From positions 1 through 57,125 of the forward strand of contig CAJXOR010000005.1 in assembly GCA_913057715.1 (NCBI GenBank): a DNA stretch of 57,125 nt, written 5' to 3'. The notes under the pieces are model-generated. The model was not told the DNA's origin. It did not search any database and saw only the letters and a program-made list of their open reading frames with translations. Each line of letters opens with the position of its first letter. Positions within the stretch are counted from its first letter, which is position 1. Origin of the DNA: an uncultured Moraxellaceae bacterium. GTDB lineage: Bacteria > Pseudomonadota > Gammaproteobacteria > Pseudomonadales > Moraxellaceae. Shown here piece after piece: positions 1 to 57,125 of the stretch. A program made the translations under genes and the position numbers.

Positions 1-49
1 ATCTACACTATCCTCTTCGTCGGCAGCGTCAGATGTGTATAAGAGACAG
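1..49. other. Illumina Nextera i5 adapter left on the contig end
   Basis: These bases are a synthetic library adapter, not genome. Positions 1-8 are the end of the P5 sequence (ATCTACAC). Positions 9-16 (TATCCTCT) are an 8-base i5 index, which I recall as S503. Positions 17-30 are TCGTCGGCAGCGTC and positions 31-49 are the 19-base transposon mosaic end, AGATGTGTATAAGAGACAG. Genomic sequence begins at 50. Read on the minus strand, the adapter adds a false tail (AVSYTHLTLPTKRIV) to the priA frame, a peptide familiar as a contaminant in protein databases. Confidence 0.99.
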
Positions 50-830
50 CGCTACCGGTCACACCATAGAGCAAAAAGGTTTGGTATCCGCAAGCTGAGT
101 TGATTGCTTCAAATGCAGCAGTTTGCGCCGGATTCATCGGTTCCGACCCTGCGACAACGGGTTTACCAATTTTAGCGGGGAGTGTAGCTTCAGAAATAAG
201 AGGATCAAGATCGCCGCGAGCGGGCGGAGATTGGGTGCATTTGACTATGGCCTTTGATTCAAGTGACCTAAGCGTGGCTAGGGAGATACCCAGATTCAAG
301 CGCTCTGCGTCACTGAAAAAACCCGGGGTCAGCATTGCTTGATAAGCATCATGCAGTCGGTGGTGGCGCTGATCCGGAGCCTTAGCCTCAGGGGTCAGTA
401 TCCAGTAATTCTGAGTATCTTGGGTGTCCGCTAGCCATAGATCGGTTTCACCAAGCCCAGGGAGCATGGCACTCAGCACCTCACCCAGAGGCTCTAAGTA
501 GTAGTCGCTCATCCATACAGCCAGTTTCATGAGTCTGTGATCGATCACAGGCTTGCTATCGATCAGCTCGAGCGCTTGCTTAAGCGGGTAATCAGTAACT
601 GGAAGCTGTGAGGGTAACTCAGTGATCACGCCAATCATGCGGCGTGATCCAAAAGGGACCTTGATTCGAGCACCGATTTGAAGCTGGTTGAGCTCTAAAC
701 TTCCTGGCAGATAACTAAAACTCTGATCGAGCGGCACTGGGAGCGCCACCTCGATTAGCGCGGGGGTGGCAGCGGGGGAGGTATTTTTGGAGTTCACGGG
801 CTTAGAAGATGCAGGGTTATGGTTAGTCAA
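50..830 (-). CDS. priA: Primosomal protein N' (PriA), partial: N-terminal ~260 residues
   Basis: PriA is the 3'-5' DNA helicase that recognises stalled forks and reloads the replisome. The N-terminal DNA-binding part is visible (ALPVPLDQSFSYLPG, then KVPFGSRRMIGVI), and the frame reaches the start of the Walker A motif (LLYGVTGS) before the sequence runs into adapter at 49. The rest of the gene (helicase core, zinc-binding region, C-terminal domain) is missing because the contig ends, not because the gene is broken. The longest frame starts with TTG at 830. A GTG twelve codons in is an alternative, since family members usually begin close to the VALPVPL stretch. It lies 63 bases downstream of ridA on the same strand and may be co-transcribed with it. 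Confidence 0.93.
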
Positions 831-893
831 AGCTGGCTGGCCTGAAGCAATTTGTTTGCGAACAAGTGTTTCAGTTTAAAGCTACTCAGCTTT

Positions 894-1274
894 TTAAACA
901 TCCAAGCTCATGACAGCGTCCATCTCAACCATTGCGCCCTTGGGCAGGCCCGAAACCTCAACAGCGGCACGTGCTGGAAGTGGCGCGGTGACGTACTGTT
1001 GCATGATCTCGTTGAGTTTGTCGAAGTTGCCAAGATCGGTCACAAATACCCCAAGTTTCACGATGTGCTCCAGTGATCCACCAGCAGCGCGGCAGACGGC
1101 GTGTAGGTTCTTGAAGACTTGATGGGCTTGGGCTTCAAATCCATCTGCCAGTTCGGCAGTGTCAGGGTGCAAGCCGATCTGACCTGAGAGGAAAACTAAG
1201 TTAGCAACCTGCACGGCTTGCGAGTAGGTGCCGACTGCTTTTGGTGCGTCGCTGGTTTGGATGATTTTTTTCAT
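894..1274 (-). CDS. ridA: RidA family 2-iminobutanoate/2-iminopropanoate deaminase
   Basis: RidA hydrolyses reactive enamine/imine intermediates released by PLP enzymes such as threonine dehydratase, protecting PLP enzymes from damage. The 126-residue product has the family pattern throughout: MKKIIQTSDAPKAVGTYSQA at the start, VFLSGQIGL, FKNLHAVCRAAGGSLEHIVK, and a conserved arginine in LPARAAVEVSGLPKGAMVEMD. The frame is open 10 codons further upstream to 1304, but the start at 1274 gives the usual length and has an AAAGGT ribosome site about 10 bases ahead. It is transcribed away from the ribosomal cluster. This neighbourhood lacks the tuf gene often found before rpsJ. Confidence 0.95.
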   Translation of the reverse strand: MKKIIQTSDAPKAVGTYSQAVQVANLVFLSGQIGLHPDTAELADGFEAQAHQVFKNLHAVCRAAGGSLEHIVKLGVFVTDLGNFDKLNEIMQQYVTAPLPARAAVEVSGLPKGAMVEMDAVMSLDV

Positions 1275-1528
1275 GGGTAAATTGACCTTTGGTGGGTGGC
1301 TCATATTAGCAAATTGTTCAGCTTGGTCTGTAGCCTTACTGCAGGCGAAGCCTTAAAAGCTGAGTGCATCTAGCCGCTATAGTAAGAAGGGAATTTTCAG
1401 ACTACAGCCTTAAGTAAAATGTCATCAATCTCCCGCATCACGCACAGACTGACTGACCAGTGGCTAAGACCCTTTAACTAAAACAAGGCCGTCCACTGTG
1501 GTCATTTTAGTTTATCTGCTATCAAGCC

Positions 1529-1557
1529 TTGCCATAAACGTAAAAGATCTATAACAT
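1529..1557 (+). promoter_or_regulatory. Probable sigma-70 promoter of the S10 operon
   Basis: TTGCCA (1529-1534) and TAACAT (1552-1557) are separated by 17 bases, which would start transcription near 1564 and give a leader of about 140 bases before rpsJ. The -35 box is identical to the one before rpsM. The -10 matches consensus at four of six positions. Apart from this promoter and the leader hairpin at 1639, I see nothing in the 430-base gap between ridA and rpsJ; no reading frame there looks coding. Confidence 0.6.
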
Positions 1558-1638
1558 ACGCAGTCTGAAATTGAGCTTAGGCAGCGCGCAGGCCTTCGCA
1601 TACAGCTGGTGCATCGATACCGGCACTGTTTTATAAAC

Positions 1639-1681
1639 CCATACGGCCACCCTTTAGGGTAGGGCACGTGTGGACTTTTTT
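1639..1681 (+). promoter_or_regulatory. S10 leader hairpin with T-run: probable attenuator
   Basis: A long imperfect hairpin (1639-1673) pairs CCATACG with CGTGTGG, continues through a bulged GC-rich middle, and closes on a CCC-TTTA-GGG loop. A run of six T follows at 1676-1681. It sits 24 bases before the rpsJ start and inside the leader expected from the promoter at 1529. In Escherichia coli, excess ribosomal protein L4 causes termination at a comparable hairpin in the S10 leader. The same role here is an inference from position and shape. Confidence 0.6.
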
Positions 1682-1704
1682 ATTTAACCCTTGGAGTTGC
1701 TTGC

Positions 1705-2016
1705 ATGGCCAACCAAAGGATTCGCATCCGACTGAAATCTTTCGATCACCGCTTGATCGATCAGTCAGCTGAAGAAATCGTAGAAACCGCAAAACGCACT
1801 GGTGCACAAGTGAGTGGACCTGTTCCATTGCCTACCCGTATCGAGCGTTTCGACATCCTGACTTCACCCCACGTCAACAAAGACGCGCGTGATCAGTATG
1901 AGATCCGTACGCACAAGCGCATGCTGGACATCATTCAACCAACAGAAAAAACCGTTGATGCATTGATGAAGCTGGATCTTGCTGCTGGTGTCGATGTACA
2001 GATCGCACTGAGCTAA
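1705..2016 (+). CDS. rpsJ: 30S ribosomal protein S10
   Basis: S10 belongs to the head of the 30S subunit and also forms the NusB-S10 (NusE) antitermination pair. The 103-residue product is the normal length and carries the family sequences [25 protein letters not shown] and the loop segment [17 protein letters not shown]. The ATG follows a TTGGAG ribosome site. It is the first gene of the S10 operon, 24 bases after a terminator-like leader hairpin. The 53-base gap to rplC is the largest inside this operon before rplN. Confidence 0.99.
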
Positions 2017-2069
2017 ACGAACATATTTTATCGTCGCTCGCTTGGCGGGGACAACAAACGAGGTTTCAC

Positions 2070-2717
2070 ATGGCAATTGGTTTAGTAGGAAAAAAATGCG
2101 GCATGACGCGCGTTTTTACCGAAGCAGGGGTATCACTTCCTGTCACTGTGGTAGAAGTGCAGCCAAACCGTATCACGCAGATCAAAACCTTAGAGCAAGA
2201 TGGCTATCAAGCTATCCAGATCACTACAGGTGAACGTCGCGAGTCACGCGTTACTAGCGCACAAAAAGGTCACTACGCTAAAGCAGGTACTGCTGCCGGT
2301 CGTGGTCTTTGGGAATTCCGTGCAAACGATGCTGAACTGGAAGGTAAAGAGCTGGGCGGCGAATTAAAAGCTGACATGTTCACTCCAGGTCAAGCAATCG
2401 ACGTCACCGGCCAGTCTAAAGGTAAGGGTTTCCAAGGTCCTGTTAAGCGCTGGAACTTCAGCATGCAAGACGCGACTCACGGTAACTCAGTATCGCACCG
2501 TGCACACGGTTCAACTGGTCAGAACCAAACGCCAGGCCGTGTATTTAAAGGCAAAAAGATGGCAGGCCACATGGGCGCTGAGCGCGTCACTGTTCAGGGA
2601 CTTGAAGTAGTTTCTGTTGACGCTGAAAAAGGCGTGGTTGTGGTTAAGGGCGCTATTCCGGGTGCCAATGGCGGAGACGTAATCATTCGTCCGTCCATCA
2701 AAGCCGCTGTAGCCTAA
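2070..2717 (+). CDS. rplC: 50S ribosomal protein L3
   Basis: L3 is an early-assembly 50S protein that reaches toward the peptidyl-transferase centre. The 215-residue product opens with [17 protein letters not shown] and contains the loop region [20 protein letters not shown], which holds the glutamine methylated by PrmB in Escherichia coli. The C-terminal [15 protein letters not shown] is also typical. The ATG lies 53 bases after rpsJ, and rplD follows after 10 bases. Nothing unusual is seen. Confidence 0.99.
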
Positions 2718-2727
2718 GGGGATCATT

Positions 2728-3330
2728 GTGGATATCAAAACTCATTCAGGAACAGCTGTCGAACTCTCAGAAGTGGCTTTTGGCCGCGAGTTCAACGAAG
2801 CGCTGGTTCATCAGGTAGTAACTGCCTATCTGGCTGGCGGCCGTCAAGGTAGCCGTGCTCAGAAAAACCGCTCAGACGTATCTGGCGGCGGCAAAAAACC
2901 TTTTAAACAAAAAGGAACTGGCCGCGCTCGCGCTGGCTCGATCCGCTCGCCAATCTGGCGTGGGGGCGGCGTTACTTTTGCTGCTCGTCCGCAAGACTGG
3001 TCGCAAAAAGTAAACCGTAAAATGTACCGCGGCGCACTGCAGTGCATCTTGGCCGAACTCGTTCGTCAAGATCGCTTGCTGCTCGTTGACACACTGGACA
3101 TTTCTGCACCGAAGACCAAAGAGCTTGCTGCTAAGCTGCAAGATCTGGGCGCCCCTAAAGCGCTGATCGTGGTTAACGAACTGCAAGACAATCTGTACCT
3201 GTCAGCTCGTAACTTGCCGCACGTAAACGTCGTAGACACCAAAGACATTGATCCAATCAGCCTTATTTCTTACGAGAAAGTGGTTATGTCCGTAGATGCT
3301 GCGAAAAAATTAAACGTTGAGTTCGGCTGA
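2728..3330 (+). CDS. rplD: 50S ribosomal protein L4 (GTG start)
   Basis: L4 binds 23S rRNA, lines the exit tunnel and, in gammaproteobacteria, represses its own operon through the S10 leader. The 200-residue product has the tunnel-loop region [19 protein letters not shown] followed by SPIWRGGG. Translation starts at GTG 2728, preceded by AAGGGGATC; no in-frame ATG near this point would keep the conserved N-terminus. A hairpin matching the expected L4 target lies at 1639-1681. Confidence 0.98.
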
Positions 3331-3341
3331 GGGAGCATACG

Positions 3342-3656
3342 ATGAAAAACGAACGTCTTTATCAAGTGCTGCGCGCTCCTGTCTTTTCTGAGAAATCTCA
3401 GATGCTGGGCGAAGCACGTGGTGTTCAAGTCTTTAAGGTTGCTACTGATTCAACCAAAGCTGAAATCAAAGCCGCTGTTGAGCAGCTGTTTGAAGTTCAG
3501 GTTGAGCGAGTAAACACTTTGAATGTCAAAGGGAAGTCTAAGCGCTTCGGCAAGAACATTGGCCGCCGCAACGACTTTAAAAAAGCCTATGTCACTCTGA
3601 AGCCGGGCCAGGACGTGCAAATGTCCCAGGTAGCTGAAGAAGCCGACAGCGAATAA
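3342..3656 (+). CDS. rplW: 50S ribosomal protein L23
   Basis: L23 sits at the mouth of the exit tunnel, where trigger factor and the signal recognition particle dock. The 104-residue product begins [18 protein letters not shown] and contains the segments [13 protein letters not shown] and [16 protein letters not shown]. It lies 11 bases from both neighbours, with a GAGGGAGC ribosome site overlapping the end of rplD. Its partner trigger factor (tig) is also in this window at 48371. Length and sequence are ordinary. Confidence 0.98.
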
Positions 3657-3667
3657 GGATACCCATT

Positions 3668-4495
3668 ATGCCAATAGTAAAAGCTAAACCGACCTCACCA
3701 GGTCGTCGCTTCGTAGAAAAGGTGGTGCATCCGCACCTCTTTAAAGGTCGCCCTTACGCGCCTTTGCTAGAAAAGAAGTCGAAGACTGGTGGTCGTAACA
3801 ACAACGGACGCATCACTACTCGCCACATCGGCGGTGGTCATAAGCAACATTATCGTTTGGTTGATTTCAAACGTAACCGCGACAACATCCCTGCGATCGT
3901 TGAGCGTATCGAGTATGACCCTAACCGGACCGCTCACATTGCTCTGATCAAATACGCTGACGGCGTGCGTAGCTACATCATCGCACCGAAAAAACTCAGC
4001 GCTGGTGATTCAGTGATCTCTGGTACATCTGCTCCGATTCGTCCAGGTAACTGTTTGCCACTGGGTAGCATCCCTGTTGGTACTGTGATCTCGAACATCG
4101 AGATGAAGATTGGCAAAGGCGCGCAGATTGCTCGCAGTGCCGGCGCTTCAGTTCAGCTTCTAGGCCGCGACGGTGTTTACTCGATCCTACGTCTGCGCTC
4201 TGGTGAAGTTCGCAAAATTCACAACAACTGCCGTGCAGTGATCGGTGAAGTGTCGAACTCTGAAAACAACCTGCGCTCACTGGGTAAAGCTGGTGCTTCA
4301 CGCTGGCGCGGTATTCGCCCAACGGTTCGTGGTACGGCGATGAACCCGGTCGATCACCCGCATGGTGGTGGTGAGGGTCGTAACATGGGTAAACACCCAA
4401 CCAGTCCTTGGGGCCAGAAAGCTAAAGGTCTTAAGACTCGCAGCAACAAGCGCACCAGCAGTCTGATCATCCGTCGTCGTCGCGACAAGAAATAA
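3668..4495 (+). CDS. rplB: 50S ribosomal protein L2
   Basis: L2 is a primary 23S rRNA binder needed for subunit association and peptidyl-transferase activity. The 275-residue product is full length. It has the RNA-binding SH3-like region ([18 protein letters not shown]) and the conserved C-terminal [15 protein letters not shown], which carries the histidine linked to activity. The start is 11 bases after rplW with an AAGGATA ribosome site. A 134-codon open frame on the opposite strand inside this gene is a by-product of its codon use. Confidence 0.99.
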
Positions 4496-4507
4496 GGGAA
4501 TTTTTAA

Positions 4508-4783
4508 ATGCCTCGTTCATTAAAAAAAGGTCCATTCGTCGACGCGCATTTATTTGCCAAAGTCGAAGAAGCGATCGATAGCAAATCGCGTAAGCCAATC
4601 AAAACTTGGTCGCGCCGTTCGATGATCCTGCCAGAAATGGTTGGTCTGACGATTGCCATCCACAACGGTAAAGTTCACATACCTGTGATCGTTAACGAAC
4701 AGATGGTTGGTCACAAACTCGGCGAATTCTCGCCAACCCGTACCTATCGTGGTCACGGTATCGACAAGAAAGTTAAGCGCTAG
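4508..4783 (+). CDS. rpsS: 30S ribosomal protein S19
   Basis: S19 lies in the 30S head and contacts the 50S subunit and the A-site tRNA. The 91-residue product starts [15 protein letters not shown] and ends with [13 protein letters not shown], both diagnostic. It is the usual length and sits in the usual place between rplB and rplV, with an AAGGGA ribosome site across the end of rplB. Nothing unusual is seen. Confidence 0.99.
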
Positions 4784-4792
4784 GGGAGCAAA

Positions 4793-5122
4793 ATGGAAGT
4801 TGTTGCAAAACTTCGCGGAGCTCAGATCTCTGCGCAAAAAACCAGACTCGTTGCCGATTTGATCCGCGGTATGCCAGTTGAGCGTGCACTTGATGCGTTG
4901 AAATTCAGCGACAAGAAAGCAGCGGGTTTTATCAAAAAAGCGTTGGATTCAGCGATTGCAAATGCTGAACACAACAATGGTTTGGATATCGACACCTTGA
5001 GAGTTTCTACAATCTTTGTCGATGAAGGCATCACGCTTAAACGCATCATGCCGCGTGCCAAAGGTCGTGCTGATCGTATTTCTAAGCGCACTTGTCACAT
5101 CACCGTGAAAGTAGGAGTTTAA
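4793..5122 (+). CDS. rplV: 50S ribosomal protein L22
   Basis: L22 extends a beta-hairpin into the exit tunnel, near the macrolide site. The 109-residue product contains the globular part ([16 protein letters not shown]-like, here [18 protein letters not shown]) and the tunnel loop [19 protein letters not shown]. The start at 4793 follows a GGGGAGC ribosome site. Only two bases separate its stop from rpsC, so the two are probably translationally coupled. Confidence 0.99.
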
Positions 5123-5124
5123 TC

Positions 5125-5844
5125 ATGGGTCAAAAAGTACATCCGATTGGCATTCGCTTAGGCGTCGTCAAGCGTCATAACGCTAACTGGTATGCTGCAC
5201 CAGGCAAATACGCTGAGTATTTAATCAACGATTTGGCTGTGCGTAAGTACCTTGAGCAAAAGCTCAAAGCCGCGATGACCTCAAAGATCATCATTGAGCG
5301 TCCTACTGGCGCTGCTAAAGTCACGGTTTACACGGCACGTCCGGGTATCGTGATCGGCAAAAAAGGCGAAGACATTGAAGCGCTGCAGCGTGAACTGACC
5401 AAGATGATGGGCGTTCCTGTGCAAGTGAACATTCAAGAGATTGCTCAGCCTGATCTTGACGCAACACTAGTTGCTGAAGGTATTGCCAGTCAGCTTGAGA
5501 AACGTGTCATGTTCCGCCGTGCGATGAAACGCGCAGTTCAGAACAGCATGCGTTCAGGTGCTCAAGGTATCAAAGTTGAATTATCAGGCCGTTTGGGCGG
5601 TGCTGAGATTGCCCGTACTGAGTGGTATCGTGAAGGCCGTGTGCCTTTGCATACGCTTCGTGCAGACATCGACTATGCTTCAATCCGCGCAGAAACCACT
5701 TACGGCACCATCGGTGTGAAAGTTTGGGTTTTCCGTGGAGAGATCTTGGACGGTATGGCAAGTGCGCACAATCCACCTGCTGAGACTAAACAGCCCGCTA
5801 AGCGTCCACGTCGCGAACGTCGTGATCGCCGCAGCGAAGCATAG
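5125..5844 (+). CDS. rpsC: 30S ribosomal protein S3
   Basis: S3 forms part of the mRNA entry tunnel. The 239-residue product has the KH RNA-binding motif ([13 protein letters not shown]) and the C-terminal S3 domain ([24 protein letters not shown]), ending in a basic tail ([14 protein letters not shown]). The frame is open to 5092, but the ATG at 5125 gives the conserved [13 protein letters not shown] start and has a TAGGAG ribosome site at the end of rplV. Confidence 0.99.
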
Positions 5845-5853
5845 GGGTAGATC

Positions 5854-6267
5854 ATGTTACAACCAAAACGTACTAAATTTCGTAAAGCCTTTAAAGGCCG
5901 TAACCGTGGACTGGCGCATCGCGGCAGTACAGTAGCTTTCGGTACGATTGCTCTAAAGGCAACTGAGCGTGGCCGTATGACGGCACGTCAAATTGAAGCG
6001 GCACGTCGTACGATTACCCGTCGGGTAAAACGTGGCGGCAAGATCTGGATCCGTGTATTTCCTGATAAACCAATTACCAAAAAACCATTGGAAGTTCGTA
6101 TGGGTAAAGGTAAAGGATCAGTTGAATACTGGGTTTGCCAGATCAAACCAGGCCGTGTTCTGTATGAGATTGAAGGGGTAAGTGATGAGTTGGCGCGCGA
6201 AGCTTTTGCTTTGGCAGCTGCTAAGCTTCCTTTCAAAACCACCGTTGTTAATAGGACGATCATGTAA
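5854..6267 (+). CDS. rplP: 50S ribosomal protein L16
   Basis: L16 contacts the acceptor arm of A-site tRNA and organises the peptidyl-transferase region. The 137-residue product starts [11 protein letters not shown] and has the segment [22 protein letters not shown] with the conserved arginine near 81 that is hydroxylated in Escherichia coli. Length is normal. Its stop overlaps the rpmC start by one base (TAATG), which indicates coupled translation. Confidence 0.98.
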
Positions 6268-6473
6268 TGAAAACTACTGAACTACGTGACCTCTCAATTG
6301 ATGATCTGACCACCAAGCTTGACGAAATCCAAATGAATGGTTTTCGTCTGCGCATGGCCAAAGCAACTGGCCAGCTGAGTCAGACTCATGAAGTTAGAAC
6401 TAATCGCCGGATGATTGCTCGTATCAAAACGTTGATCACCGAAAAAAATCAGCAAGTCGGAGGTGACGCATGA
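6267..6473 (+). CDS. rpmC: 50S ribosomal protein L29
   Basis: L29 lies beside L23 near the exit tunnel. The 68-residue helical product has the family pattern [17 protein letters not shown] and [17 protein letters not shown]. It overlaps rplP by one base and rpsQ by four (ATGA), so the three are probably translated as a coupled unit. It is slightly longer than the 63 residues typical of Escherichia coli, with a few extra C-terminal residues. Confidence 0.98.
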
Positions 6474-6736
6474 GCGCCCAAGGTGAAAATGTCGGCGTCC
6501 TGACTGGACGAGTGCTCAGCGACAAGATGGAAAAATCCATCACTGTCGTGATCGATCGTTATGTTAAGCACCCGTTGTATGGTAAGCGTCTGCGCCGCAC
6601 GACTAAGTTTCATGCTCATGATGAAACCAATCAGGCTCAAACTGGAGATCTGGTTCGCATCAAACAAGTGCGTCCGATTTCTAAGACCAAAACCTTTGAG
6701 CTGGTCGAAATCGTTGAGAAAGCGGTTAAGGCTTAA
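6470..6736 (+). CDS. rpsQ: 30S ribosomal protein S17
   Basis: S17 is a primary 16S rRNA binder with an OB fold. The 88-residue product has [27 protein letters not shown] and [24 protein letters not shown]. It starts within the end of rpmC (ATGA overlap) after a strong GGAGGTGA ribosome site. It is the last gene of the S10 part; an 83-base gap with a promoter separates it from rplN, as in Escherichia coli. Confidence 0.98.
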
Positions 6737-6743
6737 GTTAATT

Positions 6744-6772
6744 TTGCTAATACTGCGTGTATGCGTTAAAAT
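6744..6772 (+). promoter_or_regulatory. Probable spc operon promoter
   Basis: TTGCTA (6744-6749) and TAAAAT (6767-6772) are 17 bases apart in the 83-base gap between rpsQ and rplN, the same place as the Escherichia coli spc promoter. The bases after the -10 box are ACGCGCC. Such a GC-rich discriminator is typical of promoters repressed by ppGpp and DksA. The -10 box also lies inside an imperfect inverted repeat (GCGTGTAT / ATACGCGC). Confidence 0.75.
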
Positions 6773-6819
6773 ACGCGCCTTTTTGATCGCAGTCAAAGCA
6801 CCAGTCTGGAGTAGACAAA

Positions 6820-7188
6820 ATGATTCAAACTGAATCGATACTGGACGTAGCCGATAACAGCGGCGCTCGTAAAGTTCAATGTATCAAAGTGCTGGGCGGT
6901 TCTCATAGACGCTATGCCAGCGTTGGCGACATCATCAAGGTTTCTGTTAAAGAAGCAATTCCTCGTGGCCGTGTTAAGAAAGGCGACGTGATGAACGCAG
7001 TGGTTGTTCGCACTAAGTTTGGCGTACGTCGTCCAGACGGATCTGTGATCCGTTTTGATGATAACGCTGCTGTTTTGCTTAACCAAAACAAAGCACCTAT
7101 TGCTACGCGTATTTTTGGACCGGTTACTCGCGAGTTGCGTAATGACCGTTTCATGAAGATTGTTTCGCTGGCTCCTGAAGTACTGTAA
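6820..7188 (+). CDS. rplN: 50S ribosomal protein L14
   Basis: L14 forms part of the subunit interface and binds the silencing factor RsfS. The 122-residue product is full length: [19 protein letters not shown] at the start and the conserved [15 protein letters not shown] and [12 protein letters not shown]-type segment (here [12 protein letters not shown]). It is the first gene behind the spc promoter, with a TGGAGTAG ribosome site. Confidence 0.99.
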
Positions 7189-7198
7189 AGAGGATCTT

Positions 7199-7546
7199 AT
7201 GGCCAAAATTATTAAGGGCGATCAAGTCGTCGTTATCGCTGGCGGCAACGGCAACAAGCCAGCCAGAAACATGAAAAAAGGCGTGACAGGTACTGTCGTG
7301 TCTGTCAAAGGCGACAGAGTTTTGGTCGAAGGGGTCAACCTGGTTAAAAAGCACCAGAAACCTAACCAGATGACCGGTGTGGAAGGAGGCATTATTGAAA
7401 AAGAAGCCGCTGTTCATATCTCCAATCTCGCTTTGCTTAACCCAACCACCCAAAAAGCAGATCGTGCTGGTTACCAGGTGAAAGACGGGAATAAAACCCG
7501 CGTCTATAAATCATCCGGTGAGCCAGTGGCGACTGCGTCGAAATAA
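7199..7546 (+). CDS. rplX: 50S ribosomal protein L24
   Basis: L24 starts 50S assembly and lies near the tunnel exit. The 115-residue product has the KOW-type start (IIKGDQVVVIAGGNGNKPAR) and the strongly conserved VNLVKKHQKPNQ, GGIIEKEAAVHISN and KADRAGYQ. It is about ten residues longer than the Escherichia coli protein, mainly at the C-terminus (KSSGEPVATASK). The KOW loop reads GNGNKPARN where most relatives have GKDKGKRG, a modest divergence. The frame is open to 7160, but the ATG at 7199 has an AGAGGA ribosome site. Confidence 0.97.
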   Translation: MAKIIKGDQVVVIAGGNGNKPARNMKKGVTGTVVSVKGDRVLVEGVNLVKKHQKPNQMTGVEGGIIEKEAAVHISNLALLNPTTQKADRAGYQVKDGNKTRVYKSSGEPVATASK

Positions 7547-7555
7547 GGGCTTCAA

Positions 7556-8092
7556 ATGTCACGTTTAAAGACGTTATATAACGAACAGCTTAAGACTGAA
7601 ATTCAAAAAGAATTGGGTCTTGAAAATGTCATGGCGATTCCAAAGCTCACCAAGATTACCCTCAACATGGGTGTTGGTGCTGCTGCTCAGGATAAAAAAA
7701 TCCTTGAGTTTGCATTGGGCGACATGACAACGATCGCTGGTCAAAAACCTGTGGTATGTCTCGCACGTAAATCAGTTGCTGGTTTCAAGATTCGTGAAGA
7801 GTGGCCAATTGGTTGCAAAGTAACTTTGCGCGGCGAACGCATGTATGACTTCCTTGATCGTTTGATCACGGTTGCTATCCCGCGTATCCGTGACTTCCGC
7901 GGATTCTCACCAAAAGCATTTGATGGTCGTGGCAACTACTCGATGGGCCTCAAAGAACAGATCGTATTTCCAGAAATTGAATACGACAAAATTGACCAGA
8001 TCCGCGGCATGGACATCACCATGACCACGACTGCTAAAACCAACGATGAAGGCCGCGCGCTGCTTAAAGCGTTTGGTTTCCCATTCAAGTAA
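7556..8092 (+). CDS. rplE: 50S ribosomal protein L5
   Basis: L5 binds 5S rRNA and contacts P-site tRNA. The 178-residue product has [40 protein letters not shown] and the C-terminal [20 protein letters not shown]. Length is normal. In Escherichia coli the start of this cistron is the S8-binding site used for repression of the spc operon. I did not model that structure here. Confidence 0.99.
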
Positions 8093-8102
8093 GGGCTTAG
8101 AC

Positions 8103-8408
8103 ATGGCAAAGAAAAGCATGATCAACCGTGAGCGTAAGCGCGAGAAAACGGTTGCAAAATACGCAGAGAAAAGAGCCGCATTTAAGGCGACGATTAACGA
8201 TGTGAACGCGACTGACGAAGCTCGTTTTGAGGCAGTTCTTAAACTTCAAGCGCTCCCGCGCAATGCTTCTCCTGTTCGTCTTCGCAATCGCTGTGCTCTG
8301 ACTGGTCGTCCTCACGGTTACTTCCGTAAGTTCGGTCTTTCACGCAACATGGTTCGTAAACACGTAATGCAGGGCGATGTCCCAGGCGTTACCAAAGCAA
8401 GCTGGTAA
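8103..8408 (+). CDS. rpsN: 30S ribosomal protein S14 (zinc-free long form)
   Basis: S14 is a 30S head protein. The 101-residue product starts [15 protein letters not shown] and ends with [23 protein letters not shown] followed by [10 protein letters not shown]. It is the long form without the four-cysteine zinc site, as in Escherichia coli. The frame is open to 8046, but the ATG at 8103 is the conserved start and follows a TAAGGGC ribosome site across the rplE stop. Confidence 0.99.
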
Positions 8409-8418
8409 GGATTAACCT

Positions 8419-8817
8419 ATGAGTATGCAAGATACCGTCGCCGACATGCTTACCCGCATTCGTAACGGCCAGATGGCAAACAAAACTACCGTTATCATGC
8501 CGGGTTCAAAAGTCAAAAAAGCGATTGCTGACCTTTTGGTTAGCGAAGGTTACCTGATCTCTGCTTCTATGGAGCAACTTCAGAACAACACGCTCGAGAT
8601 GACTGTTGAGCTCAAGTATTATGAAGGCAAAGCGGTTATCGAACAGATCAAGCGTTATTCACGCCCAGGTCTGCGTCAATTCCGTGGTACAGATGCGATT
8701 CCTTCGGTCAATCAAGGCCTAGGCATCTCTATTGTTTCAACCAGTAAAGGGATCATGACCGATCGTGCTGCTCGCGCTGCTGGCGTTGGCGGTGAAGTGA
8801 TCGCTTTTGTTTCTTAA
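8419..8817 (+). CDS. rpsH: 30S ribosomal protein S8
   Basis: S8 organises the central domain of 16S rRNA and is the usual translational repressor of the spc operon. The 132-residue product begins [18 protein letters not shown] and contains the C-terminal motif [21 protein letters not shown] second ATG two codons in is possible, but MSMQD matches the Escherichia coli start. A 22-base AT-rich gap leads to rplF. Confidence 0.99.
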
Positions 8818-8839
8818 TTTTTTTTAATAGGATTTCCTC

Positions 8840-9373
8840 ATGTCTCGTGTGGCTAAAGCCCCAGTGATCATCCCTAGTGGAGTCAGTATCACCCAGAACG
8901 GATCTCAGGTAGAAGTCAAGGGTAAGAACGGTGTTCTTTCTCTTCGCCTGCATGATTCGGTCGAGTTAAAACAGGATGACCAGTCCCTAAATGTCTCTCC
9001 CGTCAAAGATTCAAAAGACGCGTGGATGCACTCTGGTACCGTTCGTGCATTGCTGAACAACTACATCGTTGGTGTTACTGACGGTTTTCAGCGCAAATTG
9101 CAATTGGTTGGTGTTGGTTACAAGGCTCAAGTGAGCGGTAACACTGTCAATCTTAACCTGGGTTTTTCTCACCCCATCGCTTACGTATTGCCTGAAGGCG
9201 TTACGGCAGAAACTCCAACCCAAACTGAGATCGTGCTCAAATCAGCCGATAAACAGTTGGTAGGACAAGCAGCCGCTAACATTCGTGCATTCAGACCACC
9301 AGAGCCCTACAAAGGCAAAGGTGTACGTTTCAGCGATGAGCACATTGTTCGCAAAGAAGCGAAGAAGAAATAA
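8840..9373 (+). CDS. rplF: 50S ribosomal protein L6
   Basis: L6 lies by the GTPase-associated centre and sarcin-ricin loop. The 177-residue product has the duplicated L6 fold with the C-terminal signature [13 protein letters not shown]. It starts [15 protein letters not shown], after a TAGGATT ribosome site. Length and sequence are ordinary. Confidence 0.99.
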
Positions 9374-9392
9374 TTCAGGTTAGGAGCCAATC

Positions 9393-9743
9393 ATGTCTGA
9401 TAAAAAACTATCTAGACTGCGTCGTGCCAAAAAGACTCGCTATCATATTCGCGATCTTGGTATGAGCCGTCTGTGCGTTAACCGTACACCGCGTCACATT
9501 TATGCTCAGCTGATTTCAGCTGATGGTTCAACCATCATTGCTCAAGCGTCAACTCTTGACTCAAGCTTGCGTCAAGGCGGCACGGGAAATGTCGACGCTG
9601 CACAAGCTGTCGGTAAATTGATAGCCGAACGAGCAATTGACAAAGGGATTAAGCAGGTTGCTTTTGACCGCTCAGGGTTTAAATATCACGGCCGTATTAA
9701 AGCGTTAGCTGACGCTGCCCGTGAAAATGGATTGGAGTTTTAA
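9393..9743 (+). CDS. rplR: 50S ribosomal protein L18
   Basis: L18 binds 5S rRNA together with L5. The 116-residue product has the basic N-terminus ([17 protein letters not shown]) and the C-terminal [29 protein letters not shown] ribosome site precedes the ATG. Two bases separate it from rpsE. Confidence 0.99.
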
Positions 9744-9745
9744 TC

Positions 9746-10243
9746 ATGGCTAAAGTAGAACAAACTGACGGCTTGACCGAAAAGCTGGTAACAGTTGGCC
9801 GCGTATCTAAAGTAGTTAAAGGCGGACGTATCTTTTCGTTCACCGCTTTGACTGTTGTTGGCGATGGCAATGGCCGTGTTGGTTTTGGTCGTGGTAAAGC
9901 ACGTGAAGTGCCAGCCGCTATCCAAAAAGCACTTGAAGCTGCTAAGCGCAACATGATTGACGTTGATCTGAACGGTCACACGCTTCAACACGCCATCAAT
10001 GCGCGTCACGGTGCAAGCCGCGTTTACATGCAACCTGCTTCTGAAGGTACCGGCGTTATCGCTGGCGGCGCAATGCGCGCCGTGCTTGAAGTTGCTGGCG
10101 TCCAAAACGTATTGGCTAAATGCTACGGTTCAACCAACGCTGCTAACGTAGTTCGTGCGACATTTAACGGACTTCGTGCCATGAACTCTCCTGAGCAGGT
10201 TGCCGCTAAGCGCGGTAAAAAGCTGAGCGAAATCCGAGGATAA
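9746..10243 (+). CDS. rpsE: 30S ribosomal protein S5
   Basis: S5 helps form the mRNA entry channel and affects decoding accuracy. The 165-residue product has the double-stranded RNA-binding segment [20 protein letters not shown] and [21 protein letters not shown], the loop where spectinomycin-resistance changes are known in other species, followed by the C-terminal domain. Length is normal. It is two bases from both rplR and rpmD. Confidence 0.99.
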
Positions 10244-10245
10244 TC

Positions 10246-10428
10246 ATGAAAACTATCAAAGTGACTCAGCTGAAATCTTCAGCGCATCGCTTGCCAAATC
10301 ATAAGCTGTGTCTTAAAGGTTTGGGCTTGCGCAAAATTGGTCATACCGTCGAAGTGGTCGATACCCCTTCAAATCGCGGCATGATTAACAAAGTTTACTA
10401 TATGGTTAAAGTGGAGGAGTCAGCATGA
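10246..10428 (+). CDS. rpmD: 50S ribosomal protein L30
   Basis: L30 is a small 50S protein. The 60-residue product has [20 protein letters not shown] and the conserved [21 protein letters not shown]. Its stop overlaps the start of rplO by four bases (ATGA), with a strong GGAGGAG site for rplO near its end. Nothing unusual is seen. Confidence 0.98.
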
Positions 10429-10862
10429 GCTTACAGCTAAACAATCTGTCACCTGCTCCAGGTAGCAAAAAAGACGCTCACCGTGTTGGCCGTGGTATTG
10501 GCTCTGGACTGGGCAAAACTGCCGGTCGTGGTCATAAAGGTCAAAAGGCTCGTAAAGGTGGTGGTATCCGTAGTGGTTTTGAAGGTGGTCAAACTCCTTT
10601 GTACCGCAGACTTCCTAAGTTTGGTTTCACTAGCCGTATGGCAAAAGACACCTACGAGATCCGCTTGTCTGAACTGAACAAGATCGAAGGTGATATCGTT
10701 TCTATGGAAACCCTAAAGGCTTGTAACTTAGTTCGCCAAGACGCGAAGCGGGCTAAAGTGATTCTGTCTGGTTCTATCGATAAGGCTTACACCATCGAAG
10801 GTCTGCGTGTGACTAAAGGTGCTCAGTCAGCGATTGAAAGCGCTGGCGGATCAGTTAAGTAA
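10425..10862 (+). CDS. rplO: 50S ribosomal protein L15
   Basis: L15 is a late-assembly 50S protein. The 145-residue product has the glycine- and basic-rich N-terminus ([20 protein letters not shown]) and the segment [18 protein letters not shown]. It overlaps rpmD by four bases and is followed three bases later by secY, so the secY ribosome site lies inside this gene. Confidence 0.99.
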
Positions 10863-10865
10863 TTC

Positions 10866-12188
10866 ATGGCCAATCAGCTAACTAGCGGCGGAATTGTGGC
10901 GGCTCTGCGCCGCCACAATGAACTGGTATCGCGCATCCTGTTCCTACTGGGTGCGCTTTTGGTTTATCGGATCGGATCCCATATTCCTGTACCGGGCATC
11001 AACTCGCTCAGACTCCAAGAGTTGTTTTCGCAAAATGAAAACACGCTCTTGAGTGTGTTCAATACCTTTTCGGGCGGTGCTTTAGAGCGCTTATCGATTA
11101 TGGCGTTGGGTATCATGCCTTATATCTCGGCTGCGATTATCATCCAGATGATGACCGCTGTCGTACCTTCCTTAGAGGCACTTAAAAAGGAAGGCGAGTC
11201 GGGACAGCGTAAGATTTCTCAGTACACGCGTCAGGGAACTTTGTTTCTGGCTATCTTGCAGGCAATTGGTATCAGTGCAGGTCTGCAGAGTTCTGGATTG
11301 ACGTTGACGACGGGTATGAGCTTCATGCTTCCTGCTGTGATATCACTGGCAACCGGTACCATGTTCTTGATGTGGCTTGGTGAGCAGATCACAGAACGCG
11401 GTGTGGGCAACGGTATCTCCATGTTGATCTTCGCCAGTATTATTGCGTCTATGCCGAGCATCGTACTGCAGTCTGTTGAGTCGCTACAAAACGGTCAGAC
11501 CAGTTTGATCGCGTTGTTTGTATTTGCCGTGATTGTGATCTTGGTTTCAGCAGGGATTGTCTACGTAGAGCGAGCACAGAGAAAAGTGCCCGTACACTAC
11601 GCGCAAAAACAACAGATGGGCCGCAAGGTGTTTCCGCAGCAGCGCTCGCACCTACCCCTTAAGTTGAATATGGCAAGCGTAATACCGGCAATCTTCGCCA
11701 GTTCCATCTTGCTGGTTCCAAGCTCAATAGCACAGTGGTCTGGAGCGGCAGTAGAACCCAGCTTGTTCCAAAGCTTCTTGCAGGGCTTTGTAGTGCTCAT
11801 GTCACCTGGTCAGCCGATCTATCTGCTGGTTTACGGCAGCATGATTATCTTCTTCTGTTACTTCTATACGGCTTTGGTATTTAGTCCTAAAGATGTCTCA
11901 GAAAACTTAAAGCGAAGTGGTGCTTTTGTTCCGGGGATTCGCCCAGGCTTACAAACTCAGCGCTATCTGGATCATTTGATGACGCGCATCACTTTTATTG
12001 GTGCGATCTATATGACCGTTGTCTGCGTGGCACCTATGGTTGCTGGTGGTGGATTCAGTGCCTTTTACATCGGAAGTATTGGTGTTTCATTGCTGATTGC
12101 CATCGTCGTACTCATGGACTTTATTGCTCAAGTGCAAAATCATCTGGTGAGCCATCGATATGACGGCGAATCGTTAATTAATTTATAA
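10866..12188 (+). CDS. secY: Protein translocase subunit SecY
   Basis: SecY is the pore-forming subunit of the SecYEG translocon in the inner membrane. The 440-residue product has about ten hydrophobic spans and the family marks YRIGSHIPVPGI, GIMPYISAAIIIQMM (second span region), ERAQRKVPVHYA in the cytoplasmic loop and RPGLQTQRYLDHLMTR before the last spans. Length matches the Escherichia coli protein closely. It is in its normal place between rplO and rpmJ. Confidence 0.99.
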   Translation: MANQLTSGGIVAALRRHNELVSRILFLLGALLVYRIGSHIPVPGINSLRLQELFSQNENTLLSVFNTFSGGALERLSIMALGIMPYISAAIIIQMMTAVVPSLEALKKEGESGQRKISQYTRQGTLFLAILQAIGISAGLQSSGLTLTTGMSFMLPAVISLATGTMFLMWLGEQITERGVGNGISMLIFASIIASMPSIVLQSVESLQNGQTSLIALFVFAVIVILVSAGIVYVERAQRKVPVHYAQKQQMGRKVFPQQRSHLPLKLNMASVIPAIFASSILLVPSSIAQWSGAAVEPSLFQSFLQGFVVLMSPGQPIYLLVYGSMIIFFCYFYTALVFSPKDVSENLKRSGAFVPGIRPGLQTQRYLDHLMTRITFIGAIYMTVVCVAPMVAGGGFSAFYIGSIGVSLLIAIVVLMDFIAQVQNHLVSHRYDGESLINL

Positions 12189-12200
12189 AGTGAGGTTGTT

Positions 12201-12317
12201 ATGAAAGTTCAAGCTTCAGTTAAGAAAATCTGTAAAAATTGTAAAGTCGTTCGTCGCCGCGGTGTCGTACGTGTGATCTGCAATGCCGAACCGCGCCATA
12301 AACAGCGCCAAGGCTAA
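12201..12317 (+). CDS. rpmJ: 50S ribosomal protein L36 (zinc-binding form)
   Basis: This short gene encodes 38 residues: [20 protein letters not shown], then [18 protein letters not shown]. The zinc ligands Cys11, Cys14, Cys27 and His33 are all present, so this is the zinc-binding form. It sits 12 bases after secY with a TGAGGTT ribosome site, in the same place as in Escherichia coli. Confidence 0.98.
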
Positions 12318-12322
12318 CAAAG

Positions 12323-12351
12323 TTGCCAAACCGGGCGCATTAGGGTAATAT
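12323..12351 (+). promoter_or_regulatory. Probable alpha operon promoter
   Basis: TTGCCA (12323-12328) and TAATAT (12346-12351) are separated by 17 bases in the 77-base gap between rpmJ and rpsM. The following CCGCGC is a GC-rich discriminator. Transcription would start near 12358, leaving a leader of about 37 bases before rpsM. In Escherichia coli, S4 represses the alpha operon through a structure at the rpsM start; I did not model it here. Confidence 0.75.
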
Positions 12352-12394
12352 CCGCGCTTCGTGTTTGGCTTGTTATTGATTTAGGAGTAATTAA

Positions 12395-12751
12395 ATGGCT
12401 CGTATTGCTGGGGTCAACATACCAGACAACAAGCACGCTGTTATCTCGCTGACGTATATTTTTGGTGTGGGTCGTACGACTTCACAAAAAATCCTCGATG
12501 CAGTGAATATCAATGCAACTACCAAGATCTCTCAACTGACTGATGCTCAGTTAGATGATATCCGTAGTGAAGTTGGCAACTATGTAACTGAAGGCGATCT
12601 TCGCCGTGAAGTTTCCATGAACATCAAACGTTTGATGGACTTGGGTTGCTACCGTGGTCTGCGTCATCGTCGTGGTTTACCACTTCGTGGCCAGCGCACC
12701 AAAACCAACGCACGTACTCGTAAGGGTCCGCGCAAACCAATCAAAAGATAA
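12395..12751 (+). CDS. rpsM: 30S ribosomal protein S13
   Basis: S13 is a 30S head protein that bridges to the 50S subunit and touches P-site tRNA. The 118-residue product has [20 protein letters not shown] and the C-terminal basic region [25 protein letters not shown]-like (here [18 protein letters not shown]). It is the first gene after the alpha promoter, with a TAGGAG ribosome site. Confidence 0.99.
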
Positions 12752-12771
12752 GTAAACCAGGAAGCTAAAAG

Positions 12772-13158
12772 ATGGCAAAAGATACTCGTGGCCGCAAGAA
12801 AATAACCCGAAGTGTTTCTGAGGGTGTGGCTCATATTCACGCTTCTTTTAATAACACCATTGTGACTATTACCGATCGTCAAGGTAACGCACTGGCTTGG
12901 GCCACCTCAGGTGGACAAGGCTTCCGTGGATCTCGTAAATCTACTCCATTTGCTGCTCAGGTAGCTGCTGAAGTTGCTGGTAAAGCGGCTTTAGATTATG
13001 GAGTTAAGAACCTAGATGTTTTAGTGAAGGGCCCAGGCCCTGGTCGAGAATCTGCGGTACGTGCATTAGGATCAGTGGGTTATAAAATTAGCAGCATCAC
13101 TGATGTTACCCCGATTCCTCACAACGGTTGCCGCGCCCCCAAGAAGCGCCGCGTTTAA
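12772..13158 (+). CDS. rpsK: 30S ribosomal protein S11
   Basis: S11 lies on the 30S platform beside the mRNA exit. The 128-residue product has the family segments [33 protein letters not shown] and the C-terminal [18 protein letters not shown]. An AGGAAG ribosome site precedes it. Length is normal. Confidence 0.99.
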
Positions 13159-13187
13159 CCGACCAACGATTCATCTAGGAGAGATTT

Positions 13188-13829
13188 ATGGCCCGTTATA
13201 TCGGTCCCAAACTCAAGCTTTCCCGCCGCGAAGGTACTGATCTTCAGTTAAAGTCCGGCGTAAAGACATTTGAGCAAAAAACTAAAAAAGCCGGTCGTCC
13301 ACCAGGACAGCATGGTGCGTCACGCGCTAAAACTTCTGAGTACGCCACTCAGTTGCGCGAAAAGCAAAAAGTTCGTCGTATGTACGGTGTTTTAGAGCGT
13401 CAGTTCTCAAACTACTATAAAGAAGCAGCGCGTATGCGCGGCGCGACGGGTGAGAACCTGCTCGTAATGCTTGAACGTCGTCTTGATAACGTCGTTTACC
13501 GTATGGGTTTTGCCTCTACACGTGCTGAAGCACGTCAGTTGGTGAGCCACAAGGCAGTTACTGTTCAACGTGCCGGCAAAGAAGAAGCGGTTCGTGTCAA
13601 CATCGCTTCAATCCAAGTGGGTGATGGCGACGTGATTGCGATTCACAGCAAAGCAAAAAACCAGTTGCGCATCAAAAACGCGATTGAGCTTGCTAATCAG
13701 CGCGGCATACCAGAATGGTTAGACGTGAATCACAGCGACATGCACGGTAGCTTCAAACAAGCACCTGATCGTGTTGATTTACCAGCCGAGATCAACGAAA
13801 GCTTGATCGTCGAGCTGTACTCTAAATAA
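13188..13829 (+). CDS. rpsD: 30S ribosomal protein S4, with a short insertion
   Basis: S4 is a primary 16S rRNA binder and, in Escherichia coli, represses the alpha operon. The product is 213 residues, against 206 in Escherichia coli. By eye the extra residues fall in the S4 RNA-binding domain near residues 127-134: [21 protein letters not shown] replaces the shorter HKAIMVNGRVVNIAS. The rest is conserved (APGQHGA-like [44 protein letters not shown]). There are no cysteines, so it has no zinc site. An AGGAGAG ribosome site precedes the ATG. Confidence 0.98.
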
Positions 13830-13847
13830 TTAGCCGAGGTGACCATG

Positions 13848-14852
13848 ATGCTCAATGCGAATGATTTTTTTACTCCGAGCGCGATTACGGTAGATACAGT
13901 TGACTCTAAAGTTGCCAAGGTGACTTTAGAGCCTCTAGAACGTGGTTTTGGTCATACTCTGGGCAACGCTCTGCGTCGAATTCTTTTGTCATCACTGCCA
14001 GGTGCAGCGATCACTGAAGTTGAAATCTCCGGTGTTGAACACGAGTACTCAACACTTGAGGGCATGCAAGAAGATGTGCTTGAGTTGCTGTTGAACCTCA
14101 AAAGCTTGGCTTTGGTTCTGCACGAAGGTGTTGAAGCAGAGATCTCGCTTAACAAAGATACCGCGGGTCCAGTAACTGCTGGTGATATCAAATTGCCAAG
14201 TTCAGTTGAAATCATGAACCCTGAATTGGTTTTGGCAACTTTGAGTGATCGCGGTTCTTTGAACATGCGCATGAAAGTTGCTTTAGGCCGGGGTTATGAA
14301 ACGTCTGATCAGCGCTATCACGGCGAGGAAACTCGTCCGGTTGGCTCGTTGCAGTTAGATGCCAGTTACTCTCCAGTGGTTCGTGTTGCTTACAAGGTTG
14401 AAAATGCCCGTGTTGAGCAGCGTACCGACTTGGATCGTCTGATACTTGATCTTGAGACTAACGGTACGATTGATCCAGAAGAAGCGATCCGTAAAGCAGC
14501 GACGATCTTGCAGCAGCAGATTTCAGCGTTTGTTGATCTTCAAGCTGATCAGCAGCCTGAGCCAGAGCCAGAACGTGAAGAGGTTGATCCTGTTCTTCTG
14601 CGTCCAGTCGATGATCTTGAATTGACCGTACGCTCGGCTAACTGCCTAAAAGCTGAAAATATTTACTATATTGGTGATCTGGTCCAGCGCACGGAAACTG
14701 AGCTGCTCAAGACGCCTAACCTGGGTAAGAAGTCATTGACTGAGATCAAAGACGTACTTGCTTCTAAAGGTTTGTCATTGGGTATGCCACTTGATAACTG
14801 GCCACCAAGCAGCCTGCGTGTAGACGATCGCTACGCCTACCGCGTGCGCTAA
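13848..14852 (+). CDS. rpoA: DNA-directed RNA polymerase alpha subunit
   Basis: Alpha dimerises to nucleate RNA polymerase assembly, and its C-terminal domain binds UP elements and activators. The N-terminal domain shows [20 protein letters not shown]. The C-terminal domain shows [20 protein letters not shown], with the DNA-contacting arginine. A glutamate/proline-rich linker lies between. The frame opens at GTG 13839, but the GAGGTG ribosome site overlaps that codon, so I chose the ATG at 13848 (334 residues); the ATG at 13845 is also possible. The position between rpsD and rplQ is standard. Confidence 0.97.
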
Positions 14853-14865
14853 TTAAGGAATTATT

Positions 14866-15228
14866 ATGAGACATCGTAAAAGTGGTCGTAAGTTAAATAA
14901 AACTTCTTCACATCGTAAAGCCATGTTCCAGAACATGACCAACTCTTTGTTTGAGCATGAACTGATCAAAACCACTTTGCCTAAAGCCAAAGAACTTCGC
15001 CGTGTGGCTGAGCCTTTGATTACTTTGGCAAAAGAAGACAGCGTTGCTAACCGTCGTTTGGCGTTTAGTCGTCTGCGCTCAAAAGAGTCAGTCGGTAAGT
15101 TGTTCACTGATTTGGGTCCTCGTTTCAAAGCGCGTCCAGGTGGATACCTGCGCATCTTGAAAGCTGGATCGCGTGATGGTGACAATGCGCCTATGGCTTA
15201 TGTTGAGTTGGTTGACCGCGCTCAGTGA
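14866..15228 (+). CDS. rplQ: 50S ribosomal protein L17
   Basis: L17 lies near the exit tunnel and is the last gene of the ribosomal cluster. The 120-residue product has [20 protein letters not shown] and [26 protein letters not shown], and is close to the usual 115-130 residues. The TAAGGAA ribosome site is clear. A bidirectional terminator follows 15 bases after its stop. Confidence 0.99.
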
Positions 15229-15243
15229 GTTTTGAGTGTTAAT

Positions 15244-15273
15244 AAAAAAAAGCGCCCTTAAGGCGCTTTTTTT
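15244..15273. terminator. Bidirectional rho-independent terminator (rplQ / argB)
   Basis: AGCGCC (15251-15256) pairs with GGCGCT (15262-15267) around a five-base loop. A run of A precedes the stem and a run of seven T follows it, so it can act in both directions. It lies between the convergent rplQ and argB genes and would end both transcripts. Confidence 0.9.
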
Positions 15274-15294
15274 ATGTGTGCTGTTTCTGGGTGG

Positions 15295-16203
<909 letters not shown>

Positions 16204-16665
16204 TTAGTTTTTACCGGTATGACCAAAACCGCCAGCCGCGCGCTCGGTTTGATCGCTGAATTCGCTCACCACCTCAAAGGTCGATTGGGCGATGGGGACC
16301 ACCACATACTGAGCGATGCGCTCCGCTGGCTCTAAGCAAAATGTCACGCTTGAGCGGTTCCACAAAGACACCATAACCTCGCCCTGATAGTCAGCATCCA
16401 TTAAACCCACCAAGTTACCCAGTACAATGCCGTGCTTATGGCCGAGGCCCGAGCGCGGCAAGATCAAACCGGCAAAGTTAGGGTCTTGCACGTAGATCGC
16501 CAAACCAGTCGGGATCAGGTGAGTGGCTCCTGGTTCTATCTGGATGGGCCCATCGATGAGGGCGCGCAGATCCACACCGGCAGAGCCTGTGGTGGCGCGT
16601 TTGGGTAATTCAAACCGCGGATCATCGTTGATACGAGGGTCTAGGATTTTGACTTGTAGTTTCAT
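16204..16665 (-). CDS. dut: Deoxyuridine 5'-triphosphate nucleotidohydrolase (dUTPase)
   Basis: The enzyme cleaves dUTP to dUMP, keeping uracil out of DNA and supplying thymidylate synthesis. The 153-residue trimeric-type product has motif 1 (GSAGVDLRA), motif 3 ([19 protein letters not shown]) and the C-terminal motif 5 ([10 protein letters not shown]), where the more usual sequence is RGSGGFGSTG. The frame is open upstream into rep, to 16746, but the ATG at 16665 gives the usual length and lies four bases after the rep stop, with a GAGCTT region just ahead. Confidence 0.98.
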
Positions 16666-16669
16666 AAGC

Positions 16670-18706
16670 TCAGGCTTTTTTTTGGTTGGCGAGCATGGCT
16701 CGCAGATTATCGATGTGTCGTTGGGCGGTGAGCACGGGATCTTCAACTGGCGCGTTGTTTTTGCCTGCCCAGATCAAATCCTCACCAGGTAACTCTTCTA
16801 AAAACCGGCTGATGCTGGTGGGCTTACGTTCAGCTCCTGCGCGGCGCTCCTTGGCATAGCTCAAGCACAGCGACTCTCGTGCTCGCGTAATCCCGACATA
16901 CATGAGCCGTCGCTCCTCCTCAACCGTCTCAGACAAGATGGAGTTGCGATGCGGCAGCATCTCCTCCTCAAGCCCCATCATGTAGACGTGATTGAACTCA
17001 AGCCCTTTGGCGGCGTGTAAAGTGGAGAGACTCACTTGGTTGGTGTCGTCTTCATCGCGTTGTTGTTCGAGCATATCTAACAGCAAGAGTTTTCGAAGAG
17101 CTGCCTCAAGGGTCTGATCTTCAGGTTCCGCGCGGTTAATCAATCCTTGGATGTTTTGATACAGCACCTCGATATTATCCAGACGGTTTTTTTCCTGCTG
17201 CGGGGTCTTGGATTCATCTTTGATCAGATCGATATAGCCGATCTCACCCACCATCTGGCGCACCAGTGGGATCGGGTCGTCATTTTGGTACAGCTCTTCA
17301 GTGTAGTGCGCAATCATGCGGGCAAATTCGCTCAGCTCAGCTGCTGCACGCTTAGGTACATGCTCAGCGAGTGCTGGGCGCGAAGCCGCTTCAAGCAGCC
17401 CCAGTGCACGCTCCTGAGCGAACAGACCGAGCTTCTCGAGGGATACAGCCCCGATACCACGTTTGGGCGTGTTAACCACCCTTAAAAACGCGCTGTCGTC
17501 GTCTGAGTTCATGATCAGGCGCAAGTAGCACATGATGTCTTTGATCTCAGTGCGCGCAAAAAACGAGGTGCCGCCGGAAAGCTTATAAGGAATCTGCAGA
17601 TGCCGCAGGTTAGCCTCTAAAAAGCGCGCCTGAAAGTTGGAGCGGTAGAGCACTGCAAAGTCTTTCCACTCCAAGCCTTCTTTGAGTTTGGTCACCATGA
17701 TGTCGTTGGCTACCCACTCAGCCTCGCGGTCTTCGTTTGAGCAGGGTTTGACGCGAATCTGCTTACCCTGACCCTTGTCTGACCAGAGCTTTTTCTCAAA
17801 CAAGTGCGGGTTGTTGGTGATCACTTTGTTGGCTGCCTCGAGTATCCGAGAAGTCGAACGGTAGTTCTGCTCAAGCTTGACGACTTTTAAGTTGGGGTAA
17901 TCCTCGCCCAATTGCGCCATGTTTTCAGGCTTAGCGCCCCGCCAAGCATAGATTGACTGATCGTCGTCACCGACCGCCGTAAAATGCCCACGCTTGCCGA
18001 CTAAGCGCTTAATCAGATCGTACTGCGCGTGGTTGGTGTCTTGATACTCATCAACCAACACGTACTGAAGGCGGTTTTGCCACTTGGCTTCGATCTCAGG
18101 GTGCTCAGCTAACACTTGTGAGGGCAGCACGATCAGGTCGTCAAAGTCGACCGCGTTGTAGGCGCGCAGTGATCGCTGATAAAGCTTATAGACCTCGACA
18201 AAGATCATGTCTTCGGGATCTTCGATCTTACTCATGGCCTGAGCAGGCTCAATCAGCTCGTTTTTCCAGCTACTGATCAGGCTCATGGCTTTGTTGATCA
18301 GGGTTTTTGAGTCGGCGCTGGTCATGTTGTCGCGGTGCATCAGCTCTTTGATCAAGCGCTTAGCGTCGTCGCTGTCCATGATCGAGAAGTTGGGTTTGAG
18401 CGGGGTTTTCGCTAGCTCTGCGCGCAGAAAGTTGAGCCCAAATTGGTGAAATGTCGACACGGTTAAACCCCGCGCTTGACCTGAATCCAGCAGTTTGCCC
18501 ACGCGCTCGCGCATCTCTTTGGCGGCTTTGTTGGTGAAAGTCACTGCTAGGATCGAGCGCGCTGGCAGGCCGCGCTCTTGGATCAGGTAGGCGATCTTTT
18601 GGGTAATTACCGAGGTTTTGCCGGAACCAGCACCCGCGAGCACCAAGAGCGGTGCATCGACGAGTTTTAAGGCTTCAAGCTGGCGAGGGTTTAAATTGGA
18701 TGACAT
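16670..18706 (-). CDS. rep: ATP-dependent DNA helicase Rep
   Basis: Rep is a superfamily 1A 3'-5' helicase that clears proteins ahead of replication forks. The 678-residue product matches the length of Escherichia coli Rep (673) and begins like it ([20 protein letters not shown]). Visible motifs are Walker A GAGSGKT (25-31), [14 protein letters not shown] (motif Ia), DEYQDTN (motif II), [11 protein letters not shown] (motif III), LEQNYRST (motif IV), [11 protein letters not shown] (motif V) and [11 protein letters not shown] (motif VI). UvrD is the alternative, but the N-terminus and length fit Rep better. It lies 24 bases after the mechanosensitive channel gene. Confidence 0.95.
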
Positions 18707-18730
18707 TTTGCTAGAGGTTTTCCTAAAAGC

Positions 18731-19828
18731 TTACGGCTTGTTGGTGAGCAGCTGAACATGAGGGTAGGGGATCTCGATATCGGCGTCGACCAGTGATTTG
18801 TGGATGGTCTCAAGCAGCGCCGCGGTGATCTTGGGCTGTTTGTCGATGTTGGCAGGCAGCAGCCAAAACAGTAAGTACAAATTGACTCCGGAGTCGGCTA
18901 GCTCATCGACCATGATCATGGGAGCGGGGGTCTTGAGCACAAATTCGGTCGATTCGATGGCTTTTAGGATCACTTGACGCGCCTCATCGACGTGTTCCTC
19001 ATAAGCGATGCCAAAAGAGGCTTTAAAGCGCACCAGGTGCCGCGCAGTAAGGTTGGTGACCTCGGCTGCGGCGACGGTTGAGTTGGGGATCACGATCGAG
19101 ACGTTGTCGCGGGTGCGGATACGCGTGGTTCTGAGTGCAATGCGCTCGACCATGCCTTCTTTTTCGTTGATCCGCACCCAATCACCGATCTTAAAGGGCT
19201 GTTCAATCAAGATGGTGATGCCGGCGATAAAATCGGCGAGGGTGCTTTGAGCAGCAAAACCGACGGCCAAACCGACGATCCCTAGACCGGCGACGATTGA
19301 CACAAGATCAAACCCAAACTGTTTCATGAGGGCGGCGATCGCAAACACTACCAGCAGCACGGATACGACGTTTTTCGACAGCTGCATGATCGAGGCGTTG
19401 AGGTCGTTGTTTTTAAATGTCGACTCGATCACCCGATCCATGGCGATCCACAAGCCAAAGAAGATCGCCCCAATAAACACCGCATTGACTGAGGACTTTA
19501 TCGTCGCTGAGTCAATACCGATCTGAGATGCCACCACGATCGCACTGGCCAGATACCACAGGTACTTAAAGCCCTTGGCGATACGACCTTGTGATTGGGA
19601 TTTGACGTTGAAGCGCTTGGAGAGCCTGCGCATGCTGAGCAGCGCGCCCCGATAAATCAACCAAAATAAAGTGATTAATAGGACGCAAATCGTGAGTCCC
19701 GCTAAAAACTTGGGTAGCCAAGATGACCAATCGATGGCGTTTATCTCTTCGGGGGCTCCGTAAAAAAAATACAAAGAGCGGCCCAGCGATTGAAAAAGCT
19801 CGTCAAGAAAAACCTGCAAATTGATCAT
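18731..19828 (-). CDS. MscS-family mechanosensitive ion channel
   Basis: The 365-residue membrane protein has several N-terminal hydrophobic spans, then the pore-lining helix and beta domain of the MscS family. The glycine/alanine-rich pore helix is seen as IVAGLGIVGLAVGFAAQSTLADFIAGI, given here as IVAGLGIVGLAVGFAAQ and STLADFIAGI. The next stretch, PFKIGDWVRINEKEGMVERI, matches the MscS domain, as does TTRIRTRDNVSIVIPNS. Such channels release solutes on osmotic downshock. It resembles the small-conductance YnaI/YbdG-type branch, but I cannot assign the subtype. It sits 12 bases after bcp. Confidence 0.93.
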   Translation of the reverse strand: MINLQVFLDELFQSLGRSLYFFYGAPEEINAIDWSSWLPKFLAGLTICVLLITLFWLIYRGALLSMRRLSKRFNVKSQSQGRIAKGFKYLWYLASAIVVASQIGIDSATIKSSVNAVFIGAIFFGLWIAMDRVIESTFKNNDLNASIMQLSKNVVSVLLVVFAIAALMKQFGFDLVSIVAGLGIVGLAVGFAAQSTLADFIAGITILIEQPFKIGDWVRINEKEGMVERIALRTTRIRTRDNVSIVIPNSTVAAAEVTNLTARHLVRFKASFGIAYEEHVDEARQVILKAIESTEFVLKTPAPMIMVDELADSGVNLYLLFWLLPANIDKQPKITAALLETIHKSLVDADIEIPYPHVQLLTNKP

Positions 19829-19840
19829 GGTGTGGGCTGG

Positions 19841-20287
19841 TTACCCCTTTAAGTTTTTGAGTTCATCGAGCAGTTTTTGGGCGTGCTCTTTGGCACGAAC
19901 TTTTCTGTGTTCGGCGATCAGGGTGCCACTGGCGTCAAAGACAAAGGTTGAGCGCTCAATACCCAAGACCTTTTTACCATACATATTTTTCTCTTTGATC
20001 ACATCAAAGTGCTGGCAAAGGGTCTCCTCGGTATCGCTGATCAGGGTGATGCCCAAGTTTTGCTTTTCAGTGAAGCGCGCATGCGATGCTAGGCTGTCGC
20101 GTGAGACACCGATCACGGTATAGCCAAGTTCTGCAAACTCGGCGCTGAGTGCTGTGAAGTCAGTAGCTTGGGTGGTGCAGCCCGGAGTCGAGTCGCGCGG
20201 GTAAAAATACAGAACCAGAGCTTGGTTCAGTTCGGTCAGGTTAATCTGACCTTGAGTGCTTTGATAAGTTTGGTCGGGGAGTTGCAT
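19841..20287 (-). CDS. bcp: Thioredoxin-dependent peroxiredoxin, Bcp/PrxQ type
   Basis: Bcp reduces hydrogen peroxide and organic hydroperoxides using thioredoxin. The 148-residue product has the peroxidatic site YFYPRDSTPGCTTQATDF with Cys37. The second cysteine five residues on, used as resolving cysteine in Escherichia coli Bcp (CxxxxC), is replaced by threonine. Another cysteine (Cys91, in ETLCQHFDV) matches a third cysteine of the Escherichia coli protein and may resolve. WVYG-like and ERSTFVFDASG segments are also typical. It is the first gene of the bcp-mscS-rep-dut-argB run. Confidence 0.95.
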   Translation of the reverse strand: MQLPDQTYQSTQGQINLTELNQALVLYFYPRDSTPGCTTQATDFTALSAEFAELGYTVIGVSRDSLASHARFTEKQNLGITLISDTEETLCQHFDVIKEKNMYGKKVLGIERSTFVFDASGTLIAEHRKVRAKEHAQKLLDELKNLKG

Positions 20288-20430
20288 CTTGAGTCACCAA
20301 TTTGTCTGGTGGTCAAAGTTTACCAAAGCTAAGCGGCAGTGTATGTGTTCATATCCCTGCAGACGCTGAATTGATCTTTTTTACGGGGTAAGTGACTTAA
20401 GTTTTGATGGTTCGGTTGAAGAGGCATCAC

Positions 20431-20460
20431 GCGGCAGCTCGTTACAGCGAGCCGCCACGC
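20431..20460. repeat. Imperfect inverted repeat downstream of the small periplasmic protein gene
   Basis: GCGGCAGCTCG and CGAGCCGCCACGC arms form an imperfect stem of about ten pairs around a TTACAG loop, 11 bases past the stop of the gene at 20472. There is no T-run on either strand, so it is not a classic terminator. It could protect the 3' end of the transcript or help rho-dependent ending. Confidence 0.4.
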
Positions 20461-20471
20461 AATCCGGGTCG

Positions 20472-20837
20472 TTACTTAGCGGCAGGCCTTGCTGGTGCCT
20501 GTGGATTGTTGAGCTTCAGACCCACTCGGCACTGCTGCAGCTTAGGCTGGATGCGCTTGATCTGCGGCAGCGTGTCAGGATTGGTGCCATTGACGGCGGC
20601 AGTTTGCATGCCCCAAAACTCTCCAAGCTTTAAGTTGTCAGCCTGGACCTGAGTGGTGCAGCTGCACAGCTTGTTGGCTGTTGCTTGATCAGCAACCTTA
20701 AAGTACATGATTTCCTGCGCACACTTGCTCACCATCGCCTGTTGGACATTTTTAATTTCTGCTGCGCTGGCACCAAGGGTGAAGCCACCTAAGGCGATGG
20801 TTAAGATCGCTTGTTTCACTAAATTCAGTTGTTTCAT
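20472..20837 (-). CDS. Small periplasmic protein with four cysteines, unknown function
   Basis: I do not recognise this gene. The 121-residue product has a clear Sec signal peptide (KQLNLVKQAILTIALGGF, then TLGASAA before the cleavage point at AE). The mature part of about 95 residues holds four cysteines, including a CSC pair (KCAQEIMYF, KLCSCTTQV, QQCRVGL), and ends in a proline/alanine-rich tail. Disulfides or metal binding are possible. The frame is open 10 codons further up, but the ATG at 20837 has an AAGGAA ribosome site and puts the basic residues at the start of the signal. It lies 26 bases after queC and may be co-transcribed, but nothing links it to queuosine. Confidence 0.8.
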   Translation of the reverse strand: MKQLNLVKQAILTIALGGFTLGASAAEIKNVQQAMVSKCAQEIMYFKVADQATANKLCSCTTQVQADNLKLGEFWGMQTAAVNGTNPDTLPQIKRIQPKLQQCRVGLKLNNPQAPARPAAK

Positions 20838-20863
20838 GGGTTTCCTTACGATGGATAGTCCGA

Positions 20864-21625
20864 TCAAACGTATCGGGTAGGATCAACAACTCCGGCGCCG
20901 TCAAATCCTCGGCGACGCAGCACGCAGCTGTCGCATTGACCGCAAGCTCTGCCGTCCTCGTCAGCTTGATAGCATGATACGGTTTTTGCGTAGTCCACGC
21001 CCAGCTCCACACCCAACTTTATGATCTGAGACTTAGAAAGCTCGATCAGCGGTGTGAGAATCTGAAGCTTGCCTCCCTCAACCTGGGCGCGGGTAGCCAA
21101 ATTCGCCATGTGCTCAAAAGCCTGGATGAACTCAGGGCGGCAATCGGGGTAACCCGAGTAGTCCACTGCGTTGACGCCAATCACAATGTTACTTGCTCCT
21201 CGCACTTCAGCCAGCGCAAGCGCGTAGCTTAAGAACAGGGTGTTTCTGGCAGGCACGTAGGTGACCGGGATATCGTCACTTGGCTCGCCGCTTTGAGGTA
21301 GCTCAATTGAGTGATCAGTGAGTGCTGAGCCACCAAGCTCACCCAAACCAAGTTTGATGGTTTGAAGTGGAACATCAAAGCTGCTTGCCAGCCGCCCAGC
21401 GCTGATCAGCTCGCTTACGTGGCGCTGCCCATAATCAAAACAGAGCGCCGTGCACTCAAAACGCTGGCTCGCCCAGGCCAGACACGTCGCTGAATCCAAA
21501 CCGCCTGAAAGCAGCACGATGGCGCGCGGTTTTGCTTGGTTGTCTTTGGATTGAGTATGCAAGGGTTTTGGGCTGGCCTGAGTCGGTGTTGGTTTTTGTG
21601 TCTGTGTTTGGGAGTTTGGCGACAT
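20864..21625 (-). CDS. queC: 7-cyano-7-deazaguanine synthase QueC
   Basis: QueC converts 7-carboxy-7-deazaguanine to preQ0 using ATP and ammonia, in the pathway to the tRNA base queuosine. The PP-loop SGGLDSATC spans residues 40-48. The C-terminal zinc site uses Cys218, Cys228, Cys231 and Cys234 ([15 protein letters not shown]). At 253 residues it has about 30 extra N-terminal residues rich in Thr, Gln and Pro before the usual start (RAIVLLSGG). Translation may begin later, but there is no ATG or GTG close to that point that I could identify. QueE is encoded upstream on the same strand. Confidence 0.96.
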
Positions 21626-21913
21626 GGGCGAGATGATGGTGTCTGGCAGGAGTAACGTGCATGTTAGCAGGCCGCTGTCAGTGCTTCAAAGTCTGGGGTA
21701 ACCATCAGAATTCAAATGTCCGCAGTGGCAAATTTAGGATGGTGCTTGGAATGGGGCAAGAGGTGCGGTAAGTGCGTTTTGGGTTGAGTATGATAGGACG
21801 ATATAGCAGCGGGTTTTGTGCCTCTGATTTAGTGTTTTGAATTTAAGGTCAGAGTTACTAAAGGGTAGAGCGGTAGAGACGCTTATGGATAAAGATTGTG
21901 AGTCGAGCGACCT

Positions 21914-22624
21914 TCAGCGACCCTCAGCGTCCTTCCAGAGTAGTTTGTGGATCTGCAGTCCCAAACGCGCAGCAGAGCGGTCTTCAAGCATCCACTGAGC
22001 CAGATCGCGGGCGATATCAGGTATCTGATCGGTGTCAGAGTCAAACACAGGCGAAAACCAGATCGCGCTGACCTGCTGACACTCAGGGTGCTGATTGATG
22101 AAATCCTGTGACCACTCGTAGTCCTCGCGGGTGCCAATGACAAACTTAAGCTCATCGATAGGCTTTAGGTGAGCTAGGTTGCTGAGCAGATTTTGCTCGG
22201 ACTCGCCGGAGCTTGGGCACTTAAAGTCAACCACGCAGCGCACGCGAGGATCGACTGCTTCAGTGGTGAGCGCCCCAGCAGTTTCAAGTGACACTTGAAA
22301 CCCAGCATCGCATAACTGGTTGAGCAGCGGCAGTGCGTTTGGCTGAGCTAGAGGCTCGCCGCCGGTGACACAGACTTGCCTTGCGCCTAAATCTTTGACC
22401 TGATCGATGATCCAGTCAAGGGAGTGCCTGGAACCACCGCTAAACGCGTAGGGAGTGTCGCAGTAACTGCAGCGTAGTGGACAACCGGTCAAACGAACAA
22501 AGGTAGTGAGCGCACCAACCGAGCCAGACTCCCCTTGAAGCGAGCAGAAGATTTCGGTGATCTTAAGGCCCGCTTCAGGATCGGTGACCGGGATTTGTGA
22601 GGTGCGCTGCAGCTGATCAGGCAT
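21914..22624 (-). CDS. queE: 7-carboxy-7-deazaguanine synthase QueE
   Basis: QueE is a radical-SAM enzyme making the deazaguanine ring for queuosine. The 236-residue product carries the iron-sulfur ligands Cys48, Cys52 and Cys55 (CPLRCSYCD), the preceding FCSLQGESGSVG and TTFVRLTGC, and VCVTGGEPLAQ for SAM binding. It lies 288 bases upstream of queC on the same strand. I see no preQ1 riboswitch in its short upstream region, nor anything notable in the gap to queC. QueD and QueF are not in the window. Confidence 0.96.
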   Translation of the reverse strand: MPDQLQRTSQIPVTDPEAGLKITEIFCSLQGESGSVGALTTFVRLTGCPLRCSYCDTPYAFSGGSRHSLDWIIDQVKDLGARQVCVTGGEPLAQPNALPLLNQLCDAGFQVSLETAGALTTEAVDPRVRCVVDFKCPSSGESEQNLLSNLAHLKPIDELKFVIGTREDYEWSQDFINQHPECQQVSAIWFSPVFDSDTDQIPDIARDLAQWMLEDRSAARLGLQIHKLLWKDAEGR

Positions 22625-22720
22625 AGTCAGTCAGAATCAACATAGGATTTGGGGCGATGGGTGCAGCCAGTTTGGTCTCGTCAAAGCCCTTTGAATGTCC
22701 AGATACCACCGCAGAAAAGC

Positions 22721-23314
22721 TCACTTAAGTTTCAACTGGTAGATTACCAGCGCGGCGGTGAGGTTGGGTGCTAGCTTTACCCACCAAGGATCTTTTTCGG
22801 TGCTGGTGGTCACGATGCGCTGGATGACTCGAATCCCAAGCTCAGCGCATAACCGCTCAAAATCTTTGATCGTGCATAGGTGTATGTTGGGCGTGTTAAA
22901 CCAAGCGTGAGGTAGGGATTTGCTCATGGGCATTTGACCAAAAACTCCCAGATCGATGCGGTTTTTGATGTGAGCAAAATTGGGAAAAGTCACCACGGCG
23001 GTATCCGCCACACGCAGCAGATCGATCAGCATGGCGCGCGGATCGTCAACTGCTTGTATCGCTTGCGCCATGATCGCATAGTCAAAACTGTGATCTGGAA
23101 AGCCAGATAAACCTTGATTTAAGTCATGCTCGATGATGTCAATCCCGCGGCCAATCGCCTGAGTGATCTTGTCCGGATCAATCTCAACGCCATAACCACT
23201 GACCCCGTGCGTCGCTTTAAGGTGCGCGAGCAACTCCCCATCGCCGCAGCCCAGATCGAGCACGCGGGTGCCGGGGCGAATCAGACTCTCTGCCACCTGT
23301 TGATCAATCCGCAT
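22721..23314 (-). CDS. metW: MetW, methionine biosynthesis methyltransferase-like protein
   Basis: MetW is found with MetX in many proteobacteria and has been reported to associate with and stimulate MetX in Pseudomonas. The 197-residue product has a SAM-type fold signature ([12 protein letters not shown], residues 18-29), then IEHDLNQGL and [14 protein letters not shown], and the MetW-specific [20 protein letters not shown]. Its start overlaps the end of metX by 11 bases, so the two are translationally coupled. Whether it methylates anything is not known from the sequence. Confidence 0.95.
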
Positions 23315-24488
23315 GGGCTGACTCCTTAGGCTTCAAGAGAGGTGAGGTCAAAAATGCCGACAATAGCGCAACATAGCGCGGGATCGCGAACAAAAACGAG
23401 TCATGCCCCTGTGACGCTTCAACGTTCGCCAGACTCACCGGCTTTCGCGCTGCGATCAGGGCATCGGTCAAGTCGCGTGAGCGTGCTGGGGTAAAGCGCC
23501 AATCGCTGGTAAAACTGATCACCAAAAAGCGGCACTGGGTTTGACTTAAGGCTTCAGAGAGCGATGCGTGATTGGCTGCCGGATCAAAGTAGTCCAGCGC
23601 CTTGGTCATGATCAAGTAGGAGTTGGCATCGAAAAGCTCACTGAATTTGTCGCCCTGATAGCGAAAGTAGCTCTCTACCTCAAAGTCGACGTTGCGCACG
23701 TCGTAGCTATAGTTGGTGGCGCTTGGGCGGTCGCGGCCAAACTTATGGCGCATGCCCTCGTCAGTCAGATAGGTTAAGTGACCGATCATGCGAGCCAGCA
23801 TCAGGCCATGTTTGGGACTTGATCCATGGCTTAAGTAGTCACCCTCAAAAAAATTGGTGTCTGAGATGATCGACTGGCGGGCGACTTCGTTGAACGCGAT
23901 GTTTTGTGCGGTGAGTTTTGGGGTACTGGCGATCACGGCGCAGCGCTCCACCCGATCTGGGTAATCAATCGACCACTGCAGTGCCTGCATACCGCCAAGC
24001 GATCCACCAACTACGGCATGCAGCTTGGGTAGATTTAAGCGATCACACAGCATCGCCTGAGTTTTCACCCAGTCTTTAACCGTAACCAGCGGGAAATCCG
24101 GACCGTAAGCCTGACCGGTTGCTGGGTTCAGTGCGGTTGGTCCGGTTGAGCCACTACAGCCGCCTAGGTTGTTCATGCAGACCACGTAAAACTTAAGGGT
24201 ATCAATCGCTTTGCCAGGCCCGATCAGTGCGTCCCACCAACCCGGTTTTTTGTCATCATCGCTGTGAAAGCCGGCGGCGTGGTGATCTGATGACAGAGCG
24301 TGGCAAACCAACACGGCGTTTGAGCGTTCAGAGTTAAGCTCTCCGTAGGTCTCATAGATCAGCTCAAATTGCTCAAGCGCTCGCCCGCACTCCAGCATCA
24401 GCGGTTGATCAAATCGCATGATCTGCGACTGAACCAATCCGACGGAGTCTGGTGAGGTAGGGGTTTGCGGAGTGCTGGACGGTGGCAC
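23304..24488 (-). CDS. metX: Homoserine O-acyltransferase MetX (GTG start)
   Basis: MetX activates L-homoserine with acetyl- or succinyl-CoA in methionine synthesis. The 394-residue alpha/beta hydrolase has the nucleophile elbow GGSLGG (Ser163), the oxyanion region [12 protein letters not shown], the acid residue in TSDWRF and the histidine in GHDSFL. The preceding DSVGLVQSQ supports the GTG start at 24488, because that segment is conserved at MetX N-termini. Acyl specificity cannot be read reliably by eye; in gammaproteobacteria carrying MetW it is often succinyl. It heads the metX-metW pair. Confidence 0.95.
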
Positions 24489-24744
24489 GATTTTCCGTAT
24501 ATCTGTTTAGTGAGATCAGCAGTTTACGTGCTGTGGTGAAAGCTGTGCAAGTGGCTTGGGTGGTTGACTGAATTTACTGTCTCGCTTTACTTTTTTAAGA
24601 CGCAAAGTTGGGATATGCCACTAAGCCGAATTAGTGCTTGAAGTAAGTCTGAGCATGACGAAGCAGGAAAATGTCGACCCGTTTAAAAAACTGACTAGCT
24701 GGTACATTTTGCTCAAGGCGCGTCCTTTGGGGTGTTAGGCTGGC

Positions 24745-24750
24745 TATAAT
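24745..24750 (+). promoter_or_regulatory. Likely -10 element of the hemH promoter
   Basis: A perfect TATAAT lies 28 bases before the hemH start. No good -35 box is found at the right distance, so activator help or a -10-driven promoter is possible. I see nothing else in the 289-base gap between the divergent metX and hemH genes. Confidence 0.5.
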
Positions 24751-24777
24751 CAGTTCAAACCAATTTGAGTTAGTTTC

Positions 24778-25797
24778 ATGAAGCCAAGTCATAAACCGAA
24801 GATCGCTGTGCTGCTGGGTAATCTGGGCACTCCGGATGCGCCGACCCCTCAAGCGGTGAACCGTTATCTGAAGCAGTTTTTGTCGGATAAGCGGGTGATT
24901 GAGATTCCGCAAGTGATCTGGCAAGTGCTGCTTAGGCTCGTGATCTTGCCGCTCAGATCCAAGCGCGTGGCGCACAACTACGCCACGATCTGGGGCTCAG
25001 ATTCGCCGATGCGCGAGATCTTGGTTGAACAAACTAGCAAGCTTGGCGTGCGACTCAGTCAAGTTGATCAGGATTTTGAAGTGATCACGCGCCCAGTCAT
25101 GAGTTATGGCAACCCTGGGGTTGATCAGGTGATGAGTGAGCTGAGCGATCAGGGCGTGCAGCACTTTGTGGTGTTGCCGGCCTTTGCGCAGTTTTCAGCG
25201 ACGTCAACCGGTGCGCTTTATGATGCGGTTACTCGCTGGAGCCAATCCCAGCGCAACTTGCCAGCGATCACGCTGATCAAAGACTACTTTGCTGATCCTC
25301 TGTATATCCAGGCGCTGGCTGACTCGGTTCGTGCGTATCGGGCTGAGCACGGGACAGCTGAGAAGTTGGTGATCTCCTTTCACGGCATACCTGAGGATTA
25401 TGAAAAAAAGGGAGATCCTTATCCCAATCGCTGTCGCTGCACTGGCGCGCAGTTGGCGCATGCTCTGGGTCTTGCGCCCGATCAGTGGATCACGACTTTT
25501 CAATCGCGCTTTGGTCGTCAAGAGTGGGTCAAACCCTATACCGATGCGACACTTGAGTCTTTGGCTAAATCTGGCGTCAAATCGGTTCAAGTGATCAGCC
25601 CTGCGTTTTCTGCAGATTGCCTTGAGACACTTGAGGAGCTTGAGGTTGAGAACCGTGAGGTGTTCACAGATGCAGGCGGTGAGTCCTACGCTTACATCCC
25701 CGCACTCAACGCAAGCGAGGCGCATATCGATTTGTTTGAAAAACTGGCTCGCCCTCATGTTGAGGCTTGGCAAAAAAGCCTGCGTCACTGGGTTTAG
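24778..25797 (+). CDS. hemH: Ferrochelatase
   Basis: HemH inserts ferrous iron into protoporphyrin IX, the last step of heme synthesis. The 339-residue product has the N-terminal VLLGNLGTPDAP, the metal-binding histidine in VISFHGIPEDY (His202), and the acidic segment FSADCLETLEELEVE, where Glu283 is expected to act in the active site. Length is typical of bacterial ferrochelatases. Three cysteines (CRCTGAQ and SADCLE) are present, but the C-terminal iron-sulfur cluster site of animal enzymes is not. It is a single-gene unit between divergent metX and convergent psd. Confidence 0.98.
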   Translation: MKPSHKPKIAVLLGNLGTPDAPTPQAVNRYLKQFLSDKRVIEIPQVIWQVLLRLVILPLRSKRVAHNYATIWGSDSPMREILVEQTSKLGVRLSQVDQDFEVITRPVMSYGNPGVDQVMSELSDQGVQHFVVLPAFAQFSATSTGALYDAVTRWSQSQRNLPAITLIKDYFADPLYIQALADSVRAYRAEHGTAEKLVISFHGIPEDYEKKGDPYPNRCRCTGAQLAHALGLAPDQWITTFQSRFGRQEWVKPYTDATLESLAKSGVKSVQVISPAFSADCLETLEELEVENREVFTDAGGESYAYIPALNASEAHIDLFEKLARPHVEAWQKSLRHWV

Positions 25798-26190
25798 TTC
25801 TTTTTTTGGAAGAGCTTGCGACTCTCTTTAAATCCGCCGCCACTAAAATGTCTTTTGGTCTGGCTGATTGGCTGTAGCAGTCACTCCACTAAGTTCAGTA
25901 CAACTTTAAAGAACCTAAGTGGTGGCGTGTTAAATCGGGCAGACAGCGAGGGCAGCGTGAAGTCCGTTCTTGAAATCAGCTTGAGATAAGAGAGTGTTTT
26001 TTGAGGGGAAACTAGTTTGCAGCTAGCTAATATGGGTTAAGTAAATTTTAAAACAAGAGCGCCCTCCAGTTGGACGGGCCAGCCGTGAGATGAGGAACCT
26101 AGTTTCTGATTGAATACACAGTGACATTTTACTGATGCTTTGGATCTCTTTACAGCTGATCAGGCCCGCAAGTTCTAGCAGTTGAGGGCT
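25798..26190. other. Intergenic region hemH/psd with inverted repeats
   Basis: No reading frame here looks coding. An imperfect inverted repeat spans 25886-25922 (CCACTAAGTTC against GAACCTAAGTGG). Its right arm can pair instead with CCGCCACT at 25837-25844, so two pairings compete. A second hairpin at 26061-26079 (GCCCTCCA / TGGACGGGC, one bulge) is followed on the minus strand by GCTCTTGTTTT, and could be a weak terminator for psd. There is no clear terminator directly after hemH. Confidence 0.4.
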
Positions 26191-27102
26191 CTAAGTAGCG
26201 GCTTGATCGGTTGTGGAGTCTGTGGGATTGGTTGCATTGATAAGTTCCGCAATCTTTTGACCCATGCGCACGGTTGATCCAGGGGAAAGTTCACTTAAAA
26301 AATTAGCGGGCAGGGTGGGTGGCAGCAATACGATCGCGGTCGAGCCTAAGTAGAAGCGGCCCAGCTCATCGCCCTTGTCAAATTGCTTGTCATGATTCAT
26401 GTCTTGGATCTTTTTGGAGGGGGCGTTATTGCCAAGCACCGACTCGATTCCTGCCACGATCATCGCGCCAACCAGCACCACTGCGACTTTATGAGATTTA
26501 TCTGCGTAATCTAAATCAAACAAGCAGACCAGCCTCTCGTTACGAGCAAAGAGTTTGGGGATGTGCTCGGCGCTGCTTTGGTTGACGCTGAACAGACTGC
26601 CTGGCACATAGCGGCTTCGGGTAGCGCGCGCTGTAAAAGGCATGTGTACACGGTGATAGTCACTTGGAGAGAGGTAGATGGTACAAAATTGCCCGCCGTA
26701 AAAACCCACTGCTTCAGGCAGCTGACCCAGTAGGGTATCGACACTATAAGTGACGCCCTTGGCCTGCAAAATCATCTGCTGGTTAATTGGTCCCAGCTCA
26801 GAAACCACACCATCAGCCGGCGAAACCAGCGCAGATGGATCGTTATCGATTGGCCGGGCCTCAGGTTTAATCGCACGAGTAAAAAACGCATTGAATGATT
26901 CAAATTCATCAAACGCATCTGCTTCATAGTCGTCAAGCTTGATCTGATACTGCTTGGCAAAGTAGCTGATAAACAACGACTTAACGGTTAAGTTGCAGCT
27001 TTGTGCCAGTTTTCCGATCAGGCGGCTTAGGGCGTGTTGCGGGATCAGGTACTGGAGCAGTGCAAAGAGCATAAATTTTCGCATCAATTTTTTTGTCATC
27101 AT
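26191..27102 (-). CDS. psd: Phosphatidylserine decarboxylase proenzyme
   Basis: Psd makes phosphatidylethanolamine from phosphatidylserine at the inner membrane. It is translated as a proenzyme that cuts itself at an LGST motif: here Gly253-Ser254, giving a small alpha chain with a pyruvoyl group. The 303-residue product starts with FALLQYLIPQHALSRLIGKLA and includes SPADGVVSE and YLSPSDYHRVHMPF, both conserved. In Pseudomonas aeruginosa psd is a neighbour of fimX (PA4957 and PA4959); that neighbourhood is kept here, with a cytochrome gene in between. Confidence 0.97.
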   Translation of the reverse strand: MMTKKLMRKFMLFALLQYLIPQHALSRLIGKLAQSCNLTVKSLFISYFAKQYQIKLDDYEADAFDEFESFNAFFTRAIKPEARPIDNDPSALVSPADGVVSELGPINQQMILQAKGVTYSVDTLLGQLPEAVGFYGGQFCTIYLSPSDYHRVHMPFTARATRSRYVPGSLFSVNQSSAEHIPKLFARNERLVCLFDLDYADKSHKVAVVLVGAMIVAGIESVLGNNAPSKKIQDMNHDKQFDKGDELGRFYLGSTAIVLLPPTLPANFLSELSPGSTVRMGQKIAELINATNPTDSTTDQAAT

Positions 27103-27239
27103 ACCACGATGACAGGGTTTGGCTCGTTGCCGCGGCCATACAAGAGTTTAGGCCAGCAGCTAAGCTTGGTTTTATCGGATGATGCTGACTCAAGCGCTCC
27201 GCTTTATAGGGATTTTTTTAAACAGAGAAGTGGTTTTTG

Positions 27240-27680
27240 CTAAGGATGAGTCGCTAAAAAAGCCATGATGTCTTTTGCTTGCTTGTCGTCAGGAAGCTGA
27301 TCAACCAGCATCTTGGTGTCAGGGAACATCTGCTTAGGCGCCATCATGTAGCGGATGAGGTTTTCCTCGTTCCAAAGCAAGTTGCTTTGTTTGATTTGAG
27401 CAGAGTACTCGTAATCACCTAAAAAGCCAGCTTTAGAGCCATAGATGCCCTTGAGATTGGGTGCTCGCCGATTAAGGCCGGGAGTGAGCTCGTGGCATTG
27501 CCCGCAGTAGGTCTTAAAGGCCTCTACGCCGGCGACTGGGTCTCCGCTGGGGTCAGCTAGAGGCGTGGGTGATCGGGTAGATGGTGGGGCGGGCGTGCAC
27601 GCGCTAATCATCATCAGCGCGCTTACCACGATGGCAGCGCTAAGGCTGCCAATAAAATTGATCCGCCTCTTAGTGTTCAT
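27240..27680 (-). CDS. Lipoprotein c-type cytochrome
   Basis: The 146-residue product has a lipoprotein signal peptide with lipobox MISAC (Cys28), so it should be membrane-anchored in the periplasm. The heme site CGQCH spans residues 59-63, and Met124 in FPDTKM is the likely second iron ligand. This is a class I monoheme cytochrome c of about 100 mature residues. The partner oxidase or reductase is not in the window. It lies 12 bases after the FimX-like gene, so it may share that transcript, though no functional link is evident. Confidence 0.9.
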   Translation of the reverse strand: MNTKRRINFIGSLSAAIVVSALMMISACTPAPPSTRSPTPLADPSGDPVAGVEAFKTYCGQCHELTPGLNRRAPNLKGIYGSKAGFLGDYEYSAQIKQSNLLWNEENLIRYMMAPKQMFPDTKMLVDQLPDDKQAKDIMAFLATHP

Positions 27681-27692
27681 CGCAGCCTGCCC

Positions 27693-29786
27693 TTAGGCCT
27701 TATCGGTATCTGGCACCACGATATGATCTCCTGGGCTTTGCAGGTAAATACCTTGCAGGAAGTCAGCGCCGATGGTCCATGACTGCGACATAGTCGGTGC
27801 ATCCTCGATAAAAGCAATCATGCTTGTAACGTGGTGGCGACTGATGTCCTTGATGAACGTGGCCGTACCTTGCGCTTGCTCATCATTGGTTAGGTTTGAG
27901 GTGTAGGCACGATCCAGCTTGACCATGTTGGGGGTTATATAGTCAAACAACTCCATCGCTTTTGTGGATGCGCCAAAGGCATTGATGGACAAGTTACACC
28001 CTGCTTTTTTGAAGGCGTCAAATTGCGACCGCGCCTGCCCCAGGTATTTGACGACATCGGGTTCAGAGAACTGCAGGGTGATTGGCGCTGTTTCAGCACC
28101 AATGGCCTTAACCAGTTTGCTGGCAAACTCTGGTAGTCCAGTATCTTGGAGGGCGTTACCTGAGAGGTTGATTAGCAGCTTGCTGTTGGGATCTTGTTTG
28201 AGTGCACCGCGTAAGTTTTTAGCGGCGTTGAGCATGACCCATCGATCCAAGCGCTCGAGCATGTTTGCCTGTTCTGCGATGTGCAGAAACTTATCCGGCG
28301 TCATGGAGGTGCCGTCAGGCAGCGGCAATCTTAAGTAGACTTCATGAAAGTTACTCTGACCACTATTGATGTCATAGATCGGTTGATACAGCAGCTTAAA
28401 CAGATTTTGATCCAGTGCGTTATTGACGGTTTCAAACAGCGCTGATTCAGATTGACTGGCCTCCTCAAGCGGATCATACAAGGACACGCCATTGCCGGTG
28501 CCTTTGGTTTTTTGACGAACCCTATCAATCCCTTTGTAGGCACGATTAAAAATGTCCACGGAGCTGGGTGAAGTTTCGTTGATCAGGGCCAATCCAATTG
28601 ACAGGCTGGTCCTGGCAGTTTTGTTACCGATAGGGATCAGGTCTTTGTCGATTAATTCGAGTAGCTCGTTGGCGTGAGCCAAAAGCTCGTCTTTTTTGGT
28701 GTCAGGTATCAGCAATGCGAAAGTTGACTCACCAAAGCGACTGATCACTGCTTTTTTATGCTTCTCGCTCAGGCGACGCGCGACATGGATGATGACTGAA
28801 TCAGTTCCCTCGATACCAAAGGTGTTGTTGATCTGACCCATGTTATCGATGCTGACGAACATGAGGCCATTTTGGGTCTGCTTTTTGATCGCAGCACTCA
28901 CGCTTTGCTTGAGCTTTGCCTCAAAACCCTGTCGATTCATGAGACCGGTCAAAGCATCGGTCTGGTCACTAACTGCCAGCAGTCCGGCACTTGATTGATG
29001 ATCAAATTTTGGCTGGATAATCAGCTGGATGCAGGGTTGCCCATCATAGCTGGCAGGAGACATTTGAACTAAAGCTTCAAAGTCACTCTGGTTTTGAGTT
29101 AAGAAACTGAGCTTAAGATCTTTATCGGGTAAATCTCCCTTGGAGAAGCCTTTGAGTTGATCCTTGAAGGCTTGGGTGTCGTCGGGTGAGATCAGGTCAA
29201 TCACGGGTGTGCCCAGCAGTTCACGAGAGTCTTTGTAGCCAAACAAATCTAAGTAGCTTTGGTTGGCATACAGGTGAGCCCCTTCTACGATGAAGGCGAC
29301 CGAGCTTTTGAGCTGGCGAAGCAAAGCCTGATTTCTGGAGTCTGAATGCTCAAGCAAGTTCTGGGTTTGGCGAAGTTCGCGGCGGATGATTAGGGTCTCA
29401 AATTCACGCTTAATCAGCTCAGCAATTAGGCTGATGGCACAGCGATCTGGAGCGTGCCTGACCCCAGCTTTCATCAACTCAACTGCTTGATCGCCGCTGC
29501 AATCCGAGCTGCCTACAGCGGGTTTGTCGTCACTGACAAGGGCGATCACAGGAACATCTAGCCCGTTGTTTCTGAGTATGGAGAGCGTATCAAAGGGGGT
29601 GATATCAAAGGCGTTGCCGTGGACGATCACATCCAGAGGGCGTCTGAGCATCTTGAGCAGCTCTTCTTTTTCGTCTGCTAGGACAAGATGAGTACTAACC
29701 AACGGGATATTGATCAGCTCACTGAGCTTTTCTGCGTATAACTGCTCATCATCTAATATGAGCAGGTTGAGATCATTTTTGAGCAT
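27693..29786 (-). CDS. fimX: FimX-like c-di-GMP receptor (REC-PAS-GGDEF-EAL, all degenerate)
   Basis: The 697-residue product has the domain order of Pseudomonas FimX, which binds c-di-GMP and controls type IV pilus assembly and twitching. A receiver-like domain (about 1-130) lacks the phosphoacceptor aspartate (VIVHGNAFD). A PAS domain spans about 155-260. A GGDEF domain (about 275-440) has FGEST (351-355) in place of GGDEF. An EAL domain (about 455-690) has EVYLR (482-486) in place of EALxR, so neither cyclase nor phosphodiesterase activity is expected. The neighbours, a PilZ-like gene upstream and psd downstream, match the Pseudomonas fimX locus. No pilus genes are in this window. Confidence 0.85.
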   Translation of the reverse strand: MLKNDLNLLILDDEQLYAEKLSELINIPLVSTHLVLADEKEELLKMLRRPLDVIVHGNAFDITPFDTLSILRNNGLDVPVIALVSDDKPAVGSSDCSGDQAVELMKAGVRHAPDRCAISLIAELIKREFETLIIRRELRQTQNLLEHSDSRNQALLRQLKSSVAFIVEGAHLYANQSYLDLFGYKDSRELLGTPVIDLISPDDTQAFKDQLKGFSKGDLPDKDLKLSFLTQNQSDFEALVQMSPASYDGQPCIQLIIQPKFDHQSSAGLLAVSDQTDALTGLMNRQGFEAKLKQSVSAAIKKQTQNGLMFVSIDNMGQINNTFGIEGTDSVIIHVARRLSEKHKKAVISRFGESTFALLIPDTKKDELLAHANELLELIDKDLIPIGNKTARTSLSIGLALINETSPSSVDIFNRAYKGIDRVRQKTKGTGNGVSLYDPLEEASQSESALFETVNNALDQNLFKLLYQPIYDINSGQSNFHEVYLRLPLPDGTSMTPDKFLHIAEQANMLERLDRWVMLNAAKNLRGALKQDPNSKLLINLSGNALQDTGLPEFASKLVKAIGAETAPITLQFSEPDVVKYLGQARSQFDAFKKAGCNLSINAFGASTKAMELFDYITPNMVKLDRAYTSNLTNDEQAQGTATFIKDISRHHVTSMIAFIEDAPTMSQSWTIGADFLQGIYLQSPGDHIVVPDTDKA

Positions 29787-29807
29787 GCTAAGCGTTAACC
29801 TGGTGGA

Positions 29808-31490
29808 TTACTTACGGGTAATTGCCGAAGTAATGGTGAAGTCGTATTGGTTGAAGCTGGCCGTGGTCAGATATACCTGACCCAATTTAGCCACCACTTC
29901 CTGATTACTGACGCGAAGTTTGATCCGGTGCGCTGGGCTAAAGTGATAGCTGGGAGTCAAAACGGATGCTGCGCGATTAAGAGACTTAACCTCGGGGAGG
30001 ATTAGTGCGCGCATGTAAACCGGATTTTCATCGCCGGGTCTGGCCGGCTGAACGCCGGCTGCTGTTGCTTCAGATGATATCACCTCGATACCGAACTCGG
30101 CACCCTCGCCAGGGTTCTGTTGGACCCAGCGAATGACTCCAACCTGCCAAGGTTCATCGGGATTTTCTCTCAGTGAGATTACCTCCCCGGTTTTAAGCGC
30201 GTTGGTGATCTCATGGCCCCATTTGGCACGGTAGCCGCCAGGCGAGATATTGATGATGTTGACCTTGTGAATCCTTAAGTGTTCTTCGTCAATATCTTGT
30301 GATGCCTGTCCAAATTTGAGGGGTGAGTCATCGAAGTGCAAGTTTTTATCGACCAAAGCGCTTTTCTTGGTTTCTGCCAGCATCAGCTCTTTGAGTTTGA
30401 TGATTTTGCCGAAACTGCGTTTACCGCCAATATGATAGTGGGAAGCCACGAGTCCCAGCAAAACTTCCAAATGCCCGTTGTAAGGGTGCCTTGCAAATCC
30501 TCTCTCTAAGGGTTCGTGGATACTCTTTGCGACGTAGTCAACCAAATTAGAGGAGGTAATGTCCTTTTCTTTAGGGTAGCGAGCATGTCCGTTTGAGAGG
30601 TTGTTCAGGTGCGTGAGTAATTCACTGGCGTTGATGTAGATCAACTCATGGCTGGTTTTTTGGGTGCTGGTGACGTAAAGCGGTGGATGATCACTTTTTA
30701 GATCGACCAGCAACAAGTCGTGACTTCCCGGCTCACTGCTACTTTGAATCAACTCAACCCATGCTGCTGAAAAATCATAAAGCTTGGTGATCTCGGCTTG
30801 ACGTAAGCGGTTGGTTCCTGCCATTTCAAGTAACACGCAGCGCAAAAACTCTTGATTGACGGTGGTCTGCTCTTTAATGCTGGAAAGGCTGCCTTCAAAG
30901 GTTTGACCTAAAAGCTGAAGCGCTGCCGCGTCTCGGTAGATTTCGTGGATGCGCTGCCAAAGAAGGGCAAAAGGAGTCAGGTAGAGTAGCTTGCTTTCAT
31001 AAAGCAAACCGCCTAGCTCGTTTAGGGCTCGGTGAGCACACAGCGCGAGCGGGTTCTGCTTTCGCTTAAAAAGGCTGAGCTTGGATTTGGTGGGTTCAGG
31101 TTCGCTTTTAAGGCGCTCAAATATACCAAAGTAGATAACGATGCTTTGAGCGCGCAGTTGCTGAACCAGACCAGCGATACCAGCTCCCCTGGGATCAAGA
31201 ACAATACTTTGCTTAAGATAGTGACGATGCAGAGAGCTAATCAGATTTTGAACCGGCCTGCGGAGTTCTTCCATGTAGGCGAAGCGCTCTTGCTCGGTGA
31301 TATCCAGCATCGCCAGCTCATGAAGTGTTTGGCGAGTTTGCTTAGAGATATCCGCCATGTTTTTCAGGTTAAGCTCGTTAACCCAGGTTTTAACACCTGC
31401 AATGCTGGTTTCAAAGTGCGTAAAACGCGTCAGTTTAGGCTGAGGGTCAAGACCCTTAATAAGCATGTTGCTAATCTGCTGTGTGTTCAT
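29808..31490 (-). CDS. PilZ-like domain protein of the PA4958 type
   Basis: The 560-residue product has a long helical N-terminal region (1-390) without a motif I recognise. Its C-terminal region (about 400-475) is PilZ-like: VNIINISPGGYRAKW, with NISPGG at 414-419 resembling the DxSxxG c-di-GMP motif, then GVIRWVQ and EFGIEVIS strands. The expected RxxxR arginine pair is not obvious, so c-di-GMP binding is uncertain. It lies 21 bases upstream of the FimX-like gene. In Pseudomonas aeruginosa a comparable large protein (PA4958) sits between fimX and psd, so a shared role is likely but inferred. Confidence 0.7.
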   Translation of the reverse strand: MNTQQISNMLIKGLDPQPKLTRFTHFETSIAGVKTWVNELNLKNMADISKQTRQTLHELAMLDITEQERFAYMEELRRPVQNLISSLHRHYLKQSIVLDPRGAGIAGLVQQLRAQSIVIYFGIFERLKSEPEPTKSKLSLFKRKQNPLALCAHRALNELGGLLYESKLLYLTPFALLWQRIHEIYRDAAALQLLGQTFEGSLSSIKEQTTVNQEFLRCVLLEMAGTNRLRQAEITKLYDFSAAWVELIQSSSEPGSHDLLLVDLKSDHPPLYVTSTQKTSHELIYINASELLTHLNNLSNGHARYPKEKDITSSNLVDYVAKSIHEPLERGFARHPYNGHLEVLLGLVASHYHIGGKRSFGKIIKLKELMLAETKKSALVDKNLHFDDSPLKFGQASQDIDEEHLRIHKVNIINISPGGYRAKWGHEITNALKTGEVISLRENPDEPWQVGVIRWVQQNPGEGAEFGIEVISSEATAAGVQPARPGDENPVYMRALILPEVKSLNRAASVLTPSYHFSPAHRIKLRVSNQEVVAKLGQVYLTTASFNQYDFTITSAITRK

Positions 31491-31733
31491 GACGCGTCAG
31501 TTCACTCCTTTAAAATCACCATGAGCATAAGACTCAAATCGGCTCAATGCCTGGCAAGGCAACCATTTGCTCAGCTAGTACAAACCACCTGATTAAATCT
31601 ATGCTTAAAACTAATCCAAGAGCGGGCTCGGATCGCATCATTATTGATATATTTTTACTCTATTGATCTAAGCATAGCCGCTCCCGCTGGCGCAAGTCTC
31701 TTTTGGGTTAGAGGCCACTCTTCGGGACTGTGT

Positions 31734-32783
31734 TTAATTGATCAGCGACTTATGCAGCTCTCCAGCCTGCTCTTGCACCAGCTTGGGGAGTAGGTACCCA
31801 GGAAGCTTGAGCTGAAGCTCGTTAAAGATGATTTTGGCGCGCTCATCGCTAATTTTGAAGTGTCCTGCTCCTTGCACCGGATCAAGTAAGTGCAAATAGT
31901 AGGGCAGTACACCCGCTGCAAACAACCGGTTGCTGAGCTTTGCCAGCACTGTGCTTGAATCGTTTACCCCTTTAAGCAGGACGCTTTGGTTCAATAGGGC
32001 TGATAGTTTGGGTTTGACCGCCAACAGCTCGCTTTGACAAACCTCGTCAATTTCGGCGGGGTGGTTGCTGTGAATCACCAGCACGCCGCTCAGTCGACTA
32101 TTTTTTAAAGCATTGAAAAATGGCGACCTTAGCCGGCTGGGTTTTAAGATCGGCAAACGCGAGTGAATCCGCATCGTGTCAATCTGCTCAATCGACTCAA
32201 AAAACCTCAGCAGCTCGATCAAGGCTTGGTCGCTGAGCACCAGCGGATCACCACCGCTTAAGATCACCTCGTTGATCTCGGGGCGACTTTGGATATAGCG
32301 GCGCATCTGCTCTAGTTTTTCTGAACTTGGCAGGTTTTGCTGGTAATCAAAGTGACGGCGAAAACAGTAGCGGCAGTGGATGGCGCAGGCGCCGGTGACG
32401 GTCAGCAGGACACGGCTCGGGTATTTGTGGATCAAACCGGGTACAGCTGTGAAGTGCGCCTCATCCAAAGGGTCCTCACTGAAGCCAGGCTCGATGAGAT
32501 GCTCCTCAAGCACCGGCAAGATCTGAAGCAACAGCGGATCGTTTGCATCGCTTGGGGCGATATTGGATGCAAAGTGGCGCGTGGTTTTAAACCTAAAGGT
32601 TGCGGGGGTATCGAGCGCTGGCAACTGATCACGGGTCAGATTGATCTGCGCAAGTAGCTCGTCTAGGCTGATAAAATCCTGAGCGCACAGCTGCGTCGAG
32701 GCCTCATCTATGGCGGTAATCGGGATCAGCTTGGCAGGAGCGTGGCTGTTGATCAGGCTTTGAGTATCGCCGTTGAGGGTCAT
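31734..32783 (-). CDS. epmB: EF-P-(R)-beta-lysylation protein EpmB (lysine 2,3-aminomutase family)
   Basis: EpmB is a radical-SAM, PLP-dependent enzyme that turns (S)-alpha-lysine into (R)-beta-lysine, which EpmA then attaches to Lys34 of EF-P. The 349-residue product has the iron-sulfur ligands Cys133, Cys137 and Cys140 (CAIHCRYCFRRHF), VILSGGDPLVLSD, and a C-terminal region that should hold the PLP lysine (YLLPKLVQEQAG). It is divergent from efp, as in several gammaproteobacteria. EpmA is not in the window. Confidence 0.96.
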   Translation of the reverse strand: MTLNGDTQSLINSHAPAKLIPITAIDEASTQLCAQDFISLDELLAQINLTRDQLPALDTPATFRFKTTRHFASNIAPSDANDPLLLQILPVLEEHLIEPGFSEDPLDEAHFTAVPGLIHKYPSRVLLTVTGACAIHCRYCFRRHFDYQQNLPSSEKLEQMRRYIQSRPEINEVILSGGDPLVLSDQALIELLRFFESIEQIDTMRIHSRLPILKPSRLRSPFFNALKNSRLSGVLVIHSNHPAEIDEVCQSELLAVKPKLSALLNQSVLLKGVNDSSTVLAKLSNRLFAAGVLPYYLHLLDPVQGAGHFKISDERAKIIFNELQLKLPGYLLPKLVQEQAGELHKSLIN

Positions 32784-32905
32784 GTTGAGCGGGCTTAAAG
32801 CATTGGCTAAATTTGAGGCTGATAGTTTATCATGAGTCAGTTTTTGACTTTAGACGCGATAGCAGCATACAGCGGATCAGCGGCACCCGAACTTAAGGAT
32901 TTACC

Positions 32906-33481
32906 ATGGCGACATTTTCTACCAACGATTTTAAAGCTGGCCTCAAGGTCATGATCGACTCTAATCCCTACTCAATCATGGAAAACGAGTACGTGAAACC
33001 GGGTAAAGGCCAGGCGTTTAACCGCGTCAAATTGCGTAACTTGACCAATGGACGCGTGCTTGAGAAAACCTTTCGCTCGGGTGAGTCGCTTGAGGGGGCG
33101 GACGTGGTGGATGTCGAGATGGATTATCTCTACAACGACGGCGAGTTTTGGCACTTCATGAACCCTGAGAGCTTTGAGCAGACTCAAGCCGACAAAAATG
33201 CCATGGGTGATGCCAAACTTTGGCTTAAAGATGACTCAAATGAGCGCTGTGTGATTACCTTGTTCAATGGCTCGCCTTTGACTGTCACTCCTCCTAATTC
33301 AGTGATCCTAAAGATCACTGATACCGATCCGGGCGTCAAAGGCGACACCTCAGGCGGCGGCGGTAAACCGGCGACTTTAGAGACTGGCGCAGTGATTCGG
33401 GTGCCTTTGTTTGTGCAGTTAGAGGAGTTGGTTCGCGTCGATACCCGCACCGGAACCTATATGGAACGCGCCAAGAGTTAA
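32906..33481 (+). CDS. efp: Elongation factor P
   Basis: EF-P relieves ribosome stalling at polyproline sequences. The 191-residue product has the standard three-domain length and the modification loop [10 protein letters not shown] with Lys34, the residue beta-lysylated by EpmA/EpmB. The rest ([42 protein letters not shown]) is typical. The ribosome site is AAGGATT. The neighbouring epmB shows that modification takes place by the lysine route, not rhamnosylation. A -35-like TTGACT lies in the 122-base gap with epmB, but the -10 is weak. Confidence 0.98.
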
Positions 33482-33504
33482 GGTTTTTAATAGAGTTATA
33501 ACTT

Positions 33505-33532
33505 AAGCCACTTAAGTTGGCTTCAGTTTTTT
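33505..33532 (+). terminator. Rho-independent terminator of efp
   Basis: AAGCCA (33505-33510) pairs with TGGCTT (33518-33523), with a CTTAAGT loop that can tighten the stem, followed by CAG and six T at 33527-33532. It is 24 bases after the efp stop. Confidence 0.7.
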
Positions 33533-34120
33533 GGTTGGCTCAAGAATCCTATCTTGAGGTTGATGATCAGTCCAATCTCGCTAGCAAGTCGCTAGCAAGT
33601 CGCTATTCAGTCGCTAGCCAGTCGTTAAAAAATACTGGGCTGATCAATTTATCCGCAACCTTTTAGCTTTGCCGCTTTGGCACAGCGCAATCCCATGAGT
33701 CCTGATCGCTGCCTTGTGGTAGTTAAGTAACCATCTTAGCTGCTGAAAGTGGGCGGTGAAGTTGGTGATCGTGGGCTGGAAACTAGCGCTTTAGCGCTAT
33801 GTTGCTGCGCTCAGGGTTGCTTGAATCCATCTTCTATCGCTGGGCACGTGGGATTCATAGCAAAAGAGCCGCTGGCTTAGGGTTGGGTAGGGTTGAGCAC
33901 AGTTTCAAGACAATAAAATCCGATTGAACTCACCGCATAACAGATGTTTTTTTTGGTGACATTTTGCTGCTGAGTGGTTTTGTGCGCCTGATAGGACACT
34001 CGGCAAAATCAGCCGTCAATTAACTCAGCAAACCCAACTGATTGATTTTAAGGCTCCTTGAGCAGCTTCCGACAGAAGGTTACCATGAGATAGGCGAGCC
34101 GTTTAGCTCCTGGGGATCCT
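33533..34120. other. Intergenic region efp/MFS gene: repeats and possible stems, no gene
   Basis: Beyond the tandem repeat at 33578-33628, the region holds nested inverted repeats at 33784-33861: AGCGCT-TT-AGCGCT, then GCTATG (33796-33801) with CATAGC (33856-33861), enclosing AATCC (33824-33828) with GGATT (33851-33855). No frame looks coding, and I could not match a known RNA family. The ribosome site of the MFS gene (GGGGATCC) is at the right end. Confidence 0.4.
33578..33628. repeat. Tandem repeat of an 11-bp unit, about five copies
   Basis: The unit TCGCTAGCAAG is repeated: two exact copies (33578-33588 and 33589-33599), a third and fourth with changes in the second half (33600-33610, 33611-33621), and a broken fifth from 33622. 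Each good copy contains GCTAGC. An 11-base step is about one helical turn, so the copies face the same side of the DNA. It lies between the efp terminator and the MFS gene. Confidence 0.85.
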
Positions 34121-35392
34121 ATGTTGATATTGGTTAGACCTGTGTTTTCCTTGCTGGTAGGCACCTCCTTATTGCTACTCGGTAGCGGTTTGCTAAACAC
34201 ACTGCTTGCCATCCGCGGCAGTGCTGAAGGCTATAGCGATCAGGTGATGGGTCTGATTATGTCAGGCTACTTTGCTGGTTACTTTTTGGGTACCTTTGTG
34301 GCGCTGCCGCTGATCCAGCGAGTGGGGCATGTGCGGGCATTTGCGATGTTTGCGGCCTTAGGTTCAGTGTCGATGCTTATGCATGAGATGTTTGTCTCCC
34401 CATGGGCGTGGGGCGCATTACGTCTCGTGACGGGGATGGCCATGTTCATCCTCTATACGATCATCGAGAGTTGGTTAAACTCCCAGACCTCATCAGAGTC
34501 CCGCGGCCAAGTATTTGCTATCTATATGGTGGTGAATTTGGGTTCGCTTGCAGCTGCTCAGCAGCTGCTTAAGATTGGCCCAGCTACCGATTATCTGCTG
34601 TTTGGTATCGCGGGTATGCTCGTGACGTTATCCTTGGTGCCGGTTACCGGAACTCGCTTTGGCCCACCGCAATTAGCAGATGTGAAGCGTCTTGCTGTCA
34701 AAACACTTTGGGGGTTAGCGCCAGTTGCCGTCAGCGGCGCACTTTTATCGGGATTGGCGATGGGTGCCTTTTGGGGGATGGGGGCGGTATACGCCAGTCG
34801 TATCGGGCTCGATGTCGCCAGCGTCGCTGCATTTGTGACCGCTGGAATTGCTGGTGGGGCCCTGCTTCAGTATCCAATCGGTCGTTACTCTGACACCAGA
34901 GACAGACGCAAGGTTTTGCTCTTGGTAGCTGTTATGGCAGTTATCAGTGCGGTGTTGATCATCCCGGCTTCTTTTGCTCATCACTATTTTCTCTATCTGG
35001 CCATCGCAATTTATGGTGGATTGGCATTTGCCATTTACCCCTTGTCACTGGCCCACCTAATCGATCGCGTCCAAAGTAGTGATATTTTGGCTGGGGGCAG
35101 TGCTTTACTGTTGGTGCACGGCGTAGGAGCTGCTTTAGGCCCAGCACTCAGTGGTCAGTTGATGTCGATGACGCAGGCAAATGCCCTTCCTATCTACTTT
35201 GCTGCTATGCAGGCACTGCTTGTGATGCTTGCGATATGGAAAATATACCAACGCAAAATCTCAGAACCAACAGAGGAGCATTCTGCTTATGTCCCAACGG
35301 TTCGCATGACACCCACAGCGCTTGAGATGCACCAAGAAGAATACGAAGTAGAAACTGGATCAGCAGACCAGCCGGGTTCTGACAAATCATAG
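34121..35392 (+). CDS. MFS transporter, YcaD-like
   Basis: The 423-residue membrane protein has about twelve hydrophobic spans and resembles the YcaD family of the major facilitator superfamily: GYFAGYFLGTFVALPLIQRVGHVRAF with the loop 2-3 signature, and TIIESWLNSQTSSESRGQVFAIYM in the middle of the N-half. (These segments are quoted in parts: GYFAGYFLGTFVALPLI; IIESWLNSQTSSESRGQVF.) The C-terminal 40 residues are acidic and cytoplasmic. The substrate is unknown. It lies 224 bases before ggpPS on the same strand, which is too far to assume one transcript. Confidence 0.88.
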   Translation: MLILVRPVFSLLVGTSLLLLGSGLLNTLLAIRGSAEGYSDQVMGLIMSGYFAGYFLGTFVALPLIQRVGHVRAFAMFAALGSVSMLMHEMFVSPWAWGALRLVTGMAMFILYTIIESWLNSQTSSESRGQVFAIYMVVNLGSLAAAQQLLKIGPATDYLLFGIAGMLVTLSLVPVTGTRFGPPQLADVKRLAVKTLWGLAPVAVSGALLSGLAMGAFWGMGAVYASRIGLDVASVAAFVTAGIAGGALLQYPIGRYSDTRDRRKVLLLVAVMAVISAVLIIPASFAHHYFLYLAIAIYGGLAFAIYPLSLAHLIDRVQSSDILAGGSALLLVHGVGAALGPALSGQLMSMTQANALPIYFAAMQALLVMLAIWKIYQRKISEPTEEHSAYVPTVRMTPTALEMHQEEYEVETGSADQPGSDKS

Positions 35393-35503
35393 TTCTGCTT
35401 ATAGTTCCACGCCTAGGGCTCAGTGCTGACAAGTTTTGAGTGTTTGCGATTTAATTTTAAGGCTAGAGATTAATTGATAAGACTCGGTTTAAAGCACGCT
35501 GAG

Positions 35504-35596
35504 ATTGCAAATTGACATCACGCAATTAGGCTTCTGGTGCCAGACAAGCCTCAGGAGCGAAACCAAACCGTCAGCAGGTTCTGATTGGGTCTGCTG
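35504..35596 (+). promoter_or_regulatory. Possible ggpPS control region
   Basis: A perfect -35 box TTGACA (35512-35517) is flanked by an inverted repeat, ATTGC (35504-35508) and GCAAT (35522-35526), which could be an operator. No good -10 box lies 16-18 bases downstream. Closer to the gene, CAGCAG (35572-35577) can pair with CTGCTG (35591-35596), just before the GGAGAGG ribosome site of ggpPS. Function is a guess. I see nothing else in the 224-base gap. Confidence 0.3.
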
Positions 35597-35616
35597 GCCA
35601 GATCACGGAGAGGACT

Positions 35617-37896
35617 ATGTTGTTAGCTACCGACCTTGATGGCACTTTTTTGGGTGGTTCGCCTGAGCACCGACACCAGCTTTACCAACTGATTACTGTG
35701 CATCCTGATATTGAACTGATCTTCGTCACGGGCCGTGGCCTTGAATCGGTCATGCCGCTGCTGTCTGACCCGCAGATTCCTAAGCCCAAATACATCATAT
35801 GCGACGTAGGCTGTACGGTTGTGGATGGCCACACGCTTCATGCAGTCGGAGAAGTGCAGGGGCGTATTGATGAACGCTGGCCGGGCGAATACAAGATTCA
35901 TGCAGCAGTTGAGCACATCGATGGGCTGGTGCGTCAGGATGTCCCTCAGGAGCGGCGCTGCTCCTACTTTGTGAATCCGGAGGTGATGGAGGAAAACCTG
36001 CAAGAACTTCTCAGGATTGGGGATGAGCTGGGCTGTGATGTGCTGTATTCAGCGAGTCTTTATCTGGATTTTTTGCCTCGCCATGTCAACAAAGGCACGA
36101 CGCTGACTGCGCTGAGCGAGTTTTTAGAGATCAATAAAGCCGATGTGATGGTCGCCGGTGACACCCTAAATGATCTTTCCATGTTTGAGCATGATTTTGT
36201 TGGCGTCTGTGTTGGTGAGAGTGAAGAGGGGCTGCTGAAGGCAACTGAGGGTCGAGCACGTGTTTATCACGCTCGCGCGGCTGGTGCTGGCGGAATCCTT
36301 GAGGCGATTAGTCACTTTGGTTTTTTGGGGATCCAGGGGATAGATGCCGAAGCAGCTGATGAGATAACGCCCGGAAGCTCGGATTTAGTGATTGTATACC
36401 ACCGCCTCCCCTATGAAGAATACGTTGAAGATGGCGATATGAAGCGCCGCAATCACAAATCTCCCAACGGGATCATCCCAACACTGGCCAGTTTGTTTGA
36501 GCATGGCAAAAAAGGCGCCTGGGTTGCGTGGTCAATCAAAGATGACTCACTCAAAGACTTTGAGACACATACGGCTGTTGATAAGGAGCTATACCCCAAT
36601 CTGATTGCTGCCCGGGTGGCGCTGACTCAGCTAGAGGTCGACATTTTTTATAAACGCTTTTCCAAAGAGGCGTTCTGGCCAACCCTGCACAACTTCTGGG
36701 AACGCGCCACCTTCAGGGAAGATCACTGGCTGGTTTTTTGCGATGTAAATCGTAAATTTGCCGAGCGCGTGGCGCTAGAAGCCTCAAAGGGCGCTACCGT
36801 CTGGCTCCATGATTATAATTTGTGGATGGTGCCGGCTTATCTGCGTGAACTGCGGCCGGACGTTGTCATTGCTTTTTTTCACCATACTTATTTCCCCTCG
36901 GCCGATGTGTTTAACGTGCTGCCTTGGAGAAAAGAGATTGTCGGCAGTTTGCTGCAGTGCGATTACATCGGTTTTCACATACCGCGGCAGTCAGAAAACT
37001 TCATCGATGTTGCCAAGGGTGTCATGCCCTTTACGGTCACTGAAAAAACCGGTTGCGCCCCGCGATTCTTATCTTACGGGTGCGCTGTTGGTCTGGATGA
37101 AATGACCACAGAGATTAAAATCGATGAGCGAATCATACGTCTGGGAGCACACCCGGTTGGACTGGATCTCAAGCGTGTCGATAAGGTCTTTGAGGATCAG
37201 AGTGTTCATGAGCGAATAGAGGAGCTACGCGAGGAGTTGCACGGGGTGAAGCTGATACTGTCCGTCGAGCGGCTAGATTACACCAAGGGCATACCGGCCA
37301 AACTGGATGCCTTTGAGCGCTTGCTTCGGGATCATCCTGAATTGCACCGCAAGGTTACTCTGGTCACTATCTGTGTGCCAGCAGCTAAAGAGATGACGAT
37401 TTATCAAGAACTCCAAGGGGAAATCGAGCAGGCGGTTGGGCGCATCAATGGTCGCTACGCATCGGTTGGTTGGAGCCCGGTGCAGTTCTTCTCCCGCGTA
37501 TTCCCCTTTCAAGAGTTGGTGGCCTACTACGCGGTGGCCGATGTCATGTGGATCACCCCGCTCCGAGATGGCCTGAATTTAGTGGCCAAAGAGTTTGTGG
37601 TCACTCAGGCCAAAACCAGTGGCAGCGGGGTCTTGGTGCTGTCTGAATTTGCTGGGGCAGCGGCTGAAGTCAAAGGAGCGGTTTTGTGCAATCCCCACGA
37701 TCCGGCCGAGATGGCTGATTCTTGTTACTTTGCGCTGAACCTCTCCCGCGAGGATGCTATAGCTCGCTTGAACGAAGCTTATGACGTGGTCAGCTACTAT
37801 GATATTGATTACTGGAGTCAGGAGTTCTTGGCTGAGGTGGCTAAAAGCGCTCAGAAAAATGGCAAAGCCGCGTCTGTTTTGAGCGATATCACCTGA
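35617..37896 (+). CDS. ggpPS: Bifunctional glucosylglycerol-phosphate phosphatase/synthase (GgpPS)
   Basis: The 759-residue product fuses two steps of glucosylglycerol synthesis, a compatible solute. The N-terminal HAD phosphatase (about 1-245) has LATDLDGT (Asp6, Asp8), FVTGRG and GDTLNDLSMF (181-190). The C-terminal GT20 glycosyltransferase (about 255-745) has YHRLPYEEY (261-269), SPNGIIPTL (282-290), VWLHDYNLWMVP, SVERLDYTKGI and ITPLRDGLNLVAKEF. The YHRLPY and SPNGI motifs are those of GgpS, not of OtsA, so this is not a trehalose enzyme pair. The same phosphatase-synthase order was described as GgpPS in Stenotrophomonas rhizophila. The ribosome site is GGAGAGG. A role in osmotic stress is expected from the family. 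Confidence 0.85.
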   Translation: MLLATDLDGTFLGGSPEHRHQLYQLITVHPDIELIFVTGRGLESVMPLLSDPQIPKPKYIICDVGCTVVDGHTLHAVGEVQGRIDERWPGEYKIHAAVEHIDGLVRQDVPQERRCSYFVNPEVMEENLQELLRIGDELGCDVLYSASLYLDFLPRHVNKGTTLTALSEFLEINKADVMVAGDTLNDLSMFEHDFVGVCVGESEEGLLKATEGRARVYHARAAGAGGILEAISHFGFLGIQGIDAEAADEITPGSSDLVIVYHRLPYEEYVEDGDMKRRNHKSPNGIIPTLASLFEHGKKGAWVAWSIKDDSLKDFETHTAVDKELYPNLIAARVALTQLEVDIFYKRFSKEAFWPTLHNFWERATFREDHWLVFCDVNRKFAERVALEASKGATVWLHDYNLWMVPAYLRELRPDVVIAFFHHTYFPSADVFNVLPWRKEIVGSLLQCDYIGFHIPRQSENFIDVAKGVMPFTVTEKTGCAPRFLSYGCAVGLDEMTTEIKIDERIIRLGAHPVGLDLKRVDKVFEDQSVHERIEELREELHGVKLILSVERLDYTKGIPAKLDAFERLLRDHPELHRKVTLVTICVPAAKEMTIYQELQGEIEQAVGRINGRYASVGWSPVQFFSRVFPFQELVAYYAVADVMWITPLRDGLNLVAKEFVVTQAKTSGSGVLVLSEFAGAAAEVKGAVLCNPHDPAEMADSCYFALNLSREDAIARLNEAYDVVSYYDIDYWSQEFLAEVAKSAQKNGKAASVLSDIT

Positions 37897-38442
37897 ATAA
37901 TGTCATGCATGGCGAGCAAATTTTTTTAAATTAAGCATCAGCTAAGATGAGGTCTGGCCGCAGGTAGTTTTTATAAAGCGCGCTGAATAAGCAGGATGCA
38001 AATCCGCTCTGATATTTGGATAGTTGAATTTGTGCTGTGCTCGGTAGGCTTATCTTTAAATTAGTCTAGTTGATTGACTACTAAGTGGCGGCGGACTCAA
38101 AAGCACTTGAGCGGCTTTATCGACAGCAAGACGATAAATGTCCACGGGTTTGCTCCGTGCGGCCGCTGATAGGATGCGCGTGATCTTTGTTTGATGGATT
38201 GATTTGCTATGCTGGGCCTAGATTAACGAGTAATTAGGTGAACATAACTGCGCTAGATGGCTGTCCTGTTCCGTTTGGCAGTTCCATCTGAGCTTTGGTC
38301 GGCGCGCATCACCCAATTTTGGTACTAAATAGTAACCTGACACAGAATCAGTTGGCGACTACTCAGAAACTTAAATCACTGATCTTAGAATTAAAGTTGC
38401 AGTTTCCACGCAGACATTTATCAATCTTAAAGCGACCCAAAC
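37897..38442. other. Intergenic region ggpPS/moxR with a possible structured RNA
   Basis: No frame looks coding, including a 70-codon open frame that runs into moxR in another phase. The left part is AT-rich, and a run of seven T lies about 25 bases after the ggpPS stop without a convincing stem. The central part (38062-38168) contains a set of hairpins described separately. To the right of it, TTTGTT and TATGCT are spaced like a weak promoter. Confidence 0.5.
38062..38168. ncRNA. Candidate structured RNA: hairpins inside a closing stem
   Basis: Reading + strand: TAGTC (38062-38066) pairs GACTA (38076-38080). Then a closing stem GCGGC (38088-38092) pairs GCCGC (38162-38166), extendable by two wobble pairs. 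Inside are three hairpins: CTCAA/TTGAG (38096-38100, 38107-38111), TTTATCG/CGATAAA (38116-38122, 38132-38138) and CACGG/CCGTG (38143-38147, 38155-38159). The enclosed part is about 80 bases and cloverleaf-like, but it is not a tRNA: there is no T-loop sequence and no D-loop pattern. I match it to no known riboswitch or ribozyme. The strand is unproven and the fold could be chance. Confidence 0.35.
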
Positions 38443-39384
38443 ATGAATCAGCCGCTCAAAGCCGAGTCTTTAGAAAACACCCTCCAGCAAGTCAAGCTGC
38501 GCTTTGAGAAGATCGCCAATGCGGTCTCCGAGGTGATCTTGGGTAAACCTGAGCAGATCAAGCTTAGTTTATGTTGTATCTTGGCGGGCGGTCACTTGCT
38601 GCTTGAGGACATGCCGGGGATGGGTAAAACCACGCTGGCTCAAGCACTCTCCAAGGTTTTAGGTCTGGATTACAATCGGATTCAGTTCACCAGCGACATG
38701 CTGCCGGCCGATGTACTGGGTTTGAGCGTGTTTAAAAAGCAAAGTGAAACCTTTGAGTTTACACCAGGGCCGATCTTCACTCAGCTGCTCATGGCTGACG
38801 AAATCAATCGCGCCAGTCCCAAAACTCAGAGTGCGCTGCTTGAGGCGATGGAGGAGCGACAGGTGAGTATCGATGGGAAGACTCTGCCGCTGCCCAAGCC
38901 TTTTTTTGTGATCGCCACTCAAAACCCCTCTGAGCAGTCCGGTGTTTACCCGCTACCCGAATCACAGCTGGATCGTTTTTTGATGCGCTTATCGCTCGGA
39001 TTTGCCGATGGTGCGGCTGAGCGTGAGATGTTGCAGGGGCAAAACCCGCGAGACCGTATTGCTGAACTACCCGCTCTGTTAAAAGCCAGCGAGTTTGAGG
39101 TGTTAAGCAAGCTTGTGGATCGAGTTTTTTTGGCTGAACCGACGATGGAGTATTTGCTAAGACTAGTGCACGCGACCCGAGCAGGGTCCCATGGGCTCTC
39201 AACGCGAGCCCTGCTTGCGCTGAGCCGTGCAGCTAAAGCACACGCACTCATGCAAGGATTTGCTGAGGTGACCCCAGAAGATGTACAAGCCGTGTTCGTG
39301 GCGGTTGCTGATCATCGTCTGATTGGCCGCCCGCAACAGCAAAAAGCAGCCGACCTACTTAGCGCCACCCCGGTTATCGGTTGA
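38443..39384 (+). CDS. MoxR-family AAA+ ATPase
   Basis: MoxR ATPases act as chaperones, usually encoded beside DUF58 proteins. The 313-residue product has Walker A in DMPGMGKTTLAQAL (residues 57-70), Walker B in LLMADEINRASPKTQSALLE, sensor 1 in FVIATQNPSEQSG and PLPESQLDRFLM, all standard for MoxR. It lies 10 bases upstream of the DUF58 gene, and with tgpA forms a three-gene unit common in Pseudomonas and relatives. The substrate is unknown. Confidence 0.95.
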   Translation: MNQPLKAESLENTLQQVKLRFEKIANAVSEVILGKPEQIKLSLCCILAGGHLLLEDMPGMGKTTLAQALSKVLGLDYNRIQFTSDMLPADVLGLSVFKKQSETFEFTPGPIFTQLLMADEINRASPKTQSALLEAMEERQVSIDGKTLPLPKPFFVIATQNPSEQSGVYPLPESQLDRFLMRLSLGFADGAAEREMLQGQNPRDRIAELPALLKASEFEVLSKLVDRVFLAEPTMEYLLRLVHATRAGSHGLSTRALLALSRAAKAHALMQGFAEVTPEDVQAVFVAVADHRLIGRPQQQKAADLLSATPVIG

Positions 39385-39394
39385 GTAAATCCAG

Positions 39395-40495
39395 TTGAAC
39401 ACAGCGCTTAAAGCCATAAAAATGTCACTTAGAGATAGGCTGGCACGGCGTTTTGAGGCTCGGCTGATTCGTAGAGCCCCCCTCAAAGAAAACAACCAAG
39501 TCAGCTCCAAGCGCATCTATATCTTTTTGACCAAAGAGGGCGGCCTAATTTGTTTGTTGATCGCGGCGCTTTTTTTGGCGGGCGTCAACTACGCCAACAA
39601 CTTGGTGCTGGGGCTGTGTTTTTTCTTAAGCAGCGTGTTGGTTGTCTCGTTGCATTTTACTCATGCGCAGATCAATCATGTGACGCTCAAGGTCCTCAGT
39701 TTTGAACCAGCTGAGGCAGGCAGAAACAATCCGGTGATGCTTGAGATCAGTGCGCGCGGTTCATCCAGGCCTTCGATTGAGCTGGGCTGGGTCAATCACG
39801 CGCCCACCCGTATTGCGCTGGGCTCCAAGCCACTCAGAGTCACTTTGCCCCTCACGCACACCCGAGGGATATCGGAGCTACCCGCACTCAAGGTCAGTAG
39901 TGATTATCCGCTTGGTTTGATTCGCAGCTGGAGTTACGTGCGCTTTACTCAAACCAGCTGGGCATGGCCAAGCCAGGTTCGCGCCAGTATCCCTGAAGGG
40001 GTGATCGGCGGAGCAAGTGTTTTCGCACAAATGTCAACCAAATCTAGTGCTAGCGAAGACTTTGATCAGCTCAAACCCTATGTGGCTGGCGAGAGTCAGG
40101 CGCGGATTTCTTGGAGGCACTACGCCCAGCGATCCGAGCTGCTCAGTCGACATTTTACAGCCGATGCTGGCGTACAAATGGTGCTGGATTACGATGAGTT
40201 TCAAGGGGTTCGCCATGAAGCGCGGCTGCGGCAACTGAGTTTTTTGGTGCATAAGCTGAGTAACCAAGGTCACCGGTTCGCGCTCAAGCTTTCAGATGAT
40301 CAGCTTGCCATGGGCGGCGGAGCTACGCACCGTGACTCAGCACTCAAGCTGTTGGCGCTGATGAAGCCTTGGCCGGATTCTAAGGATATAGATAGCCGTA
40401 CGACTGCCTCAGATAAATCAGTGCAGCAGGCCGTGGACCATCGAGCTGGGGCTGATAAGCCCAGTGAGCGTAACCCCGCAGGCGCACGAACATGA
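39395..40495 (+). CDS. DUF58 domain membrane protein
   Basis: The 366-residue product has two hydrophobic spans near the N-terminus (GGLICLLIAALFLAGV, LVLGLCFFLSSVLVVSL), then a soluble part with the DUF58 signature (SASEDFDQLKPYVAGESQARISWRHYA, cited as EDFDQLKPYVAGESQARISW). The start is uncertain: the frame begins with TTG at 39395, and the ATG at 39422 is possible; neither has a strong ribosome site. The C-terminus overlaps tgpA by four bases (ATGA). Such proteins usually work with the neighbouring MoxR ATPase. Confidence 0.9.
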   Translation: MNTALKAIKMSLRDRLARRFEARLIRRAPLKENNQVSSKRIYIFLTKEGGLICLLIAALFLAGVNYANNLVLGLCFFLSSVLVVSLHFTHAQINHVTLKVLSFEPAEAGRNNPVMLEISARGSSRPSIELGWVNHAPTRIALGSKPLRVTLPLTHTRGISELPALKVSSDYPLGLIRSWSYVRFTQTSWAWPSQVRASIPEGVIGGASVFAQMSTKSSASEDFDQLKPYVAGESQARISWRHYAQRSELLSRHFTADAGVQMVLDYDEFQGVRHEARLRQLSFLVHKLSNQGHRFALKLSDDQLAMGGGATHRDSALKLLALMKPWPDSKDIDSRTTASDKSVQQAVDHRAGADKPSERNPAGART

Positions 40496-42552
40496 ATTTT
40501 TTGGGTGTCAGAAACCCTTTTTTTGCACTACAGCTTCTGGTCGTGGTCAGTTTCATCCCGCATATCGCAGCGGAGCTGATTGGCTTGATCGCGCTCAGTG
40601 TGCTGCTGGGCTACTTTGGTGTGCTCAAGGGCAAGCTGCTAAAGCTTGCAGCAACCGTGATCTTTTTAAGCGGCTTAGCGTTGATCCGGATTCGCTTTGG
40701 GAGTCTGGCTGGGGTCGATGTCAGCGTTGCGTTTTTGCTGCTGTGTTTGGGCGTGAAACTCATGGAAGTGAAGCTACGCCGGGACTACTACGTGGTTTTT
40801 TGCGTGGATCTGTTTGTGCTTGGCGGGGTGTTTTTGCTCAGCCAGTCGCTTGCCAGTGCGCTTTGGGTGTTTCTGCTAATCGTCCTGATCTTAGGTTTGA
40901 TGGTCAGAGTCAACCTGCGTTTTCCAAAAAATACTCAGCTGATCATCGACGCATCTGCCAATCAAGGTGTGAAGGTTGGTTTTAAATCACTGGCGCTGCT
41001 CGTGGGTTTGGCAGTGCCGCTGCTCGTGGCCTTGTTCTTGTTTTTCCCGCGCTTACCGCCGCTTTGGAGTGTTCCGGTTGCTGGATCGCAGGGTCAGACT
41101 GGCTTGTCAGATACGATCAGTCCGGGTGATATCGCTGATTTAAGCCAGTCAGCAGAGCTGAGCTTCCGGGCATTTTTCCCGGTTAACCAGACGCCGCCGC
41201 TCTCGCAGATGTACTTTCGTGCGCTGGTGATGAGCCGCTTTGATGGGGTGGCGTGGAGTCTCTCCGACTATGAGCGCTATGACAGTGGTTACTCGATTCG
41301 CGACTTTAATCAAAACCGTCGCCCTGAATGGTTAACGTCTGATCTGACCCAGACGATGATCGATAATTGGCAAAGCTATGAGGTGGCGATCGAGCCCAAT
41401 CAGCGAAACTATGTGTTTGCGCTGGATGTACCCATGCCTAACCAGACGGGGGTCAGGGTGACTGAGCAGCGAGTGCTCAGATCGGACCGGCCGATTGCGA
41501 CTCGCTCTCGATTTAAGTTGTACCGTGCGGGTTCAGTCGATACCGGTGAACTAAGTCAAGAATCGATTGATTTTTATACCGCCTTGCCTGCTGGCAACAA
41601 CCCGCAAACCCGGCAGCTTGCGGTTGATTTATATGTCCAAAGTGGGCGTAATCCTGAGCGTTTTGTCAACACGGTGCTCGCCAGATTCCGCGAGCAGCCC
41701 TACTTTTACACGCTTAAACCGCAGATGCTGAGCGGCGCGCGAATAGATCAGTTTATGTTTGAGACTCGCGAGGGTTTTTGCGAACACTATGCGTCCGCTT
41801 TCGCCTTTATGATGCGCGCCGCTGGTGTGCCTGCGCGCATGGTGGCTGGCTATATGGGCGGTGAGCGCTCAGATGTCGATGGGTCTTGGGAGGTACGCCA
41901 GCTCGACGCCCACGCCTGGACGGAAGTTTGGATCGACGGTCAGTGGCGACGAGTCGATCCGACCGCCGCGGTTGCTCCTGAGCGGGTTGAGCAGGGCATG
42001 GAGGGCTTTTTGGACGCCAGCGGCTCGCGTAGTTTTGGTGAAGGTGCTTTTGCTGGCGCGGCTTATCAGCAGTATCGCTGGCTAAACGATGTGCGCCGCT
42101 ATACCGACGAGATCAGTTACCGGTTTGAGCGCGATATCGTGGGGTACGATGCTGAAGATCAGAAAAATGGCCTCTTTAAATCACTCGGCATCAAGAGTCT
42201 GGCTCAGCAAATTGGCATGATTGTGGTGATCTTCACGGTGGTGGTGATGCTGTTTTATGCTTGGCTGTGGTTTAAAGCGCGCCCCACCAAAGGCGATCCG
42301 CTCGATGAGTTGATGATTAGCCTCTCAGGCAAGCTCAAACCCTTTTCAGCAGATCGTTTGAGCGGCGAGGGAGTGATCGCTTGGCTTGAGCGCATAGGGG
42401 GTGAGCGCAGAAGTGATTCAGCTCATGAGCTGGCACGGGTTTATCGCCGAGGCCGCTATGCTGAGCGCATCGATACCGGCGCGTTCAGACGGGCGCAGAA
42501 ACTGGCGGTTCAAGTGCGCCGTGAGATCAAAAACAGCACGAAAGATCAGTAA
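40492..42552 (+). CDS. tgpA: TgpA-type transglutaminase-like membrane protein
   Basis: The 686-residue product has an N-terminal DUF3488 membrane region with about six spans, a large periplasmic transglutaminase-like domain, one more span near 560-590, and a C-terminal cytoplasmic DUF4129-type region. The catalytic triad is intact: Cys430 (REGFCEHYASAF), His474 (LDAHAWTEVW) and Asp489 (WRRVDPTAA). Pseudomonas aeruginosa TgpA has this build and was reported to be needed for viability. It overlaps the DUF58 gene by four bases. Its physiological substrate is unknown. Confidence 0.93.
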   Translation: MNFLGVRNPFFALQLLVVVSFIPHIAAELIGLIALSVLLGYFGVLKGKLLKLAATVIFLSGLALIRIRFGSLAGVDVSVAFLLLCLGVKLMEVKLRRDYYVVFCVDLFVLGGVFLLSQSLASALWVFLLIVLILGLMVRVNLRFPKNTQLIIDASANQGVKVGFKSLALLVGLAVPLLVALFLFFPRLPPLWSVPVAGSQGQTGLSDTISPGDIADLSQSAELSFRAFFPVNQTPPLSQMYFRALVMSRFDGVAWSLSDYERYDSGYSIRDFNQNRRPEWLTSDLTQTMIDNWQSYEVAIEPNQRNYVFALDVPMPNQTGVRVTEQRVLRSDRPIATRSRFKLYRAGSVDTGELSQESIDFYTALPAGNNPQTRQLAVDLYVQSGRNPERFVNTVLARFREQPYFYTLKPQMLSGARIDQFMFETREGFCEHYASAFAFMMRAAGVPARMVAGYMGGERSDVDGSWEVRQLDAHAWTEVWIDGQWRRVDPTAAVAPERVEQGMEGFLDASGSRSFGEGAFAGAAYQQYRWLNDVRRYTDEISYRFERDIVGYDAEDQKNGLFKSLGIKSLAQQIGMIVVIFTVVVMLFYAWLWFKARPTKGDPLDELMISLSGKLKPFSADRLSGEGVIAWLERIGGERRSDSAHELARVYRRGRYAERIDTGAFRRAQKLAVQVRREIKNSTKDQ

Positions 42553-42558
42553 AAAAGC

Positions 42559-42587
42559 TTGCCCTGAACTTAGCTGCGCTATATAGT
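42559..42587 (+). promoter_or_regulatory. Promoter of tRNA-Val
   Basis: TTGCCC (42559-42564) and TATAGT (42582-42587) are 17 bases apart, a few bases after the tgpA stop. Transcription would start near 42594, just before the mature tRNA at 42600. The close fit to consensus is expected of a stable-RNA promoter. Confidence 0.75.
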
Positions 42588-42599
42588 GGCATCCGATTT

Positions 42600-42676
42600 A
42601 GGCGTATAGCTCAGTTGGTTAGAGCACCACCTTGACATGGTGGGGGTCGCTAGTTCGAATCTAGTTACGCCTACCA
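42600..42676 (+). tRNA. tRNA-Val (anticodon GAC)
   Basis: The 77-base gene folds into a full cloverleaf. The acceptor stem AGGCGTA pairs with TACGCCT. The D arm is GCTCAGTTGGTTAGAGC. The anticodon arm CCACCTTGACATGGTGG shows GAC. The T arm has the standard TTCGAAT loop. The discriminator A and CCA end are encoded. It closely resembles Escherichia coli tRNA-Val(GAC). It reads the codons GUC and GUU. Confidence 0.98.
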
Positions 42677-42681
42677 GATTC

Positions 42682-42717
42682 AAAACCTCGCAAACTTAAA
42701 GTTTGCGAGGTTTTTTT
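42682..42717 (+). terminator. Rho-independent terminator of tRNA-Val
   Basis: CCTCGCAAAC (42686-42695) and GTTTGCGAGG (42701-42710) form a perfect ten-pair stem around TTAAA, followed by seven T. It directly follows the tRNA, so the tRNA is a single-gene unit. The preceding AAAA gives it some activity in the other direction, toward the end of the alcohol dehydrogenase gene region. Confidence 0.95.
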
Positions 42718-42768
42718 ATGGGTGACATTTTACTAAGCGATCAATCTCCGGACACCTGGCTGAGAGTT

Positions 42769-43929
42769 TTACCAAACCTCTGCATAGATCCGGCGCGCAT
42801 CCGCCTCAACCATCTCGCGCGGGTTGTTGATCAACAGCCGGGTTTGCTGCATGGCATCGCTAGCCAAGCTGTCCAGATCGCGCTGATTGACACCATGGTC
42901 ACGAAGGCGGGTCTTGATCTGCGCCTCACTGATGTGAGCGTGCAGCAGGTCAATCAGCATCGCCGCCTTTTTGTCCACCGACTGACCGCGCGCCTGATCC
43001 GGCTCTAGCGCAGCAAAGAGCTCAGCATACAGGGCGCTGGCATGAGATAAGTTAAACTCTAAAACCTTGAGCAGCACCAGCGCGTTGGTGAGGCCGTGTG
43101 CTAGGTGATAGCGCGCGCCCAGCGGGTAGGCCAAGGCGTGAACTGCAGCAACCGGCGCGTTGGCGAAGGCTTGACCGGCCAAACAAGCACCAAGCAGCAT
43201 GTCGCCTCTAGCCGCAAGATCATCTCCATGGCTCAGTGTTTTGGGTAGCGCGCCGTGGATCAGTTGCAGTGCTTTGATGGCGTGCATGTCACTGATGGGG
43301 TTTTTCAGGCGTTTGGAGGTATAAGCTTCAATCGCGTGTACCATCGCATCGATACCGGTTTCTGCAGTGATGTGACGCGGTAAGCCCAGAGTGAGACTGG
43401 CATCGAGTAGTGCCATATCGGCGATCAGTTTGGCTGAGACCACGCCAGATTTAGTTTGATCTGGGCGCGTGACGATCGCTACCGGCGTGACTTCTGAACC
43501 AGTGCCGGCAGTTGTGGGGATCTGAATCAGAGGCAGCCTGTTGCCAGTGACCTGATCGACTCCGTACATCTGCTCTATCGTTTGGGTTTGATCGGGGCAT
43601 GCCAGCAAGGCGACCAGTTTGGCGGCATCCATCGATGAGCCGCCGCCAAAACCGATGATAAGATCCGAGTCCACTCGCTTGGCGTGATCGGCGATCTTTA
43701 GGATCTGCTCCTCTGAAGGGTCAGCGGTGACTTGGGTGTCTACCGTGACGCGCAGTCCAGTAGATGTCAGGCTTGTGATCGCCGGCTCAGCTAGGCCCAG
43801 TTTATCGATACCAGCGTCAGTCACCAAAAACACGCTGGTCGCTTTAAAAGTTTTCAGGTGTTCGGAGAGTTCAACTGTGCAACCGGATTCACTGATCAGA
43901 GTAGTCACGCTTAAAAAACGAAGATTCAT
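42769..43929 (-). CDS. Iron-containing alcohol dehydrogenase family protein
   Basis: The 386-residue product is a group III (iron-type) NAD(P)-dependent alcohol dehydrogenase. The nucleotide-binding loop is IIGFGGGSSMDAAK, followed by PTTAGTGSEVTPVAI, and the metal ligands are expected in DAMVHAIEAYTS and the HALAYPLGARYHLAHGLTNA region (cited as YHLAHGLTNA). The substrate is not predictable by eye. The frame opens at GTG 43938, but the AGGGTG ribosome site fits the ATG at 43929 better. The neighbouring rng is on the same strand, 74 bases upstream. Confidence 0.92.
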   Translation of the reverse strand: MNLRFLSVTTLISESGCTVELSEHLKTFKATSVFLVTDAGIDKLGLAEPAITSLTSTGLRVTVDTQVTADPSEEQILKIADHAKRVDSDLIIGFGGGSSMDAAKLVALLACPDQTQTIEQMYGVDQVTGNRLPLIQIPTTAGTGSEVTPVAIVTRPDQTKSGVVSAKLIADMALLDASLTLGLPRHITAETGIDAMVHAIEAYTSKRLKNPISDMHAIKALQLIHGALPKTLSHGDDLAARGDMLLGACLAGQAFANAPVAAVHALAYPLGARYHLAHGLTNALVLLKVLEFNLSHASALYAELFAALEPDQARGQSVDKKAAMLIDLLHAHISEAQIKTRLRDHGVNQRDLDSLASDAMQQTRLLINNPREMVEADARRIYAEVW

Positions 43930-44003
43930 GAGTTTCACCCTAGGTTGTGAGTCAAATGTCTACCCGATTCAGCTCAACCCTAAGCTCGGCAGGTTGCCCA
44001 AAA

Positions 44004-45530
44004 TTAGGTCAAGATAATATCGTACTGCTCTTGAGTGTAGCTGGCCTCAACTTGAAAGCTGATCACCGCATCAATCAGTGACTCAAGATCGCCGACGGCG
44101 CCAGCTTCGCTTGAAAGCAGCAGATCAATGACTTCTGAGTGCGCGACGATGGTGTAGCGCTTAGCTTGCTCATAGGCACGGGCAAGTCGCAGCATCTCCC
44201 GGAAGATCTCATAACACACAGTCTCTCGGGTTTTGATAAACCCTCGGCCGTCACAAGTCTGGCAAGGCTCGCACAACAGGTTTTGTAAGGACTCTTTGGT
44301 GCGCTTTCTAGTCATCTCGATCAGACCAAGCTTTGATACCTGAGTGATGTTGGTTTTAGAGGGGTCGCGCTCAAGTTCACACTCCAGTGCCTCCATGACA
44401 CTTTGGCGGTGCTCAGCTTCGATCATATCGATAAAGTCCAATATGATGATCCCGCCTAGGTTTCTCAAGCGCAGCTGACGGGCGATGGCGCTGGTGGCCT
44501 CAAGATTGGTCTTGAACACCGTCTCCTCAAGCGAGCGCCCACCAACAAAGGAGCCGGTGTTCACATCGATGGTGGTCATGGCTTCGGTCTGATCGATCAC
44601 CAAGTAGCCGCCGGATTTAAGATCCACACGGCGCTTGAGTGCTTTTTGTAGATCTTCCTCTACACGATAAGCGTCAAACAAAGGCTGCTTACCTTCGTAA
44701 AGGTTGAGCTTGGGCGCCACGCTTGGCGCAAACACCTCGGCAAATTTGACACACTGATCAAAAACCTCGACATCGTCGATGAACACGGTCTCAGTTTCGC
44801 TGTGCGCCATGTCACGCAGGGTGCGCTCAGGTAGCGGTAAATCACTGAAGATCAGAGCGGTTTTAGCGCTCGAGGCTTGTTGTTTGATCACAGACCACAG
44901 CTGAGCTAGATACTTAACGTCTTGGATTAACTGCTCTGTGCTGGCATTTTCTGCTGCGGTACGGGCGATCAGTCCGCCAGCGAGCTCAGCGTCATCAAGC
45001 GCTTGGCGTAGCAAGAGTTTGAGCTGGCTGCGCTTGTCGCTGTCCTCGATCCGCTGAGACACCCCAATATGGTTGCCATTTGGCAAATAAACTAAAAAGC
45101 GCGAGGGTAGCGATAGGTCGGTGGTCAGGCGCGCGCCCTTGGTGCCGAGCATGTCCTTGACCACCTGAACCGTCACCTTGTCGCCGGCTCGCACGCGCTG
45201 CTCGATCGGTATGTCTGGCTTGACGTTGGTTTCAAGCGGCGTGGTCTTCGCGATCAGTTCTTTAAAACTGGTGGCAGGTTTCTTGCCAACCGGCTCAAGC
45301 TCAGCGTCTAGCATGTCGCTTGCGTGCAGAAAAGCAGTTCGAGAGAGTCCTGCTTCGATAAAAGCAGCCTGCATGCCGGGGAGCACGCGCACCACTTCAC
45401 CGCGGTAGATGTTGCCCACCAAGGACAGTTTGCTCTGGCGCTCGATGAAAGTTTCGATCAGGTTGCCGTTGTCCAGCAAAGCAACGCGGGTTTCCATGGG
45501 GGTGGTGTTGATCAGCAGAGTTTCAGCCAA
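44004..45530 (-). CDS. rng: Ribonuclease G
   Basis: RNase G is a single-strand endonuclease that matures the 16S rRNA 5' end and degrades some mRNAs. The 508-residue product has an N-terminal S1 domain (GNIYRGEVVRVLPGMQAAFIEAG, cited as IYRGEVVRVLPGMQAAFIE), the catalytic-site segment GGIIILDFIDM with its aspartate, and the zinc-link CEPCQTCDGRGF. There is no long C-terminal scaffold, so it is RNase G and not RNase E. It follows maf by 21 bases, as in many gammaproteobacteria. Confidence 0.97.
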   Translation of the reverse strand: MAETLLINTTPMETRVALLDNGNLIETFIERQSKLSLVGNIYRGEVVRVLPGMQAAFIEAGLSRTAFLHASDMLDAELEPVGKKPATSFKELIAKTTPLETNVKPDIPIEQRVRAGDKVTVQVVKDMLGTKGARLTTDLSLPSRFLVYLPNGNHIGVSQRIEDSDKRSQLKLLLRQALDDAELAGGLIARTAAENASTEQLIQDVKYLAQLWSVIKQQASSAKTALIFSDLPLPERTLRDMAHSETETVFIDDVEVFDQCVKFAEVFAPSVAPKLNLYEGKQPLFDAYRVEEDLQKALKRRVDLKSGGYLVIDQTEAMTTIDVNTGSFVGGRSLEETVFKTNLEATSAIARQLRLRNLGGIIILDFIDMIEAEHRQSVMEALECELERDPSKTNITQVSKLGLIEMTRKRTKESLQNLLCEPCQTCDGRGFIKTRETVCYEIFREMLRLARAYEQAKRYTIVAHSEVIDLLLSSEAGAVGDLESLIDAVISFQVEASYTQEQYDIILT

Positions 45531-45551
45531 GATTTGGGCTCCGGTGTGGCG

Positions 45552-46172
45552 TCATATATCCAGCCGATTGATTTGATCCAGCGCTTTGAGTACTTCGGCT
45601 ACGGGGAGTCCGATCACGTTGTTTAGGCCGCCACTGATTTGTTCTACCCAATCGGCTGCGGTCCCTTGTATCGCATAGCCGCCCGCTTTATCTAGCGGCT
45701 CACCCGTATCCCAATATGCTTGCATATCAGCGTGGGTTAAGTTTTTAAAAGCCACTTTTGTCGTTACCAGCTGAGTATGGCGGCCTGCGTACTTGGGTTC
45801 CCCGCGCGCCAGGCTAAAAGCGGTGATGACTTCATGGGTCCGCCCGCTCAGGCGTTCCCAAGCGGCCTGTGCCTCATCAAAGCTCGCAGGTTTGCCCAGC
45901 ACCAGATCATCGATGGTGACGATGGTGTCGGCGGTGAGTAGGGTGTTGTTGAGGGTATCAAACTCATCGCATCTGGGGGGTTCACGCAAAGCTTGCAGCG
46001 CTGCATCCATCTTTTCTTCAGCCATGCGCCGCACATAATTTGTCGGCAGCTCACCCGCGCGATGAGTCTCGTCGATATCGACGGGATAAATCCCCAGAGT
46101 TACACCTGCTTTATCTAAAAGCAGACGCCGTCTGGGAGATGCACTGGCTAAAATCAGTCGATGAGGAACCAT
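45552..46172 (-). CDS. maf: Maf-family nucleoside triphosphate pyrophosphatase
   Basis: Maf proteins hydrolyse non-canonical or canonical nucleoside triphosphates (dTTP/UTP in the YhdE branch) and are linked to septum control. The 206-residue product begins LILASASPRRRLLLDKAG and has DIDETH, RMAEEKMDAAL, LTADTIVTID and the C-terminal GGYAIQGTAADWVEQISGGLNNVIGLPV (in parts: GGYAIQGTAADWVEQI, NNVIGLPV). It is co-oriented with rng and 21 bases before it, the usual mre-maf-rng arrangement without the mre genes. Confidence 0.95.
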   Translation of the reverse strand: MVPHRLILASASPRRRLLLDKAGVTLGIYPVDIDETHRAGELPTNYVRRMAEEKMDAALQALREPPRCDEFDTLNNTLLTADTIVTIDDLVLGKPASFDEAQAAWERLSGRTHEVITAFSLARGEPKYAGRHTQLVTTKVAFKNLTHADMQAYWDTGEPLDKAGGYAIQGTAADWVEQISGGLNNVIGLPVAEVLKALDQINRLDI

Positions 46173-46262
46173 AAGTGCTCAAGGGTTAAATGCCAACGCT
46201 AGCCAACCATAAACCCAGCTCATGACTAAAAGCCTTTAGCTGAGCTCAAGGTAAATCAGCGT

Positions 46263-47570
46263 TTAGGCGCTAAGAGATGAGTCCTTAACAAACTCAAGTT
46301 TTTCACCCAGATCATCCTCGATCTGAGTAGTGTGCGTGCGCTCAGGCGTCATCACGGGAGTTGCCCCTTTCTCGATCACTTCACGAGTCACCCTGACGGT
46401 GCCGACATCGTTAGCTGAGGGCAGCTCATACATGGTTTCAAGTAACGACTGCTCGATGATGCTGCGTAACCCCCGTGCACCGGTCTTGCGCTTGAGCGCC
46501 AGTCCTGCGATTGCCTTGAGCGCTTCTTCTTCAAACAAAAGATCCGCATCTTCCATGAGAAACAGGTGTTCGTACTGTTTGACCAGTGCATTTTTCGGCT
46601 CAGTTAGGATCTGAATCAGAGCGGCTTCGTCTAACTCTTCAAGCGTCGCAATCACCGGCAGGCGACCGATAAACTCAGGAATCAGACCAAACTTCACCAA
46701 GTCTTCAGGCTCCACTTTTTTTATCAAATCACTGGTGTGCGTGCCAGAAGCGGTTTGCTTCACATCGGCGCTAAAGCCGATGCCGGTTTTCTCAGTGCGC
46801 TGCTGCACTACCCGCTCAAGTCCAGCAAAGGCGCCCGCGCAGATAAACAAGATGTTGGAGGTGTCGACCTTCACCATCTCCTGATTGGGGTGTTTGCGAC
46901 CGCCTTGAGGAGGTATCGAGGCAACCGTGCCCTCGATCATCTTGAGCAACGCTTGCTGAACCCCTTCACCTGAGACGTCTCGGGTAATCGAGGGGTTTTC
47001 GCTTTTGCGTGAGATCTTATCGATCTCATCGATATAGATGATGCCCATCTGCGCGCGATCCACATCGCCGTCGGCGGCTTGCAGTAGCTTCTGCACGATG
47101 TTCTCGACGTCCTCGCCCACATAACCCGCTTCGGTCAGCGTGGTCGCATCAGCGATGGCAAAGGGTACGTTCAGCACCCGAGCCAAGGTTTGCGCGAGCA
47201 AGGTTTTACCTGAGCCGGTGGGGCCGATCAACAGGATGTTGCTTTTGGCCAACTCCACATCGCCGCGCTTGGCTCGTGCGTTCTGCTTGAGGCGTTTGTA
47301 GTGGTTATAGACCGCAACTGACAAGATCTTTTTCGCCCGATCCTGACCGATCACGTAGTCGTCTAAACTGACACGAATCTCCATCGGTTTAGGTAGCTCG
47401 CCTTCGGTAAAGCCAGCCGCGCCGACATTTTCCCGAATCTCGAACATCTCTTTGGCGTCGTTGAAACACTCATCGCAGATACAGCCGTCTTCACCAGCAA
47501 TCAGCTGATTGACCGCGTCTTTGGGTCTCAGGCAAAAGGAGCAATGCGCTCCGATATCGTCTTTTGACAT
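46263..47570 (-). CDS. clpX: ATP-dependent Clp protease ATP-binding subunit ClpX
   Basis: ClpX unfolds proteins and feeds them to ClpP. The 435-residue product has the N-terminal zinc domain (Cys10, Cys13, Cys32, Cys35), Walker A GPTGSGKT, Walker B ([10 protein letters not shown]), the pore loop GYVGEDVE, and the IGF loop for ClpP docking ([10 protein letters not shown]). Lengths and motifs are normal. It follows clpP by eight bases on the same strand and was probably co-transcribed with it. No lon gene follows here, unlike Escherichia coli. Confidence 0.99.
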
Positions 47571-47578
47571 GGTTATCC

Positions 47579-48229
47579 TTAAGAGTCGTCGGCAGCTTTT
47601 AAGAGCTCAGCCAGGTCTTCGCGGTTTTCTAACACATGATCGATCAGGCCGTAATCTTTAGCGGCTTTGGCGTCCATGAAGTTGTCGCGATCGGTGTCGC
47701 GTGAGAGTTTGTCGACGCTTTGACCGGTATGATCCGCAAGCAACTGGTTCAAGCGCTCTTTGAGCTGGAGGATTTCACGCGCGTGGATCTCGATGTCAGA
47801 GGCTTGACCACGGAAACCGCCCAGTGGCTGGTGAATCATGATCCGTGAGCTCGCCAAGGAGAAGCGCTTGCCTTTGGCGCCAGCCGATAACAAAAATGAC
47901 CCCATAGATGCTGCTTGACCCAGACAGATCGTCGAGACGTCAGGCTTGATGAACTTCATGGTGTCATAGATCGCCATGCCAGCAGTGACCACGCCGCCTG
48001 GAGAGTTGATGTATAGGTGGATGTCTTTTTCGGGGTTTTCGGCTTCCAAAAACAACATCTGCGCGACGATCAGGTTGGCCATGTTGTCTTCAACTTGACC
48101 GGTCAAAAAGATCACTCGCTCACGCAACAGGCGCGAGAAGATGTCAAATGAGCGCTCCCCGCGAGCTGACTGCTCGACAACCATTGGAACCAGTGCGTTT
48201 TCGGTGAGACTCGTTGATTGACTGAACAT
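47579..48229 (-). CDS. clpP: ATP-dependent Clp protease proteolytic subunit ClpP
   Basis: ClpP is the serine protease chamber of ClpXP and ClpAP. The 216-residue product has the catalytic triad Ser108 ([11 protein letters not shown]), His133 (MIHQPLGG) and Asp182 (DTDRDNFM), with a short N-terminal propeptide as in Escherichia coli. The conserved [18 protein letters not shown] is present. It lies 141 bases downstream of tig, separated by a terminator, so it probably has its own promoter; I could not identify one confidently. Confidence 0.99.
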
Positions 48230-48328
48230 GTAAGCAACCTATGTAAATTGACCTCCAATTAAATCCTATCAGCCTGTAAAAACCTAGCTTTGCTTACCAA
48301 TTTTTACGGCAAGCGGTGGATCAGGCCT

Positions 48329-48356
48329 AAAAAAACCAGCGCTAGGCTGGTTTTTT
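48329..48356 (-). terminator. Rho-independent terminator of tig
   Basis: CCAGC (48336-48340) and GCTGG (48346-48350) pair around GCTAG, flanked by A and T runs, so it can work both ways. It lies just past the tig stop (48371) on the minus strand and separates tig from clpPX. The same CCAGC stem with T-run is a clear intrinsic terminator. Confidence 0.85.
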
Positions 48357-48370
48357 GTCTCTAGCAAAAC

Positions 48371-49699
48371 TTACTGCGCGTTTTTCTGCGCTTCAGCCAA
48401 AAGCTCTTGGTAGGACACTTTTTCTTCAGTGACGGTACCTTGGCTTAGGATTTCATCAACCAGTTGGTCTTCAAGCACCACACCTTCGATCTGCGCTTTT
48501 TGCTGCGGATCGTTGGTGTAGTACTCAACTACTTCACTTGGATCTTCGTAGTTTTCAGCCATCTCGTTAACAAACTCAGTCACGCGAGCTTCGTCAACTT
48601 TGATCTCTTTGTTTTCAATCAGGCTTGCGAGCACCACAGACAAGTTCGCTGCTTTTTTGGCCTGTTCAGTGAACAGTTCATCGGGCAGCATGTCTTTGTT
48701 GATCTGACCTTGGTTTTGACCGCCAAACTGCTGCATGAAGCGCTGCATCATCATGTCGCGCTGACGCTCGATCTCGTGACCCAACAGGGTTTTAGGCACT
48801 TCGATCTCGTTTTGCTCGATCAACGCATCAAAGGCGCGGCGTTTGGTCAGTGCGCGAGTGGCGTTTTTCACTTCACGCTCCATGTTTTTACGTACGTCGG
48901 CTTTGAGCTGATCCACGCCGCCCTCGGTGACGTTGAACTGCTTTAAGAACTCTTCATCGATCTCTGGCAGTTTAGGCTCTTCGATCTTGTTAACCGTGAT
49001 CTCAAACTGTGCTTCTTTGCCTTTTAGGTTTTCGGCTTGGTAATCTTCTGGGAAGGTCACATCAATCGTTTTGGTTTCGCCGGTTTTCATACCCAAGATA
49101 CCGTCTTCAAAACCTGGGATCATGCGGCCAGAGCCGATCACGAGTTTGAAGTCTTTAGACGTACCGCCTTCAAAAGCCTCACCGTCCAAGGTGCCTGCAA
49201 AGTCAAATGTCACCTGATCTTTGTCCTCAACCGCTTTGTCTGTTTCGCTGAACGTCTGGCGCTGTGCACGCAGGTTCTCGATCATGGTCTCGACTTCTTC
49301 GTCTGACACGTCAGCGCTCAAGCGAGTCACTTCGATCTTGTCCAAACCACTCACTTCAACTTGAGGATAAATTTCAACCTTCGCAGTGTAGGACAGGGTG
49401 TCATTTTCCAGTTTCACGTCTTCGATGTCTGGCGCGCCGATCGCTTTGATGCCTTCTTTTTCGATCGCTTCAAACACGCTTTCACGGATCACGTCGTTGA
49501 TCACGTCTTGCTGTACGCCTTGGCCGTATTGGCTGCGGATGCGTGACATCGGTACTTTACCGGGGCGAAAGCCGTCGATCTTGGCGCGCTTTTGTACCTT
49601 GTTCAACTCGCTCTCAACTTTGCTTTTGAGCTTGTCGCTGGGCAGCTCAACAGTGAGCCTAGTTTCGATGTTCGATACGGATTCAGTAGTGATTTTCAT
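48371..49699 (-). CDS. tig: Trigger factor
   Basis: Trigger factor is the ribosome-bound chaperone and prolyl isomerase, docking on L23. The 442-residue product has the N-terminal ribosome-binding signature (FRPGKVPMSRI, residues about 44-54), the central FKBP-type PPIase domain (about 150-245, KDQVTFDFAGTLDGEAFEGG in part: DQVTFDFAGTLDGEAFEG) and the helical C-terminal arms. Length is normal for gammaproteobacteria. The tig-clpP-clpX order is the standard one. Confidence 0.99.
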   Translation of the reverse strand: MKITTESVSNIETRLTVELPSDKLKSKVESELNKVQKRAKIDGFRPGKVPMSRIRSQYGQGVQQDVINDVIRESVFEAIEKEGIKAIGAPDIEDVKLENDTLSYTAKVEIYPQVEVSGLDKIEVTRLSADVSDEEVETMIENLRAQRQTFSETDKAVEDKDQVTFDFAGTLDGEAFEGGTSKDFKLVIGSGRMIPGFEDGILGMKTGETKTIDVTFPEDYQAENLKGKEAQFEITVNKIEEPKLPEIDEEFLKQFNVTEGGVDQLKADVRKNMEREVKNATRALTKRRAFDALIEQNEIEVPKTLLGHEIERQRDMMMQRFMQQFGGQNQGQINKDMLPDELFTEQAKKAANLSVVLASLIENKEIKVDEARVTEFVNEMAENYEDPSEVVEYYTNDPQQKAQIEGVVLEDQLVDEILSQGTVTEEKVSYQELLAEAQKNAQ

Positions 49700-49742
49700 A
49701 ACAAGACTCGCAAGAGGTGAGTAAGCAAAAAATTAGCCGTGC

Positions 49743-49748
49743 AGTATA
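49743..49748 (-). promoter_or_regulatory. Likely -10 element of the tig promoter
   Basis: On the minus strand TATACT lies 43 bases before the tig start, in the AT-rich part of the gap to rdgB. The -35 region at 17-18 bases (TTTAAA/GTTTAA) is poor. I see nothing else in the 299-base gap 49700-49998. Confidence 0.45.
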
Positions 49749-49998
49749 TAGGATATGCAGGCAGGTTTAAACTGCGGCGTTTTTTAGCCGGCGGGCAAAA
49801 TGTCCACGATGGTGAGCCTTTCGCTGTAATCAAACCTGACACCGGTTGGAGAGTTTCGCAGTTCTTTGCTTGGCAGTTGTTAGGTGGCCACTTGCTAGAG
49901 ACGCGCTTGTGTAGATCGGCTCTAGAGCGGGATCAGTGTTTTGATGAGGGCGGATTTTGAGTGACGCCCTTATAGCGGTTTTAATTTGATCTTTTAGC

Positions 49999-50652
49999 TC
50001 AAATTTCACTAAAACCTGAAGAGCCAGATAGCTGCGCGCAGAGTGCTTTTAGCGCCAGGGCGCGGTGGCTGATCTGCGCTTTGTGCTCACGGGGCAGCTC
50101 GCTGCTGGTGATAGTGAGTCCATCGGGTATGAACAGTGGATCATAGCCAAAACCGCCAGATCCGGCCGCCTGATTGGTCAGGGTTCCATGCCACAGCCCC
50201 TGCGCGATGATTGGTAGTGGATCGTCTGGGTAGCGAACCAGGGTGAGCACGCAGACAAACTGCGCCGCGACTTTCCCTGTCGCTAGCAGCGGGGTGATTG
50301 CTTCGATGAGTTTTTGGTTGTTCTCGGCGTCACTGGCACCTTCTCCTGCATAGCGTGCCGAGTAAATACCGGGAGCACCGTTCAAGGCGGGGACACTCAA
50401 ACCTGAGTCATCACTCAGCGCCGGTAGGCCAGTCTGTTTCGAGGCGTGACGGGCTTTGAGTAGGGCATTTTCGATGAACGTGCAGGCTGTTTCATCGGCG
50501 GAATCTAAGCCAAACTCGCTTTGAAGCTTTAAGGTGAGTCCTAAGTTTGCGGTATCAAAGTGCGCCTGCAACTCCTTGAGCTTGCCCTGATTGCCTGAGG
50601 CGAGCACCAAGGTGCTCAGTGGATTTGCTGCTGTCGGTGTTTTGCTGATCAC
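49999..50652 (-). CDS. rdgB: dITP/XTP pyrophosphatase (RdgB/HAM1)
   Basis: RdgB removes deaminated purine nucleotides (dITP, XTP) from the pool. The 217-residue product has LVLASGNQGKLKELQAHF, FIENALLKARHAS, LSDDSGLSVPALNGAPGIYSARYA (cited as ALSDDSGLSVPALNGAPG) and GFGYDPLFIPDG, and SHRALALKAL. The frame is open back to 50772, but that part overlaps umuD. I placed the start at GTG 50652, with an AAAGGCC ribosome site and a product only slightly longer than the usual 197 residues. Confidence 0.94.
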   Translation of the reverse strand: MISKTPTAANPLSTLVLASGNQGKLKELQAHFDTANLGLTLKLQSEFGLDSADETACTFIENALLKARHASKQTGLPALSDDSGLSVPALNGAPGIYSARYAGEGASDAENNQKLIEAITPLLATGKVAAQFVCVLTLVRYPDDPLPIIAQGLWHGTLTNQAAGSGGFGYDPLFIPDGLTITSSELPREHKAQISHRALALKALCAQLSGSSGFSEI

Positions 50653-50701
50653 GGGTGGCCTTTGGGTTGATTGGGTTGGCTTTGTTGAATGAGCTTGAGC
50701 T

Positions 50702-51157
50702 TTAGTTGCCGCCGCGAAACTGTTTGATGCAGCTGGTGACCACACCAAAGATCTCAACTTCGCTAGTCTCATCTAGGTAGATATCTTTGTGGTCAGGGTG
50801 GTGCGCCTTGAGTACCCCGACTGGACTTAGCAGCAGCTGCTTGCAGGTGAACTCCCCGCCAACCGCCGCGATCACGATGTCCTGGTCGCGTGCGGAGAGT
50901 GACCGATCGACCACCAGCAGATCGCCGCTGTAGATCCCGCAACCGGTCATGGACTCGCCGCTAACTCGCACTAGGTAGGTCGCGCTTGGGCGCTGGATCA
51001 ATAGGGTGTTCAGATCAATGTGCTGTTCCACATAGTCCTGAGCCGGTGAGGGAAAACCGGCGGGCACCTGATCACTGAACAGCGGCAGGCTGACCTTGCT
51101 TGGGCTGGCACTGAACAGGCCTAAAAACTCAATCTGTGGTTTGGTGTCTGTGCTCAT
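50702..51157 (-). CDS. umuD: UmuD, SOS translesion polymerase subunit
   Basis: UmuD is cleaved after RecA activation to UmuD', which with UmuC forms DNA polymerase V. The 151-residue product has the self-cleavage site Ala33-Gly34 (PAGFPSPAQDYVE) and the Ser69/Lys106 dyad (SGESM, FTCKQL). The spacing of 36 and 37 residues matches Escherichia coli UmuD (24/60/97). The cut site is Ala-Gly as in LexA, not Cys-Gly. It lacks the LexA DNA-binding domain. umuC lies upstream on the same strand, 1.1 kb away, not directly after umuD. I saw no clear LexA box before it. Confidence 0.93.
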   Translation of the reverse strand: MSTDTKPQIEFLGLFSASPSKVSLPLFSDQVPAGFPSPAQDYVEQHIDLNTLLIQRPSATYLVRVSGESMTGCGIYSGDLLVVDRSLSARDQDIVIAAVGGEFTCKQLLLSPVGVLKAHHPDHKDIYLDETSEVEIFGVVTSCIKQFRGGN

Positions 51158-51229
51158 AAGGGTTTGCGGTGATCTCGGTGGCTGGGCTTTAGGGTTGCTG
51201 CTTAGATATCGCTACGTGAGCCATGGTTT

Positions 51230-51514
51230 TCACCTCGACACTTTTTTATGCGAGTCGAAAACTGCCCAAGTTTCACTCCAGTATAACTCCCACCATGCAA
51301 CATCGCCTCTTGCGAGTCCAGGGTCGTCTGCAGTATCCGTTTCAGTCAGAGTGTATTTGACTTTGAGGTACTTTCCGCCGTCAGCTTCTTTCGGGCAGAT
51401 TGTTGCACGGTATTTTGAGTGGCAAAATGCGGCAGACGCTAGGCTCTTATTGATTACAGCAGTCAAAAGGATTTTGACGCGACAGCTAAACCTGAGATTG
51501 GCATCAGGGCTCAA
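51230..51514 (-). CDS. Possible small gene or decayed coding remnant (unknown)
   Basis: I do not recognise this frame. The 94-codon stretch starts with TTG at 51514 and has no ribosome site I can support. Its C-terminal half is protein-like (CPKEADGGKYLKVKYTLTET, then ARGDVAWWELYWSETWAVFD). Just upstream, another frame (about 51526-51640, same strand, no start codon) reads IGFSSTAIECDWIIDLNQLA and is also protein-like. Two adjoining, differently phased, plausible pieces suggest a frame-shifted remnant of a longer gene. Chance open frames are the alternative. Confidence 0.25.
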   Translation of the reverse strand: MSPDANLRFSCRVKILLTAVINKSLASAAFCHSKYRATICPKEADGGKYLKVKYTLTETDTADDPGLARGDVAWWELYWSETWAVFDSHKKVSR

Positions 51515-51730
51515 TATGGGTTGATTCAGTTATCTTCGAGCTTTTTGCTATCTGCCAATTGATTGAGATCAATGATCCAATCGCACTCGATCGCAGTGGA
51601 GGAAAATCCGATCTCATGCTCCCCCTTACTGTTTATGTTTTAAAGCACTTGATCAAAATGCACCTAAATTAAGCTCTTTTTTGCATACCAAACACCCCTT
51701 CGATTACTCAGGCGACTCCAGGATTTACCA

Positions 51731-51994
51731 CTAGTACAGCAGCTTGATGAGCCCATGCCATATAAATCCCAAAACAGAGGGGAAAACTGTAGGGAAAATC
51801 AGTGCAAACAAGCTAAAAGCCACGATCATGCCAACCAAGTAGTTGCTGCTAAAAAAATACGAGAAGTGTAGCGCAGCGACTTGGTTGGCCTGCAGCCATA
51901 TTAAAAAAGCGGTTGGCACAGAGAAAAACAACGAGGCAAAGACACCCATGAGTCTTCCGACGATGAAATTTTCTGCTGAAGGTTTTCTGTTCAT
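51731..51994 (-). CDS. Small membrane protein, unknown
   Basis: The 87-residue product has two hydrophobic spans (LMGVFASLFFSVPTAFLIWL and FSSNYLVGMIVAFSLFALIF) with a short loop, and an arginine-lysine N-terminus (MNRKPSAENFIVGRL). I recognise no family. The frame opens six codons earlier at GTG 52012; I prefer ATG 51994, but no strong ribosome site supports either. It lies 247 bases after umuC and before umuD on the same strand. Confidence 0.5.
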   Translation of the reverse strand: MNRKPSAENFIVGRLMGVFASLFFSVPTAFLIWLQANQVAALHFSYFFSSNYLVGMIVAFSLFALIFPTVFPSVLGFIWHGLIKLLY

Positions 51995-52241
51995 GATCGG
52001 TTTATCGCCCACTTAAAGTTATCTATCTAGGTTTGGTTATTTTGGTTGAGTCTCAGTGTTCTCGCAGGGCTAGTAAGTTTAGAGCTTTCAAACTTTGGAG
52101 TTGATGTTACGGTCACTATGATTGTGCGCGCAACTGCGAGGCTTGATGTTTTTTTGCTAGTGCGTTGTTAACACATAAACTGGCCTGGGCCAGATACAGC
52201 AGGGCGGCTGAGCAAGTGGACATTTTGTGGTTTTTCTGATT

Positions 52242-53507
52242 TCAACCAACCACCGGCAACCCGCTGATCTGCGTGGTGTAGGCGGGGGAGGCGTGGTCGC
52301 GGCTCATGTGCCAACCGGAGTTGATGCCTTGGGAGCCGTGCACCAGTGCGCCGCGTCCATAGCGGCCATTTATCTGATCGAGTAGTTTACTTAACTCATC
52401 AAATTCGCCTGAGCGCGGATTGAGCGGCTCAAGCAAATCGAGCTGGCGCGAGCCAGATGGGCAGAAATCGGTTAGGGTCACGCCGGCCTTGGCGTAGCGG
52501 TAACCGGGCACCCAGAGTTTTTCGGCGATCTCAGCGGCGATATCGACGAGGCCGGCCGAGTCAGAGCGCGGGTTGATCAGTTTGGCCGTGCCAAAGCGCG
52601 AGATGTGCTGCTCGTTTTGGTTGAAGCGGCCGGTGCGATAAAAAACTGAGAGCTGCGCGCAGAGCGACCCCTGCTTGCGCAGTTTTTCGCTGGCGCGCGC
52701 GGCGTGAAAGCAGATCGACTCACGCAGGGTGATAAAGTCGGTGACCCGCGCGCCAAAGGAGCGCGAGCAGACGATCTGTTTTTTGGGCTGTGACTCTTCA
52801 AAGTCTAGATCGACGAGGCACACTTCACCCGCCAGCTCGCGCGCAGTACGCTCTACCACCACACTTAAGTGCTTTTTTAGCCAAGGACGGTGAGCACGGG
52901 ACAGCTCCCACGCGCTACGTATGTTCATCTGTTCAAGTCGGATCGACAACTTGCGCCCGATCCCCCAGATATCGCTGACCGGCGTGATCCTTAAGTAGTG
53001 CTCAAGCAGCTCAGGCGTATCGATCACACAAACCCCGCCGGTTTTTTTGGCGTGGTGATTGGCAAGCTTTGAGAGCGTGCGTGTCGGCCCTACGCCAACT
53101 CCGACTGGCACCCCAACCTGACGATACACAGTGTTTTTGATCTGGATCGCCGCGCGGCGGTGATCGTGGCTCGGCGGCATATCAAACCAGCGCAAAAAAG
53201 CCTCATCGATGGAGTAGATATCGACTTCCGGCGCGTACTCCTCAAGTGTCGCCATGACGCGGTTAGATAAGTCTTGGTAGAGCGCGTAGTTGCTTGAGAA
53301 CACTTTGATCTGCTTGGCGACGCACTCCTCGCGTACTTTAAAGTAGGGCGCGCCCATGGGGATGCCCAATTTTTTGGCTTCGCTTGAGCGCGCGATCACG
53401 CAGCCGTCGTTGTTGGAGAGCACGACCACGGCGGCGTGTTTCAAATCGGGGCGAAACAGCTTTTCACAGGAGGCGTAAAAGCTGTTGCAATCGACCAGTG
53501 CGTACAT
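52242..53507 (-). CDS. umuC: UmuC, catalytic subunit of DNA polymerase V
   Basis: UmuC is a Y-family polymerase that copies past damaged bases. The 421-residue product has the catalytic acid in ALVDCNSFYASCEKLFRPDL, NNDGCVIARSSEAKKLGIPMG, the SIDEAFL motif with two catalytic acids, and GVGVGPTRTLSKLANHHAKK. The C-terminal little-finger and beta-clamp region (TLTDFCPSGSRQLDLLEP, where QLDLL is a clamp-binding box) is present. Length matches the Escherichia coli protein (422). It is transcribed before umuD, the reverse of the usual umuDC order, and I saw no convincing LexA box. Confidence 0.97.
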   Translation of the reverse strand: MYALVDCNSFYASCEKLFRPDLKHAAVVVLSNNDGCVIARSSEAKKLGIPMGAPYFKVREECVAKQIKVFSSNYALYQDLSNRVMATLEEYAPEVDIYSIDEAFLRWFDMPPSHDHRRAAIQIKNTVYRQVGVPVGVGVGPTRTLSKLANHHAKKTGGVCVIDTPELLEHYLRITPVSDIWGIGRKLSIRLEQMNIRSAWELSRAHRPWLKKHLSVVVERTARELAGEVCLVDLDFEESQPKKQIVCSRSFGARVTDFITLRESICFHAARASEKLRKQGSLCAQLSVFYRTGRFNQNEQHISRFGTAKLINPRSDSAGLVDIAAEIAEKLWVPGYRYAKAGVTLTDFCPSGSRQLDLLEPLNPRSGEFDELSKLLDQINGRYGRGALVHGSQGINSGWHMSRDHASPAYTTQISGLPVVG

Positions 53508-53942
53508 GGGTGCCTCCTTGTGGTTGTCGTTTGAGTTTGGTGTCAGTTGTGGCGCGCGCCTGGGTTTAGCAAAATGCCTGCCTATCCGGCTAAATCAGCG
53601 GATCAGCTCAGGCGCCCGCACTGACATCGACAGCTTAGCTGAGTGTTGCCGGTAGTAGCGCAGTGAGCAGGTTGCCTGCGACACCAAGTGTCGCTGGGTT
53701 TTTGTCCTGAGTGCGGATCGCGTTTAGGGCGCTTAGCAATTGAAGTAAGGCCGTACTCTTAAAGAGTGCCTTACTCTAAATACAGCCTCAAGCTTGGCCA
53801 GCTGGGCGCTAAAGCGGATCAGCTCTAGCGCACACGAGCCCAAAACGAGCGGATGCTTCGCCTAAAGCGGTGCCGGCTAGCGGCGGCATTTTACTGACTT
53901 TATGGGCTCAGTTTAGCGCGCCGCTTAGCCGCAGTTTTTGAC
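53508..53942. other. Intergenic region umuC/amidase with two stem-loops
   Basis: No coding frame is seen. A perfect seven-pair hairpin GCGACAC-CAA-GTGTCGC (53678-53694) is followed by TGGG and five T on the + strand, so it resembles an intrinsic terminator, but no + strand gene precedes it. A second, bulged palindrome spans 53744-53775: AGTAAGGC and ACTCTT against AAGAGT and GCCTTACT. Neither is matched to a known element. Both could be remnants of a lost gene or an unrecognised small RNA. Confidence 0.5.
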
Positions 53943-55412
53943 TTAAAACGCCGGGCCGATGAACAGTCCAGCGCGCTCCATCTGCGCTGACACAGACAGC
54001 AGGGTGGCTTCATCGCCCATGGGGGCAATCAACTGCACGCCGATGGGTAGCCCGTTTGGCGACTTAGCCAGCGGCAGTGAAACAGCGGGCAGACCGGTTG
54101 CGTTGGCAAGCACGGTGAAGGCCATAGAGCCGGAAGTTTTGGCACACATGCGATCGGCAAAATCAGTGTTCTTCATGAAGCGACCGGTGGGGAAGGCGGC
54201 GGCAAATTTAACTGATACAGACTCAAGACTGTTGTGCGTGAGTGCACCCAGTTTCGGCGCGGTGGTCGGTGCGGTTGGACAGAGCACCAAGTCGTAATCA
54301 GCGAAGTGTTGATCCATCTGTCTGCGCACTTGGTGCCAGTGGTCTTGGGCGGCAACCACTTCAGGGCCAGTGGTTCCGCGGCCGATCATGGCTAAAAACT
54401 GGTTAGCCGCCTCAATTTGACCGCGGACCGACTTGCCAGTTTGATTCTCTATTCCAGCTAAGACAGCCTCGGTGTGAGAGGAAACCACCGCCAAGAAGGA
54501 GCGCCAAAGTTTACGCGGATCGACACCCAAATCCTCTACCAACTCAACTTTATGACCCAGTGCCTCAAGGTCTTTAGCAGCTTGCAAAGTCGCCTCTTTG
54601 ACGTCCTTATCTAAGGTTACGTGCTCCATGAGCGGGGTTAAGTTGAGCAGGATCTTAAGCGGCTTGGGATCTTTTTTAGTGGCGGCCAAAAACCCGCCTT
54701 CAGGAGAGGGCAAGCGGCTGATCGAGCCAGCTTCAGATCCGTGGGTAGCATCTAGCATCGCCGCTGAGTCGCGCACGCTGCGGCTGATCACGTGTTCCAC
54801 CGCCGCCCCGCTCCAAGGATCAAGTAGATCAGGACCGGTCGGGTTACGCCCGCGGCTGGTTTTCAGGCCAAACACGCCGCACCAAGCTGCTGGGATACGG
54901 ATCGACCCGCCGCCATCTGAGGCGCTTGCCACAGGAACCATGCCACTTGCGACGGCCGCCGCTGATCCGCCGCTGGAACCCCCTGCGCTATAACCCTGTT
55001 TGTGCGGGTTATGGGTGGCACCAAAAGCTAGCGGCTCAGTGGTGATGTGGCTGCCAAACTCAGGCAAGTTGGTTTTGCCAAAGATCAGCAAGCCGCTTTT
55101 CAAAAACCGATCGGTCATGACTGAGTTTTGCTTAGATATCATGCTGATTGAGCTGCCCATGCTGTAGCGGGTGCCAACCAGTTCACCGCCTAAGTCTTTG
55201 AGTAAAAATGGTACTCCGGCGAACATCGCATCAGGATTGACCACCTGCGCCCGCGCCCGATCATCGAAGCGATCAATCACGGCGTTGATGGAGGGGTTTT
55301 TCAGATTGGTTTGGTGGATCGCCGCTTCAAGTACGTCCTCTGAGCTCACCTGTTTGCTGCGGATAAGCTCGGCCAGTCCCAGAGCATCGTATTGGGTGTA
55401 ATCTTTAAACAT
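53943..55412 (-). CDS. Amidase-signature family hydrolase
   Basis: The 489-residue product has the Ser-cis-Ser-Lys triad of the amidase-signature family: Lys72 (FLLKDLG), Ser146 in SAGGSSGGSAAA, and nucleophile Ser170 in SDGGGSIRIPA. The GatA branch is the alternative, but no gatC or gatB neighbours are present; it resembles 6-aminohexanoate-cyclic-dimer-hydrolase-like and general amidases. The substrate is unknown. It is a single gene with an AGGAAAAG ribosome site at the end of an AT-rich leader (TTTTAAAATTTTAAA). Confidence 0.9.
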   Translation of the reverse strand: MFKDYTQYDALGLAELIRSKQVSSEDVLEAAIHQTNLKNPSINAVIDRFDDRARAQVVNPDAMFAGVPFLLKDLGGELVGTRYSMGSSISMISKQNSVMTDRFLKSGLLIFGKTNLPEFGSHITTEPLAFGATHNPHKQGYSAGGSSGGSAAAVASGMVPVASASDGGGSIRIPAAWCGVFGLKTSRGRNPTGPDLLDPWSGAAVEHVISRSVRDSAAMLDATHGSEAGSISRLPSPEGGFLAATKKDPKPLKILLNLTPLMEHVTLDKDVKEATLQAAKDLEALGHKVELVEDLGVDPRKLWRSFLAVVSSHTEAVLAGIENQTGKSVRGQIEAANQFLAMIGRGTTGPEVVAAQDHWHQVRRQMDQHFADYDLVLCPTAPTTAPKLGALTHNSLESVSVKFAAAFPTGRFMKNTDFADRMCAKTSGSMAFTVLANATGLPAVSLPLAKSPNGLPIGVQLIAPMGDEATLLSVSAQMERAGLFIGPAF

Positions 55413-55722
55413 GGCTTTTCCTGAATTAATTTAAAATTTTAAAAGATGTTAGCAGAACTTACATTAACTGGTAGCTGGCTTGCTTTAAAACAGACAAGCA
55501 GGGCGGACTTAAGGGGATTGCCCGCTAAGCACTCAGGTAGTTGCGCGTAGACATTTGCCTAAAAACAAAGACTTAGCAGCGTATATGATCTGTCTTGGGG
55601 TAGAGCAGGCCTGTTGGTTTATCTATCCAGATGACCGGTTGGCTGGCGCACATGCCGCATGCTCGCCTGAGTGTGCAGGGTAGGCTATGATCACAAACCT
55701 TGGGTAGTTTTTGGAGAATCAG
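55413..55722. other. Intergenic region between divergent amidase and lipoprotein genes
   Basis: About 310 bases without a gene. The left end is AT-rich (upstream of the amidase). On the right a TATGAT (55686-55691) lies 31 bases before the lipoprotein start, without a good -35 box. GCACA and TGTGC arms flank a GCATGC palindrome just before it. I see nothing else. Confidence 0.5.
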
Positions 55723-56151
55723 ATGAAGTTGGTGAGATCGTTTAGCTTGGTGCTGACTGCCAGTTTGTTGGCAGCGGGCTGCGGCTCTGCTTCAGAGGAA
55801 GCTGAAGCGCAGGAGCAGGCGACGCAGCAAAAACAAGCGGCGCTCGCAGGCTGGGCTCAGCCTGAGTTGATACCGGCTGAAGCTAGCATAAACGATGTTA
55901 GCCCGTCAGAGGACGGTCTGGCAGTTGAGGCCAAAGGTGAGTTTAGCGGTGATCCTAAGGCGCTGGCTGACTCGATCCACGAAAGTCGCTTGGCTGAGGG
56001 TTGGGCAGCTGGTTTGGTGGTTGATCAAGAGAGTCAGTACTACATGACTTATGAAAAAGACGGCGCTTTGTTGATTTATGATCTTAGCTATAACCAAGCG
56101 CAAAGATTGATCACGGTCAGCTACTTGCCTGTTGAGTCAGCGGCGGGATAA
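55723..56151 (+). CDS. Predicted lipoprotein, unknown function
   Basis: The 142-residue product has a lipoprotein signal peptide (KLVRSFSLVLTASLLAAGCG, lipobox LAAGC) followed by an acidic glutamine-rich linker (EEAEAQEQATQQKQ). The mature domain of about 90 residues contains DGLAVEAKGEFSGDPKALAD and ESQYYMTYEKDGALLIYDLS, a mixed alpha/beta pattern I do not recognise. The frame opens four codons earlier; the GGAG ribosome site supports ATG 55723. It stands alone between the divergent amidase gene and the fkpB/lspA pair. Confidence 0.8.
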   Translation: MKLVRSFSLVLTASLLAAGCGSASEEAEAQEQATQQKQAALAGWAQPELIPAEASINDVSPSEDGLAVEAKGEFSGDPKALADSIHESRLAEGWAAGLVVDQESQYYMTYEKDGALLIYDLSYNQAQRLITVSYLPVESAAG

Positions 56152-56351
56152 GTGACGGCGAGCTGATTTGGGTGCTCTGTCAGCTCAAGTAATTAGAGTT
56201 TGTTCTTTGATTTGGTTTTTCTAACTAAATCGGCGCTGAGCTCAGAGGTGTTAAGTCACTTTAGGGCGTGGCAAATTCAGGCGGCACTCAGAGTCGATCA
56301 ATCAACTTAAAGTCGAGTGGATTGATCGATCAAAAGCGCTTTTTGAGAATT

Positions 56352-56840
56352 TTACAGCGAGATCGAGCTTGATCCGGGCGGCAACACCTTAGCCACCTCA
56401 ACTTGAAACACCACGGTTTTACCTGCCAGCGGATGATTAAAATCAACCACCACCTCGGTGTCGTTGACCTCAGTCACGAGCCCCGGCAGCGTGGCTTTAC
56501 TCTTGTCTTCAAACTCCATGAGCACGCCTACCTCTGGCAAACCTTCGCCTGCCATAAACAAGTTTGAGTCGATGCGCTGAATGTTGTCTGGGTTGTGCTC
56601 ACCAAAAGCTTCCTCAGGACCCAGCACGGCGGTGCGTTTATCGCCAGCCTGCAAACCCATCAGCACCCGCTCAAACCCAGGCAATAGGTTGCCGTCACCC
56701 ATGGTCAGGTTGACTGGATCACCCGACTCAAAGGTGGAGTCAATCGGGTTGCCATTTTCCAGAGCCACACTAAAGTGCAGCCACACCTGAGACCCCATGA
56801 TGATACGGGTTTGTTCGCTGGGTTTAAGCAAGTCACTCAT
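56352..56840 (-). CDS. fkpB: FKBP-type peptidyl-prolyl cis-trans isomerase (FkpB/SlpA type)
   Basis: The 162-residue product is a SlpA-type isomerase: an FKBP domain interrupted by an inserted chaperone-like flap. Segments are VWLHFSVALENGNPIDSTFE, LLPGFERVLMGLQAGDKR, PEEAFGEHNPDNIQ and VVDFNHPLAGKTVVFQVEV. It is cytoplasmic (no signal). Its start overlaps the lspA stop by four bases. The usual gammaproteobacterial order is ileS-lspA-fkpB-ispH; ispH is not here, the next gene being a lipoprotein gene on the other strand. Confidence 0.95.
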   Translation of the reverse strand: MSDLLKPSEQTRIIMGSQVWLHFSVALENGNPIDSTFESGDPVNLTMGDGNLLPGFERVLMGLQAGDKRTAVLGPEEAFGEHNPDNIQRIDSNLFMAGEGLPEVGVLMEFEDKSKATLPGLVTEVNDTEVVVDFNHPLAGKTVVFQVEVAKVLPPGSSSISL

Positions 56841-57125
56841 GAGGGTTTCTCGGCTGGGTTTTTGAAGCTGTCGATGATCAGCAAGATCGCGCCGAGCACG
56901 ATCGCCGAATCGGCGATGTTAAAGGCAGGGTAGTTCCAGTTTTGGTAAAACAGGTGCACAAAATCGATCACGTAACCGTAGATCAGGCGGTCGTAAAGGT
57001 TACCGATCGCACCGCCTATGATTAGCGCAAGCGCCGTGGCCACCAGATGCTGCGATGGTTTGAGACGGGTTAACCAAACGCTGAGCACCACACTAAATCC
57101 GGCTGCCAAGGCGATAAAAAAGTAC
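56837..57125 (-). CDS. lspA: Lipoprotein signal peptidase LspA, partial (C-terminal)
   Basis: LspA cuts prolipoproteins at the diacylated cysteine in the inner membrane. The gene runs off the window, so only about 95 C-terminal residues are seen. They include GGAIGNLYDRLIYGYVIDFV, with one catalytic aspartate, and PAFNIADSAIVLGAILLI, with the other. An in-frame TTG at 57109 is not the real start, since the coding frame continues to the window end. The enzyme acts on lipoproteins such as those at 27240 and 55723. Confidence 0.96.
   Translation of the reverse strand, partial: YFFIALAAGFSVVLSVWLTRLKPSQHLVATALALIIGGAIGNLYDRLIYGYVIDFVHLFYQNWNYPAFNIADSAIVLGAILLIIDSFKNPAEKPS

Follow-up and report, generated by a model that had tools for sequence, protein, structure and literature searches.

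Nextera adapter sequence at the start of a Moraxellaceae contig and at most readable contig ends of its draft assembly

Adapter sequence and interrupted priA at the window start

The window, i.e., the whole stretch of DNA analysed here, comprises 57,125 bases and corresponds to the entire contig C5 of a draft assembly (G000:C5:1-57125). Its first 49 bases represent the 3' part of the Illumina Nextera i5 oligo and can be split exactly into four parts (Table 1), with the first genomic base at position 50. Bases 1-8 (ATCTACAC) are the end of the P5 flow-cell oligo. A listed i5 index, 503, lies between this tail and the read-1 arm, bases 9-16 being identical to the entry for 503 in Table 5 of PMC4712552, while bases 17-49, consisting of the arm and the mosaic end, are letter-for-letter equal to the Tn5ME-A oligo as printed in PMC4248319. 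Comparison with the Nextera/Nextera XT oligo S503 combined with Tn5ME-A revealed agreement in order and sequence at 49/49 bases, of which 41 agree with the sequences printed in PMC4248319 and PMC4712552 and the other 8 belong to the P5 tail. Unlike the full S503 oligo, the window copy is cut off at its 5' side and lacks the start of the P5 oligo. An earlier note had described these bases as a Nextera i5 oligo made up of a P5 tail, an 8-base index and two Nextera segments, and had placed the window start at a contig end; both statements agree with the printed oligo and index and with the extent of C5. A chance origin is excluded because only 1.6e-15 copies of the 33 constant bases are expected in the window under an independent-bases model, and because the 19-base mosaic end, searched with up to three mismatches, was found once in the window vs. 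in none of 100 shuffles. No papers were retrieved for the index combined with the arm, for the mosaic end together with adapter contamination or for the peptide SYTHLTLPT, and broader searching yielded, among the matches listed, general contamination papers and genome reports only.

Table 1. Coordinates of the adapter parts and of the priA frame at the window start
Feature	Position	Strand	Basis
P5 tail, last 8 bases, ATCTACAC	1..8	+	Sequence split
i5 index 503, TATCCTCT	9..16	+	PMC4712552, Table 5; 55/55 full i5 indices of the assembly identical
Nextera read-1 arm, 14 bases, TCGTCGGCAGCGTC	17..30	+	Tn5ME-A in PMC4248319
Synthetic mosaic end of hyperactive Tn5, 19 bases, AGATGTGTATAAGAGACAG	31..49	+	PMC4248319
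False priA C-terminus, AVSYTHLTLPTKRIV and stop	3..50	-	Hybrid A codon takes its genomic base from position 50
Genuine 5' part of priA	50..830	-	260 codons from TTG at 830 plus one base; NF004067

The gene interrupted at this junction is priA. The minus-strand frame 3-830, which is 275 codons long, gave a match to the profile of primosomal protein N' (NF004067, E=1.8e-34) and terminates in AVSYTHLTLPTKRIV. The C-terminus of this 275-residue product, already suspected to be false, indeed contains 15 false residues, namely one hybrid A codon, with a genomic G and a CT contributed by the adapter, and 14 residues encoded purely by the adapter. The break falls within the GxTGSGKT motif; the C5 piece stops at GxTGS, and in 14/14 relatives priA runs on beyond the junction with GKTEVY. 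A DNA-level search with window positions 50-893 gave no match in the other 57 of the 58 genomes searched; the relatives are too distant at this level, and therefore proteins were compared.

The rest of priA was found on contig C21 (TIGR00595, E=2.2e-135, profile positions 50-508), where genomic DNA starts directly after an i7 adapter and the priA piece begins with FKLAL. Pairwise alignments were used instead of a multiple alignment of both fragments with the 14 relatives, which misplaced the C21 fragment and returned a meaningless gap of 0; they showed that 35 residues are missing between the two pieces in 14/14 relatives, or 36 if the first F of C21 is placed on the conserved F. With one split-codon base on each side, the missing 35-36 residues correspond to 103-106 bases. 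Since the priA pieces continue one another with a 35-residue gap, C5 and C21 are neighbours, and the roughly 103-106 bases that separate them, where priA is broken, most likely went uncovered. Alternatively, a true deletion or rearrangement could have been capped by the adapter by chance, which would fit with the C5 and C21 pieces being unjoined in the assembly. This alternative is highly improbable, as each piece remains intact as far as the junction, both are collinear with 14/14 relatives, only 35 residues are missing, and adapter ends are present on both sides of the break.

Elsewhere in the window, a minus-strand open frame of 560 residues (29808-31490), for which Pfam gave no match at E 0.01, lies immediately next to a GGDEF/EAL protein (27693-29786).

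Distribution of adapter ends in the assembly

The draft assembly comprises 131 contigs totalling 2,228,234 bases, with a completeness of 95.41. A search allowing up to two mismatches revealed 179 copies of the mosaic end (88 forward and 91 reverse; 178 exact), and a control with the reversed pattern gave 0 matches in the same assembly. Ten contigs (C122-C131) were excluded as their ends read as N, which left 121 contigs with 242 readable ends. The mosaic end is present on 178 of these ends, in one case with a mismatch, and the one further copy is internal to contig C9, so that the extent of the adapter is larger than the earlier note had stated. Of the 242 ends, 219 were inspected as sequence (178 bearing the mosaic end and 41 lacking it), and the remaining 23 gave no match in the mosaic-end search. 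The arms at the 178 ends could be assigned to i7 (100 ends) or i5 (77 ends), with one end too short for assignment. All 83 fully readable i7 indices were CATGCCTA (706), and all 55 fully readable i5 indices were TATCCTCT (503). The occurrence of one index pair throughout indicates a single library that was assembled without adapter trimming.

Adapters do not explain all contig breaks, because 64 of the 242 readable ends lack a full mosaic end, including the other end of the window at position 57125. No mosaic-end remnant was found at 57125, which implies another cause for the break there. The left end of contig C117 (L342) carries a tandem 9-base repeat resembling GTTTTTGCT, and the break at this end is probably due to the repeat rather than to an adapter.

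A real mobile element, with the end of a Tn5/IS50-like transposon lying in priA, was considered. In its favour, the ends of IS50 are relatives of the 19-base mosaic end, which Tn5 transposase can use; against it, the mosaic end represents an in vitro replacement of the natural ends (PMC4248319). The window start contains only the synthetic mosaic end, with neither a natural outside or inside end nor an adjoining transposase gene, and the contig does not extend past the adapter. Furthermore, a mobile element would not account for the location of all but one of the 179 copies at contig ends, where two arms but a single index pair are seen, nor for the mosaic end being present in only five of the 397 other genomes of the phylum, in one or two copies. 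The index and arm sequence that precedes the mosaic end is not known from any transposon, which also argues against a mobile element, and the probability of this explanation is considered vanishingly small. A laboratory Tn5 transposon inserted in the strain before sequencing was regarded as less probable still: constructs of the EZ-Tn5 type do carry an identical mosaic end, but no cassette follows it here, the outer side consists of the Nextera arm and index wherever it is readable, and a strain would not carry some 178 insertions located exclusively at contig ends. Both natural and engineered Tn5 insertions were rejected.

The internal copy has its mosaic end at C9:30823-30841, at the 3' end of an argA frame that matches N-acetylglutamate synthase (NF003641, E=2.3e-126); no internal mosaic-end copies were found in C41-C121. 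The argA frame ends in RYNP, followed by adapter-coded CLLYTSDA and additional false residues, and in comparisons with 14/14 relatives homology breaks off at residue 352 of 371, where the adapter starts. The 11-base sequence GGGTTATAGCG is present on either side of the adapter, and therefore the assembly probably contains two readings of the argA site linked by an adapter remnant.

Adapter sequence also reaches into predicted reading frames in other parts of the assembly. At 114 of the 178 adapter-bearing ends, a reading frame with 80 or more open codons either enters the adapter or has a possible start inside it, and these frames are not necessarily all genes; the frame runs into the adapter at 77 ends and may start at an adapter codon at 53. 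The recurring adapter-coded peptides (VSYTHLTL, CLLYTSDA, SLIHISEP, MCIRD and VYKRQ) could pass for conserved motifs. The present assembly is the only genome representing the genus in the searched set, and therefore claims of gene absence or of novel C-termini for the genus depend on this adapter-affected assembly.

Proposed read-through route and likely record of Tn5 cut sites

Bases 1-49 are, with near certainty, a synthetic sequencing adapter that was left in the assembly, probably by read-through of untrimmed reads. According to the proposed route, Tn5 transposase would have cleaved the genomic DNA and attached mosaic-end oligos to the fragments, and PCR would have added the P5 and P7 tails carrying indices 503 and 706. 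Reads exceeding the insert length would then have run into the adapter at the far end, and the untrimmed reads would have been assembled as they were. Where coverage was lost, a contig would end at the cut site of the last fragment, followed by the adapter; for the window, this stop would fall inside priA, about 103-106 bases before the next covered fragment at the start of C21. Read-through as the route and coverage loss as the cause of the breaks are the processes proposed for the adapter-capped ends. The feature is an artefact of a common and well-known type, a data-cleaning error that reaches an unusual extent in this assembly; it holds no biology and is useful for curation only, and its significance is limited to data quality.

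Comparison of all 15,753 pairs among the 178 adapter-bearing ends revealed 16 that overlap in neighbour orientation by 8-53 bases. Three pairs (C6/C12, C14/C108 and C91/C104) overlap by exactly 9 bases, the length given for the Tn5 target duplication in PMC4248319. Controls yielded one overlap of 8 bases (reversed) and overlaps of 8, 8, 9 and 10 bases (same-strand interior), and since such overlaps also arise in controls, any single short overlap (8-10 bases) is weak evidence; overlaps of 14-53 bases were found in none of the controls. Adapter lengths at the contig ends cluster at 47-50 bases with a maximum of 55, which, together with the lack of overlaps longer than 53 bases, suggests that the assembler used a k-mer near 55. 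Tn5 prefers G at the start of the junction, and 84 of the 178 junctions start with G. The untrimmed ends fairly likely constitute a record of Tn5 cut sites, in which ends sharing exactly 9 bases would be sister fragments derived from one transposition event in one molecule. If this is true, the sister fragments imply a low-complexity library, and contigs could be ordered without the reads.

Adapter copies in other genomes and public records

The exact mosaic end was detected in six of 398 genomes from the phylum. As in adapter contamination of public assemblies generally, the adapter lies at contig ends and creates false protein termini; unlike the other contaminated assemblies, of which there are five among 397 genomes with one or two copies each, the present one is affected unusually heavily, at 178 ends. 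VecScreen screens for contamination of this type (PMC7794651), and adaptors are listed among common contaminants (PMC10898089). The i5 arm with the mosaic end was found in 26 of 50,697 phage records and 8 of 72,556 plasmid records, and in 0 of 20,395 E. coli records (5,426 complete genomes). The scans of genome_contigs and viral_contigs gave at least 120 matching stretches each; distances from contig ends were taken from locus ends, and internal copies are undercounted for loci that cover only a portion of their contig (L207, L214).

Several public viral records harbor adapter copies within or between annotated genes. In the RefSeq record of Peduovirus P22H1 (NC_049386.1), the Nextera i5 arm and mosaic end (1297-1329) lie within the annotated terminase gene, whose product YP_009877169.1 would contain CLLYTSDAADD, and a second adapter copy is located at the start of the record. 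In phage vB_EcoM_WFK (MK373775.1, about 149749-149781), a longer P5-side stretch of the adapter, adjoining a poly-T run, separates annotated pieces of a long tail fibre gene, and WFK_00242 has adapter-coded residues. Phage Pd_22F (MZ092003.1, about 27885-27917) shows a poly-G run and both kinds of adapter mid-genome, at a feature annotated as recombinase-like. In Acinetobacter phage TAC1 (MK170160.1, 22702-22734), the adapter is positioned between two annotated tail fiber genes, which are possibly one gene split by the adapter. The viral contig IMGVR_UViG_3300000510_000121 contains an internal adapter with index TATCCTCT at position 2168, after two N bases, and appears to represent two pieces scaffolded through the adapter.
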